Origin: a virus
Direction: 5' to 3' (one strand)
Length of the DNA stretch: 40,215 bases
Virus record (IMG/VR): IMGVR_UViG_3300047173_000096
Location: 1-40,215 of that record
Part shown: positions 1 through 40,215 of the stretch, in pieces
How positions within the stretch are numbered: position 1 is the stretch's first letter
How the letters are laid out: every line of letters begins with the position of its first letter
Notes under the pieces: model-generated
What the model saw: only the letters and a program-made list of their open reading frames with translations
What the model was told of the DNA's origin: nothing
Database searches by the model: none
Translations under genes and position numbers: made by a program

Positions 1-96
1 GAGTAAGAATCGGAGGTCAAGTATAATAACGATTCACAATGTCGATTATTATACCTGATCTCCAGATTTTTGCAAGAAAAGAAATTATTTGGAGAT
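1..96. repeat. Terminal direct repeat, left copy (identical to 39634-39729)
   Basis: The first 96 bases recur without a mismatch at 39634-39729. They form the leader of two alternative initiator genes and end at the ribosome binding site GGAGAT. Beyond base 96 the two copies are unrelated until the second shared block (475-506 and 40184-40215). This is what a circular molecule read slightly more than once around would give, entering one allele of a variable locus on the left and another on the right. A true second copy of the locus on a larger replicon is the alternative. Confidence 0.95.
14..61 (+). promoter_or_regulatory. Inverted repeat in the initiator leader, probable operator or RNA hairpin
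   Basis: Two 16-base arms, 14-29 and 46-61, match at 14 of 16 positions as an inverted repeat around a 16-base loop; the core GTATAATAA / TTATTATAC is perfect. It lies 40 bases before the ATG at 101, in the leader expected from the promoter seen at 39538-39566 once the circle is closed. It could be an autoregulatory operator for the initiator or an RNA stem controlling its translation. The same repeat precedes the second initiator allele at 39647-39694. Confidence 0.6.
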
Positions 97-100
97 ATCA

Positions 101-943
101 ATGACACAAGTTCAATCAAGTTATTACTCAGTAACACCAGCAGAAGTTAGATACTGCAAAAATTTAGAACCTAATGCAAAACTTCTTTATGGAGAAATAA
201 GTGCGCTTTGCAATCAAGAAGGATTTTGTTGGGCTTCAAATCGTCATTTTTCTCAACTTTATGATGTTGATATTCGTACTATTCAAAGATGGCTCGATTC
301 ACTTCAAAAAAATGGATTCATAGCTATTCAAAAAGATAAAAACAAATTTAACTCACAAAGACGTATATACTTGAGTCATGCTTTTAAAATATTAATTACA
401 GAAGGACAAAAATGTCACCCCCCCATGACAAAAATGTCACCCATAATATTAAAAGATAATAATACAAGTAATACTATTATTGCGGACCCTCCAAAGAAGA
501 TGCCTGCCGGCGGCAATAATAATTTTCATAAATGCTTAGAAAAATGCGAAGACCTTTCCTTGAAGCAAAAGATCCAGATAAGCAAATTTCCTGAAGAAAT
601 CGTAGCCCAGGCTATTCGTTATGCATATCATCCAACTACCAAAATTCAAGGAGGCGCAATCGGACGACTTAAACTTATCCAGTATTTCATCAGAAATCCC
701 GATCAGTTCGAACCAACAATGAAAGATTTAGACAATCCTCCAGAATTAAAAACCAAAAAAGATGTTCTTTTGGGAAAATTTAAAAAAGGCAAAATTTACA
801 ACGGTTATGAATTTATCCAAGATGAAATCGGCGTTGGATTTTTAAAACCTGGAATGATGCAACCGTATTCTGTGAATTGGAATGTCTCAAATTTTGAAGC
901 CGAATTTTTAAAATTGTTAACAAAATTAAAAATAGATTCTTGA
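101..943 (+). CDS. Replication initiator, allele 1 (helix-turn-helix N-terminus)
   Basis: 280 residues. Residues about 15-95 form a helix-turn-helix domain of the kind found in plasmid and phage initiators, with hydrophobic stretches such as NAKLLYGEISALC followed by ASNRHFSQLYDVDIRTIQRW as the recognition region. A Pro/Lys-rich linker begins with IIADPPKKMP and leads to a C-terminal domain from about residue 140. I start at ATG 101 because GGAGAT sits 4-9 bases upstream; an in-frame TTG at 89 lies inside the ribosome binding site. The linker DNA carries direct repeats that look like origin iterons, as in the lambda O gene. The N-terminal half differs completely in the allele at 39735-40215 while the leader and linker are identical. 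The initiator role is inference from domain plan and iterons; a plain transcription factor is possible. Confidence 0.75.
   Translation: MTQVQSSYYSVTPAEVRYCKNLEPNAKLLYGEISALCNQEGFCWASNRHFSQLYDVDIRTIQRWLDSLQKNGFIAIQKDKNKFNSQRRIYLSHAFKILITEGQKCHPPMTKMSPIILKDNNTSNTIIADPPKKMPAGGNNNFHKCLEKCEDLSLKQKIQISKFPEEIVAQAIRYAYHPTTKIQGGAIGRLKLIQYFIRNPDQFEPTMKDLDNPPELKTKKDVLLGKFKKGKIYNGYEFIQDEIGVGFLKPGMMQPYSVNWNVSNFEAEFLKLLTKLKIDS
405..482 (+). other. Putative intragenic replication origin (iterons plus AT-rich stretch), allele 1
   Basis: The 16-base unit GACAAAAATGTCACCC occurs at 405-420 and exactly again at 427-442, a 22-base period. Each unit contains the inverted repeat GACA-AAAA-TGTC. A run of almost pure A/T with ATAATATTAAAAGATAATAA follows from 443 to about 482. 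Iterons followed by an AT-rich unwinding region, in the part of an initiator gene encoding the interdomain linker, is the layout of lambdoid origins. Only two full units are visible, so the number of binding sites is low. Confidence 0.5.
475..506. repeat. Second shared block of the initiator locus (identical to 40184-40215)
   Basis: 32 identical bases encoding IIADPPKKMP in the same frame in both initiator alleles. The window ends inside this block at 40215, so the true length of the match to the right is unknown. It marks the right-hand crossover boundary of the variable cassette. Confidence 0.9.
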
Positions 944-951
944 ATGTTTTT

Positions 952-1122
952 ATGCTTAGGGATGATAAACAATTTGCAGAAAAATTAAAGATAAACTATG
1001 GTTTGGCTACCTTGAAAATAAACAAGCGTTATTCTCAAGATACGAAGACTGGCAAAGAATATTACTATTACTTGCCTCCAGGCGTCTTTCGTCAAGCTTT
1101 GCAGCAATTGTGTGAATCTTGA
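952..1122 (+). CDS. Small protein downstream of the initiator
   Basis: 56 residues from ATG 952; an in-frame TTG at 940 overlaps the initiator stop codon and is an alternative start. It is basic and tyrosine-rich, with the stretch KEYYYYLPPGVF. No motif is recognised. Its position directly after the initiator suggests co-transcription with it. Confidence 0.5.
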   Translation: MLRDDKQFAEKLKINYGLATLKINKRYSQDTKTGKEYYYYLPPGVFRQALQQLCES

Positions 1123-1155
1123 AATAAAATAAAAATTTACTAGGAATGCGAAACC

Positions 1156-1809
1156 ATGTCAAAAGATAATCCATTTGTAAAATTATTAAAATCTCAAGAA
1201 TCTATAGGACCAGACAAATCAAATATATTTCACATAGCTGATTTTGTTACTAACGCACGATTTGAAAAAGTGATGGGAGAAATTACAAAATCTTTAGCTG
1301 ACTTACATTTCACTATGGCTAATATTTCACTGGCTAGATCTTCCAACCCCAAAGACCTTTCATCCGATCGTAGTCCTCATCACCAATTCCCCGATCAGGA
1401 CGATAGTCAGACTCAGTTATCGCAAGCATCCGAAACGCATCAGAACCATGAGAAGTGTAGTCATGAAAAGGCTTGTCCCCATACACCCGAAACTTCTCGT
1501 TATACTGCTTACGATAGTTCTCCAGACACTTCAGGCCATGTTCACATCTCTTCTCATCGAACCAGCAACGTGATAAAATCATACGAACAGCTTCAATGCC
1601 AGATTCTAAACTTAATTTTGGTGCGACACGGAAATTCAAACCTAGCTTCCGGGCTGTTTCAAGTCTTGTCTTCCCTGTTGTCAATTCCCGCGCTTGAATG
1701 TCATGTGGTGCAACATTTAAATCATATACGCATCCGGTTTCTCGACGGTAATCATCCAGAACGCGTGCATAGTGAGATAATCCTTCACCAGAATTTTCAT
1801 AGTAGTTAA
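1156..1809 (+). CDS. Hypothetical protein whose frame runs antisense into the terminase gene
   Basis: The frame stays open for 217 codons. Codons 1-60 (1156-1335) look like ordinary coding sequence, with segments such as MSKDNPFVKLLKSQ and MGEITKSLADLHF. From 1334 on, the sequence is the opposite strand of the large terminase gene and reads as a low-complexity His/Ser-rich shadow. The likely history is that the gene lost its own stop codon where it meets the terminase, or that only a short N-terminal protein matters. No ribosome binding site stands out before ATG 1156. The start is plausible and the end doubtful. Confidence 0.4.
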   Translation: MSKDNPFVKLLKSQESIGPDKSNIFHIADFVTNARFEKVMGEITKSLADLHFTMANISLARSSNPKDLSSDRSPHHQFPDQDDSQTQLSQASETHQNHEKCSHEKACPHTPETSRYTAYDSSPDTSGHVHISSHRTSNVIKSYEQLQCQILNLILVRHGNSNLASGLFQVLSSLLSIPALECHVVQHLNHIRIRFLDGNHPERVHSEIILHQNFHSS

Positions 1810-2665
1810 TCAAATGAATTTCTTTACCAACAAACTGAACGAACCAAATAGCAGTACTGTCACCGATGCCAAGGTCCCAATAAGTACGAACAGGAACAGC
1901 AGGGTCATAGTCAACCGATGTAATCCTTCCTTTCTTTCGAAGTTCATCCATCTGACGGCCATAATAGCTCCCTTCTTGTCCACGATTAAAGTTGCAATAG
2001 AATTCTTGCTGTATCATATCTTCTGGCATCCCCTTACGTCTCTCTGCTTCTATTTGTTCTTCGGTAAGCACTCCCGTATCTCGAACCGTAAGTATTTCAA
2101 AAAACCATTCAGACGGATTTCTTCTAGCTATCTCTGCCAAATCCCACCCATGATTCTTGCCACGTGGTGTGAAAATAAACGCAGCCCATCCTCCATTAGC
2201 AGCAAGTATCGGTTTGACGAATTCATATGCCATAGGGTCCATCAAGCTCCATTCGCTAAAGACAATACCACGTGGATTAGTACCCATGATGGCGTCGTAA
2301 CTGTCAGCTCCTATCAACTGTATCAACGATTGCCCTTTAAGTCCGTTCAACCATATTTTCATCTCTGTATTATTTGGATTACCGTCGATTATACTCTTGG
2401 GAATATAGTCGAGCATTCTTTTCCCATCATTCGTCATACCATCCCAGAGAACACGCTTAGCTTGGGCGAAACTTGGGAGAAAGTAGTAATACGTTCCAGG
2501 CTCAAGATAAGCACGCTTAATCATGTAATTCCACATCGTCGTGTCCTTGCCCCCCCTTCGATGCACGACCCAACAAACGTTTTTTACCCCATCATCTAAT
2601 GCATTCAAAACTTTATATTGATAAGTTCTTGGTTCATATCCATGTGGAAGTATAATATCGACCAT
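1334..2665 (-). CDS. terL: Terminase large subunit (packaging ATPase and nuclease)
   Basis: 443 residues, full length for the family. It translocates DNA into the prohead and cuts the concatemer. The ATPase half shows a Walker A-like HRRGGKD at residues 35-41, Walker B VFSEW at 135-139 with the catalytic Glu, and a coupling motif FTPRG near 165-169. The RNase H-fold nuclease half shows acidic residues in YWDLGIGDST (D264), APHDIQ (D322) and HGSDAF (D409). Its 3' end faces the plus-strand genes at 101-1809. Once the circle is closed it lies just upstream of the portal gene at 39433, the usual terminase-portal order. The small subunit is 5 kb upstream at 7635-8054. Confidence 0.95.
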   Translation of the reverse strand: MVDIILPHGYEPRTYQYKVLNALDDGVKNVCWVVHRRGGKDTTMWNYMIKRAYLEPGTYYYFLPSFAQAKRVLWDGMTNDGKRMLDYIPKSIIDGNPNNTEMKIWLNGLKGQSLIQLIGADSYDAIMGTNPRGIVFSEWSLMDPMAYEFVKPILAANGGWAAFIFTPRGKNHGWDLAEIARRNPSEWFFEILTVRDTGVLTEEQIEAERRKGMPEDMIQQEFYCNFNRGQEGSYYGRQMDELRKKGRITSVDYDPAVPVRTYWDLGIGDSTAIWFVQFVGKEIHLINYYENSGEGLSHYARVLDDYRRETGCVYDLNVAPHDIQARELTTGKTRLETARKLGLNFRVAPKLSLESGIEAVRMILSRCWFDEKRCEHGLKCLENYRKQYNEKFRVYGDKPFHDYTSHGSDAFRMLAITESDYRPDRGIGDEDYDRMKGLWGWKI

Positions 2666-2666
2666 C

Positions 2667-3005
2667 TTACGCCTCTGTTCTATCTAAATCATTATTCGGA
2701 AAGTCTTTTGACATACCTTTCTTTTCCTCTTCGGTGACTTCTGTGTATTCGATTACTTTTATCATCTCGTGAATCAACTCAATGTTCTGCTGACAGAATA
2801 GCCCAAAGATAAAAAACTGCTTCAATGCCATAAGCGTGACAAATTCTGTGTTTTCAATGTTTCTCTTTGCCACATGACCTGAAAAGATAATCTCATCTAT
2901 CATCCCTGCAAGTTCTCCTGCGAAATTCTCAAACTCTTCCTGATTTGCGAAGCAATTAAGGATTTTCTCTAAATTCTCCGTCTTCACCACCAAGTATTTT
3001 TTCAT
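2667..3005 (-). CDS. Hypothetical protein preceding the large terminase
   Basis: 112 residues from the ATG at 3005, preceded by GGAAAG; an upstream TTG at 3023 lies inside a conserved 19-bp motif and is rejected as a start. It is acidic and helical, with no recognised motif. Its stop is separated from the terminase ATG by one base, so the two are translated together. It is the first gene after the 19-bp element at 3020-3038 and probably opens the terminase transcript. Confidence 0.75.
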   Translation of the reverse strand: MKKYLVVKTENLEKILNCFANQEEFENFAGELAGMIDEIIFSGHVAKRNIENTEFVTLMALKQFFIFGLFCQQNIELIHEMIKVIEYTEVTEEEKKGMSKDFPNNDLDRTEA

Positions 3006-3019
3006 TTCTTTCCAGTTTT

Positions 3020-3038
3020 TCAAAAAATTTCTTTACAT
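3020..3038 (-). promoter_or_regulatory. 19-bp late-gene element, copy upstream of the terminase operon
   Basis: Read on the minus strand the sequence is ATGTAAAGAAATTTTTTGA. It matches the perfect pair at 7569-7587 and 21509-21527 at 17 of 19 positions. It ends 14 bases before the start codon of the 2667-3005 gene, and a minus-strand terminator-like structure lies immediately upstream. Confidence 0.6.
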
Positions 3039-3046
3039 TTCAAAGC

Positions 3047-3079
3047 AAAAAAAGCGGGCGATTGACTAGAACAGCACCC
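3047..3079 (-). terminator. Probable intrinsic terminator after the tRNA-like gene
   Basis: On the minus strand GGGTG and CGCCC can pair (one T-G wobble) around a 14-base loop, followed by GC and seven T residues. It would end the transcript that passes through the tRNA-like gene just before the element at 3020-3038. The stem is short, so confidence is moderate. Confidence 0.45.
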
Positions 3080-3146
3080 CAAACCAACCTACCGTACGCA
3101 CACCCGGAATTCTCCAGACAGAATAGGTCAGCACCAAGGAGGAAAA

Positions 3147-3241
3147 GCGTCAGAAAGGAATCGAACCTCTAACCACCGATATTGAGTACAACCTAGGAGA
3201 AAAAAACTCGTTCTCGGTCTCTACCATTGAGTTACTGACGC
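3147..3241 (-). tRNA. tRNA-like gene with an enlarged anticodon loop
   Basis: 95 nt on the minus strand. The acceptor arms GCGTCAG and CTGACGC pair perfectly over 7 bp. The D-arm CTC-AATGGTA-GAG, variable loop GGTT and T-arm AGAGG-TTCGATT-CCTTT are all in their normal places. The anticodon stem ACCGA / TCGGT is perfect, but it encloses 34 nt (3180-3213) instead of 7. If the last seven bases CTCAATA are the true loop, U33 is present and the anticodon would be CAA, but T at position 37 is unusual. No CCA is encoded. The extra 27 nt include seven T residues and may be an insertion, making this a tRNA pseudogene, an interrupted tRNA or an attachment-site remnant. The isotype is not assigned. Confidence 0.5.
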
Positions 3242-3384
3242 AGTTTTGACTTGAGATAATTTACTTCTTTTCTCAAGTCTCTTAATTCGTCTAATACTGC
3301 ATTCAAAATTGAAGGAAGAGTATTGACAGGCCTATGTGATCTTAAATTGTCTCTAGCTCTTCTTAACGCATCCCACTTAGTCAT
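3232..3384 (-). CDS. Small coiled-coil protein
   Basis: 50 residues. ATG 3384 overlaps the stop of the zinc-ribbon gene upstream (ATGA), which supports this start over the in-frame GTG at 3417. The charged C-terminal half, with LDELRDLRKEVNYLKSKL, should form a coiled coil. Its last ten bases overlap the 5' end of the tRNA-like gene. Function unknown. Confidence 0.65.
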   Translation of the reverse strand: MTKWDALRRARDNLRSHRPVNTLPSILNAVLDELRDLRKEVNYLKSKLRQ

Positions 3385-3791
3385 ATTCTCTCTTTTATAT
3401 TCTTGTAATGACTCCACGAATCATCAAAAACTCTTTTCTTTTCAGCAATCCAATTCAACTCTTCGTAACTTTTTGCATTCTTGTTTTTCACTGAGCGAAT
3501 ATAAGTTTGTTTTCTATTGCTTTCTTTTATTCTTTCTTTCTTCTTATATGACTTAATACACAGATCATTGCAGAATTTAGGGATGAAAGAACCTCTATAA
3601 AAAATTTCATCGCCACAGTTAGCACAACTCACAATCTTAGAAGCTTTTTTTCGATCCTTCAAATGTGAAAAATGAGCATAATATTTAAATTTATTCTCAC
3701 AGTCAAAATTACAAAAGTCTTTATCCTGTTCATGCGTCAGAAATGATTTTTCACATCTCTTGCAATATTTCTTAAAAACAGGAACTGCCAT
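3381..3791 (-). CDS. Zinc-ribbon protein with two paired-cysteine clusters
   Basis: 136 residues. The first cluster has CKRC near residue 10 and CNFDC near 27; the second has CANCG near 56 and CNDLC near 74. Such pairs bind zinc, and the spacing resembles two successive treble-clef or ribbon knuckles. The C-terminal third is highly basic and lysine-rich. The protein probably binds nucleic acid. It overlaps its downstream neighbour by 4 bases and its start overlaps the stop of its upstream neighbour. Confidence 0.75.
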   Translation of the reverse strand: MAVPVFKKYCKRCEKSFLTHEQDKDFCNFDCENKFKYYAHFSHLKDRKKASKIVSCANCGDEIFYRGSFIPKFCNDLCIKSYKKKERIKESNRKQTYIRSVKNKNAKSYEELNWIAEKKRVFDDSWSHYKNIKERI

Positions 3792-4024
3792 TATTTTTTC
3801 TTCTTATCCTTCATCATCTTTTTGCCAGCTTCACAATATGGGTCTCGTTTTTTATCAAGCTTCTCTAAGTTTTTCAGTTGCTTTCCTTCTTTCTTATTTG
3901 TCTTCTCAATTTCTCTGATTTGTTTATCCATCATTAACTCCATGATTTTTTGTAATTTGGTATCAATACTATTTAAAGTGCATGATAAATCATAAAATTG
4001 TTCATCATAACAGTAATCCATCAT
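3791..4024 (-). CDS. Small lysine-rich coiled-coil protein
   Basis: 77 residues. An N-terminal segment with hydrophobic spacing (LNSIDTKLQKIMELMMD) is followed by a very basic tail ending KKMMKDKKKK. It shares one base with the next gene, so it is part of the same operon. No family is recognised. The basic tail suggests nucleic acid contact. Confidence 0.65.
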   Translation of the reverse strand: MMDYCYDEQFYDLSCTLNSIDTKLQKIMELMMDKQIREIEKTNKKEGKQLKNLEKLDKKRDPYCEAGKKMMKDKKKK

Positions 4025-4031
4025 CGCTCAC

Positions 4032-4211
4032 CTATTTCATTTTCTTCAGCGTTTCAGCCAATCTAGCTCTTTTTGCAGTTGTTGGATTCTTACTATGTTC
4101 TGCTTTTTTAAGTTTTGCTGTTGGAATCTTTTCACCTTTTTTCACACCAAGACTTTTTCTCAATGCACCAGGCTTTTTGATTGCTCCTTGTATCCATTTA
4201 TCATTCGCCAT
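4032..4211 (-). CDS. Small basic phage protein (KWIQ-AIKKPGAL type)
   Basis: 59 residues. The stretch KWIQGAIKKPGALRKSLGV is typical of small basic proteins seen in many phages, whose function is unknown to me. I start at ATG 4211, where GGAG lies 7 bases upstream; ATG 4217 is too close to it. The gene overlaps the end of the DUF3310 gene by 11 bases. Confidence 0.75.
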   Translation of the reverse strand: MANDKWIQGAIKKPGALRKSLGVKKGEKIPTAKLKKAEHSKNPTTAKRARLAETLKKMK

Positions 4212-4575
4212 CTTCATACTCCATTTCTAAGTTTCTAATTTGTCTTTTAATGAACCACATAGCCTTTTTCAGGTCTTGCAATTCATCTTCTTTCTTACCT
4301 GCTCTCAAAATGTATTTAATGCAGTTGCCTAGATTAAAATTTAGTTCGAAAGCCTCAATCACATCAATTGCTTCCATACCACTTTCTGACTTGTAATGGC
4401 TTGGATGATTCACTTTGTCTGCCATAGCATAATCCGTCGCCCTTTCATGACTTAATCCTGTAAAAAATCTTTCTAATTCATCTGATGTTGTTGTTATCAT
4501 TTTACTCTCCCATTTTTTGTGATATGGATATAACTCTACTAAATCTTCTTTGCTTAACCAGGTTCGAAACATCAT
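4201..4575 (-). CDS. DUF3310 family protein
   Basis: 124 residues. The C-terminal half carries the DUF3310 signature: VNHPSHYK near residue 55, then MEAIDVIEAFEL and NCIKYILRAGKK. The family is common in phages, sometimes annotated as nucleotide kinase by association, but its activity is not settled. The first 50 residues precede the domain. ATG 4575 overlaps the stop of the 48-residue gene upstream, with AAGGA about 9 bases before it. Confidence 0.8.
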   Translation of the reverse strand: MMFRTWLSKEDLVELYPYHKKWESKMITTTSDELERFFTGLSHERATDYAMADKVNHPSHYKSESGMEAIDVIEAFELNFNLGNCIKYILRAGKKEDELQDLKKAMWFIKRQIRNLEMEYEDGE

Positions 4576-4718
4576 TTAAGATCGTCCTTTCTTCTCATTT
4601 CTACAGCTGATTCAAGATTTCCTTTTGCTTTCTCAAGATACTTTCTGCATTTAGCTACCTCTACATCATTGTGAGTAAGCTTCATCTTCTTGATCATCTC
4701 TTGTATCTTCTTATGCAT
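4572..4718 (-). CDS. 48-residue helical protein
   Basis: ATG 4718 to TGA 4572, overlapping the next start as ATGA. The product is a single charged amphipathic helix or coiled coil with stretches such as MHKKIQEMIKKMKL. Tight coupling with its neighbours is the main evidence that it is real. Function unknown. Confidence 0.55.
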   Translation of the reverse strand: MHKKIQEMIKKMKLTHNDVEVAKCRKYLEKAKGNLESAVEMRRKDDLK

Positions 4719-4724
4719 ATTGCC

Positions 4725-4913
4725 CTACTTATTTTTGTAATCTGTTTCGTAAAATCCTGAGCCCTTGAAATGCAAAGCTAAGCCACCACCAGGAACTCTA
4801 ACCATACTTGACTTCATGCAAGACGGACATATCGTTGTAGGTTGCTCGCTCATCTTATGAATCAATTGCGTCATATGTTTACACTCAGGACATTTGTATT
4901 CATACGTCGGCAT
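4725..4913 (-). CDS. FmdB-type zinc-ribbon protein
   Basis: 62 residues beginning MPTYEYKCPECKH, the hallmark of the FmdB/CxxC regulatory family. CPEC at 8-11 and CPSC near 29-32 form one zinc ribbon. Full length for the family. It may be a small DNA-binding regulator. It overlaps the preceding gene by one base (TAATG). Confidence 0.85.
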   Translation of the reverse strand: MPTYEYKCPECKHMTQLIHKMSEQPTTICPSCMKSSMVRVPGGGLALHFKGSGFYETDYKNK

Positions 4914-5086
4914 TAATCCTTTTCCTGTAATTTTTCGATTTCTTGAACGATTTTCTCTAAAAGAATACTAAGTCCGCCTGCTTTCAACTCTAAGTCCCTA
5001 GTAAACTCCATCACTTCTCGCAATGTCATGTTCTGGGCAAGCTTTCTGTTCTTTCCAATTCCGTCACATGATCTAATTGACTTCAT
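4913..5086 (-). CDS. 57-residue helical protein
   Basis: ATG 5086 to TAA 4913. The C-terminal half is a leucine/isoleucine-rich helix (SILLEKIVQEIEKL) that could form a coiled coil. It overlaps both neighbours in the chain of small genes. No family recognised. Confidence 0.55.
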   Translation of the reverse strand: MKSIRSCDGIGKNRKLAQNMTLREVMEFTRDLELKAGGLSILLEKIVQEIEKLQEKD

Positions 5087-5213
5087 AATCTTTTTCCTTG
5101 TGATTACCCCATTTCTTTCCTAACCACACTCTTCTCAAACAAAATCCACATTCTTTGCTCGGACATCTTTGTTTGACATGCTTCACTGCTTTCTTCTTAC
5201 TCAATGCTTTCAT
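5073..5213 (-). CDS. 46-residue basic protein with a cysteine knuckle
   Basis: ATG 5213 to TAG 5073. Highly basic, with the cysteines of CPSKECGFC around residues 17-25 as a possible single zinc knuckle. It overlaps the next gene by 14 bases and the previous one by 17. Function unknown. Confidence 0.5.
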   Translation of the reverse strand: MKALSKKKAVKHVKQRCPSKECGFCLRRVWLGKKWGNHKEKDYEVN

Positions 5214-5406
5214 CTTTTTTTCTATGTCTACGCATGTTCTCTATCCATTTCTTATCTATATTAATCATGTATCCGGTTGATTTTTCGAAGCTATGAAACC
5301 ATCGACCACACGGTGATAGAAATCCAATATGAGAAGAGTCAACCAAAATAGACCAATCCTTACTTGTGTATTCATAAATTTTATCATCTATTGTCTGTTG
5401 GTTCAT
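5197..5406 (-). CDS. Hypothetical protein, 69 residues
   Basis: I use ATG 5406, which gives the compact product beginning MNQQTIDDKIYEY. The longer frame back to 5541 is out-of-frame shadow of the overlapping gene. The segment FLSPCGRWFHSF is distinctive but I do not recognise the family. Confidence 0.6.
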   Translation of the reverse strand: MNQQTIDDKIYEYTSKDWSILVDSSHIGFLSPCGRWFHSFEKSTGYMINIDKKWIENMRRHRKKDESIE

Positions 5407-5572
5407 TTTCCTTCCGATATTTGTCCTGGATATTTTCGTAAGGCATTGCCATGTTTCCAATTCTAAGCGGCCTTCCTTCGAATTCATCATCTTCCCATTT
5501 GCTTCCGGACTCCCTGTATTCAACAAAAGGGTAATAATCAAGGTTCCGTATTAATACTTTCGATCCTGGCAT
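5384..5572 (-). CDS. Hypothetical protein, 62 residues
   Basis: ATG 5572 has AGGAG upstream and gives MPGSKVLIRNLDYYPF. Acidic in the middle (KWEDDEFEGRP). It overlaps both flanking genes in other frames, by 35 and 23 bases. No motif recognised. Confidence 0.6.
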   Translation of the reverse strand: MPGSKVLIRNLDYYPFVEYRESGSKWEDDEFEGRPLRIGNMAMPYENIQDKYRKENEPTDNR

Positions 5573-5711
5573 GTTTATTTCTCCTGTTTCTTTCTGAAAG
5601 ATCACTAACTAACGATGTATATTCTTCAAGAGTACGCATGATTTTGACACATTCGACTATAGATTCATCAGGATTTGGAATTTTATTGTGATTAGAAAAA
5701 GAAATATTCAT
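5538..5711 (-). CDS. Hypothetical protein, 57 residues
   Basis: ATG 5711 to TGA 5538. It is the first gene after the hairpin at 5736-5773 and probably leads the chain of small genes running down to 3232. No motif recognised. The long overlap with its downstream neighbour is typical of this region. Confidence 0.5.
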   Translation of the reverse strand: MNISFSNHNKIPNPDESIVECVKIMRTLEEYTSLVSDLSERNRRNKHARIESINTEP

Positions 5712-5735
5712 AAAGTATGTCCAAACCTGTTTTAA

Positions 5736-5773
5736 AGATACTCTAGAGAACGAAAAAGCTCTCTAAAGTATCT
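5736..5773 (-). terminator. Strong hairpin between the EUO-like gene and the small-gene operon
   Basis: The 14-base arms 5736-5749 and 5760-5773 pair with a single mismatch around a 10-base loop. On the minus strand it is followed by TTTAAAA, a short U tract, and it lies about 70 bases after the EUO-like stop codon. It probably ends or attenuates that transcript. Confidence 0.6.
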
Positions 5774-5843
5774 GTTCAAGTTCAACATGCTAAAAAATAT
5801 TATATATGGCAAGAAAATATTTCAAAAATTTTAACTTTTCTCT

Positions 5844-6245
5844 CTATCCAGCCTTCTTCTTTGTAAAGTTTTTGTTTAAATACTTGTCTTGGTATTGGAA
5901 CAAATCTTGAATGTTAATGACATACGAATTTCCCTTTCTCGTGGACTTCAACATGCCTTTCCGTACTGCGTAGTATAGTTTTTGTCTTGGCACGCTAATC
6001 ATCTGCGCCGCTTTCTCAACAGAAACACAGCCTTTTTCTTCATCAAAAACCTTCTCTCCATCTATCACAGAATTGACTCGCGAATATCTCTGCCTATCGT
6101 ATTCCACTAAGTCCATCAAAAAGACTTTAAATGTATCGCCATGCTTATAGGCACGTAATTTCTTCTCTCGAATTGCTAGATATATAGCCTGTCGTGTAAC
6201 CTTCTTTATTTTAGCTGCTTCACTGACTGTGACGTAACTGTCCAT
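5844..6245 (-). CDS. euo: EUO-like regulator with two excisionase-type helix-turn-helix repeats
   Basis: 133 residues containing two tandem helix-turn-helix units: residues 4-50 (VTVSEAAKIKKVTRQAIYLA) and 73-118 (VSVEKAAQMISVPRQKLYYA). They are joined by a linker with RYSR, GEKVFDEEKG and later RKGNSYVI. From memory this plan and several linker residues match EUO, the early repressor of late genes in Chlamydia, which is about 180 residues and has an excisionase-family domain; no alignment was run. The product is shorter at both ends than EUO. AGGAGA precedes ATG 6245. Its own upstream region holds a small inverted repeat (6281-6299). It could serve as the phage repressor, an excisionase, or a mimic acting on host late promoters. 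A generic two-domain excisionase-like protein is the alternative. Confidence 0.65.
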   Translation of the reverse strand: MDSYVTVSEAAKIKKVTRQAIYLAIREKKLRAYKHGDTFKVFLMDLVEYDRQRYSRVNSVIDGEKVFDEEKGCVSVEKAAQMISVPRQKLYYAVRKGMLKSTRKGNSYVINIQDLFQYQDKYLNKNFTKKKAG

Positions 6246-6280
6246 ATATTCTCCTAGTTTTTGTTAAATTGTGTTTTTTT

Positions 6281-6299
6281 ACATTTATGCGTGTAATGT
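6281..6299. promoter_or_regulatory. Candidate operator upstream of the EUO-like gene
   Basis: ACATT and AATGT arms are separated by nine bases, 36 bases upstream of the start codon. This is a plausible site for autoregulation by a helix-turn-helix protein. Short inverted repeats are common in AT-rich DNA, so this is weak. Confidence 0.3.
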
Positions 6300-6601
6300 C
6301 TTATGGTTCAAGCTTTTTTAGAATATATTATCAAATAACTACTTAACTTTTTGCCAAATTCATTTTAAAAAACAAGATTTTAGCATTATAGAAAACGACT
6401 TTTCAACATTTATTCTTAAAAAACGATTAAGATTAGATTATCTTGTGATCAATTACTCTTAAATTCTAAGGAAGTAGATCTTTTGGAGACACATCTAGAG
6501 CATCGGCTATTCTATTATGATAAACCAATAAAGATAAGCAATACAGAAACTAAAATATACCAAGTAGACTAGACATTCTTAATAGAGATTAAAAAAAAGT
6601 C

Positions 6602-6629
6602 TTGACAAGATCGAAAAAAATGATATAAA
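6602..6629 (+). promoter_or_regulatory. Strong sigma70-type promoter on the plus strand
   Basis: TTGACA at 6602-6607 and TATAAA at 6624-6629 with a 16-base spacer. It points towards the 3' end of the RelE toxin gene, and no plus-strand coding region follows for almost 2 kb. It should therefore produce a non-coding or antisense RNA. Confidence 0.6.
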
Positions 6630-6635
6630 GAGGTT

Positions 6636-6780
6636 TTCTTTCTTTTTAGAATTTTTCTTTCTTTTGGGCTATCGTTAAGAGTTTTTAGATATCTCCTCCG
6701 GAAGGGGAGTTTCTTAAGAGGGGAAACCATTTTCAGATGTAGCCTGCGTCAATGCTCGGCTATCTTTATCCGCAAGATAT
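6636..6780 (+). ncRNA. Candidate structured small RNA
   Basis: Downstream of the promoter the AT-rich background gives way to a more structured segment. CTCC and GGAG pair around 6695-6712, flanked by TTAAG / CTTAA arms. GGCTA and TAGCC can pair over a longer distance. A perfect 6-bp hairpin TATCTT / AAGATA closes the region at 6762-6780. There is no coding frame. Transcription beyond 6780 would be antisense to the toxin. The family is unknown. Confidence 0.35.
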
Positions 6781-7049
6781 TATTCATACACATCTTTGCG
6801 ATGATCTATTTCTACAATGAAAACTACGACTCTATCCTCGAAGACCTTGTAAATAATTCTAAAATCACCTACACGAATTCGCCGATGTTCCTTCCATTCT
6901 TTTGTTAAAGGCTTACAGTAATTATTAGGTGCTACGGTAAGTCTTTTTTCTATTGCTGATTTGATTCTATCTCGAATATTTCTAGGAAACTTTCTTAAAT
7001 ATTCTTCAACTCCAATATCATAGTCTATTCTGTATCCAGTCTCTTCCAT
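6780..7049 (-). CDS. RelE/ParE-superfamily toxin
   Basis: 89 residues, typical length. The C-terminal core EHRRIRVGDFRIIYKV followed by VVVFIVEIDHRKDVY is the conserved RelE-fold sheet with the basic residues expected of an mRNA interferase or gyrase-type toxin. Its start lies inside the antitoxin gene (25-base overlap). It probably stabilises the element by post-segregational killing. A plus-strand promoter lies just beyond its 3' end. Confidence 0.85.
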   Translation of the reverse strand: MEETGYRIDYDIGVEEYLRKFPRNIRDRIKSAIEKRLTVAPNNYCKPLTKEWKEHRRIRVGDFRIIYKVFEDRVVVFIVEIDHRKDVYE

Positions 7050-7273
7050 AATTCCTCATGTGATATCGTTTTGCAGCCGCCTTCAATCCATTTCTTCTCT
7101 TTTTCTTCAGCTCTCCTAGCAAGCAACATATCTTCATACTCTTCAAGCCAATCTTCTACAACCTTCTTCACTACAGCTGACATACTCATATGCTTTTTAT
7201 TTGCTATGATCTCGATTATCTCCATGTGATCAGGATTCAATGTAACTTGTAGCCTTGGATTCTTTGTAGCCAT
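7025..7273 (-). CDS. Ribbon-helix-helix antitoxin
   Basis: 82 residues. RLQVTLNPDHMEIIEIIA followed by MSMSAVVKKVVEDWLEEYE is a ribbon-helix-helix DNA-binding domain, and the acidic C-terminal tail would wrap the toxin. An AGGAGG ribosome binding site precedes ATG 7273. It is first in the two-gene operon, the normal order for relBE-type pairs. Confidence 0.8.
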   Translation of the reverse strand: MATKNPRLQVTLNPDHMEIIEIIANKKHMSMSAVVKKVVEDWLEEYEDMLLARRAEEKEKKWIEGGCKTISHEELWKRLDTE

Positions 7274-7512
7274 ACTTAACCTCCTCTTTCTTATTAGTGT
7301 ACCAGAAGTGGAGCTTTAGAAGCGATAAATAGAAAATAACTATTAATTCGATCGAAAATTCCCCCATAAAATAAACAGATACCAGAAATTATATAAATAA
7401 CTATTTGATTATTAGGTGCTTAGATGAAATAGAATGAAAATATTTCCGAATTTTTCTTGTTACAGGCTTGAAAAAAATTAATCCTGACTTGGAAAAATTT
7501 TTAGTGAGCTCC

Positions 7513-7615
7513 TGAATAGTAGTATGTACCACCCACAGGGGGCAAGAGGGGTCAGCTGTCCAAGGAATTCAAATAATTACTTTACATAAGTTCTTAAGCT
7601 TCAAACTACTATTCA
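7513..7615. repeat. Inverted repeat framing a GC-rich island next to the small terminase
   Basis: TGAATAGTAGT (7513-7523) and its exact reverse complement ACTACTATTCA (7605-7615) lie 81 bases apart. Their position next to the small terminase gene makes a packaging site possible. A miniature mobile insertion or a large RNA stem is also possible. No target duplication is visible. Confidence 0.45.
7569..7587 (-). promoter_or_regulatory. 19-bp late-gene element, perfect copy
   Basis: Read on the minus strand the sequence is ATGTAAAGTAATTATTTGA, identical at all 19 positions to 21509-21527. It points towards the toxin-antitoxin genes, but the next start codon is 296 bases away. Confidence 0.6.
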
Positions 7616-7634
7616 TAATTGATATTATGGCTAA

Positions 7635-8054
7635 TCATTGTTCTAGCGTATCTGTGGGTTGTTTCTTAGTTGCATAGCTTACAATACTGACATTAACCTG
7701 GCCTTTATGTTCGGCTTCAATGTCTATCTTTTCACGCCATCCATATCTATTGGCCATGTTATAATACCAGCTACGTGAGTTCCCTAAGCATTCCCCGTTA
7801 GCTTGACGTCTTCCTACGCCTTCCCAAAAGATCTTGCCCTGACGCATTGCATTGTCTAATTCTTCCTGCACAAACTCTTCTTTATAAAGATCTAGGTACT
7901 TCCTAATAGAAGTGATTGAAAGCGGACCAAAGCAATCGAGTGAGTATCCTTGTGCTACATGATTGCAGAGTTCCTTGAATATTTTGACACGCTCGCTTTT
8001 GTCTTGTTCTAGTTTCTCTATTCTCTCTTTAGATGATAGTTTCTTGCCTTTCAT
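7635..8054 (-). CDS. terS: Terminase small subunit
   Basis: 139 residues from ATG 8054. The C-terminal half, with NSRSWYYNMANRYGWREK and then EAEHKGQVNVSIVSYA, is characteristic of phage small terminases: the beta-barrel and tail region that meets the large subunit. The N-terminal 70 residues should hold the DNA-recognition helices. It recognises the packaging site and hands DNA to the large subunit. It is separated from terL by about 5 kb that includes regulatory and toxin-antitoxin genes, which is unusual. Confidence 0.8.
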   Translation of the reverse strand: MKGKKLSSKERIEKLEQDKSERVKIFKELCNHVAQGYSLDCFGPLSITSIRKYLDLYKEEFVQEELDNAMRQGKIFWEGVGRRQANGECLGNSRSWYYNMANRYGWREKIDIEAEHKGQVNVSIVSYATKKQPTDTLEQ

Positions 8055-8066
8055 GTCCAAAACCTT

Positions 8067-8085
8067 ATGTAAAGTTATTATTTTA
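8067..8085 (+). promoter_or_regulatory. 19-bp element, variant copy on the plus strand
   Basis: ATGTAAAGTTATTATTTTA resembles the perfect copies at 17 of 19 positions but faces away from the small terminase gene. No gene starts close downstream on the plus strand, so its role here is unclear. Confidence 0.4.
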
Positions 8086-8478
8086 ATATCTATCCTCTAT
8101 ATATCCACAATGAGATATTCACACAAGCTTAATCTTTTAATGTTGCTTTAAATGTAGGTAGCATGATAAGATGATAAGCATTACAAACAAGCTAGATTAG
8201 CGAAGTGCGTAATAGGTTGTGAGTTAGGTAGTCTCCCTTGGTGACCTTTTAGTTAAGGCAAGGTTGTAGCAACTGACGAGCAATAAGACAAGAAAACCAT
8301 AAAACAATAAAGGAGTAAAGCATGCAAACCATAAACTAATGAAAGGGCGGGCTATTGTCCAGGCGACTCTAGCCCTAATGCGAACCCTAGCAGGAAATTA
8401 CCATAAGTTTTGTTATGAATACAAGCGCAACATTTAGACTGTCACAAAGTATTGCTTTAAAAATAGGTAGGATATATT
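8086..8478. other. Intergenic region upstream of the integrase operon
   Basis: No credible gene. It holds one copy of the repeated leader AAAACCATAAAACAATAAAG (8293-8312) followed by an ATG at 8322 that opens only a five-codon frame. It also holds a two-part hairpin at 8349-8375. As the region before a tyrosine recombinase gene it is the place to look for the phage attachment site. TTGTTA (near 8410) with a TTTAGA-like -10 17 bases on may be the integrase operon promoter. Confidence 0.45.
8349..8375 (+). promoter_or_regulatory. Two-segment hairpin, possible recombinase or RNA site
   Basis: GGGCTA pairs with TAGCCC, and inside a 2x2 internal loop GTC pairs with GAC around CAGGC. It lies about 100 bases upstream of the integrase operon. 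It could be the attachment core, an RNA control element, or chance. Confidence 0.3.
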
Positions 8479-8805
8479 ATGTCACTTTTAATACAATCGA
8501 AATTAGAGAATCACAGAGATATTTACAATAGAATGAAGAATGAAGGGCGCAAGGATTTAATAGCCCAATTGGTGCTTGAAAGGATAGATAAAGAAATAAA
8601 AATACTAGAAAGAAAGGTTAATAATGTTGAAGAAACACGGCAAATACGAAGGAAAGAAAGCATTAAACATAGATATACCGCTAAAACTTCACAATTTTTT
8701 AAAGAAACATTCAGTCGATACCGGCTTATCTATGGCGAGTATTGTTGTGCAATGCTTAGAAGAATTACAACTAACGTGCTCCGGGCGCAAGAAGGTACCA
8801 AATGA
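8479..8805 (+). CDS. Hypothetical protein upstream of the integrase
   Basis: 108 residues from ATG 8479 with AGGAT upstream. The first 50 residues look like a normal helical domain, with ENHRDIYNRMKNEGRKDLIA. The second half overlaps the ribbon-helix-helix gene at 8624 in another frame and looks less natural. Its stop overlaps the integrase ATG as ATGA, which favours real translation to 8805. A frameshifted gene is the alternative. Confidence 0.5.
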   Translation: MSLLIQSKLENHRDIYNRMKNEGRKDLIAQLVLERIDKEIKILERKVNNVEETRQIRRKESIKHRYTAKTSQFFKETFSRYRLIYGEYCCAMLRRITTNVLRAQEGTK

Positions 8806-8845
8806 GCACAGAGATTCTAAATTGGATGAAGGAAAGTCTAAATAG
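8624..8845 (+). CDS. Ribbon-helix-helix protein
   Basis: 73 residues. ALNIDIPLKLHNFLKKHSV followed by GLSMASIVVQCLEEL fits a ribbon-helix-helix (Arc/CopG-type) DNA-binding domain. It overlaps the preceding gene by 182 bases and the integrase by 44. It may be an excisionase-like or autoregulatory partner of the integrase. The domain signature makes it real despite the overlaps. Confidence 0.65.
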   Translation: MLKKHGKYEGKKALNIDIPLKLHNFLKKHSVDTGLSMASIVVQCLEELQLTCSGRKKVPNEHRDSKLDEGKSK

Positions 8846-9707
8846 TTTTGCGGAACAGCTATCGTTAAGCAAAAGTAAAGTGACGGTAGATGCTTATAAG
8901 TATGACGTGGCTATGTTCCTTGAATATCTTCTAGATAAGAAAATAAAGAAGCTAAGCAATATCAAGCCCGATCATATAGTAAATTATCTAGGATGCTGTA
9001 AATCGAAAGGAAAAAGCGATGCAAGTATTAATAGATATTACATGTCGATTCGAGCTTATTGCCGCTTCTTACGTAGAAATAAAGCCATTGTTTTTGATTT
9101 AACACAGGATATAACGCCTCCTAAAAATAGACAGAAAGCGCCAAGGATTCCAACGATTGAAGAAATAGAAAAGATTCTCGCGCAGCCTAACATTGAAACT
9201 GAATCAGGGCTAAGAGATAGGGCAATACTTGAGCTTTTATATTCATCAGGTTTGCGAGCCTCTGAACTATGCGACCTTGAGATAAAAGACATACAAGAAA
9301 ACCAAGTGTTAGTAAGGTGCGGTAAAAGAAGTAAGACGCGCAGTGTGCCTATAACAAAAGAAGCCTATTACTGGATTAAGCGTTATATAGAAGAACATAG
9401 AGGACATGACCAAGGATATTTGTTTGTAACCAAAATGTATAAGCAAATACGAAGACAATTACTATGTGCTTTGGTTGGTGACTATGCTAGAAAGGCAGCT
9501 ATTGAAGGCGTGACAACACATACTTTAAGACATGCTTGCGCTACACATTTGCTTGATGAAGGAGCCGACTTAAGAATGATTCAAGAGGTATTAGGGCATA
9601 GTTCGATTGCAAGCACACAGAGATACACGCATTTGACTAGTAATAAGATTCAAAGCATGTTTCAACAATTCCACCCAAGGAAAAAGAAAGATGAACCGAG
9701 AGAATGA
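8802..9707 (+). CDS. Tyrosine recombinase (integrase, XerC/D-like)
   Basis: 301 residues, the usual length of Xer-type recombinases. The N-terminal core-binding SAM-like domain spans about 10-105 and the catalytic domain about 115-290. Catalytic residues are visible: R152 in SGLRASEL, a Lys in GKRSKTR (about 175-178), H240 and R243 in HTLRHACATHLL, H266 in LGHSS and the nucleophile Y275 in TQRYTHL. It may integrate the element or resolve dimers of a circular plasmid form. Chlamydial plasmids also carry such recombinases. It is translationally coupled to the gene upstream (ATGA). Confidence 0.95.
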   Translation: MSTEILNWMKESLNSFAEQLSLSKSKVTVDAYKYDVAMFLEYLLDKKIKKLSNIKPDHIVNYLGCCKSKGKSDASINRYYMSIRAYCRFLRRNKAIVFDLTQDITPPKNRQKAPRIPTIEEIEKILAQPNIETESGLRDRAILELLYSSGLRASELCDLEIKDIQENQVLVRCGKRSKTRSVPITKEAYYWIKRYIEEHRGHDQGYLFVTKMYKQIRRQLLCALVGDYARKAAIEGVTTHTLRHACATHLLDEGADLRMIQEVLGHSSIASTQRYTHLTSNKIQSMFQQFHPRKKKDEPRE

Positions 9708-9708
9708 G

Positions 9709-9948
9709 ATGGAAGACGTAGTAGATTTTGTTAAAGGCTTTGATTTACATACCATTATTATAGTTGCTATTATTATAGTTGCTATAGCTTTTTGGTGGAT
9801 GAATGGAAATATTAATGAAAAATTGGAACGATTAAGTTTCAGAATCGATAGAATTGAAACAAGATTAAGTGACGTTGAGATGCGTTTGAGTCGTATTGAA
9901 GGCGCTTTTTCTGTAAGAAATGTTTGTTTGCTCGAGGAAGGAAAATAA
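9709..9948 (+). CDS. Membrane-anchored coiled-coil miniprotein, cluster 1 member A
   Basis: 79 residues from ATG 9709, chosen because the paralogues begin with Met-Asp/Glu in the same place; ATG 9691 with a good ribosome binding site is an alternative. An N-terminal helix with IIIVAIIIVAIAFWW spans the membrane. A heptad-patterned coiled coil follows (LSFRIDRIETRLSDVEMRLS), then RIEG and a single Cys (NVCLL). It belongs to the family with 10026, 22047 and relatives. Function unknown; holin, spanin-like or exclusion roles are possible. Confidence 0.65.
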   Translation: MEDVVDFVKGFDLHTIIIVAIIIVAIAFWWMNGNINEKLERLSFRIDRIETRLSDVEMRLSRIEGAFSVRNVCLLEEGK

Positions 9949-10025
9949 AGAAGAATTGAGAAAATGGTTATTAGAGAAACCTTGTAAAGTGGTCGATAAG
10001 AATTTTAGAATTAAGGAGATTTAAA

Positions 10026-10274
10026 ATGGAATGGCAATACGTAATAGAATTAGCTAAAGAAATAAACTTAGCTCAACTTGTTATCATTGGTTTAATGTTT
10101 TGGTTTTTCTATTCTAGATTAGATGGAAAAATTAATAAATTAGATGAAAAAATTAATAAATTAGATGAAAAAGTTGATGATGTAGATAAAAGGCTTTGCA
10201 GAATCGAAGGAAGTTTAGCAAGTCAAGGACATTGTTTATTTAGTCAAAATCAAGCAAAAGAAAAAGCGCAATAA
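10026..10274 (+). CDS. Membrane-anchored coiled-coil miniprotein, cluster 1 member B
   Basis: 82 residues. A transmembrane helix near 15-32 (LAQLVIIGLMFWFFY) leads into two exact heptads of the INKLDEK type. These are encoded by a 21-base tandem duplication at 10125-10166. The end, RLCRIEGSLASQGHC, matches the RIEG-Cys ending of 9709-9948. AGGAG lies upstream. The family function is unknown. Confidence 0.7.
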   Translation: MEWQYVIELAKEINLAQLVIIGLMFWFFYSRLDGKINKLDEKINKLDEKVDDVDKRLCRIEGSLASQGHCLFSQNQAKEKAQ

Positions 10275-10295
10275 AACCATAAAGCAATAAAGGAG
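10273..10295 (+). repeat. Repeated translation-start cassette, copy in cluster 1
   Basis: AAAACCATAAAGCAATAAAG followed by GAG gives the ribosome binding site of the next gene (ATG 10303). Near-identical leaders occur at 8293-8315 and 10541-10563, and a tandem relative lies at 37416-37463 on the minus strand. Confidence 0.75.
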
Positions 10296-10302
10296 AAAAA
10301 TA

Positions 10303-10542
10303 ATGGATTGGACACAAGTATTTACTATCATTGGAGCTAACGTAGTTTTATTTTTTTGGCTTAGAACAGAATCAAGCGCAGATAGGAGACAAATGCAACA
10401 AGAAGCTGCCGCAGATCGCCGAGATTTACTGCAAATCATCCGAGAAATAAAAGATGAGGCAAAAGACTTCCATGGAAGATTAGAGAGAAATGACGCAGAA
10501 TTTAAGGCGCATTTGATGCATTTACACGAAAAGAAACAATAA
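10303..10542 (+). CDS. Membrane-anchored coiled-coil miniprotein, cluster 1 member C (DFHGRL type)
   Basis: 79 residues beginning MDWTQVFTIIGANVVLFFWL, a single short transmembrane helix. A charged helix (AADRRDLLQIIREIKDEA) and then DFHGRLERN follow. DFHGRL recurs in 22325-22540, so these are paralogues in separate clusters. It probably sits in the inner membrane with the coiled coil in the cytoplasm. Function unknown. Confidence 0.7.
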   Translation: MDWTQVFTIIGANVVLFFWLRTESSADRRQMQQEAAADRRDLLQIIREIKDEAKDFHGRLERNDAEFKAHLMHLHEKKQ

Positions 10543-10576
10543 AACCATAAAGCAATAAAGGAATAAAGCAATAATG
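10541..10576 (+). repeat. Repeated translation-start cassette before the DUF4160 gene
   Basis: AAAACCATAAAGCAATAAAG is followed by GAATAAAGCAATAATG, the same words as in the tandem array at 37416-37463. AAGGA acts as ribosome binding site for ATG 10574. It begins inside the stop region of the preceding gene. Confidence 0.7.
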
Positions 10577-10834
10577 CCTGAAATATCTAGATTTTTAGGG
10601 ATTGTCATATATATGTATCACAATGATCATGCTCCACCTCATTTTCATGCTGAATACGGTTCACACAAGGGTATATTTTCTATTAATGAATTAAAATTAA
10701 TGGAAGGAAAGTTGCCTAAACGAATTATTTCTTTAGTTTTAGAATGGGCTTTCTTACATCGAGAAGAATTGTTGAAAGATTGGGAATTGGCTATGAAGGA
10801 AAAACCACTAAAAAAAATAAAACCTCTATCTTAG
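10574..10834 (+). CDS. DUF4160 protein, predicted toxin-like partner
   Basis: 86 residues with the family signature: MPEISRFLGIVIYMYHND, then HAPPHFHAEYG (conserved histidines about 20-26) and a C-terminal WELA. DUF4160 genes are usually paired with DUF2442 genes and the pair is predicted to act as a toxin-antitoxin-like module; the biochemistry is not established as far as I know. Here the DUF2442 gene follows 9 bases downstream. Confidence 0.85.
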   Translation: MPEISRFLGIVIYMYHNDHAPPHFHAEYGSHKGIFSINELKLMEGKLPKRIISLVLEWAFLHREELLKDWELAMKEKPLKKIKPLS

Positions 10835-10843
10835 GAGTTTATT

Positions 10844-11140
10844 ATGCACTGGGTAAAACAAGCTCAATATTTAGAAGATTACAAGTTGCTTCTTACATTC
10901 AATGATAAAAAGAAAAAGGTAGTAGATTTTAAGAAGATGTTGCGAGGATTTAAAGGGGAAGTGTTTCGACCACTTAAAGATTTACAGTACTTCAAAAAAT
11001 TCAAGTTAGATTTAAACACCATAGTATGGCCTAACGAAGCGGATGTTTGCCCTGATGTTCTCTATATGGAAGGTGAATTAGTAAAGGAAGAAAACAAGAA
11101 ATACATAAAGCAATATCCCAATAAGACTAAGAAGAAATAA
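10844..11140 (+). CDS. DUF2442 protein, partner of DUF4160
   Basis: 98 residues. LLLTFNDKKKKVVDFKKML followed by FRPLKDLQYFKKFKLD and NTIVWPNEADVCPDVLY is the DUF2442 pattern. The C-terminal tail is lysine-rich. It is in tandem with DUF4160 and upstream of parA, so the pair may help retain the plasmid form. Confidence 0.85.
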   Translation: MHWVKQAQYLEDYKLLLTFNDKKKKVVDFKKMLRGFKGEVFRPLKDLQYFKKFKLDLNTIVWPNEADVCPDVLYMEGELVKEENKKYIKQYPNKTKKK

Positions 11141-11155
11141 AACAAAACGAGGTAT

Positions 11156-11899
11156 ATGAGGCGCATAGCAATATCTCTAAGCAAAGGTGGAGTAGCCAAA
11201 AGTACTAGCTCAGTATCTATAGCACATGGCTTATCTCTAAAGGGAATGAAAGTTTTGCTAGTGGATACTGATGATCAAGGCCAAGATGCTTTTCTTTTAG
11301 GATCGACGCCCAAATATGGACTAGCTGATGTAATCACAAATGGTATTTCTTTAGACAAAGCTATGCATGAAGCTAGAAAGAATTTGTGGGTTCTTGCAGG
11401 TGGTAAATCTTTATCGGGTGTGAAAAGAGAAATCGGACGAAAAGAATTTGGAGCAGAACAGACTCTTGCAGAATCGTTAGCTAGCATTCAAGGAAAGTTT
11501 GATTTTGTCATCATTGATACGAGCCCATCATGGGACACTTTAACTATCAATGCGCTATTCTATGCTACTGAAGTTATCACGCCTGTTTCATTAGAGATTC
11601 TTACCTTAAACAGTCTCATTGAGTTTTCAAATAGCCTTATAGCAGTACAGAAATTCAATAAGAAACTCAGTCATCGTTACATTTTGCCTACATTCTTAGA
11701 TGGTCGAGTTAAGAAATCAAAAGAGATTCTAAAGCAACTTGAAAAACATTATCCCGAGAAAGTTTGTGAGCCGATTAAATATAGCGTGAGGATTTCTGAA
11801 TCTGCTGGCTTTGGGCAAACAATCTATGAATATGCGCCGAGTTCTTCCGGAGTAAAAGACTATGAAAAGTTAGTGCAAAGGATATTAAAAGATGGCTAG
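11156..11899 (+). CDS. parA: ParA-family partition ATPase
   Basis: 247 residues, complete. Deviant Walker A KGGVAKST at 10-17 with both signature lysines, then LVDTDDQGQ at 36-42 and Walker B FVIIDTSPS at 118-125 (D121). It would move the replicon by forming ATP-dependent gradients on the nucleoid. GAGG precedes the ATG. The following gene overlaps by 8 bases and should supply the centromere-binding partner. Chlamydial plasmids also encode a ParA (pGP5-D). This supports a plasmid-like prophage state. Confidence 0.95.
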   Translation: MRRIAISLSKGGVAKSTSSVSIAHGLSLKGMKVLLVDTDDQGQDAFLLGSTPKYGLADVITNGISLDKAMHEARKNLWVLAGGKSLSGVKREIGRKEFGAEQTLAESLASIQGKFDFVIIDTSPSWDTLTINALFYATEVITPVSLEILTLNSLIEFSNSLIAVQKFNKKLSHRYILPTFLDGRVKKSKEILKQLEKHYPEKVCEPIKYSVRISESAGFGQTIYEYAPSSSGVKDYEKLVQRILKDG

Positions 11900-12188
11900 A
11901 AAACAAACCCCAGATCTTATGTCAGAGCTAATGGGTAGCGTTAAAACAATAGAGAAAGAAAGCAATAAAACAATAAAACAAGAAAACAATAAAGAAAAAA
12001 CCACATTTAATCTCTCTGTATCTACATTGGAAAAACTCGAAGAATCATGGATAAAGCTAAGAAAACAGATCAAAGACAAAGGTAGAATAACAAAAACTCT
12101 GATAGTGGAAAGAGCTATTGAGTTAGCCATTAAAGAATTGGAAGAAGCAGGAGAAGCCAGCGCATTATTTCGAGACCTGTCACATTAG
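11892..12188 (+). CDS. Ribbon-helix-helix partner of ParA (ParB-like function)
   Basis: 98 residues. A flexible Lys/Asn/Glu-rich N-terminus (about 1-35) precedes a ribbon-helix-helix-like region: TTFNLSVSTLEKLEESWIKL and then RITKTLIVERAIELAI. Small proteins of this kind downstream of ParA bind the centromere and stimulate the ATPase through the disordered N-terminus. The DNA of the N-terminal part is a run of AATAAAACAATAAA-type repeats. It converges with the minus-strand operon, overlapping by 9 bases. Confidence 0.75.
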   Translation: MARKQTPDLMSELMGSVKTIEKESNKTIKQENNKEKTTFNLSVSTLEKLEESWIKLRKQIKDKGRITKTLIVERAIELAIKELEEAGEASALFRDLSH

Positions 12189-12383
12189 TTCGTGTTTTTC
12201 AATCCACACATCATAGAAAGGCGTATTATATAAGTTTTTTCCATTCATCAGATATTTGATACAATAATTTTTCGCATCCTCATATGTCTTACACACACTA
12301 ATTACCTGGTCATGTTCGTTTTCATCAATGCCAAGGATAACATAAACTAATGGATTTACAGATTGGAATTCAATGACAGACAT
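12180..12383 (-). CDS. DUF7336-like small protein
   Basis: 67 residues. VYVILGIDENEHDQVISVC followed by YEDAKNYC and YDVWIEKHEL is typical of a small phage family with a host-like ferredoxin-type fold, as I remember it; function unknown. It is last in the replication operon and overlaps the previous gene by 14 bases. Confidence 0.65.
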   Translation of the reverse strand: MSVIEFQSVNPLVYVILGIDENEHDQVISVCKTYEDAKNYCIKYLMNGKNLYNTPFYDVWIEKHELM

Positions 12384-12594
12384 TTTTAATCTCCTCTGAT
12401 TCCTTGAAAGACTTAACCATTTCTTCGCGCATCATGTCACAACCTTCTAACAAAACTTGGGCTATTATGTCCACATGGTTTTTCTTAAAAATTGTGCCGT
12501 CAATATTATCTTCTATATATGAAATAATCCCTTCAGCAATAGCAAGTTGTGCATATAATATTTGTTCTTTTTCAGGCCGCTGCATTTGTTTCAT
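12370..12594 (-). CDS. Hypothetical protein, 74 residues
   Basis: Helical and acidic, with YAQLAIAEGIISYIEDNID and an LLEGCDMM segment. No family recognised. It overlaps the end of RusA by 23 bases and the next gene by 14, so it is part of the same operon. Confidence 0.6.
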   Translation of the reverse strand: MKQMQRPEKEQILYAQLAIAEGIISYIEDNIDGTIFKKNHVDIIAQVLLEGCDMMREEMVKSFKESEEIKNVCH

Positions 12595-13078
12595 CCTCTA
12601 TCTTAATATGTTCGATAATGTCTGCAATAAGTTCTTCATAAACTGGCATTGAATTAGGAATCTCTTTAGCATAAATGATTGTGCTTCCTTCTTTTGCCGA
12701 AGTGGTAGATTTACTGCGAACTAACCATGCTATTCGTGCATCGTCATCCCAAAGCAAACCATTAAGAGAATCATTCAGAAACTTCTCTAGATTGTCCCCA
12801 TCGGGTTTCTTTATGTGTGGTAGGAAGTTTTGCAGTACGCGTTTTTTTCCTGGTAGGCTTAGCGGTGCAGGTATCCGAAAGTGTACTATGACTAGTATGG
12901 GTCCAGTAAGTAATGGCTCGTTCGTCGCTAGTTGTTCCTGTAGAGATTGCCTCACAAATTCTCTTGTCTTCAGCATTCCCCGGCTCGAAGGGTTGTACCA
13001 TAGATTGTTCTTGCCGCTTAGCTTCACTGACGACTTTGGTTTCGGGGAATACGGAATTGTTATTTTGTAGCTGGACAT
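12572..13078 (-). CDS. rusA: RusA-family Holliday junction resolvase
   Basis: 168 residues. The family core is intact: IKKPDGDNLEKFLNDSLNG at about 89-107, with D93 and D95, and WDDDARI at 110-116 supplying the third aspartate. RusA dimers cut four-way junctions, which here would arise from ERF-mediated recombination or replication and must be cleared before packaging. GGGAT lies before ATG 13078. Its first 308 bases overlap the degenerate RusA-like gene in another frame. Confidence 0.9.
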   Translation of the reverse strand: MSSYKITIPYSPKPKSSVKLSGKNNLWYNPSSRGMLKTREFVRQSLQEQLATNEPLLTGPILVIVHFRIPAPLSLPGKKRVLQNFLPHIKKPDGDNLEKFLNDSLNGLLWDDDARIAWLVRSKSTTSAKEGSTIIYAKEIPNSMPVYEELIADIIEHIKIEDETNAAA

Positions 13079-13526
13079 ATTGATCCCATTTCATGAATTT
13101 AAAAACTGTTCTAGGATTATTGCTGTAGAACTTATCAACTTCGAGTTTCACAATTTGCTTATAGGAATTGATAAGAACGTGATGCAGCATTTCTAGGAAG
13201 GAAAGAAGGTAATCGCACACCTCATAAGCAAATACCGCCGGAGTCGCTTCTTTGCTTAAGTCTTTTAAGGAGATATTAACACTTTCTGGAGGAGTAACAA
13301 AAAAGCGTACGATTACCACAACTGGAGTGCTTGTTCTATAGTAAGATTTGAAGAAACATTTAAGTAATGACTTCCACTTCATGTTTCTAAAATATTGCGA
13401 TGCACGACTTCTGTTGCCTATAGGATATTTAATGCTGTAGATCATCGGCTCGCCCGGTAGGACAAGCTCAGCATCTACAGCAGGATGCATTAAACGTTGT
13501 TTCTTAATTAACTGTTTCTGGCTCAT
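12771..13526 (-). CDS. RusA-like paralogue lacking catalytic residues
   Basis: 251 codons, of which about 1-150 form a domain. VVVIVRFFVTPP (70-80) lines up with VIVHFRIPAP of the RusA next door, and YEVCDYLLSFLEMLHHVLIN followed by SYKQIVKLEVDKF and NNPRT lines up with its PDGDN...DDDARI region. The aspartates needed for cleavage are mostly replaced (E-V-C-D-Y for D-G-D-N, N-S for D-D). It may bind junctions without cutting or form a heterodimer. Codons 151-251 lie over the RusA gene and look like a shadow, so the natural end may have been near 13078. The alignment was made by eye. Confidence 0.6.
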   Translation of the reverse strand: MSQKQLIKKQRLMHPAVDAELVLPGEPMIYSIKYPIGNRSRASQYFRNMKWKSLLKCFFKSYYRTSTPVVVIVRFFVTPPESVNISLKDLSKEATPAVFAYEVCDYLLSFLEMLHHVLINSYKQIVKLEVDKFYSNNPRTVFKFMKWDQYVQLQNNNSVFPETKVVSEAKRQEQSMVQPFEPGNAEDKRICEAISTGTTSDERAITYWTHTSHSTLSDTCTAKPTRKKTRTAKLPTTHKETRWGQSREVSE

Positions 13527-13743
13527 ATTCTTCTGCGGTCTCTATTATTTCATCAGCTATAGTCGTTATTAAGTCGACAATAGCTCCGTTTAATCTTTTC
13601 TTAGCTTCATCTTCTGCGATTTCCATGACTGCTTCGCATAAGGTCATCCACGAATCAAAAATGTTGTCAGAACCAATTAATGGATGTGTCACTCGGTATA
13701 GGATTCTTGGTGACTTGAGATGTTGAGTTTTTCGTTTCGCCAT
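13504..13743 (-). CDS. Hypothetical protein, 79 residues
   Basis: AGGAGA precedes ATG 13743. Basic N-terminus, then helical segments MTLCEAVMEIAEDEAKKRL and IVDLITTIADEIIETAEEY. No family recognised. It overlaps its neighbours by 77 and 23 bases, in keeping with the packed operon. Confidence 0.6.
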   Translation of the reverse strand: MAKRKTQHLKSPRILYRVTHPLIGSDNIFDSWMTLCEAVMEIAEDEAKKRLNGAIVDLITTIADEIIETAEEYEPETVN

Positions 13744-14032
13744 ATTTCTCCTGAGGTTTTGCGTCTTTTAATGCATTTAATACAGAGGCTTTTAAGTTCT
13801 CTAAGTATTCTTTGTTGAGATAACTAACGTATGGAATATAATCAGTCTTACGGCCGTCTGTGTACTTAATTTCTTTTTGGGGAAAACTAAACCAGCGCTT
13901 ATCACCTTGGACAAAATAGCGGCAGTCTAGAATCTTTTGACCTTCAGGATAGATAACAATTGAAAAGAAAGCTTTTAAGCTACCTTTATCTATTTCGCGA
14001 TATTGACCTATTTCTACTTTGATTGGATTCAT
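13667..14032 (-). CDS. SpoVG-like single-strand or DNA-binding protein (tentative)
   Basis: 121 residues from ATG 14032. The first 95 residues (IKVEIGQY, LKAFFSIVIYPEGQKILDCRYFV and WFSFPQKE) have the strand pattern of the SpoVG-like proteins found in phage replication operons. The tail is Ser/Thr/Asn-rich and ends in an aromatic residue, like SSB tails. The position directly after the helicase gene fits a role on single-stranded DNA. The assignment is by pattern only. Confidence 0.45.
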   Translation of the reverse strand: MNPIKVEIGQYREIDKGSLKAFFSIVIYPEGQKILDCRYFVQGDKRWFSFPQKEIKYTDGRKTDYIPYVSYLNKEYLENLKASVLNALKDAKPQEKYGETKNSTSQVTKNPIPSDTSINWF

Positions 14033-14080
14033 AATGACCAAATCTCCTTTTGAGCTGTTTTTAATTCATTGATAACTTGA

Positions 14081-14983
14081 TTACGCATCTTTAAACTCCA
14101 CATAGCCGTCCCACATAGGCTGGTAGAAAAGGTATGTGTTACCCTCGATACCAAACATGCGGTTCTTTGCTATTCTTATTTTTACTTTGTTAGGGTCCGA
14201 TGTATTGTCTGTCCGGGCACATCTATGTAAAACCAGGACATTGTCTGCATATTGCTTGATGGAAGATGAGCCCTTCAGTGAGTGGATTCCGACTTCTTCG
14301 CCTGACGTTGCCGATTGACGAGGATGACAGATAAGAAGAAAATGCATAGAAAGGGAAAAAGCTAATTCATGAAGACGTTTCACTGTATCGTCAATAGCTT
14401 CATGTAGTTTTTCTCTGCGCGTGTTAACTAAGTAATCGAGATGGTCGAGCATTACAATTTCAACACCCAATTCTTTAGCGTGTTTTAATTGCACTCCAAG
14501 CTTAACAATGTCTGTACCAATAGTATTAGGGTTAATATAGACTTTGTAACGTGTACACCATTCGTCGAATTGTTCGTTCTCATGTGCGCTGAAGTTTTGC
14601 ATTTTCATGGGTCGTCTCAAAACGATAGAAGCCAGCTTACGCATTGTCGTTTCGGGATTCATCTCCCAAGAATTAATCCATACAGGAATGCCTTGCATCG
14701 CAGTATTGACCATCATCTGTGTGCAGAATGTTGTCTTTCCTGCGCCTGTATCTGCTGTGATAACTGTGACTTCGCCTTTGCGCAAGCCTTGAAGGTAATG
14801 GTCAAGAGCACGCCAGCCAGTAGAATAGCCTTTGTCAATCTCATTACGAAAGTGACGAGGCAAATTACCGACAGGTATTATGCAATCATCGACCGAAGAA
14901 GATGCAGAAATAAAATTCTCTAAAGGATTTATTTCTTCTTCCGGATCGTATTGAACTCCAAAATGTGCTCCCGATTCTTCCAT
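14081..14983 (-). CDS. DnaB-like replicative helicase (RecA-fold domain)
   Basis: 300 residues, consisting of little more than the ATPase domain. Walker A ADTGAGKTT at 77-85, WEMNP with the catalytic Glu near 107, Walker B MLDHLD at 178-183 and sensor LLICHPRQ near 216-223 are all present, followed by SLKGSSSIKQYADNVL, typical of DnaB/gp4-type helicases. It lacks the N-terminal collar of DnaB. It unwinds the fork after loading at the initiator-bound origin. Chlamydial plasmids also encode a DnaB-like helicase. It overlaps the upstream gene by 55 bases. Confidence 0.9.
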   Translation of the reverse strand: MEESGAHFGVQYDPEEEINPLENFISASSSVDDCIIPVGNLPRHFRNEIDKGYSTGWRALDHYLQGLRKGEVTVITADTGAGKTTFCTQMMVNTAMQGIPVWINSWEMNPETTMRKLASIVLRRPMKMQNFSAHENEQFDEWCTRYKVYINPNTIGTDIVKLGVQLKHAKELGVEIVMLDHLDYLVNTRREKLHEAIDDTVKRLHELAFSLSMHFLLICHPRQSATSGEEVGIHSLKGSSSIKQYADNVLVLHRCARTDNTSDPNKVKIRIAKNRMFGIEGNTYLFYQPMWDGYVEFKDA

Positions 14984-15288
14984 AAGCCTTCTAAATAATC
15001 TTGTAGAAGGTGACCTAAAGGTGTATCGGACTCTATCAAATCATAGGATTGAGAAATTGTTTGTGGAATAGGTGAAGCATTACTAAGCCAGTTCATGATA
15101 AAGCCTATGTTGCCTGTTCTTTTTTTGCCTTTCGAAGAATTCAGCCATAAACTCATCTTGTTTAACTCAGAATCAACATCAATGCCCTTGTAAGTATCTA
15201 GGAGTTGTTTTTTAATAGACTCATCTATACCCACAAATTTCAATGTCTCACGGTCGAAATAGACAGAAGTACGTTTGTTTTTTGCCAC
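14929..15288 (-). CDS. Probable primosome or helicase-loader protein
   Basis: 119 residues with a GTG start at 15288. ELNKMSLWLNSSKGKKRTGN followed by FIMNWL is the pattern found at the C-terminus of DnaT-like and phage replication proteins that join initiator to helicase. It directly precedes and overlaps the helicase gene. No strong ribosome binding site is visible, which lowers confidence in the start. Confidence 0.6.
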   Translation of the reverse strand: MAKNKRTSVYFDRETLKFVGIDESIKKQLLDTYKGIDVDSELNKMSLWLNSSKGKKRTGNIGFIMNWLSNASPIPQTISQSYDLIESDTPLGHLLQDYLEGLWKNREHILEFNTIRKKK

Positions 15289-15409
15289 GTCTTATACAAT
15301 AATTTTTTTACTGTGGGGATAAATTACGGACTTCTGCTAGTTTGATATAACGATTGTACAAACTCTGTGGAATTTGACAGATTCCATTCAGAAGACTTTT
15401 ACTTATCCA

Positions 15410-15438
15410 AAAGGGGAACTTTCACAGAGTTTCCCTTT
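15410..15438. terminator. Bidirectional intrinsic terminator
   Basis: Arms 15410-15420 and 15428-15438 pair at 10 of 11 positions around a 7-base loop, with A-rich and T-rich flanks on both sides (GGGAAACT core). It lies after the 3' end of the ribbon-helix-helix gene and insulates it from the helicase operon. Confidence 0.75.
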
Positions 15439-15485
15439 TCTTTTCGTAACTTATTTATTCATGCAATTGTGTTCAAGTCTTTTGT

Positions 15486-15713
15486 TTAAAATCTTTTTGT
15501 AATATGTTCTCTTGAGCGTCGAAAACATTCTCTAAGTCGTTCATTATCAGAATATACGAATTTCAAAGCATTTCTAATTAATTCTTGACATGTAACGATT
15601 CTACCAGTGTTTATGGTTTCTAACGCTGCAATTTCTTGGAGAATTTCATAAAAGTCAGCTTCCAACCTAGTGGAGATGACTTTGCTATTCTTGAATAAAG
15701 TTGGTCTTGCCAT
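15486..15713 (-). CDS. CopG-like transcriptional regulator
   Basis: 75 residues. STRLEADFYEILQEIAALE followed by TCQELIRNALKFVYSDNERL has the strand-helix-helix pattern and a conserved MARP basic N-terminus. It is divergent from the recombination operon, and the intergenic promoter at 15731-15757 is a natural target. AGGA lies upstream of the ATG, and a terminator follows the gene. Confidence 0.7.
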   Translation of the reverse strand: MARPTLFKNSKVISTRLEADFYEILQEIAALETINTGRIVTCQELIRNALKFVYSDNERLRECFRRSREHITKRF

Positions 15714-15730
15714 TTATTTTCCTATTAGTC

Positions 15731-15757
15731 TTGACAAGAAGCCTATTGCCATATATT
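15731..15757 (+). promoter_or_regulatory. Promoter of the recombination operon
   Basis: Consensus TTGACA at 15731-15736 with TATATT at 15752-15757 (15-base spacer) or TATTTC at 15754-15759 (17-base spacer). It faces the genes at 15799-17725 and is immediately followed by a 19-bp element variant. Confidence 0.65.
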
Positions 15758-15764
15758 TCTAAGA

Positions 15765-15783
15765 ATGTAAAGGAAATATTTTA
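15765..15783 (+). promoter_or_regulatory. 19-bp element, variant upstream of the recombination operon
   Basis: ATGTAAAGGAAATATTTTA, 15 bases before ATG 15799, the same distance as at minus-strand copies. It matches the plus-strand copy at 8067-8085 at 16 of 19 positions. Confidence 0.4.
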
Positions 15784-15798
15784 AAAGGAAAGGTTCTC

Positions 15799-15939
15799 AT
15801 GAGTTCCGAATATAAAGAAACTTGGAAAGAAATTAAGGCAGGTTTGGGCTTGTTTTTCAAAGTTCTTGGTTACTCCATCTTAGCTATCATTGGTCTAAGT
15901 ATCGCAGGTTTTATTGCTTTTAAACTTTGGTGTCCTTGA
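15799..15939 (+). CDS. 46-residue membrane protein
   Basis: ATG 15799 with AAAGG upstream. A charged N-terminus (SSEYKETWKEIK) is followed by a single transmembrane helix with YSILAIIGLSIAGFIAF and a short CP tail. Its stop overlaps the next ATG (TGATG), so it is co-translated with the nuclease. Function unknown. Confidence 0.6.
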   Translation: MSSEYKETWKEIKAGLGLFFKVLGYSILAIIGLSIAGFIAFKLWCP

Positions 15940-16514
15940 TGGAAGTCCCTCGTGTCACTGAAATTTTGCGAGCCTATACAAACTACGATCAAGTTCCAAA
16001 AGATATCCTAGAGAAAGCTGCCGCAAGAGGAACAACAGTTCACGCATTATGTGCAGGGCTCGCTAAAGGTAATTGGATTCCTGATGGCATGATTGGCGAA
16101 GAACATATAGGATACGTAAATTCATTCAAGAAGTGGTCTGAAGCCCAAGTTAAAAAGTTTGTTATCATTGAAAAACGCTTCACGGATGAAGAACGTTCAT
16201 ATTCTGGACAATTAGATTTCGTGGTTGTGGGAAGTGATGATCAACTTTATTTGGTAGATTTGAAAACGAGCTCAAGGCCTCAAAGAACTTATCCAGTTCA
16301 AATGGCCGCTTACAATTCACTATTAAAAAACAGTCAAGTCAACGTTAAAGGCGCAATGCTAGTATATCTCGATAAGAATGGTGAATTCCCTGAGATACAT
16401 TACATGGAAGATATGTCTGAAGAATTTAGCATTTTCGTTTCAGCTCTACAATGTTGGCATTATTTTAACAAAAGGAAACAAAAGAATGGAACAATTGAAT
16501 CTACAGCAGATTGA
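15939..16514 (+). CDS. PD-(D/E)XK exonuclease (RecB/Cas4-like)
   Basis: 191 residues from ATG 15939. H35 in GTTVHAL, then SYSGQLDFVV (D93) and YLVDLKTSS (D107, K109), then QMAAYNSL (Q121, Y125) give the order H-D-(D-X-K)-QxxxY of RecB-like nucleases. It would resect DNA ends to feed the annealing protein encoded next, like lambda exonuclease with Beta. The two genes overlap by 29 bases. Confidence 0.85.
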   Translation: MEVPRVTEILRAYTNYDQVPKDILEKAAARGTTVHALCAGLAKGNWIPDGMIGEEHIGYVNSFKKWSEAQVKKFVIIEKRFTDEERSYSGQLDFVVVGSDDQLYLVDLKTSSRPQRTYPVQMAAYNSLLKNSQVNVKGAMLVYLDKNGEFPEIHYMEDMSEEFSIFVSALQCWHYFNKRKQKNGTIESTAD

Positions 16515-17112
16515 AACATTAAATATCTATCAAAGAATTTTAGGTATTATGTCGGAAATTGATTATATCCAAAAAGGGTCTGATAAAGTAAATGGACAAT
16601 ATCGATTTGTAAGTCATGATCAAGTAACAGCTGCTATTCATCCTCTCTTAGTAAAATATAGAATAATTGTCATCCCTACAGTAGAAGAATGCATTCAAGA
16701 AAATAATCGCACACGAATCAAATTGGCTGTTGTATTTAGAAATGTTGATAAACCAGATGAAGCTTTTGCTGTCTATCAATATGGTTATGGAGTTGACAAT
16801 AGTGATAAAGGAATTGGAAAAGCCGTTTCATATGCATTTAAATACGCTTGTCTGAAGGTATTTTGCCTTGAGACTGGTGAAGATCCTGATAATGATGCTA
16901 AAGCTTCCTATGAGCCAGAAAAGTGTCTAGAATTCGATTCTTTATTGCCACAGGATTATACGGCAGCAAAATTGAGCAAAGTAAATAAATTTATCGAAGA
17001 AAGATCTAAAGCATTTAATAAACATCCTGAAGATATTAAACGCGAAGCAATCAAAAGAATGCAGGAATTCCTAGCTGCGGTTGAGAAATGGAATCCTAAG
17101 AAAAAGGAATAA
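16486..17112 (+). CDS. erf: ERF-family single-strand annealing protein
   Basis: 208 residues from ATG 16486 with AAGGAAA upstream; the longer frame to 16378 is out-of-frame with the nuclease. The N-terminal domain has GQYRFVSHDQVTAAIHPLL and the hallmark DKGIGKAVSYAFKYACLK followed by TGEDPDND, as in P22 Erf and relatives. It anneals complementary strands and may help circularise incoming DNA. Confidence 0.9.
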   Translation: MEQLNLQQIETLNIYQRILGIMSEIDYIQKGSDKVNGQYRFVSHDQVTAAIHPLLVKYRIIVIPTVEECIQENNRTRIKLAVVFRNVDKPDEAFAVYQYGYGVDNSDKGIGKAVSYAFKYACLKVFCLETGEDPDNDAKASYEPEKCLEFDSLLPQDYTAAKLSKVNKFIEERSKAFNKHPEDIKREAIKRMQEFLAAVEKWNPKKKE

Positions 17113-17114
17113 GT

Positions 17115-17303
17115 ATGAAATATCTACTAATTTGTCTTTCATTATTTTATTTAAGTAGCTGCGCGCAGATGATACCCGGACTCATGAGCGCTATTGATGA
17201 CGCCGTGACTGATGAAGCTATTGGCGTAAGTATTGACAAAGCCGCTATGCAAAAAGATACGGATATCAAAATCAATATAGACGTCACTAATAAAGATAAA
17301 TAA
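17115..17303 (+). CDS. Small putative lipoprotein
   Basis: 62 residues. The signal peptide MKYLLICLSLFYLSSC ends in a lipobox (LSSC), so Cys16 should be lipidated. The rest is short and acidic. It follows the ERF gene by two bases. Rz1-like spanin subunits and exclusion lipoproteins look like this, but no specific family is recognised. Confidence 0.65.
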   Translation: MKYLLICLSLFYLSSCAQMIPGLMSAIDDAVTDEAIGVSIDKAAMQKDTDIKINIDVTNKDK

Positions 17304-17312
17304 TCGCCAACG

Positions 17313-17462
17313 CTATTTTTTCTTCTTAGGAATCTTAGCGCCAGATTTTCTTGCTGTATTCAATGCAATGGCTACGGCTTGCTTTTGAGGTTTTCCTGCG
17401 GCAACTTCTGTCCGAATATTAGATGAAATTGTTTTCTTGCTTGTACCTTTTTTGAGTGGCAT
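17313..17462 (-). CDS. Small basic phage protein (PLKKGTSKKTI type)
   Basis: 49 residues on the strand opposite its neighbours. Segments such as MPLKKGTSKKTISSNI and KPQKQAVAIALNTARKSG belong to a widespread family of small phage proteins of unknown function. In other phages this gene lies near structural genes. The basic composition suggests DNA contact. Confidence 0.75.
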   Translation of the reverse strand: MPLKKGTSKKTISSNIRTEVAAGKPQKQAVAIALNTARKSGAKIPKKKK

Positions 17463-17500
17463 GATATACCTATTTTTTTGTCAATTAACAAGGACTTATT

Positions 17501-17725
17501 ATGCATTTGTCACTCTTAAAATCAATTTTTATTTTATCAATTTTTTGTACTTCTCTTTATGCTCAAAGTAATGCTGAATACGAATCAAAAATCAAAGAAA
17601 GAATGATAGAAGTAAAAGATAAGCTAGATGAAAAAAGTAAACTGAATCAAATAGATGAAGAATATCGGTGGTTTCAAGGTTATTTATGTGCTTTAGAATA
17701 TGTCTTGGAAATAATTGAAGATTAA
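17501..17725 (+). CDS. Small secreted protein
   Basis: 74 residues. A clear signal peptide (LLKSIFILSIFCTSLYAQS, cleavage after A-Q-S or L-Y-A) precedes a charged helix with ERMIEVKDKLDEKSKL. AAGGA lies before the ATG. It should act in the periplasm. Its end overlaps that of the converging tail gene by 4 bases. Confidence 0.65.
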   Translation: MHLSLLKSIFILSIFCTSLYAQSNAEYESKIKERMIEVKDKLDEKSKLNQIDEEYRWFQGYLCALEYVLEIIED

Positions 17726-18756
17726 GCCGTTGAAGCAAAATATGTGCCACCAATTGACATTTCAGTATTAAGCGGAATATTGCTATTCAATACAGTACTG
17801 TTTCCAGGAAGAGATTGATAACGAAATCTTAAAGTCGCAGAACTTCCAGGACTTAAAGCACCTGTAAAAACTATAGTATTTGTCCCATCCTCAAAATTTC
17901 CATAAATACCGATTCCACCGTTTAATGCTGTAAATGGTAATGCCCAATCTAACGCAACCGCACCAACTCCAGCAACATCGACAACAGGAAAAGCTAAAGC
18001 GACCATACAAAAGCCAGTTTTATTTATGAAATATACTGATGCGCCTGTTGTTTGATCTGGTGCTGTTCCTGTATTATTTAGAAAATATTTTCCTGATGCC
18101 GCCCCAAATTGTCCACGAGGAAATGAAAACTGAATTCCTTCTTGATATTGTGCTATACCATCACTATTATTTATAGTTTGTACTGTCCATAAGCTTGAGG
18201 AATATCGCATCCTAAAACTTCCAATACAAAGACATGGGCTCGATGCATAATCCGCTGCCGTAATCGTCGCTAAACTAAAAAAAGATCCTTGTGTGGATGC
18301 AAGTGTATTTCCGCTTTGTCCAATGTTTCCTGCCACTGGAGCTATTGTCCGATGAGGAACACGCGAGATCATAAAAGCTATTGCATTTTCACCATTATTA
18401 GCATTGCTGACGGCATAAAGATAAAATGGAATGTCTACAGTAATATTTACAGCTGTAGTAACTCCAAAAAGATTATTTCCTAAACCTGCTTGAGTAAAAG
18501 TTTGATTTGCAGTTACGGAATAACGTTTAATCTGCCCTGGATTAGCTAAAGATTGTAATGCTATAAATCCAGGATTAGTAGATGACATCGCAGTGCCACC
18601 TTCCGATTGCACTGTAAAAGTAGTCCCTGAAAAAGCGATACCTACATTGGCATAACCGGGTTGATAGAATTTATTATAAGAGCTTGAAAATGTTCCTGTA
18701 GCTGTATTGCTAATGGGACCAATTGAAGGGATGTTAAGTGCATTGGCTGCTGTCAT
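17722..18756 (-). CDS. Tail or receptor-binding protein (last of the tail operon)
   Basis: 344 residues rich in Gly, Ser, Thr, Asn and aromatics with beta-strand spacing (FSSSYNKFYQPGYANVG, FSFPRGQFGAASGKYFL). Low charge and repeated small residues are typical of fibre-tip proteins. It is the last gene of a fibre operon. The receptor-binding role is inference from position and composition. Confidence 0.6.
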   Translation of the reverse strand: MTAANALNIPSIGPISNTATGTFSSSYNKFYQPGYANVGIAFSGTTFTVQSEGGTAMSSTNPGFIALQSLANPGQIKRYSVTANQTFTQAGLGNNLFGVTTAVNITVDIPFYLYAVSNANNGENAIAFMISRVPHRTIAPVAGNIGQSGNTLASTQGSFFSLATITAADYASSPCLCIGSFRMRYSSSLWTVQTINNSDGIAQYQEGIQFSFPRGQFGAASGKYFLNNTGTAPDQTTGASVYFINKTGFCMVALAFPVVDVAGVGAVALDWALPFTALNGGIGIYGNFEDGTNTIVFTGALSPGSSATLRFRYQSLPGNSTVLNSNIPLNTEMSIGGTYFASTA

Positions 18757-18765
18757 ATTTTATCC

Positions 18766-19233
18766 TTAACTTAACTTTATTTGATTATAGAACTGTGTTA
18801 TCCACTGAAACCCGATTAAAAATTCCTGAAGAGTGATGATAATTGGGTTTACTCTTGCTGCAAAAGTCATAGTTAATGCAACTCTGTCAAAGGTAAGGTT
18901 ATAAACTTTTGATATAGGTGATGATGTTGAAGTTTGAGTATATTCAATAAGATTAGGGCCGCTTAATGATAATATATCAAATTTGGATACAGGCAATTTT
19001 AAGTTAAAATAATTAGCTATAGAAGGAAAGTTCACTAGCAAAGAATTGTAAAACTGCAATTTATTTTGATAAAAAGTTATAAAGTCCTCTTGGGATAATG
19101 CTGTAGAACTTTCTGCCGCATAAGTGATACCAATCGAAGAATAAGAAATGTTTTCAAATTCACTAGGGTTATTGAAAATAATTTGCTGCGTATTTGAAGG
19201 TACATTTTGTGTTATAACTGAAGAGATTGCCAT
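18766..19233 (-). CDS. Hypothetical tail-operon protein
   Basis: 155 residues, mixed alpha/beta, with stretches such as LSQEDFITFYQNKLQFYN and IITLQEFLIGFQWITQFYN. No family recognised. It lies between fibre-like genes, so a chaperone or tail adaptor is plausible. Confidence 0.55.
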   Translation of the reverse strand: MAISSVITQNVPSNTQQIIFNNPSEFENISYSSIGITYAAESSTALSQEDFITFYQNKLQFYNSLLVNFPSIANYFNLKLPVSKFDILSLSGPNLIEYTQTSTSSPISKVYNLTFDRVALTMTFAARVNPIIITLQEFLIGFQWITQFYNQIKLS

Positions 19234-19242
19234 TTTTTTTCC

Positions 19243-19986
19243 TTATGCTAAAACCCATGTTCCAATTACTGATGTTGCAAAAAAGAATCCTGAAGAAGCC
19301 TCAAATCTTAAGCTCACTGAATCTCCAATTAATGTACTTGTAGCCGTTCCTGCTGCCGATGATATTGCATTACCTATTCTAATCTTTTGAGTTCCAACGG
19401 CTTGAATTACTAAAGGACCTGCAACAGTACAGACATATTCAAAAAGGTCACCATCGGCCAATCCAGCGCTTGCAGGCAATGTTAAAGTGATCGCTGCTGT
19501 GACAAAAGAACCACTATTTAATGTACTAGTTGTACTCGATCCAGCATCAGCATAAGGAGGACTTTTAATGGTTAATGTACTTCCTGCACCTGAAGTTTTG
19601 CTTCCTGATCTTCCTAAGATATTCCAATTTCCTGCCGTAGGAGTTAGAGCGCCTCCTGAATCACCTGTTATTGTCTCACCTATTCCTGATCCATTAATTG
19701 AAACGAAGCCATTAGCATCTACAGTAAAAAAAGTAGAATTAAAATTTGACAAACCTATTTTTGTTATATCTGTGGCTGCTATGGCCTGAGAAATTTGAGC
19801 TACAACAGTGACAGTATTTCCTGCTCCTGTTGTCTCAATTGGTATAGATCCAGCAGCTGCGGTAGTGGCTAAGACATTAAGAACGTTAGCTGCCGGAATT
19901 GCTGTGCCTGAATTGGTAACAAAGCTCGTCGGCACTGTAGGAGGCAAAGAACCCGAAGTGATTTTTAAAATACCTGCTTGGCTCAT
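19243..19986 (-). CDS. Phage tail fibre-like protein
   Basis: 247 residues, almost free of charged clusters and rich in Ala, Thr, Ser and Gly. [19 protein letters not shown] is a repeat-like motif common in fibre proteins. The beta-rich C-terminus ends in an aromatic/hydrophobic segment. It would form part of the adhesion apparatus. Confidence 0.7.
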
Positions 19987-20325
19987 TTACTCTCCTTGGG
20001 CATAAAGCCCTTCTACATAAACATCCCCAGCCGTCGGCACTGTAGAATATTTAACATAAAATTGTGTGCCTATCTGGAATTCGAGATTATCTTCTACTGC
20101 GATATTTGGAGAATTTGTAGAGATATCAAAGAGCTTAAAACTATTAGCAGCTACGAATAGATTGTTTGTTGTACCGTCAACACTAAATATCATGTCTCCA
20201 TTAGTATTATTGACTATACAAACAATCCTCCAGTTATGAGCTAATGCGGCTCCTACGGTTGTAAAGGAATTCGTTATCGCTGCAAATCCCTTTGTTCTGT
20301 AGGCATCAATTCTGACTATTGCCAT
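19987..20325 (-). CDS. Small tail-operon protein
   Basis: 112 residues from ATG 20325, which has AAGGAG upstream; the longer frame to 20364 lacks one. Beta-rich (FAAITNSFTTVGAAL, VKYSTVPTAGDVYVEG). It directly follows the large fibre gene. No family recognised; perhaps a baseplate or fibre-capping component. Confidence 0.6.
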   Translation of the reverse strand: MAIVRIDAYRTKGFAAITNSFTTVGAALAHNWRIVCIVNNTNGDMIFSVDGTTNNLFVAANSFKLFDISTNSPNIAVEDNLEFQIGTQFYVKYSTVPTAGDVYVEGLYAQGE

Positions 20326-20335
20326 ATTAAGCTCC

Positions 20336-21496
20336 TTATTGCAGACCGCATTGATAAGAAACAAAATCCACTTCTGCGTGAGCGCCAGCAGCTGATGTAT
20401 AGATAAGATAAGGAACGACTGTTAAAGCTGAAGTAAATGTATAAGCCGCAACTGTCGTAGGAGCCACACCATTCAGCAAGTATGTGACTACACCTGTGGC
20501 ACTTACGTTTACTCTTACTGTGAAATTTGTTGCTGCTGTGATGGCATTAGTGGTGTCAGTGATAGTATTACCACCAGAACCTATTTGCGTTTGAAGTTCG
20601 ATTTCACCAGCTGCACCATGGACACCAATCGTTGCATAATCTGTATAACCAGCTGGGATTGTTGCTTGATATGTCTGGACTTTTCTGAATCCCAAATAGA
20701 CATCAGCAACATCGGCAAGAGTAGCAATGTTGAATGTGGCTTGAACGTAAAACGCCGGTGATGTACCAATGACGAAAGCATTCTTAGCATTAACAGTATT
20801 GCCTTCAGTGATTTCGATGGATTTAGCATTACCACCGCCGATTGTATCGATATTCAATCCTCGACCTAATGTTGCGCTAACTGAAGGAGCTATTGCAGTT
20901 GAAACGGTTGTGTTATATTGTTCGAAAGTAGCTCCCCATTGTGGCACTGACCATATATTGTAAGTGTTAATTGTTACGGCTGCGACGCCACCAGTGCTTG
21001 CTGACATCGATGGAATATTATGAAAAGCACCCACATAAGTTACGCTTGCGTTTGTCATGTACGTAGGAACTGGATTTGCGCTAGCTCCTGCACCGACCAA
21101 TACTTGACCAGGAAGTAATGCGGCAGTAGCTTGAAATGCACCTGTTCCTTCAGCTATTAAAACTCCATGAGCAGTGAGTCCTGAGCCTGTACCAATAGCT
21201 TGAAATGACGGATCAGCACTTGTGGTAGCTGTCAAAACTTGGCCTGTAGTTCCAGCTGCCGTGGCTCCTAGAGGACTTGTAGCGCCTTCTCCCAAGATAA
21301 CACCATGCAATGTTCTTGGCCCTAATTCGCTGCCTGCTCCACCAACTAGAGTAAGCGGAGATACATAAACATCATTCAAAACTCCAGCATTAACTTCCGC
21401 TTGAGTGGCTGCTCTGACTTCACTTGGTAAAACTTGTGCTGTCGTTGTGTTAGCTGGATATCCTGCATGACCCAACGGATTTGTAAATAGACCCAT
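20336..21496 (-). CDS. Large tail fibre protein
   Basis: 386 residues. The N-terminal part (about 1-150) has repeated segments of the LHGVILGEGATSP / AHGVLIAEGTGAF kind, typical of fibre shafts. The C-terminal half is a beta-sandwich-like domain with ATFNIATLADVADVYLGFRK and IGSGGNTITDTTNAI, possibly a carbohydrate-binding lectin fold. A perfect 19-bp element ends 12 bases before its start, so it heads the fibre transcript. Confidence 0.75.
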   Translation of the reverse strand: MGLFTNPLGHAGYPANTTTAQVLPSEVRAATQAEVNAGVLNDVYVSPLTLVGGAGSELGPRTLHGVILGEGATSPLGATAAGTTGQVLTATTSADPSFQAIGTGSGLTAHGVLIAEGTGAFQATAALLPGQVLVGAGASANPVPTYMTNASVTYVGAFHNIPSMSASTGGVAAVTINTYNIWSVPQWGATFEQYNTTVSTAIAPSVSATLGRGLNIDTIGGGNAKSIEITEGNTVNAKNAFVIGTSPAFYVQATFNIATLADVADVYLGFRKVQTYQATIPAGYTDYATIGVHGAAGEIELQTQIGSGGNTITDTTNAITAATNFTVRVNVSATGVVTYLLNGVAPTTVAAYTFTSALTVVPYLIYTSAAGAHAEVDFVSYQCGLQ

Positions 21497-21508
21497 ATTT
21501 CCTCCTTT

Positions 21509-21527
21509 TCAAATAATTACTTTACAT
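21509..21527 (-). promoter_or_regulatory. 19-bp late-gene element upstream of the fibre operon
   Basis: Identical to 7569-7587. It lies between the divergent fibre operon (minus) and membrane-protein cluster (plus), immediately upstream of the fibre ribosome binding site AGGAGG. Confidence 0.7.
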
Positions 21528-21616
21528 GTATAACAAAAATTTTTTCCTGTATAGTCTTTTATTTACTTTCCTAAAAATTGTTTGTGAGCATATTATCAAA
21601 GACAAAAGGCAAAGAT

Positions 21617-21802
21617 ATGATAGCATTACCTCTTTTCTTAATCGTTATAGTAATATGGTGGGGCGTCATTAAAATACTCTCTGAATTTGAAACGATTTCT
21701 TTACAGTTAGAAAAAACATACTCACGTATTGATGAACATGCTAAAATGACAGAAGAAGCACATAAACATAATCTTGATGAAAAAAGAAAAAGCGAGAGAT
21801 AA
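21617..21802 (+). CDS. Membrane-anchored coiled-coil miniprotein, cluster 2 member A
   Basis: 61 residues from ATG 21617. An N-terminal transmembrane helix (ALPLFLIVIVIWWGVIKIL) is followed by a charged helix with KTYSRIDEHAKMTEEAH. It is first in a plus-strand cluster of eight mini-genes. No family recognised. Confidence 0.6.
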   Translation: MIALPLFLIVIVIWWGVIKILSEFETISLQLEKTYSRIDEHAKMTEEAHKHNLDEKRKSER

Positions 21803-21804
21803 AT

Positions 21805-22050
21805 ATGGACTGGATTCAAGTTGCTACAATAATAGGCGTGAATATAGCATTATTTGGTGGTTTAGCCTCTTTGATCATTTGGGTTGTTAATAAATTAGAT
21901 AAAGATGTCGATAAAATTGGATCAAAAATGGATGCTTTTGAAAGAAGAATGGATGCTTTTGAAAGAAGAATGGATGGTCACGCTGCTAGAATCGATCAAT
22001 TATATCAAATGTTTGTCGATTTATTGAAGGAAAGAAGCGGGAGATTATGA
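21805..22050 (+). CDS. Membrane-anchored coiled-coil miniprotein, cluster 2 member B
   Basis: 81 residues beginning MDWIQVATIIGVNIALFGGL, similar to the start of 10303-10542. After the membrane helix come heptads of the MDAFERR type, two of which are encoded by an exact 21-base tandem repeat at 21928-21969. It ends with a LYQMFVDLLKER helix. The next gene overlaps by 4 bases. Confidence 0.7.
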   Translation: MDWIQVATIIGVNIALFGGLASLIIWVVNKLDKDVDKIGSKMDAFERRMDAFERRMDGHAARIDQLYQMFVDLLKERSGRL

Positions 22051-22304
22051 TGGAAATTTGGAATTATTTAAATCAGCACTTTGATTTGCCACAATTGATT
22101 GCATTCGGTGTGATGCTTTGGGTTTTAAAATCTTTAATGGAAAAAAATCTAGATAAGAAATTTGAATCGATTGATAAAAGATTTGATAAACTTGAAGGAA
22201 GAGTATCAAAAATCGAAAATGATATGATTGAAGTTAAAACAATTCTTCGAATGAAAGAATGTTGTATGATTCAAGACGAACGTAAATTACCTAAAGTTGA
22301 ATAA
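22047..22304 (+). CDS. Membrane-anchored coiled-coil miniprotein, cluster 2 member C
   Basis: 85 residues. IWNYLNQHFDLPQLIAFGVM resembles the N-terminus of 10026-10274. A coiled coil (FESIDKRFDKLEGRVSKIEN) and a cysteine pair (MKECCMIQ) near the C-terminus match the RIEG-Cys type of cluster 1. Confidence 0.7.
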   Translation: MMEIWNYLNQHFDLPQLIAFGVMLWVLKSLMEKNLDKKFESIDKRFDKLEGRVSKIENDMIEVKTILRMKECCMIQDERKLPKVE

Positions 22305-22324
22305 TATGGAAGCGGGAGATAAAT

Positions 22325-22540
22325 ATGGATGTAGATTTAACGGTTATCCTCACAGGAATTGGAACAGTTATAACAATTGTAGGAGCAAATATCGCACTCA
22401 TTTCTTGGTTAAGGTCTGACATGAAATCATTCGAACAAGAAATAAGAAGTTGGAAAGAAGAAATTAATAAGGATATGAAGGATTTTCACGGTAGATTATG
22501 CGCTATCGAAGAAAAGAATAAAGGAAAACAAAATGCATAA
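22325..22540 (+). CDS. Membrane-anchored coiled-coil miniprotein, cluster 2 member D (DFHGRL type)
   Basis: 71 residues. A membrane helix (ILTGIGTVITIVGANIALIS) is followed by WLRSDMK, a charged helix and KDFHGRLCAIEEKNKG. WLR and DFHGRL are shared with 10303-10542. GGGAGAT lies upstream. Function unknown. Confidence 0.7.
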   Translation: MDVDLTVILTGIGTVITIVGANIALISWLRSDMKSFEQEIRSWKEEINKDMKDFHGRLCAIEEKNKGKQNA

Positions 22541-22649
22541 CAAAGAAATCAATGAATATGAAAATTTGAAAAAACTAAAAAAAATTATAGAATATAATGA
22601 TATCGAAAAATTTACTAAAGAAAAAATATGGAAAAAGAAGAAGTATTAA
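22533..22649 (+). CDS. 38-residue lysine-rich peptide
   Basis: ATG 22533 overlaps the previous gene by 8 bases and its end overlaps the next by 22. Segments ENLKKLKKIIEYND and EKIWKKKKY make a basic helix. AAGGA precedes it. Real only if the tight overlaps mean translational coupling. Confidence 0.35.
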   Translation: MHNKEINEYENLKKLKKIIEYNDIEKFTKEKIWKKKKY

Positions 22650-22828
22650 AATCAAATAAACTGACTAACTTTTTGATTATTGGTGAATGGATTACAATAG
22701 TGGGTCTTTTTGTTGCCACATTTTCCTTTACACAGGGAGAAATCCGAGAACAATGCAAAAGAAGTGATGATTTATATAAAGAGTTTATTGCTTTAGTCAA
22801 AGAAGTTAAAGCTGAACGTAAAGGATAA
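22628..22828 (+). CDS. Membrane-anchored miniprotein, cluster 2 member E
   Basis: 66 residues. A single transmembrane helix with FLIIGEWITIVGLFVATFSF near 15-35 is followed by a charged helix containing YKEFIALVKEVKAE. It is a looser relative of its neighbours, without DFHGRL or RIEG. Confidence 0.55.
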   Translation: MEKEEVLKSNKLTNFLIIGEWITIVGLFVATFSFTQGEIREQCKRSDDLYKEFIALVKEVKAERKG

Positions 22829-22830
22829 AT

Positions 22831-22947
22831 ATGTTTGATTTAGCTAATATTTTTGATTGGAAAGACACTTTTATTACATTGATTATTGGAACTTCTTATA
22901 TCTGGGGTTATTACGCTTATCGATTAGTTTCTTGGCTTGATCTTTGA
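22831..22947 (+). CDS. 38-residue membrane peptide
   Basis: ATG 22831 to TGA 22945. One hydrophobic helix (FITLIIGTSYIWGYYAY) with acidic N-terminus. It starts three bases after its upstream neighbour, with AAGGAT before it. Confidence 0.45.
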   Translation: MFDLANIFDWKDTFITLIIGTSYIWGYYAYRLVSWLDL

Positions 22948-22976
22948 ATCAAGAAACATTGCACTGGAGAAGTAAC

Positions 22977-23036
22977 ATGCACTTTTTATATTGTTTATTT
23001 GTCTTAGCAGCTATCTGGATATTCATAGAAAATTAA
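22977..23036 (+). CDS. 19-residue membrane micropeptide
   Basis: GGAGA lies 5-9 bases before ATG 22977. The product is nearly all hydrophobic (FLYCLFVLAAIWIFI). Its stop overlaps that of the converging ejection-protein gene by 4 bases. The good ribosome binding site is the main support. Confidence 0.35.
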   Translation: MHFLYCLFVLAAIWIFIEN

Positions 23037-24811
23037 TCCCAATCTCCACTAAAGATTTCTAATTCTTCCATCATATCATCCATAAAGTTTTCCATACTTC
23101 CGAACTCTTGATTAATCAGCTTATTTATTTTCGCAAAGTCTTTCTTAAGAAGATTGTATGAACCATCAGCAGCATGTTTCAATGTCAGTTTGTAAACTTC
23201 TCTTGTAGCTGGTCTTGTTAGAAGAACTCCTTGTATCCGTTTTCCTAGAGCTGGAGCTATTGCTAGCATTGCACCTTTCAAGTTGTGAGGCATTAAAACA
23301 AAAGGAGCCATCTGCCCCCAGCTCTTAACTTCATTTGCTATTGCTGGACTTCTTAAATCGAGAAATTTAGCCATTTTCTCTTGAGCTTCTTGACCATATT
23401 TAGCTATCTCCTCCAGATCTTTAATTCCTTGAGCGCTCATATTCCGTCTAAGGAAATTCCCTTTTTTAGATTTCAGAAGCTTATCTAGTTCTTTAGGACT
23501 ATAAGTATCTCCCTTGAATGCTTTCGATAAGAGACTTTCTGTTTGATTTAGTTTGGACTTCTCATGATAGATTTTGTTTGCTGCTTTGAATGAATTAGCT
23601 ACGTCTTTATTCCCTTGTTTCTCCATTGCTCCAACTAATTCATCTTTTAAAAATTCATAGGTCTTACGAACTTGTTCTTCCTTTCCAGAAAATTCAGGTT
23701 TCTTATAGATTGACTTCATGTCTGCGTTGTAATTCATATGCTGGTTGATCAATTGCTCTGAGGAAGGATTAGCGACTTTAAGAATGTCTCTTTCGTCTTC
23801 TAGAAGTTTGATTGCAGCTTTTTGTGAATCACTAGGTGATGGAGCTAAAGATTCTATTCGACTGATTTCTTTATCAATGTTTTTTACTATATCATCTGTC
23901 TTTATTGATTTCGGTTTAGCTTGTGCCATTTGTCGAGTAACATTATAAGCGTGTTCACCTAAAGCATCGAGATTAACTCCCCTTTCTTGAAGACGTTTTA
24001 CTGGGAGTTCATTGCGTACAACTTGATTTAATGCTTCTTTTCCTGAAATATTGAATGCATCTTTTAAGCGATTTTCTGTGGATTTAAATAATCTTCCCTT
24101 AAGAGCTGGTTCTCTCTCTTTAACCATGAATTCTAAAAAAGGGAGAGCATGTTTCTGTGCAGTTTTCTCTAATCCTTGACCAGCTTTACTTAATAATCTT
24201 GGCGCTTTTTCAATGATCGCTGGCGATAAACTTGCAATGTCTCCAATAACTTCGGCTTTTCCTTCACCTACACCTGCACCTCGTAATGCTGCTGTAGTTC
24301 CCGCGGCTATTGCTCCTGCGGTTGCTTTCTTAGCTAATCCACCAGGAGTAAATACGGCCACTTCAGAAAGTTGTTTCGCTCCTCTTCCAAGTTTTGTCTT
24401 TGGTTCGAGAGAAATGCCTGTTGCTTCTTCGAATCCTTTTTCTGCGAGCTCTTGTGTAGGAATGAATCTTGATGCTTCGAAAACATCTCTTACATACTTT
24501 TCTCGATCGAATGGCTTTCCTGCTTTGTGAAAGGTTTCTTCTAGCTCATCTATATCGGATAACCCCTCGCCTATCATGCCTAGTTTTAAAACGTCAGCAG
24601 GCCATGTAAAAAGCTTTAAAGCGCCTCTTCCGGTTTGAGTAAAAATATCGCCAATAGTTTCAGCCCACGATGGTTCTTCTTTTGCTTTGGATGCTTCTTT
24701 TTCTAAATCAAATCCAGCGTTATCAAATTCATCATCTTTCTGTTTTTCTACTTGTTCTAAATCAATACCACGTGACTCAAAATCATCATCCGCTTGAACT
24801 GGGCTTACCAT
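23033..24811 (-). CDS. Putative internal virion / DNA ejection protein (large)
   Basis: 592 residues from ATG 24811, which has GAGG 8 bases upstream; ATG 24820 is an alternative. It is long, mostly helical and Ala/Lys/Glu-rich with a hydrophobic segment around 160-185 (AGAIAAGTTAALRGAGVG), as in P22 gp16-like ejection proteins. It overlaps the preceding gene by 7 bases. It would be injected with the DNA to help cross the envelope. Confidence 0.65.
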   Translation of the reverse strand: MVSPVQADDDFESRGIDLEQVEKQKDDEFDNAGFDLEKEASKAKEEPSWAETIGDIFTQTGRGALKLFTWPADVLKLGMIGEGLSDIDELEETFHKAGKPFDREKYVRDVFEASRFIPTQELAEKGFEEATGISLEPKTKLGRGAKQLSEVAVFTPGGLAKKATAGAIAAGTTAALRGAGVGEGKAEVIGDIASLSPAIIEKAPRLLSKAGQGLEKTAQKHALPFLEFMVKEREPALKGRLFKSTENRLKDAFNISGKEALNQVVRNELPVKRLQERGVNLDALGEHAYNVTRQMAQAKPKSIKTDDIVKNIDKEISRIESLAPSPSDSQKAAIKLLEDERDILKVANPSSEQLINQHMNYNADMKSIYKKPEFSGKEEQVRKTYEFLKDELVGAMEKQGNKDVANSFKAANKIYHEKSKLNQTESLLSKAFKGDTYSPKELDKLLKSKKGNFLRRNMSAQGIKDLEEIAKYGQEAQEKMAKFLDLRSPAIANEVKSWGQMAPFVLMPHNLKGAMLAIAPALGKRIQGVLLTRPATREVYKLTLKHAADGSYNLLKKDFAKINKLINQEFGSMENFMDDMMEELEIFSGDWD

Positions 24812-26172
24812 TGTGTCCATCCTCTTGCTTTAGCTTCTTTTGCATCAGTTGGATTGAAAGCTTTGAATGTTCCGGTCTTTGGATTCTGCATCAATGTTGT
24901 GCCTTTGAATTTAGGATCTTTTGCCATCAAGTCCATGTAATCGCTAGCTTTATCAAGGTTATTAATCTTATCGATGATTTGAGCTTCTCTTTTTGAAGTC
25001 TTATCATCTACCACTCGCTGAATGTCAGAATAGCTAGCGTTTCTTCCATAATGCTTCAATCCATTCTCTAGCTCTTTATCATGAACAATCTGCAATTCTT
25101 CCATGAGTTTCATTTGTTCAATTATTAGTCTTCGTCCTTCTTCACTATTCATTAGAGTTGGAAGTCTGGATTTAAAAGCAGTTACGTCAAAGTTTGTCAC
25201 TCTAGAACCGAAGTAATTCTTTGCATCGATAAGAAAATCATTCATTGTCTTTACAAAATCTTGTGTCTCTTTGTTTACCAATCCGGTTAGCTGAGCTAAT
25301 GGCCACGGTTCACCAGTTTCAGGATTAATTACTAAACTGCCAACTCCTTCAGGAAGTTTTTTACTATTGTTTAGATTTGTCAATCGTCCATAGCGAATCA
25401 TTGCATTGGTATGAGAATTAGTTTTGTCTTTTGTAGCTTGGAGAATTTTGTTATTTTCCTTCTGATTACCTGATCTCCATTTTTCTCTTTCAGCATAGGT
25501 TGTCTCGGCTGGTGGAGGAATTTCTGGCCACTCTTCTTTTTTAGGTGTAGGTGGTATTTCTGCTGCAACAGACTCTATTGGAGCGTTAACTTCTTCTTCT
25601 GGAGGAACTGATGCTTCAAGTGTCGCTTCTGGTGTTTTAGGAGGAGGTATAGGAACTTCCCCTTCTGCACCTGCTTTAGGAATCGGTTGTCTTATTCCAC
25701 GAGCTTTCAATTCATTATGTTCTGCGGTAAGCCTATTCTGTACACTTGGAGGAGATTGAACATAAATATCGGCTATATAATCTGGATATCCATCAGCAAT
25801 GAGACTTTCTTTAAGGGCTTCTGTATCTTGTTCTGATTTCTTTCCTAGAGAAGCAACGCGGTTTTTTTCTTTATTAATCTCTTCTTGAGCTATTGCTTTT
25901 CTTTTCAATTCTTCAAACTCAGAAACGCCTAAATAATTCTTCAATGCAGTCTGTTTTGCTTGAGGTGAATAAGTTCTGGTTCCTGTAATCGCATCAAGTA
26001 TCTGCCTAGGCGAAGCATTCTGACCAAGGTTTTGTATTGAATTTCTTAATGCTTTTTCATCGGCTGCTGTTTCACCACTTATACGATGTCTCTCAGAAGT
26101 TTCATGTATCACATCTCCTAAACCTCTAAATGCGCCTTCCGATTGATCTGTTCTTTTTACTACTGTTACCAT
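24805..26172 (-). CDS. Putative internal virion / ejection protein (medium)
   Basis: 455 residues. Helical ends flank a central Pro/Glu-rich flexible stretch (about 175-225, with VPIPPPKTPEATLEASVPP). The C-terminal half is charged coiled coil. In gene order it corresponds to P22 gp20-like proteins. Function is inferred from position and composition. Confidence 0.6.
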   Translation of the reverse strand: MVTVVKRTDQSEGAFRGLGDVIHETSERHRISGETAADEKALRNSIQNLGQNASPRQILDAITGTRTYSPQAKQTALKNYLGVSEFEELKRKAIAQEEINKEKNRVASLGKKSEQDTEALKESLIADGYPDYIADIYVQSPPSVQNRLTAEHNELKARGIRQPIPKAGAEGEVPIPPPKTPEATLEASVPPEEEVNAPIESVAAEIPPTPKKEEWPEIPPPAETTYAEREKWRSGNQKENNKILQATKDKTNSHTNAMIRYGRLTNLNNSKKLPEGVGSLVINPETGEPWPLAQLTGLVNKETQDFVKTMNDFLIDAKNYFGSRVTNFDVTAFKSRLPTLMNSEEGRRLIIEQMKLMEELQIVHDKELENGLKHYGRNASYSDIQRVVDDKTSKREAQIIDKINNLDKASDYMDLMAKDPKFKGTTLMQNPKTGTFKAFNPTDAKEAKARGWTQW

Positions 26173-26180
26173 TTTTCACC

Positions 26181-26750
26181 TCACGGTACTATTGCTTGTG
26201 CTGCTCTTAATACATCAGGGGATGCTCCTCCACCTCCGCCTCCACCACCAAATAAGCCACCACCACTTGTTATGCTCTTAGCTGCACCTGTGACTAATTC
26301 AGTTCCAAATTTCTGCAATGCTCCTGTAGTTCCCTGCTGATAGATATTCTCGAAATTCCTCTGGCCTAACAAATTCTCTAATCCTTGTTGTCTTTGTCCT
26401 TGCTTATTCAGTTGAGCTTGATACATCAGTTGTGCCAATTGAGATTGTAAGTCTGATGCAGCTCCAGCTTCTGCTCTTTGACGACCTGATCCTAATACTT
26501 GATTTCCCGCAATAAACTTCTCTTGTAACTGTGGCAAAATGTTCTCGCGAAAATTCTTTAATGCTGGTTCAGTGATTCCTTTATTAAATTCCTGTTCATT
26601 GAAAGCGCCAAAGATATCTGCAAAAGGTCCTGTACCATTCTCTAATCCTTCTTTAATCAAAGCTTGAATCTGCTCTTGCTCGGGTGTGACAGTCTTAGCT
26701 TTTTTAATTTTATCCTTTTTTCCTGTGAGCCATTCTTTAAAACCAGGCAT
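26181..26750 (-). CDS. Putative ejection protein (small, glycine-rich C-terminus)
   Basis: 189 residues. Basic N-terminus (MPGFKEWLTGKKDKIKKA), Gln-rich helical centre (LMYQAQLNKQGQRQQG) and a C-terminal run of about ten glycines near 165-175. Together with the next two genes it forms a three-gene ejection set like P22 7-20-16. Confidence 0.6.
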   Translation of the reverse strand: MPGFKEWLTGKKDKIKKAKTVTPEQEQIQALIKEGLENGTGPFADIFGAFNEQEFNKGITEPALKNFRENILPQLQEKFIAGNQVLGSGRQRAEAGAASDLQSQLAQLMYQAQLNKQGQRQQGLENLLGQRNFENIYQQGTTGALQKFGTELVTGAAKSITSGGGLFGGGGGGGGASPDVLRAAQAIVP

Positions 26751-26758
26751 AATTTACC

Positions 26759-27244
26759 TCAATTCTTTGTATAATAAATTGTTACGCTAAATAAATAGCC
26801 ATTCCATGTATTGTTACCAGCATTTATATAAACATTTGTATTGTCTATAAATAAACCCAAACTATTAAGTAATGTAGTTGGATCTAAGTATGGCAATGGT
26901 AATCCAAATCCTGTCAAAGGGAAAGCATTCTGTGCTGTTCCTTGTATTTCAACCACTACAACTATCGGAGGAGTAATTCCGTGTGGGTAAGGCGTCACTG
27001 CACTTCCTACAATCACTCCACTAATAGTCTTTTTCCAGATAGCTCTTCCATTTATCCAAGTGAATGAAGTCATCCTTTCTCGTGTAAAATAGCTTTCATC
27101 ATCAATTGTCGCATTTACAGAGTTTGCTATTTCAATATGATCTGATTCCAGCTGAGATTGAAATTCAAGTCTTGCCTGTTCAGGTGTCTGATCATCAGGC
27201 TTCTTTTCACTAGTAGAGTAAGCAAAATTAGGTGCTAGTTTCAT
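26759..27244 (-). CDS. Tail-associated protein
   Basis: 161 residues. The N-terminus is helical (TPEQARLEFQSQLESDHIEI). The C-terminal beta-rich domain has YPHGITPPIVVVVEIQ and GYLFSVTIYYTKN, as in small tail proteins encoded beside P22-type stabilisation genes. Family not identified. Confidence 0.55.
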   Translation of the reverse strand: MKLAPNFAYSTSEKKPDDQTPEQARLEFQSQLESDHIEIANSVNATIDDESYFTRERMTSFTWINGRAIWKKTISGVIVGSAVTPYPHGITPPIVVVVEIQGTAQNAFPLTGFGLPLPYLDPTTLLNSLGLFIDNTNVYINAGNNTWNGYLFSVTIYYTKN

Positions 27245-27437
27245 GCTCCTCCACGGCTAATGCAGGCTTCATGAAATCATGCTGAATAATGAACTCAACA
27301 AGATCGTTCGCGGCAGATTCGTTGTCAAAAGTATAAACTCTTCTTTTCTCAGGTCTTCCATCTTTACCAGCGTAGTATTCAAAAACAGAGTAATACTTGT
27401 ATTTCTTTGGTTCTTCCCATTCATATTTATTTCTCAT
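27228..27437 (-). CDS. Small protein, 69 residues
   Basis: Charged and aromatic (YEWEEPKKYKYYSVFEYY). It overlaps both neighbours, by 4 and 17 bases. Not recognised; possibly a head-tail assembly factor by position. Confidence 0.55.
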   Translation of the reverse strand: MRNKYEWEEPKKYKYYSVFEYYAGKDGRPEKRRVYTFDNESAANDLVEFIIQHDFMKPALAVEEHETST

Positions 27438-29788
27438 TGGAATATCCTTCCTGCTGGTTTCATGTAGAGAACCATCGCATGAATATAGATTGGCTGATCA
27501 TCTGTTGAAGCTTCTAAGTCAGCTACTTGTTGATAGAATCGAATGGTATGTTCTTTTCCTACTGCTCCGACATATATTCTTTTCCATACTTTTGTCTGAT
27601 TTGTATTAGGACTCATGGCATCAGTAGTATTGAAAGTGAGAATCGTCTCTTGATAAAAACCTGCTGGATTTCCGCTGCTGTCAATATAAAGCTGATCACT
27701 AATGTAAAATTGTACCCTCAGTGTAGCATCGGCATCGGCAGAGACAAACAAATCAAGATAACCAAGTCTTGCCAATTGTCCTTGATCGATAAAGGGATTG
27801 AAATTTGCACTAATCACACTCATCACAACAGGCTCAGGAGTAGTAGTGCTATCCCCAGCTACAGTTTGTGTATTTCCAGAATTAAGTTCATAGACAGAAT
27901 CAAACTGGTCACCACCTAAATCAATTAATGCATTGCTTTGTAGATTGTATGCTCCCCACGTGGATGCCATATCTTCCCATTTCGTGAATGTAGTCCCCCA
28001 TGTAGGAACATTGATGATTCGTCCAAATCCTAAACAACTCATTGGGAAAGAATAGATAGCGTAAGTATTGTCAATATAACTAAAAGAAAGAATATTATCA
28101 GAAGCTGTAACAGACAATTCACCGGCAGGTACGCTATTGTAGCAAAGCCATCCTTCTTTCAAATCATCAAATCTTTCACCATAACATTGTTGTACACTTG
28201 TTTGATTCATGTAAGGTGTGGGAGTCTCTAAGGCAAGTCTATATGGATCGGTAAAGTCAGGGATAATCTCATCGACTCTCTGTACGTTAGTTGAATCAGA
28301 GGCAAAAGAACCTACGATTCCTGGACGTCCAACAGAAGAAAACCATGTGTCATAATTGATAGTAGAATAAGGAGCATCGCAATCCCATACACTGTTTCTT
28401 GAATCAAATCTGAAGGGACTAAACGCATCTCCTGTGTATCGAAAAGCTCTCTCTGAAGAAGCAAATCGTATCATCAAATCTGAGTTAATAAATCCTATAG
28501 CTCTTATTGGCTCACTTGTCGGAGCTTGCAAATTGCCCGCATTATTGGCTGTAGTAAAATCTAACGGATTTTCTGCAACTGACCAAAATACCGTACTAAC
28601 TGCTTGTACTCCATTGACTGTCACAGAAATTAAAAGTAATCTCTCTCGATTAGTAAATACATGAAGGCATTTTGAAATGTCGTAAGCTGGAACTCCACCT
28701 GTAGCAGTCACATTTTTTGTAGTCAGATTCGTATTTAGATATTTTATTGAAGTCCCATCGTAATATTGAATAGGATCAACACTATTGGTAAAGAAAGCTT
28801 TGAATTGATAATTTGTTAAACTAAAGAAATTAGAAATTGTTCCTGTGAAATGATTACCATAAACGCCTGCTGTTGAATCGAAAACATTTCCTGAGGCAGG
28901 AGCAACTGTAAATGTAATTGTGTAGGCTCCAGTGGCATAGTTGATAAAACTTAATGCACTATTAACATTTGTACCACTCAAAGAACCAAAGCCGTTATCT
29001 GATATGTTGCTAACAAAAACTCCGCCGGACGTATATTGAATGAAATGTACAGTCCCAGGAGTAATGAGATTTGCTGTCAAAGTTCCAGTAAACGTTAACG
29101 TAGCTTCATCACCTGTAAATACTGCTGATTGATAATAGTCATGAGGTATTTCACTAACCACCTGTATGGCTTGCGGTGGCTGAGACAAAACGCCGAAATT
29201 ACTAACGATGAGCCCTACTCGTTGCTGATCAAAGACCATGATTTGTTGAGAGCCATTAGATGCGAAGTATTGCTTAATACCCATGATGGCATAAAGAGTC
29301 GGAGTCCCCATTGAGTTAACTGGCTGAGAATCCCATTGAAAGAAAACGTTGCTATAAATACCAGCAGGAGGAGCTACCATAAAATTCAATGTAACGACCA
29401 AGGTTGAAAGATTTACTGTTCCGGTACCTCCATTAGACCCTTGCAAATCTATGAGCGTAGGAGAAGCGTCTGATAGGTAAGTGAACTTTTCTGCGGTGCT
29501 ACCCAATACAAGCGTTCCATATCCTAAGAAATTTGAACTTGTGGGCGTTGTGGGTAATGTTGTCGTGAAGGTTGTCGTTGCACCATCAGGATTAGGAGTC
29601 ATCTTTACTTCAGTTCTATAACTCATCTTTGCAAATAGTCTGTATCCTGCAATTTTTTCTAAGACACCACGATACAAATGTGCATTGACCATCGTTTGAT
29701 ATGCATCTTTCGGTAAAAGCCAAGGCTCAACCGCTTCATCAAAACCAGTGCGAAAATTACTGATAGCAAAAGGTTGATACTCTTTCAT
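27434..29788 (-). CDS. Tail stabilisation protein (P22 gp10-like)
   Basis: 784 residues. The opening, AISNFRTGFDEAVEPWLLPKD followed by AYQTMVNAHLYRGVLEKIAGY, is typical of phage stabilisation proteins that close the head-tail channel and nucleate tail assembly. Beta-sandwich inserts with the GTGTVNLSTLVVTLNF pattern lie in the N-terminal third, similar to an insert in 30369-31346. The gene overlaps both neighbours by 4 bases. Confidence 0.75.
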   Translation of the reverse strand: MKEYQPFAISNFRTGFDEAVEPWLLPKDAYQTMVNAHLYRGVLEKIAGYRLFAKMSYRTEVKMTPNPDGATTTFTTTLPTTPTSSNFLGYGTLVLGSTAEKFTYLSDASPTLIDLQGSNGGTGTVNLSTLVVTLNFMVAPPAGIYSNVFFQWDSQPVNSMGTPTLYAIMGIKQYFASNGSQQIMVFDQQRVGLIVSNFGVLSQPPQAIQVVSEIPHDYYQSAVFTGDEATLTFTGTLTANLITPGTVHFIQYTSGGVFVSNISDNGFGSLSGTNVNSALSFINYATGAYTITFTVAPASGNVFDSTAGVYGNHFTGTISNFFSLTNYQFKAFFTNSVDPIQYYDGTSIKYLNTNLTTKNVTATGGVPAYDISKCLHVFTNRERLLLISVTVNGVQAVSTVFWSVAENPLDFTTANNAGNLQAPTSEPIRAIGFINSDLMIRFASSERAFRYTGDAFSPFRFDSRNSVWDCDAPYSTINYDTWFSSVGRPGIVGSFASDSTNVQRVDEIIPDFTDPYRLALETPTPYMNQTSVQQCYGERFDDLKEGWLCYNSVPAGELSVTASDNILSFSYIDNTYAIYSFPMSCLGFGRIINVPTWGTTFTKWEDMASTWGAYNLQSNALIDLGGDQFDSVYELNSGNTQTVAGDSTTTPEPVVMSVISANFNPFIDQGQLARLGYLDLFVSADADATLRVQFYISDQLYIDSSGNPAGFYQETILTFNTTDAMSPNTNQTKVWKRIYVGAVGKEHTIRFYQQVADLEASTDDQPIYIHAMVLYMKPAGRIFQ

Positions 29789-30360
29789 GGTGTAGAATAA
29801 GTTATTACAAATTTATAACTACCGTTTAATGAACTACTGGTTGTTGCGGCTTGGATTGATAAACCTGAGGCAGTGATACTTATTCCTGGGTCACTTACAG
29901 TTCCTATTTGCAATACAGTATTACTGGAAACAAATTGGCCCATCGCTGATGCATTTACAGCTCCAATACCTCCAGGAGGAATTAAAAAATATGATCCACT
30001 CGAAAAAGCAGGGACTGTAAATACAGTTGTGGGACTAGTGGTTAAGTTTACAGAACCTGAAACCGTAACCGTTACAGCTTGATTAATTGGAAGGAAATAA
30101 GCTGTCGTTCCATTGAAGAATTTTGGCACTCCTCCATTTACATAATACATTCCATTTGTTCCGGCAGGCAAAGCAACAGGATCAGCTCTATTAGGCATTG
30201 ATGCTTGCAGGTGATATGTCTGCGTAGGATCAGTCGCATTCACCGGAAAATTATGTTCTTGGTTAACTGCCGCTTGAATGAATTGAAAGTTGGCTTCGAT
30301 AGGAGATTGTGTTGTTGAAATCTGTTGGTTTGCCTGAGGAACTGCATTTGTGTAAACCAT
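29785..30360 (-). CDS. Structural tail protein
   Basis: 191 residues, beta-rich and low in charge. A short helical N-terminus (TTQSPIEANFQFIQAAVN) precedes a domain with GTNGMYYVNGGVPKFFNG and repeated Thr/Ser/Val strands. Between the adaptor-like and stabilisation genes it may be a tail needle or fibre-attachment component. Confidence 0.55.
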   Translation of the reverse strand: MVYTNAVPQANQQISTTQSPIEANFQFIQAAVNQEHNFPVNATDPTQTYHLQASMPNRADPVALPAGTNGMYYVNGGVPKFFNGTTAYFLPINQAVTVTVSGSVNLTTSPTTVFTVPAFSSGSYFLIPPGGIGAVNASAMGQFVSSNTVLQIGTVSDPGISITASGLSIQAATTSSSLNGSYKFVITYSTP

Positions 30361-30368
30361 TGGGCCTC

Positions 30369-31346
30369 CTAAAACTTGGGTACTGAACGTTCATATAAAT
30401 ATTCTTCGTAAGTATCTTGCATGCAGATGTCTTTGAATCTCATATACTCTGGAAGATACTGATCGTATTGATCCATCTGGTTGAAAACTTTGAAGATATG
30501 TAGAGATGCTCCTAAGGCAATCAATGGACCTAAGTCAGGACGAAAAGGAACATCGGTATTATTAATTAAGGGTTGAGGTATCTGTATGCCTTCCATCTTG
30601 ACGAGATACACTTGATCTGGCACAGGACGTAAAACAAACATTGCCACAGAATCGCGAGTGTCCACCGGAAAAGGAACTACTGTTGTTGGTGGGGTTCCTG
30701 CTGAATTGGGATAAGGCTGCGTTCTATAAAATAATATTTCTTGCGGTCTATTAGCCATGTAGGTCTGTGATGTGCAGACGATATTTGTATTGTTGGCTGG
30801 TGGTGCGGCAAAAGCTAAACTACTTACAGCCCCCGTTGCATAATTAATCGTACCGCTAAGAGTAGCATTGCCATTAAGAGGATCAACAAATCCCCCGGTT
30901 CCATTATCTTGGGCAATTTGCGTACCATCTGTGACATAAACGCTCCCTGCTAATACTGGAAATGCTGGAATTTGAAATGTAAAACTATTGAGTGATCCGT
31001 TACCTGTTCCTACAACAACTTTGTTCTCTTGCTGCGGCCAATCTGAATAGAAAGTATCTGGGTCAATATTCCATTCAAGAGGAAAACCATCGCAATAAGC
31101 CACAGGATTGAATGTCTGGAAAGTTGGTGGCGCTAAATATTGATCGACATTTGCCTGAGTATAGAATTGATAATAAGTGTAGCCCCAGAAGATTTTAAGC
31201 TCCTTGGGCAACACGAATTGATAATAGTAATTGATATAATTCGTCATCACCGCGTCAGTCATCATAGTAGTATCAGGACGACCGGTAATGCCTCTCGCCT
31301 CTTGATTGATAGTGCTTAGATTCCAGACTGGTGGTGTAAAAGTCAT
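30369..31346 (-). CDS. Head-tail adaptor-like protein with inserted beta domain
   Basis: 325 residues. Helical N-terminus (INQEARGITGRPDTTMM, then MTNYINYYYQFVLP) and C-terminus (LGASLHIFKVFNQMDQYDQY) resemble portal-ring adaptors (gp4-like). Between them, at about 105-195, is an inserted domain with GTGNGSLNSFTF and INYATGAVSSLAF like those of the stabilisation protein. It begins one base into the stop of its upstream neighbour. Confidence 0.6.
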   Translation of the reverse strand: MTFTPPVWNLSTINQEARGITGRPDTTMMTDAVMTNYINYYYQFVLPKELKIFWGYTYYQFYTQANVDQYLAPPTFQTFNPVAYCDGFPLEWNIDPDTFYSDWPQQENKVVVGTGNGSLNSFTFQIPAFPVLAGSVYVTDGTQIAQDNGTGGFVDPLNGNATLSGTINYATGAVSSLAFAAPPANNTNIVCTSQTYMANRPQEILFYRTQPYPNSAGTPPTTVVPFPVDTRDSVAMFVLRPVPDQVYLVKMEGIQIPQPLINNTDVPFRPDLGPLIALGASLHIFKVFNQMDQYDQYLPEYMRFKDICMQDTYEEYLYERSVPKF

Positions 31347-31747
31347 TACGCCCTCTCACATACGAAGTGTGTCTTGTAACCAGCGATGTAAACCTCAGGG
31401 AGTCCTTCAGAATTTCTGCGGTATTTCTCGATGTTTTCACGGCATGATTCAAGATTGCGAATCACTTCTAACGGTAAGCTGTACTTATGACCATCAATGA
31501 GCTTATATTGCTTGAAAGGATGAGTCTTACTAGCATAGTGAAACTCAAGCGGATAACCTGGGTCTCTTTGATTTCGGAATGTAATCATCTCCACGTGAGG
31601 AATTTCTTGAGCGACAACTACTTGGTTTTCTTTTAATTCTGCGGCTATCTGCTCAATTGGTTCGTCAGCAGGACCCGATAGATGTTGCTCTTGCAGTTTC
31701 TCTACGGGAATTTTCTTTTCTTGTTTTCTTGATATGACTGTTGCCAT
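31346..31747 (-). CDS. Hypothetical virion-operon protein
   Basis: 133 residues. The disordered, charged N-terminus (about 1-50) is followed by a compact domain with FHYASKTHPFKQYKLIDG and LPLEVIRNLESC. Proteins of this plan lie between capsid and adaptor genes in related phages, but I know no function. Confidence 0.6.
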   Translation of the reverse strand: MATVISRKQEKKIPVEKLQEQHLSGPADEPIEQIAAELKENQVVVAQEIPHVEMITFRNQRDPGYPLEFHYASKTHPFKQYKLIDGHKYSLPLEVIRNLESCRENIEKYRRNSEGLPEVYIAGYKTHFVCERA

Positions 31748-31761
31748 TGTTATTCCTTTAA

Positions 31762-32115
31762 TTATTGATTGTTGAACATCAGGCCTGGTGGATTTCCTGC
31801 CGTTGGTGGATAAGAAACAATGTTGATTTCTCCGCCAGATATGTAGGGAATAAAGGCCGATGTATTTACTGGATTAAATGAAAGATCATAGAGTTGAAAT
31901 GTCATGGCAATAGGATCGAAATTAGCAACGATGTATCGGTTATCATTGACCTGATACATTCCCACAACTTTTGATATCGTCACGGTCTGTCCTAAAGCTA
32001 CAGCAAATGAATTGGGATCAGCTACAGATGCCAATGTCACCACACCAGGGTATGCTTGAGATATGTTTGTTATCTGATAAATGGTTCCTAACGGAAATCC
32101 CACTACTGCTGTCAT
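31762..32115 (-). CDS. Virion protein with E1-FCCH-like beta domain (short)
   Basis: 117 residues, almost entirely one domain: YPGVVTLASVADPNSFAV, then VTISKVVGMYQVNDNRYIV, then FNPVNTSAFIPYISGG. It aligns by eye with the second half of its upstream neighbour (NPGVVTVAS, FTISGVNGMSGLNTNRFVV, GNPVDTTALG). The pattern is that of the FCCH-type beta domain often reported in phage structural proteins. Confidence 0.65.
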   Translation of the reverse strand: MTAVVGFPLGTIYQITNISQAYPGVVTLASVADPNSFAVALGQTVTISKVVGMYQVNDNRYIVANFDPIAMTFQLYDLSFNPVNTSAFIPYISGGEINIVSYPPTAGNPPGLMFNNQ

Positions 32116-32170
32116 TTTTTACCTATGTATTTTCGAAGAGGAGTGTTTAGCTCCCCCTCGAAATTGTTTA

Positions 32171-32911
32171 TTACCACCCTGTTGGTGTTTGCCAGATAGC
32201 TTCCCATCTAAGGACGTTTCCATTGGCTCCGACGACGCTAGTTCCGAGAGTTAAACCTTCGTAACCAATGTCGTATTGAAGACCTGCTGGAGCTCCTGGG
32301 GTAACTACTTGACCTGTCACAGGATTTAATACAGGTGCTGTTGGAGGATAAGAAATCACATCCATCTGCGCGTTTGGCGATGTTGTGAATGTTCCAAGAG
32401 CAGTTGTATCGACTGGATTTCCAAATGTGTCATACAAGTTGAATGTGTATGTTGGACCACCACCGACGATGGTTAATCCAGCAACGACAAATCGATTTGT
32501 ATTTAAACCAGACATCCCGTTAACACCCGAAATAGTAAACGTCATACCATTCACGAGTGTCATTGAGTTTGTTGGAGTAATCGAGGCAACTGTTACTACG
32601 CCAGGATTTGCATTTGTAATCGTGTTAATAACGTAATCAGTATTCTGCCAATCACCACCTAGGATGACTGGAGTCACGCCGTTTGTAGTGAGATACGAAA
32701 CAGCAGGAGCCCCGGCAGTATATGTGGTATTAAGAACGCTAGCATTAGGCATGTTCTTTAACCACAAAGACTTACCAGCAGTTGCACTGTTTGGTGGGTT
32801 TACTTCTAAAATACTTAAGTTCCAGACTCTAAAAACATCTGGTATAAAGCCAAGGGCCAACGTAACTGCGGCCGCTGTGCTATTGATAATTCCACTTCTA
32901 TATTGAACCAT
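32171..32911 (-). CDS. Head decoration-type protein with E1-FCCH-like domain
   Basis: 246 residues. The N-terminal half (about 1-90) is beta-rich with ALGFIPDVFRVWNLS. The C-terminal half carries the FCCH-like domain repeated in the following gene and ends with a tryptophan-rich tail (RWEAIWQTPTGW). It follows the capsid gene directly, the usual place for decoration or head-fibre proteins. Confidence 0.65.
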   Translation of the reverse strand: MVQYRSGIINSTAAAVTLALGFIPDVFRVWNLSILEVNPPNSATAGKSLWLKNMPNASVLNTTYTAGAPAVSYLTTNGVTPVILGGDWQNTDYVINTITNANPGVVTVASITPTNSMTLVNGMTFTISGVNGMSGLNTNRFVVAGLTIVGGGPTYTFNLYDTFGNPVDTTALGTFTTSPNAQMDVISYPPTAPVLNPVTGQVVTPGAPAGLQYDIGYEGLTLGTSVVGANGNVLRWEAIWQTPTGW

Positions 32912-32929
32912 TTTATTGCCTCCTATTGA

Positions 32930-34244
32930 TTACAGTTTTTGAGTTGACAACAGACGTGTGATCCAGTTGTCGTTCAATAGGCGAGTTGCAAATGGATACT
33001 TGTAACCTACAGAACCTCTTTGGTTTAATGGATCAGATGTACCGCTAGAACCAAGTGGTTTAACGATAAATTCGGCTTCCTTAGAACCAAGTTTCACAAC
33101 GCCATAAGCTTCTTGACCAAGTATGATGTTGTTCCAAACTGGAGTCGAAGCACCATTGTTGAAACCGTTAGTGCTCAAAAGCCATCGAACGTTGTTTGTG
33201 GAACCCCATTCAGCGTCTAATGCGTCCATTGGGTTTGGATAGTTAGCTGAGCTTAAGAAGTCAGCGCAAGCTTCCAAGTCGTTCTGGATTGTAACGTCCA
33301 TGAATCCCCAGTAAGAGCTACGTACAGGTGATGTCGCGAAGCGATTTTCACCAGGAATTGGTTTTGTCATCAAACGAGCATTACCTAAACGAAGAGCACG
33401 TACAGCAGTCTTAATGTCCGCAGTAGTGATTTCTGTAGGAGTATTACCGTTAGTACCATTTGAGCAGAGAATTGAGCTGGCTGTTGAGACCATCATGTTT
33501 CTGATCAATGTGTCGATAGTCAAACCTAACTGCAATGAAAGTACGCGAGTAGCTTCGTTAAGCACTCTATCTTGTACCGTAAACTGTACTTGATCGGTTC
33601 GTTATCAAGTCTGTTACTTTTATGACCACTACGGTGTGGCGGAGGGTCTTGTTATTCCCCTCTCTGCATATTTCTAAGCAGGCCCGACTATCGCATCTCC
33701 CAAAGGAGTCCACTCACTTAGTCTGTCACGGTGGACATTAATTCCTGAGCCGAGAACATTCTTGAAATGCGAAGAACTTATAACGGAAAAGGAGGGAGAA
33801 TCATCGTTTCCAATGAAGACCTTTCTATCCGTAACAAATGTTTTTCTATTTCTCGAAGTCTCAATACTCATAAGCCTATTAATATCCTTCCGCCTTGTCT
33901 TCCTTCTGCTAAGCAGCGAGGAGGTCCAAGTCAATCAGAGTAGATTTATTTATGTCACCACAACCATTAATGGTGACGAAGTTTCCATACCACTTAATTT
34001 GGGTAGAGAAGTCTGTCACAGCGAGTGCATCTCCCGGAGGAGTAGTACCGTCAGTAATAGGTACAGTAGCTGCTGAGAGCGTACTGTATCGACGGAAAAT
34101 CATCTGATCGCCAGAATTTAACGGAATCGTTCTCTTCTGTGCGAACATGTCGTAGATGTAATATGGACGGGCTAATGTAAGCAAAAGCCTGTCAAAATAA
34201 GTTCTCACTTCTGGTGGAACTTGTGCTGTTGTTGTAATTGGCAT
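32930..34244 (-). CDS. Major capsid protein (N4-gp56 type), interrupted by a group I intron
   Basis: Two exons, 34244-33970 and 33599-32930, join to a 314-residue protein. The junction falls in codon 92 (phase 2) and restores YGNFVTITDQVQF followed by DRVLNEATRVLSLQLG, the continuous helix-strand core of the N4-gp56-like HK97-fold capsid family. Unspliced, exon 1 reaches a stop 19 codons into the intron. The N-terminal arm (TTAQVPPEVRTYFDRLLL) and C-terminal GSVGYKYPFATRLL are typical. It lies after the scaffold gene. Capsid synthesis depends on RNA splicing. Confidence 0.9.
33600..33969 (-). ncRNA. Group I self-splicing intron in the capsid gene
   Basis: 370 nt. Exon 1 ends in GTCACCAT, which pairs over 8 bp with the internal guide GTGGTGAC (33961-33954) with the required terminal U-G pair (P1). 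The intron ends in G at 33600, and exon 2 AACC pairs with GGTT (33965-33962) beside the guide (P10). P7 strands GACTA (33723-33719) and TAGTC (33690-33686) lie in R- and S-like contexts, ACAGACTAAGTG and GATGCGATAGTCG. No homing-endonuclease motif is seen, so it is probably a minimal ORF-less intron. Confidence 0.9.
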
Positions 34245-34261
34245 ATATCAACCTTTTCGGG

Positions 34262-35026
34262 TTAGATATTCGCCATGTTCCTCGCAGCTACTTTCATAAA
34301 ATCCTCATCAGACATGCTTGCATAATAGTCAGCATTACTTAACGTTCCATTCCCACCCACACTCGCGAGAGTCTGAGGTTTCTGTGCGTTTGCAATAGCG
34401 CGCTGGGCATTGCTATTAGTTTGAACAGGGTTTTTGTCTTGCCCTGTTTGCGACGCTCTTGCATTCAATTCTGCTAATAAATAAGCTGCCTCATAAGGAT
34501 TGCTAGCTTTTTGGATCATTTCGGCAAATATCGGGTTTTTACTAGTAAGTTGCGGTACATGCTGAGTGACCATATTGTTCCAGTCCTGGTGCTGAGACTT
34601 CGTTGCGATTGCGGCAATTGAATCCTTCATCTCTTGACGGAGTAATTGATTCTCTTGACGAATTGCTTCGAAGGCCTTCTGCACATCTCGACCACTATCC
34701 CAATCCAATGCTGATAGAGCATCTTCTTGAGTTGTCTCCGGCTCTGGCTGACGCAAAGGTGTTTTGGAGTAAGCTTCTGCTTGTCCTCTCCAATATTCAC
34801 TTTCTTGTTTCAACTTGGCTGTCTCTTCACGTAATGCCCGAAAGTTCATCTCCTTATCGGACAATTGCCCCTGACCGGCGTCATCGAAGGGTGATTTTAC
34901 GCCCGTGTTTAAAGGATCATCGACGACATGACCCACATTTACGTCTGGATATGAGTTGTATTGTGCTTCTTGCGCTGGCTCAGGGAACAACTCAGCCCCG
35001 GGTCGCGACATATCTAATTCTTCCAT
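34262..35026 (-). CDS. Capsid scaffolding protein
   Basis: 254 residues. Disordered acidic N-terminus, central coiled coil (NFRALREETAKLKQESEYW and QENQLLRQEMKDSIAAI) and Gln/Asn-rich C-terminal part, the usual composition of scaffolds between portal and capsid genes. It directs prohead assembly and then leaves the shell. AAGGA lies before the ATG. A weak version of the 19-bp element (35073-35091) is found upstream. Confidence 0.75.
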   Translation of the reverse strand: MEELDMSRPGAELFPEPAQEAQYNSYPDVNVGHVVDDPLNTGVKSPFDDAGQGQLSDKEMNFRALREETAKLKQESEYWRGQAEAYSKTPLRQPEPETTQEDALSALDWDSGRDVQKAFEAIRQENQLLRQEMKDSIAAIATKSQHQDWNNMVTQHVPQLTSKNPIFAEMIQKASNPYEAAYLLAELNARASQTGQDKNPVQTNSNAQRAIANAQKPQTLASVGGNGTLSNADYYASMSDEDFMKVAARNMANI

Positions 35027-35123
35027 TTTTGGTTCCTTATGATCTCGGCGACAGATCGGTTTACGCCCGTTTTCAAAAAAATACTTGTCACTTGAGACAA
35101 AATTTTTTTAGAAACCTATTCTA

Positions 35124-35534
35124 CTAAGCCAACAAAATCGATCCTGACTTTTTGGCTGCTTCTCCTACTGTAGGAACATAATCTTTACTTGAAGCTGACA
35201 TTTCGGATTCACTTATTGGAACGTCGAAAGGTAAACTCAGATCTGTTTCTACAATCAATCTTTTATCCTTGTGCACCCACTTAAACACCATGACTCCGAC
35301 CATTGCTTGTGGTGGTCTCTTTGCGATAACTTCCCATCCCATAACCAGCGCATTCTTTTGATGAACGTGTGGCTTGGCAGCAAATAGTATCCAGAAATCC
35401 CGATTCATCTTCTTTGCGTAAGATTCAGCCAAACGATTCGCGTCCGCCCAGCAATCAAATGCCATCGGTTCTCTCGTTTCGCCTATCTCTTGCATGTTAG
35501 AATTTCGTTTTTGGCCTATAAGTGTCGTTTCCAT
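35124..35534 (-). CDS. Hypothetical protein upstream of the scaffold
   Basis: 136 residues. A compact centre with FDCWADANRLAESYAKKMNR, WILFAAKPHVHQ and GVMVFKWVHKDKRLIVE looks like a mixed alpha/beta domain. No family recognised. Confidence 0.6.
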   Translation of the reverse strand: METTLIGQKRNSNMQEIGETREPMAFDCWADANRLAESYAKKMNRDFWILFAAKPHVHQKNALVMGWEVIAKRPPQAMVGVMVFKWVHKDKRLIVETDLSLPFDVPISESEMSASSKDYVPTVGEAAKKSGSILLA

Positions 35535-35541
35535 TTCTCAC

Positions 35542-35787
35542 CTATGCCCAAGGATATTCACGGAATTGAGAATGGGCCATACCGAAGTCTTTTTCGTTCC
35601 CGCGTTTACCAGCGAGTCCATAAGCTTCGTCCATAGCTTCCATCTTCATTTCATAAACTCCAGCTTGCCAATCCATCGCTACTGTTTTAGGAGTAGTTTC
35701 AGATTGATGGCTAACCATAGGCTGGCGCTCATTGTAATGTTCCATGCTCTCAAATCCACCTTGACGGCCACTTGGATTCTCTTTCAT
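35542..35787 (-). CDS. Hypothetical protein, 81 residues
   Basis: Charged and Met/Gly-rich, with MDWQAGVYEMKMEAMDEAYG and FGMAHSQFREYPWA. One of a series of small hydrophilic genes between portal and scaffold. Not recognised. Confidence 0.55.
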   Translation of the reverse strand: MKENPSGRQGGFESMEHYNERQPMVSHQSETTPKTVAMDWQAGVYEMKMEAMDEAYGLAGKRGNEKDFGMAHSQFREYPWA

Positions 35788-35788
35788 G

Positions 35789-35950
35789 TTATTTCTCCTT
35801 TTTCTTTAGTTTCCTCTTTATGCTCAGAGGGGTATTTGCATGCTCAGCCTTCTTCAACTGACTGCGTGCTTTTTCTAGTGCTGTCTTTTTCTTCGCCATA
35901 AATTCCTCTATTTCTTCTTTACCCATTTTCCAATTGCATTCACTGCACAT
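35789..35950 (-). CDS. 53-residue basic protein with CSEC knuckle
   Basis: ATG 35950 overlaps the preceding stop as TGATG. CSEC near the N-terminus is half of a zinc knuckle. The remainder is a lysine-rich helix (ALEKARSQLKKAEHA). The frame extending to 36055 is a shadow. Confidence 0.55.
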   Translation of the reverse strand: MCSECNWKMGKEEIEEFMAKKKTALEKARSQLKKAEHANTPLSIKRKLKKKEK

Positions 35951-36291
35951 CAATCGCCACGACCATCGGTTCCATACTTTGCTACTGGTAATAATGTATT
36001 TTGGAAAGCTCTTGGGTCTTCGTAAACTGGCTTTCCTGGTTTTACTCCTTGCCATTCTTCCCAGTACTCGTGTTGTGCTCTCTCTGCTGCCAATGCTCGT
36101 TGAATCTCCGTATCAATAGACTGGTGCGCTGCCGAGTCTTTCGTCCCTTTCGTATGGTAAGTACTTCTTGAAGATAACTGTTCTTTCGCCCACGGTCCTG
36201 GTAGCGGATGATATGTCTGCTTGTCGTAAGCCGTCTGACCTGGCTGCGGTTTCAATGTGTTTAACGGGCCTTGACCATTGTCCCTTCTCAT
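35950..36291 (-). CDS. Hypothetical protein, 113 residues
   Basis: Its start overlaps the previous stop as TAATG. Pro/Gln/Gly-rich N-terminus (LNTLKPQPGQTAYDKQ) and a central helix (DTEIQRALAAERAQHEYW). No family recognised; perhaps a virion accessory protein. Confidence 0.6.
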   Translation of the reverse strand: MRRDNGQGPLNTLKPQPGQTAYDKQTYHPLPGPWAKEQLSSRSTYHTKGTKDSAAHQSIDTEIQRALAAERAQHEYWEEWQGVKPGKPVYEDPRAFQNTLLPVAKYGTDGRGD

Positions 36292-36572
36292 TATTCATCC
36301 TCTTCATCCAATGATTTAAAAGATCCATCTTCTTCGCGATATCCGTATTCAATAATCACTTCGGTTTCAGTTTCTATGATTCGATATCCAATATCTTTAT
36401 TTGTGCTTTTCAATAAAGATATCCTAACTGAGCTTGTCATCATATTATCCTCATCATTGACAAGACCTAACTTCGAGATTGACCATTGACTAAGAGGTTT
36501 ATCAAATTTTACTCTTCCATTTCCTTTGTCCTTCATTAATGCTGGCAAGTCTACTATTTCATCTAAATCCAT
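36291..36572 (-). CDS. Hypothetical protein, 93 residues
   Basis: A beta-rich centre (SVRISLLKSTNKDIGYRIIE and EVIIEYGYREED) with acidic ends. No family recognised. Tightly coupled to the next gene. Confidence 0.6.
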   Translation of the reverse strand: MDLDEIVDLPALMKDKGNGRVKFDKPLSQWSISKLGLVNDEDNMMTSSVRISLLKSTNKDIGYRIIETETEVIIEYGYREEDGSFKSLDEEDE

Positions 36573-36579
36573 ATTTCTC

Positions 36580-36843
36580 CTAAAACGAAGCTTTACCTAA
36601 AGGAACACTTCCATCATTATGTCCATGTTCGTAAATATAAGTTTGTTCATGCTGCTTTCTTTCATTGTCAGCCATAAACTGCATGTCACTCATCGTTGGT
36701 CCTACTGAACCCTGTTTCAATGCAGCGTATCTTCCTCTTTTATTCGCTTCTGTTTCTGCTACTGATCTTGGCAAATGAGTTTTCATCTCTTCCCCTACTG
36801 CACTCATATAACCTCCTTCACCTTGAAACATACTTGCTGTCAT
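36580..36843 (-). CDS. Hypothetical protein, 87 residues
   Basis: Hydrophilic, with MKTHLPRSVAETEANKRGRY and a His-rich C-terminus (YIYEHGHNDG). Overlaps its upstream neighbour by 4 bases. Not recognised. Confidence 0.55.
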   Translation of the reverse strand: MTASMFQGEGGYMSAVGEEMKTHLPRSVAETEANKRGRYAALKQGSVGPTMSDMQFMADNERKQHEQTYIYEHGHNDGSVPLGKASF

Positions 36844-37172
36844 GGCATATCCGAAAATTGTATTCCTGCGGGATAATCAATCATCTGTCCTGCGATATGC
36901 TCAAATTTCCTATCACTTCTGAAACAAGACATATTTCTTTCTAAATACTCTCTTGAATGTGGCTGCATCCCAACCGTATCCAATTGATTGCTCCAACTTT
37001 GTTCCAGTTCTTCTCTTTGATACATGTCAAACGGAACTGATGTTCCCATCGCAAGATAATCATTTCCATGACTCATGTTTTGACCATTTAATCCCATCTG
37101 TTCCTGCATGCGGGATTTGGCAAACTCTTCTGGAATTGTTTCATAGTCTCCAGGCCATCTTTGTTCTTTCAT
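36840..37172 (-). CDS. Hypothetical protein, 110 residues
   Basis: Met/Gln/Glu-rich and probably extended, with FAKSRMQEQMGLNGQNMSHG and SREYLERNMSCFRSDRKFEH. Together with its neighbours it forms a series of five or more small portal-proximal genes of unknown role. Confidence 0.55.
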   Translation of the reverse strand: MKEQRWPGDYETIPEEFAKSRMQEQMGLNGQNMSHGNDYLAMGTSVPFDMYQREELEQSWSNQLDTVGMQPHSREYLERNMSCFRSDRKFEHIAGQMIDYPAGIQFSDMP

Positions 37173-37175
37173 ATC

Positions 37176-37415
37176 CTACCTCTTGTAATGCTTCTCTAAA
37201 TGCTCTAAACGCATCATTTTTGATTCTTTATGTCTTTGCATCTCGTCGTTCAACATCTGCTTCATAGGTCCACCGGATGCATACGATTGTGTTACCATAC
37301 GAACAGGCTCATGCATTTCATCTGCTGTTCTTGTTTGTCTGTTGTGCTGTAAGTCTTTTCCTGCGACTCTCATGTCACTATCGCCTGCACCTACTTGGGT
37401 GTAACCGTCTTGCAT
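37176..37415 (-). CDS. Hypothetical protein directly after the portal
   Basis: 79 residues, very hydrophilic (MRVAGKDLQHNRQTRTADEM, then RHKESKMMRLEHLEKHYKR). Its ATG is fed by the triple 16-bp tandem repeat at 37416-37463, the last unit of which ends at the start codon. Confidence 0.6.
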   Translation of the reverse strand: MQDGYTQVGAGDSDMRVAGKDLQHNRQTRTADEMHEPVRMVTQSYASGGPMKQMLNDEMQRHKESKMMRLEHLEKHYKR

Positions 37416-37463
37416 GCTTTATTCCTTTATTGCTTTATTCCTTTATTGCTTTATTCCTTTATT
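37416..37463 (-). repeat. Triple 16-bp tandem repeat containing ribosome binding sites
   Basis: Three exact copies of AATAAAGGAATAAAGC (minus strand), each carrying AAGGA. The first copy encodes the last residues and stop of the portal gene; the last abuts ATG 37415. The same words form the leader at 10541-10576 on the opposite strand. Confidence 0.85.
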
Positions 37464-39433
37464 GCCTGTTGAGGAACTACTGTATCGGCTGCTGCTAACC
37501 TTTGCTCTTCCTCTACCCCACGAATAATTCCAAGTATCTTCTCTGCATGTTCGATTCCCATTCCTTGCTGCTTAAGTTCCATCTCTTGAAACTCTTTACC
37601 TGCGCGAATGATATCCAAAACACTTCTAGATCTTTCTTCTTGAGCCGCTGCCAATCGTTCTTCTGATAATGCTGCGTCGTATTTAATCCTACTAAGCCGC
37701 TCTTCTCCCAAGGCAACATCCGTAAATGCTTTCGCTTCCAGCAACTTGTTGACTCTTTGTTTGTCTTCCAATTCCACTTGCTGTGCTGCTTGTGCCGCTT
37801 GAGTCTGCTGCTCGATCTTTTCCATGAACTTTTTCTGTATTGGGAATGGTGACAACTCCCATAACATTTCGTCTGGTACTTGCGTGCCTCCCATCTTCAT
37901 TGTCCATGCTTGCAAGAACGCAGATGACTTTTGCGAATCTGTCATCACTGCTTCTACAAGATCAACATCATAATCCAAGAAAGTTCCATTATAAAACTCA
38001 GGTGTCGGTTCTTCTTTCAGCAATCTTTCTACTTTGTCCGGCGTGTACTTTTGAATCAGCTTCAATACTTTCTTACTCAATAGGCAATGGGCTTCTCTAA
38101 AATTGTCCATAATGGGACCCAGTTGCATGATAGCCATCGATTGCTTCATCTTAAACAATACGCCGCTCATCCTGTCTGTCTGGTCATTCCCCAACGCTCC
38201 CAAATCAACAAAGTCTTTAATGTCCGCATCGAATGAATCCTGTAATGCAAACAATGCTTCTGGTATATTCGGCGCATCAATTCTTTCTGCATCACTCAAC
38301 TCAAAGCCTGGATTGAAGAATACAATCTTTCCCTGACCTGTCTGAAACAATGACTTCGGATTAGAAACTGCTCCAGACTTCGCCTTCCATCCACTTCCTA
38401 TTTGCGAATCAACGATATCCAAAAGTTTGGACTTTCGCATGTTGTACTCTTCCTGGCTGTCTCTTAATAGTCTCTGTAAAGATTGATATTTCCATTGGTA
38501 CAAATCATACGAAGGTTCAAACACACAGTAAAAGGGCACGAAAGGGTACTCTCCCAAGCCCCAAGGATCCTCACCGCTATATAACAGCCGATTTTCTACT
38601 ATTATATTATACTCGACAGTCTTGTAGTACCCCTCTATAACAGCAAGGTTTGGAAAGAATTGTTGCATCATTTCAAGACGCTTCTTATTCCCTTTCCACG
38701 GCTTCTGCTCTCCCGTAACCTTGTCGATCAAAAGCCATCCCTTTTTATATCTTTGCTTCCAGTACTCGTTGTATGCCAGTAATTCTTGTAATCCCCATTG
38801 TCTTGCATATGGCTCATACGTAAACTTTTCGTCTCTGTTACCATATCCCATTGCATCGACTTCCCTCTCACAACCTGGCACCAGTGACTTAATGACATCT
38901 TTGCTCAAGTACTTACGTCGAGCCATAAAAGTGCAGTCTTCTAAGTCTAATCGATAGCTGAATGGGTCCCAGATCACATCATTCCAGTTATCTAAGTGAA
39001 AGGAAACTCGTCCATTCACATAATCTTGTCGATAATCAACCCAAGGCGATACCCACGAAACTCCTGATATCAAACTTCCATGCCTTGCTTTCTGCATGAT
39101 TCGATATCCATTGTTGCTGCTCATTGTCTGTCGAAGAAGTTCTGTCAATTGCTCTGCTGTCTTTGGATTTGAGTTTTCTCTTGCTACAACAACTTCTTGA
39201 TGCTCGTTAGCGCTCAGATACCCGCTTACCATGTTGATGGTCTTTCGCGACTTATTGAACGTGAAAGCGTTTCGTCTCTCTTCATTCAAGTATCTCAGCT
39301 GATCCAAACTCCACTGATTTCCAAGATAAAATCCCACATCTCGATATGCTTCAGCGTAATATGTGTTAAGAAGCATGTACGCGCGGTTGTAATCTTGCGT
39401 GAAATCACTGACAACATCGTAATCTGTCGGCAT
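37451..39433 (-). CDS. Portal protein (P22-type)
   Basis: 660 residues, near the size of P22 portal. The N-terminus (DVVSDFTQDYNRAYMLLN, then GFYLGNQWSLDQLRYL and RKTINMVSGYLSANE) is that of the P22-portal family. A helical, Gln/Ala/Glu-rich barrel follows at about 540-640 (QQTQAAQAAQQVELEDKQR). It forms the dodecameric channel for DNA entry and exit and binds the terminase. A 19-bp element variant ends 18 bases before its start, so it heads the late head operon. Confidence 0.9.
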   Translation of the reverse strand: MPTDYDVVSDFTQDYNRAYMLLNTYYAEAYRDVGFYLGNQWSLDQLRYLNEERRNAFTFNKSRKTINMVSGYLSANEHQEVVVARENSNPKTAEQLTELLRQTMSSNNGYRIMQKARHGSLISGVSWVSPWVDYRQDYVNGRVSFHLDNWNDVIWDPFSYRLDLEDCTFMARRKYLSKDVIKSLVPGCEREVDAMGYGNRDEKFTYEPYARQWGLQELLAYNEYWKQRYKKGWLLIDKVTGEQKPWKGNKKRLEMMQQFFPNLAVIEGYYKTVEYNIIVENRLLYSGEDPWGLGEYPFVPFYCVFEPSYDLYQWKYQSLQRLLRDSQEEYNMRKSKLLDIVDSQIGSGWKAKSGAVSNPKSLFQTGQGKIVFFNPGFELSDAERIDAPNIPEALFALQDSFDADIKDFVDLGALGNDQTDRMSGVLFKMKQSMAIMQLGPIMDNFREAHCLLSKKVLKLIQKYTPDKVERLLKEEPTPEFYNGTFLDYDVDLVEAVMTDSQKSSAFLQAWTMKMGGTQVPDEMLWELSPFPIQKKFMEKIEQQTQAAQAAQQVELEDKQRVNKLLEAKAFTDVALGEERLSRIKYDAALSEERLAAAQEERSRSVLDIIRAGKEFQEMELKQQGMGIEHAEKILGIIRGVEEEQRLAAADTVVPQQAIKE

Positions 39434-39451
39434 TCAAAACCTTGCATTCTT

Positions 39452-39470
39452 TCAAAAAATTAGTTTACGG
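39452..39470 (-). promoter_or_regulatory. 19-bp element, portal copy
   Basis: Plus-strand reading TCAAAAAATTAGTTTACGG, matching the perfect copies at 15 of 19 positions, with the TCAAAWAATT core intact. It lies 18 bases upstream of the portal ATG. Confidence 0.5.
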
Positions 39471-39537
39471 CACTTTTATCGCAGTAAAATCTTTTTTTTA
39501 ATTTTATGCAAGAGTTAAGAGTAAATTGAATAAAGTT

Positions 39538-39566
39538 TTGACAAAATTCTGTTTTACGGTTAGATT
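39538..39566 (+). promoter_or_regulatory. Initiator promoter
   Basis: Perfect TTGACA at 39538-39543 and TAGATT at 39561-39566 with an optimal 17-base spacer. The expected start near 39574 gives a leader of about 160 nt that contains both the stem-loop and the inverted repeat before the initiator ATG. Confidence 0.7.
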
Positions 39567-39592
39567 GATGGCGTAAATTTAAAGAAAGGAAA

Positions 39593-39617
39593 AGCCCACC
39601 TCTTGGTGAGATGGGCT
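39593..39617 (+). promoter_or_regulatory. Stem-loop in the initiator leader
   Basis: Arms 39593-39602 and 39608-39617 pair at 9 of 10 positions (AGCCCA / TGGGCT base) around TTGGT. No U tract follows, so it is not a simple terminator. Copy-number control by attenuation or antisense RNA pairing at this loop is possible. Confidence 0.5.
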
Positions 39618-39633
39618 GAAGACTCATAACCCC

Positions 39634-39729
39634 GAGTAAGAATCGGAGGTCAAGTATAATAACGATTCACAATGTCGATTATTATACCTGATCTCCAGAT
39701 TTTTGCAAGAAAAGAAATTATTTGGAGAT
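39634..39729. repeat. Terminal direct repeat, right copy (identical to 1-96)
   Basis: Same 96 bases as the left end of the window, including the inverted repeat (39647-39694) and the GGAGAT ribosome binding site. It is followed by a different initiator allele. Confidence 0.95.
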
Positions 39730-39734
39730 CATTA

Positions 39735-40215
39735 ATGTCAATTTCATCGCAAGACAATTCAACAATCCATAATGTTAGACTCGATTCACATTTCACAATA
39801 ACATCAAATTTAACCCCAGAAGACCCTAACTTAAGTTGGGCTGCTAAAGGGTTACTTTGGTACATACTTAGTCGACCGAAAGATTGGTCTGTTCATACTT
39901 GGCAATTAGAAAAAATATATCAAGGTAAAGCCAGAGGAAACAAAAAAGATGCAATTCAAAGCATAATGAAAGAGCTAAGAAACGCCGGATATATTAAATA
40001 CATAAAGTACAGAGATTCAAGGGGTAAGTGGTCGCATAGATATGATGTTTATCCAATGCCAGTTAAGGATTTTCAAAAAATTTTTCCAGAACCGGCTCAA
40101 CCAGATACGGTTCATCCAGACGCGGTTAAGCCCGTTGTATTAACAAGTACTGATTCACCAAGTACTGAATTAATAAGAAAGAATATTATTGCGGACCCTC
40201 CAAAGAAGATGCCTG
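39735..40215 (+). CDS. Replication initiator, allele 2 (partial at window end)
   Basis: 160 codons visible, open at the right edge. After a 25-residue lead, NLSWAAKGLLWYILSRPKDW, then DAIQSIMKELRNAGYIKYIK, then KWSHRYDVYPMP form a winged helix-turn-helix of the plasmid and phage initiator type, unrelated in sequence to that of allele 1. A linker with tandem P-E-P-A-Q / P-D-T-V-H / P-D-A-V-K follows, then IIADPPKKMP shared with allele 1. The C-terminal domain would be that encoded from 507 onward if the circle closes. Confidence 0.75.
   Translation, partial: MSISSQDNSTIHNVRLDSHFTITSNLTPEDPNLSWAAKGLLWYILSRPKDWSVHTWQLEKIYQGKARGNKKDAIQSIMKELRNAGYIKYIKYRDSRGKWSHRYDVYPMPVKDFQKIFPEPAQPDTVHPDAVKPVVLTSTDSPSTELIRKNIIADPPKKMP
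40086..40130 (+). repeat. Tandem 15-bp iterons in initiator allele 2
   Basis: Three abutting units, CCAGAACCGGCTCAA, CCAGATACGGTTCAT and CCAGACGCGGTTAAG, share CCAGA-NN-CGG-Y-T. They occupy the same linker position as the iterons of allele 1 but have a different sequence and period. An AT-rich stretch (40131-40190) follows, as in allele 1. Confidence 0.5.
40184..40215. repeat. Right-hand shared block, equal to 475-506
   Basis: All 32 remaining bases of the window match the linker of allele 1 in phase, which closes the circle in sequence terms. Confidence 0.9.

Follow-up and report, generated by a model that had tools for sequence, protein, structure and literature searches.

Does a phage replication initiator gene that occurs in two versions carry, in each of them, its own origin of replication? 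The question is raised by the two ends of an IMG/VR virus record of 40,215 bases, analysed here over its whole length and referred to as the window. The ends share an upstream block of 96 bases and a junction block of 32 bases and differ from each other between the two, where each codes for the N-terminal part of an initiator (alleles 1 and 2, Table 1). Allele 1 is an HTH_36 replication initiator by its Pfam match (41.2 bits against a gathering score of 25). The domain of allele 2 is HTH_36-like, and HTH_36 is matched by 24 of the 28 aligned members of its class (see below); 13 of the 28 also match the replication-initiation domain DnaB_2.

Two initiator versions between identical flanks

The N-terminal domains of the two alleles have no detectable similarity, yet their flanks (96 bases upstream and at least 32 bases downstream) are identical, so that the window most likely represents one circular phage (~39.6 kb) whose initiator gene occurs in the sample with either of two 5' parts. 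The downstream identity is a minimum, the contig stopping 32 bases into the shared block; the C-terminal half of allele 2 lies outside the contig and is taken from its overlap with positions 475 onwards. The implied circle measures 39,633 bases via allele 1 and 39,709 bases via allele 2.

Shared blocks of at least 96 bases can collapse in assembly, and the contig alone would thus be compatible with tandem initiator genes in one genome; an assembly chimera would likewise remove the need for population variants. We consider such origins improbable, given that both implied circles (39.63–39.71 kb) fall within the 38.5–41.5 kb spanned by near-full-length relatives and that the syntenic relatives read have a single initiator near the terminase. 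Two tandem genes in one genome were rejected on these grounds of genome size and relatives. The pairing of domain and iterons described below would hold whether the versions are alternative alleles or tandem genes. The exact junction sequence was absent from all other viral contigs searched, and thus no second genome with identical flanks was found among them.

Table 1. Features of the initiator locus and its surroundings in the window.
Feature	Position	Strand	Evidence
Upstream block common to both alleles (leader, inverted repeat 12–63)	1–96	.	exact match to 39634–39729
Initiator gene, allele 1, 280 aa	101–943	+	open frame; HTH_36 1.5e-10; PHROG replication initiation 1.5e-21
HTH_36 DNA-binding domain, allele 1, aa 20–74	158–322	+	Pfam, above gathering score
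Iteron 1, GACAAAAATGTCACCC	405–420	+	exact repeat; class-wide palindrome covariation
Iteron 2, GACAAAAATGTCACCC; full palindrome TGACAAAAATGTCA at 426–439	427–442	+	exact repeat
A+T-rich segment with TAATAATACAAG (457–468), candidate unwinding element	443–482	+	87.5% A+T; AATAATACA DNA-level constraint in class
Part common to both alleles (junction, linker, C-terminal domain)	475–943	+	32 bases exact overlap with 40184–40215; C family n=12
Large terminase gene	1334–2665	-	domain and PHROG matches
P22-like portal gene	37451–39433	-	domain and PHROG matches
Upstream block, second copy	39634–39729	.	exact match to 1–96
Initiator gene, allele 2, 5' part, 160 codons, running off contig end	39735–40215	+	open frame; PHROG replication initiation 2.1e-16
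HTH_36-like domain, allele 2, aa 32–87	39828–39995	+	Pfam 0.0043, below gathering score
Three 15-base iterons CCAGA-NN-CGG	40086–40130	+	class arrays; unit also in TP901-1 rep
Second 15-base repeat CAAGTACTGA (twice), candidate unwinding element, allele 2	40144–40173	+	similar AAGTACTAA elements in class
Shared junction block, copy at contig end	40184–40215	+	exact match to 475–506

Several other features of the window were observed. A sigma-70-like TTGCAA-16-TATAAT site (48–75 and 39681–39708, minus strand) sits inside the leader inverted repeat and points leftwards to the portal gene; the same site lies upstream of the initiator in other phages (L023, L026, L029, L035 and others), exact in four relatives and close in several more. 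A leader stem CTCC (59–70; 39689–39700) can pair either with its 5' arm or with a Shine-Dalgarno-like GGAG (90–101; 39720–39731), and such alternative pairing before the start codon is a possible translational switch. Rfam places a tRNA at 3146–3241 on the minus strand (39 bits, gathering score 29) that was not found by ARAGORN. GC skew, which had been put forward as a way to locate the origin, tracks gene orientation and not the initiator locus.

Repeats behind the DNA-binding domains

A preliminary description of this DNA had reported iterons in the linker-coding part of both alleles, and these were recovered. The two copies of GACAAAAATGTCACCC in allele 1 start 22 bases apart; this 16-base match, the longest exact repeat within 60 bases, has p=0.001 against 2000 codon-order shuffles, and its 12-mer GACAAAAATGTC has no further exact copy in the window. 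The units of allele 2 (CCAGAACCGG, CCAGATACGG and CCAGACGCGG) start at 40086, 40101 and 40116, and a period of 15 is the best among 21 tested over the gene (z=5.6, p=0.0015 against codon-order shuffles) when scored over three copies, the two-copy repeat score giving p=0.11. One other CCAGAnnCGG copy, isolated, is found in the window (34738, minus strand). Both arrays do lie, as had been described, between the DNA-binding domain and the start of the shared block (475 and 40184). The A+T-rich DNA said to follow both arrays is evident for allele 1, where 443–482 reaches an A+T content attained by 0.16% of window 40-mers, and hardly so for allele 2, where 40131–40183 is 68% A+T against 67% for the allele 1 gene. 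We count this small enrichment against the reading of each allele as a cassette of initiator and origin, along with the fact that allele 1 has just two full units and allele 2 just three.

To place allele 1 among viruses we used a profile of its N-terminal domain, blind to repeats, that fetched 80 viral loci with 73 distinct linkers. A direct repeat stands right behind the HTH in 65 of these (p≤0.02), a few linkers being without a detectable array, and the median repeat score, 18 in the linker, drops to 6 where these genes encode the HTH and to 7 in their C-terminal part. In 64 genes, that of the window included, an A-cored 16-mer was picked by repetition alone; its spacing is 22–24 bases in 63 of them, and it falls in each of the three frames (17, 20 and 27 genes). 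The units are palindromes centred on an A-tract, with arms that vary widely between genes (e.g. GTGAC..GTCAC, TTGAC..GTCAA, TTAGC..GCTAA, AGGAC..GTCCT) and are complementary within a gene: 3.91 of 5 pairs match, against 2.79 (sd 0.11, maximum 3.22) in 2000 permutations with right halves swapped between genes, the centre being left free alike for real and swapped halves. Covarying palindrome arms inside coding DNA are what one would expect of a protein-binding site, and together with the mixed reading frames they show, from the comparison of these genes, that the iterons are under selection at the DNA level.

The more alike the N-domains, the more alike the iterons (iteron similarity 0.55 at 50–60% N-domain identity, 0.71 at 70–85% and 0.91 above 85%; Spearman 0.35, Mantel p=0.001), against a correlation of 0.17 with the similarity of the C-terminal part, so that the linker repeats do not vary independently of the N-domain. 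The pair of GACAAAAATGTC copies precedes the HTH-like part of the open frame in two loci (L010, L022), and the order of site and domain is thus not fixed. Of 72 allele-1-type genes, 57 have AATAATAC behind the iterons, where 1.6 would be expected, and the tripeptide NNT is there encoded as AATAATACA in 56 of 59 cases, where codon use would predict 21%. This element, whose copy in allele 1 is at 457–468, keeps one frame, unlike the iterons. The allele-2 class carries AAGTACTAA-type elements instead, allele 2 itself having CAAGTACTGA twice, and the second A+T elements of both classes are candidate unwinding elements.

As a single query the allele 2 protein found no relatives among viral contigs; an alignment query did. 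The N-domain profile gave 80 loci and 66 distinct linkers, allele 2 and the Rep protein of Lactococcus phage TP901-1 (36% identity) included. Tandem arrays are present in 63 of the 66 (p≤0.05), a few again being without a detectable one, with a best period of 15 bases in 32, 16 bases in 17 and 30 bases in 3. Palindromes of the form CCG/CCA...CGG/TGG around an A+T spacer are common among the units, and since 16-base arrays change frame with every copy, the DNA is what is kept. The rep gene of TP901-1 reads CCAGATTCCGATTTT CCAGATGTGGCTTTT CCAGATGTGGGAAAT, which is the unit of allele 2 in the place of allele 2.

The motif alone, as bare DNA, also leads back to such initiators. Two GACAAAAATGTC copies 6–16 bases apart were found at 62 loci in GTDB genomes. 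At 37 of these, an open frame of 120 aa or more contains the motif no earlier than residue 80; some of the others lie at a contig edge, have a short frame or carry the array outside an initiator. Of 35 distinct GTDB genes, 29 use at least two frames for their copies, which translate as DKNV, TKMS or QKC. HTH_36 was matched by 30 of the 32 proteins scanned and a replication-initiation PHROG by 29, and the record titles name six phyla (Bacillota, Bacteroidota, Actinomycetota, Spirochaetota, Acidobacteriota and Proteobacteria). In a viral scan with an extended motif, 13 loci came up, 8 of them directly behind an allele-1-like domain. Arrays of GACAAAAATGTC with a period of 21–22 bases were seen outside initiator-like open frames in four loci (L138, L129, L106, L161), with up to 8 copies in L138. 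In a literature text search TGACAAAAATGTCA was not found, and the 12-mer GACAAAAATGTC appeared only in four papers, unrelated by title and abstract.

Probable exchange and function of the initiator module

Among 24 syntenic relatives and the two window alleles, N-domains form 5 clusters and C-domains 9; the two alleles share their C part because it was constructed from their overlap. Three N clusters are combined with the 12-member C family of the window phage, and the N cluster of allele 2 (18 members) is found on six C families; to judge from these clusters, N- and C-domains reassort among the syntenic relatives. The near-junction sequence ATTATTGCG recurs with other N types (L023, L024, L025, L029), and each N type has its own repeats, e.g. 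GTGTGCAAAATAAAGCTACAC at 23 bases in L025 and GGACACCCATGTC at 22 bases in L045; L046, with 70% N identity to allele 2, has its own repeat TACCAGCTACGGGTG at 15 bases. A P-loop gene (DnaC-like, GxxGxGKT motif) follows initiators with other C-domains in six relatives (L027, L037, L043, L049, L051, L054). No such gene was observed next to initiators with the window's C family, which may thus act on the helicase differently.

The linker repeats are most likely recognised by the DNA-binding part that precedes them, and each allele is very probably a self-contained initiator-origin cassette of the lambda O kind, with its own iterons just behind the binding domain. The suggestion that domain and site travel as one is supported by the arrays behind the HTH in both sets of genes picked by protein. 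The retrieval of HTH_36 initiators by the DNA motif argues for the same reading, as does the presence of allele 2's unit in TP901-1 Rep, for which an in-gene origin has been demonstrated (PMC8965321).

The N-terminal winged-helix domain, presumably as a dimer on the palindromic units, would bind the repeats in the following linker; the adjoining A+T-rich segment would be the likely site of melting when the origin fires, and the C-terminal half would recruit the helicase-loading machinery. Given that domain and iterons lie within ~0.45 kb between the identical flanks, recombination in these flanks could replace the DNA-binding specificity and the origin jointly and leave the C-terminal half in place. 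The window holds two end products of such an exchange and not the event, presumably a pair of crossovers.

As HTH proteins often regulate by binding palindromes as dimers, and the sites are part of what is transcribed with the gene itself, the repeats might instead be operators for transcription or copy number of the initiator. We regard this as very improbable for sites ~0.3 kb into the coding region, distant from the leader and the promoter-like sites and followed by a constrained A+T element, in a layout that is the origin in lambda (PMC4488673) and in TP901-1 (PMC8965321); operator and origin roles can, moreover, coexist. That the linker residues are selected and the DNA repeat is a by-product is extremely improbable: allele 2 alone cannot decide, its 15-base units staying in one frame (PEPAQ PDTVH PDAVK), but class units are read in all three frames, 16-base periods shift frame, palindrome arms covary and the allele 1 copies read differently (GQKCH and MTKMS), and pure peptide repeats were rejected on these mixed frames, which contradict them for the allele-1 class.

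Relation to known initiator-origin systems

Beyond this phage, we lean slightly towards the view that HTH_36 initiators across bacterial phyla, in phages and other elements, share one in-gene origin architecture (a binding domain, palindromic A-tract iterons at 22–24 bases or CCG-type iterons at 15–16 bases, followed by a further A+T element under sequence constraint) and a protein-to-iteron code that can be read, and that this ~0.45-kb module is exchanged whole between phages, leaving alternative specificities in one population. This wider pattern, in which HTH_36 initiator genes of several phyla would reveal the origin, is worth following. If true, origins of uncultured phages would be predictable from sequence, each being contained in its initiator gene, and a large natural set of domain-site pairs would become available for learning and testing a recognition code of winged-helix initiators. 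Two versions that differ just here suggest that replication specificity may be under diversifying selection; possible selecting agents are satellites, superinfecting relatives and origin-directed nucleases, as argued for the PLE satellites and ICP1 (PMC8263062).

In a literature search that covered few subscription journals, no description of these iterons was found. HTH_36 initiators have been annotated in Stx phages, in a source where the word 'iteron' is absent (PMC8951638), and a PDB sequence search returned nothing meaningful for either initiator protein. In Pfam neither allele matches RepA_N (PF06970) at E≤1 or Phage_rep_O (PF04492, the lambda O family); Phage_rep_O was matched by one motif-selected relative, and O-like PHROGs match window proteins weakly.

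Several known systems resemble the arrangement seen here. The N-terminal half of lambda O binds iterons inside the initiator gene with A+T-rich DNA alongside, and replication specificity differs between lambdoid phages (PMC4488673, PMC6022878). As in the window, these iterons lie between the DNA-binding domain and the C-domain, but lambda O belongs to a different Pfam family and has four 19-base iterons, of another period and sequence. Close to allele 2 is the layout of TP901-1 Rep, with a related HTH N-domain and CCAGAT-nn-GG units at a 15-base period directly behind it. In TP901-1, and also in Tuc2009, the origin to which the initiator proteins bind was identified as the direct repeats that their genes contain (PMC8965321). 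TP901-1 Rep differs from the window allele in its C-terminal half and its host group, and for the window we infer the origin role.

Among RepA_N plasmids (pSK41, pTZ2162) the same three-part layout is found, pSK41 having a binding domain, a dispensable linker that encodes ori, and a C-domain (PMC5703833), and semi-palindromic iterons of RepA_N proteins converge on an A-tract (PMC7145576), as in allele 1; these are, however, plasmids and not phages, and the window domain is HTH_36. In the PLE satellites of Vibrio cholerae a conserved C-domain is combined with a binding domain and an origin that vary together, and only cognate pairs replicate (PMC8263062), but their origin lies in a separate non-coding region, whereas that of the window would be in-gene, adjoining the domain that reads it. 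The principle of an initiator-origin cassette is thus already known from lambda O, TP901-1, pSK41 and PLE; what is new here is its breadth, the covarying palindromes and the second constrained A+T element.

Follow-up and report, generated by a model that had tools for sequence, protein, structure and literature searches.

Putative initiator genes at both ends of a probably circular viral genome

The stretch of DNA analysed here (the window, 40,215 nt) is the whole of IMG/VR record IMGVR_UViG_3300047173_000096, and both of its ends fall at the locus of a putative replication initiator. At its start lies a complete initiator gene on the plus strand (101-943, allele 1), which encodes 280 aa with an HTH_36 winged-helix N-terminal domain, a linker and a shared C-terminal domain; at its end, on the same strand, lies a second reading frame (39735-40214, allele 2), with an N-terminal domain and the linker, truncated at the contig end. 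Ahead of both genes stands the same leader: bases 1-96 are repeated exactly at 39634-39729 (96 bp), where the second copy holds part of a predicted antisense promoter, the leader inverted repeats and the Shine-Dalgarno sequence, and the match stops at base 97. The start of the linker, which opens the constant part of the gene (475-506), recurs exactly at 40184-40215 (32 bp), a match bounded by the end of the contig. The inserts between these repeats, 97-474 (378 bp) and 39730-40183 (454 bp), are unrelated (global alignment score 18.5 vs 2.8 +/- 6.9 for shuffled sequences). Alignment and shuffles thus confirm the exact end repeats around unrelated inserts that a first-pass annotation of this DNA had described. 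Its further claim, that two different N-termini are fused in frame to the same linker, also holds, as both frames run into the shared linker; if the frame of allele 2 is continued at position 507, an uninterrupted protein of 305 aa results. Two repeats of 96 and 32 bp that lie in register, with one copy at each contig end, cannot be due to chance.

Closing the window into a circle leaves one initiator and places it between portal and terminase. This order was already expected from the first reading of the sequence, and it agrees with the arrangement of the relatives, which is portal / initiator / terminase. The same reading had held everything else to be constant between the two alleles; this is demonstrated for the 128 bp (96 + 32) in which the identity of the two backbones is directly visible. 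Telomere-like or packaging ends were considered for the contig and rejected, since it ends at a locus inside the genome and the contigs of most relatives are broken at other positions. Contig breaks are frequent at the initiator locus (L014/G011, L022, L029 and L074), an observation that is suggestive only, as short fragments raise the expected number.

The gene set of the window is that of a phage-plasmid, with portal, terminase and major head protein next to ParA and the initiator. The portal protein is of the P22 type (37451-39433, minus strand; family match) and served as the anchor for finding relatives; the terminase large subunit lies at 1334-2665 on the minus strand (phrog_2, 8.8e-22), and a ParA partition ATPase (11156-11899, plus strand) is 70% identical to ParA of Rhabdochlamydia plasmids. 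Family matches further identify an Erf-type single-strand-annealing recombinase (16378-17112, plus strand), a XerD-like recombinase (8802-9707) and a DnaB-like helicase (14081-14983, minus strand), the latter a possible partner of the initiator C-terminus. A likely toxin-antitoxin pair, made up of a ParE-like toxin and a DUF6290/ribbon-helix-helix antitoxin, is located at 6780-7273. The initiator module (101-943) is reversed relative to terminase (1334-2665) and portal (37451-39433) and splits the packaging genes, as it does in the relatives that could be read at this point.

The portal search yielded 30 contigs with portal proteins 76-86% identical to that of the window. Exact end overlaps of 41, 75, 99 or 127 bp, typical of circular contigs, were present in 6 of 17 relatives compared, and some further relatives had overlaps that were slightly imperfect. 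From these overlaps, together with the closure of the gene order in the window, we infer circularity; the best reading of the window is therefore a circular phage-plasmid of about 39.7 kb with a P22-type portal. Its host is probably a member of the Chlamydiota, although binning errors are possible: the sole confirmed portal relative in a scan of 84,980 genomes (81%) belongs to a Chlamydiales metagenome-assembled genome. Its contig of 5.3 kb (L074, JAJFUY010000172.1) further encodes part of an initiator, an N-terminal fragment with relatives in the present family, and stops at the linker. Portal homologues, mostly distant, were found in 11 of 234 genomes of Chlamydiota, the sole phylum scanned in this way. 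The ParA match to Rhabdochlamydia plasmids also speaks for a chlamydial host; as to extrachromosomal upkeep of the prophage, it is only suggestive. No tailed chlamydial phage was found in the open-access literature searched.

Domains, repeat arrays and leader of the initiator gene

The N-terminus of allele 1 belongs to HTH_36 (PF13730; E=1.5e-10, 41.2 bits vs a curated cut-off of 25). Allele 2 gave no match to the RepA_N Pfam family at E<=0.01 and matched HTH_36 only below threshold. For both N-termini the best PHROG matches are replication-initiation families and DnaD-like loaders. Among public phages, the N-terminal domain of allele 1 is nearest to replication proteins of Lactobacillus, Enterococcus and Staphylococcus (about 50% identical to Lactobacillus phage vB_Lcr_AB1), and the N-terminus of allele 2 is about 35% identical to Rep of Lactococcus phage TP901-1. 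A sequence search of solved structures with both N-termini returned nothing significant, and neither initiator was matched in a search of NCBIfam. Structure models of both alleles, built from three-row alignments and of modest quality (mean pLDDT 60 and 63), show a winged helix at the N-terminus and a low-confidence linker where the repeats described below are encoded. The allele 1 model resembles many regulators. For the allele 2 model (mean pLDDT 60) the first three ranks are taken by 4pql, 5kbj and 4pt7 (Z 6.1-6.9, rmsd 3.0-7.4 over 77-90 residues), which we take to be staphylococcal RepA structures; a common fold can give such Z values. The shared C-terminal domain (476-940, plus strand) carries the motif MPAGGNNNF; the family has eight C-terminal classes, of which this is one. 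Neither a separate helicase-loader gene nor a lambda-P-like partner was recognised in the window. An AAA+ helicase-loader-like ORF, identified by motifs, lies just downstream of the initiator in seven relatives (L013, L015, L016, L017, L018, L019 and L028); it follows some C-terminal classes, while others, including that of the window, come without it. The initiator would thus consist of a winged-helix N-terminal domain, a linker whose DNA may serve as the origin, and a C-terminal domain that presumably recruits the helicase machinery.

Each swapped block contains its own repeats. We compared the best local direct repeat of each of 24 family genes with 1000 codon shuffles and found iteron-like arrays at p<=0.01 in 12 of them, the remaining half having no significant array by the same test. 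The centres of all 12 significant arrays fall at 0.37-0.55 of the gene length, which places them between the two domains. In allele 1 the array is a pair of GACAAAAATGTCACCC at 405-420 and 427-442 (405-442, plus strand; period 22, p=0.002), after which the DNA appears A+T-rich. The array of allele 2 (40086-40127, plus strand; p=0.033) is made up of three units of 15 bp, CCAGAACCGGCTCAA / CCAGATACGGTTCAT / CCAGACGCGGTT.., and apparently A+T-rich DNA comes after it as well. Taken without its relatives, the array of allele 2 is weak evidence; L030 (p=0.001) and L018 (p=0.003) have arrays of the same period in the same place, and the units of L030 (CCAGAACAGG / CCAGCTACGG) resemble those of allele 2. 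The A+T content of the 60 bp after the array reaches the 88th-89th percentile in the two window alleles, and averages the 72nd percentile over the 12 significant genes. The claim that the swapped blocks include an origin gains support here, since each has its own array between the two domains, as in the relatives. Judging from this arrangement, each N-terminal domain may bind its own repeats. The N-terminal domain and the iterons would then move jointly, bounded by the constant leader on one side and the constant linker on the other, and a new origin would come with the protein that reads it.

The leader region (39538-39737), compared with its counterparts in 20 relatives, has features of its own. 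A predicted initiator promoter (TTGACA-17-TAGATT, 39538-39566) lies on the plus strand; on the minus strand are a predicted antisense promoter (TTGCAA-16-TATAAT, 39681-39708), whose GCAA box recurs in 20 of 21 leaders, and a predicted intrinsic terminator (39593-39617), which together would produce an antisense transcript of some 87 nt (~39674 to ~39588). A minus-strand terminator is predicted in 19/21 leaders (0.4 expected from mononucleotide shuffles; 2 on the plus strand), and antisense promoter and terminator occur as a pair in 10/21 (0.1 expected by the same shuffles). The promoter consensus alone is weak evidence, with 10/21 leaders vs 4.7 expected. A hairpin predicted by folding, TGATCTCCAGAT/ATTTGGAGATCA (39689-39731, plus strand), covers the Shine-Dalgarno sequence; it has a pairing arm in common with an upstream inverted repeat (39645-39696), so that the two structures are predicted to be mutually exclusive. 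Folding predicts a paired Shine-Dalgarno sequence in 20 of the 21 leaders, with a mean z-score of -2.8. A search of the leader against Rfam gave nothing above any gathering score. By these predictions the constant leader resembles the regions through which antisense RNAs set the copy number of plasmids, and the RNA of ~87 nt encoded in it would limit translation of the initiator.

Shuffling of initiator domains among relatives

At every relative locus that could be read, one initiator stands between portal and terminase and runs in the direction opposite to both. No second full initiator was found at any of these loci, and no record among the relatives had more than one match to the C-terminal domain of the window. 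Single-linkage clustering of 24 initiator genes, both window alleles included, separated 6 classes of N-terminus and 8 of C-terminus, which are combined in 14 ways. The N-terminus of allele 2 recurs on other C-termini (64% in L030, 47% in L018), and the C-terminal class of the window stands behind other N-termini in L026 (~62%), L031, L033, L004 and L024. In the pair L029/L033, whose portals are 90.5% identical in DNA, the end of the leader is common to both and is followed by unrelated N-termini at the same breakpoint. Directly after the initiator of the window, an orphan tail of 56 aa (952-1122, plus strand) corresponds to the end of another C-terminal class, that of L009, L010 and L006 (52.8% over 53 aa to L009), and is an apparent scar of an earlier exchange. 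The domain swap proposed from the window is thus borne out by family-wide shuffling, by the L029/L033 pair and by the orphan tail, and the search for further N-terminal variants that had been suggested as a check turned up types other than those of the window, which are counted among the six classes given above. A small additional HTH-like ORF was observed between leader and initiator in L024, L026, L027 and L033.

These relatives were found through the portal. No confirmed relative came from protein scans of viral contigs in which the C-terminal domain or either N-terminal block served as query, and a DNA search for the PAGGNNNF motif, written as a degenerate pattern, added to the known family members only one apparently unrelated contig.

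The leader itself changes quickly. Its identity between relatives has a median of 0.55, does not exceed 0.74 in the best distinct pair, and is 0.68 for a pair with portals 90.5% identical. Against such fast change among relatives, a match of 96/96 between the two copies in the window indicates that their common backbone is very recent.

Two probable population alleles and their precedents

Taking these results together, we consider it quite probable that a circular phage-plasmid of ~39.7 kb, probably of Chlamydiota, was assembled through a locus at which the population holds two alleles of an initiator with its origin inside the gene. The assembly path would have run from allele 1 through the backbone into allele 2, and the two alleles would sit in sister genomes, one allele per genome. 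That the window captures a mixed population had been proposed at the outset; the lack of a second initiator in the relatives, the circular contigs of several of them and a leader identity of 96/96 against a maximum of 0.74 all support it. The unequal end overlaps (96 vs 32 bp) count against it, as a simple assembly-graph bubble does not predict them.

Alternatively, the assembly could be chimeric, the block of allele 2 coming from another co-occurring phage and the contig having been wrongly extended via a short shared stretch. The visible identity amounts to just 96 + 32 bp, and the N-terminus of allele 2 has close relatives in other phages of the family (L030 and L018), both of which speak for such an error. 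We nevertheless regard it as unlikely, because all 96 bp of the leader agree in a part of the locus that is among the quickest to change, and because the block of allele 2 re-enters exactly the same linker at its other side.

Less probable still is a true two-initiator replicon, with both genes on one molecule through tandem duplication, a dimer or a cointegrate. Both blocks are present in the contig as written, and the small HTH-like ORF ahead of the initiator in four relatives might be taken as a parallel; two full initiators, however, occur at no relative locus, the second copy in the window breaks off after 32 bp of shared sequence, at a point where the end of an assembly path would be expected, and a single closure suffices to restore the portal-terminase order. 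Programmed switching, with N-terminal blocks exchanged inside a single lineage by a recombination system dedicated to this task, in the manner of phase variation, would suit the sharp, in-frame breakpoints and the XerD-like and Erf recombinases encoded in the window. It appears very improbable, as tblastn found no silent third block elsewhere in the window, leader and linker have no 8-mer in common, direct or inverted, that could act as paired recombination sites, and ordinary homologous or annealing recombination fits the family pattern. Finally, that the variable protein is an HTH regulator and the repeats its operators is hardly credible: HTH_36 and winged-helix folds do occur in regulators, many of which match the allele 1 model, but the best PHROG matches are to replication proteins, allele 2 is ~35% identical to TP901-1 Rep, an AAA+ helicase-loader-like ORF (by motifs) directly follows the gene in some relatives, and the repeats lie within the gene instead of ahead of it.

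The exchange of the N-terminal part of an initiator is itself already known from plasmids, PLE satellites and Gordonia phages, and the window is a further case. Going by the published description, the closest precedent appears to be pPR9 versus pSK41, staphylococcal RepA_N plasmids that differ by the replacement of ~500 bp with the N-terminal domain and the origin, which lies inside rep, while the C-terminus (>97%) and the upstream control region (99%) are unchanged (PMC5703833). The incoming N-terminus of pPR9 is a pfam13730 HTH, as is that of allele 1, and the mini-replicons proved compatible in experiments (PMC5703833). The antisense RNA that controls the copy number of pSK41 measures ~83 nt (PMC5703833), compared with ~87 nt predicted here. 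Unlike these plasmids, the present case concerns a tailed phage-plasmid, probably chlamydial, deduced from a metagenome. In the PLE satellites of Vibrio cholerae, the RepA_N N-terminal domain and the origin vary together and are exchanged while the C-terminus stays nearly constant; the pairs were shown to be cognate, and the swap escapes an origin-directed nuclease (PMC8263062). PLE origins are situated in a noncoding region, whereas the origin-like repeats of the window are inside the initiator gene. Closely related Gordonia phages have initiators with near-identical C-termini and unrelated winged-helix N-termini, for which recombination was invoked (PMC10684548, Fig. 5E); that case consists of two isolates with no origin or iterons reported, ours of a probably mixed assembly with iteron-like arrays.

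Phage initiators offer a further comparison. The lambda origin lies in the middle of O (PMC7466680), the N-terminal half of which binds the iterons (PMC4488673), and a lambda hybrid whose replication region is that of P22 is free of the block that an origin plasmid imposes (PMC3349717). In lambda O, SPP1 G38P and 80alpha ORF20, an N-terminal DNA-binding part is followed by iterons, an A+T-rich stretch and a C-terminal part (PMC7466680, PMC4488673, PMC5499656), an order that the window may share; they differ from it in that there is no clear full-length homology and that plasmid-like control by antisense RNA is predicted here. Annealing proteins have been tied to phage mosaicism (PMC5499656), which makes the Erf-type recombinase of the phage itself a candidate for the exchange. 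Recombination, possibly by this protein, would have moved the swapped block. By analogy with the systems described above, the swap might alter incompatibility or escape an origin-directed block.

Plasmids that swap the front half of their initiator stop excluding one another. A more tentative possibility, about which we have considerable doubt, is that in this chlamydial phage-plasmid lineage the antisense-RNA leader and the exchangeable N-terminal/iteron block act as two fast-changing identity systems, and that sister genomes with the same leader and different blocks coexist. If so, related phage-plasmids could share a cell or escape origin-directed exclusion. The points of interest in the present case are the probable host, the breadth of shuffling in the family and the predicted antisense-RNA leader. 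For the analysis of metagenomes, it illustrates that mismatched near-repeats at contig ends can reflect population variation and not merely bad assembly. In a phage group with a probable link to Chlamydiota, the window provides a sharply bounded natural example of an initiator and its presumed origin swapped as a unit, and the many N-terminal/iteron pairs and C-terminal classes of the family allow direct tests of cognate recognition, of incompatibility and of escape from origin-directed blocks.
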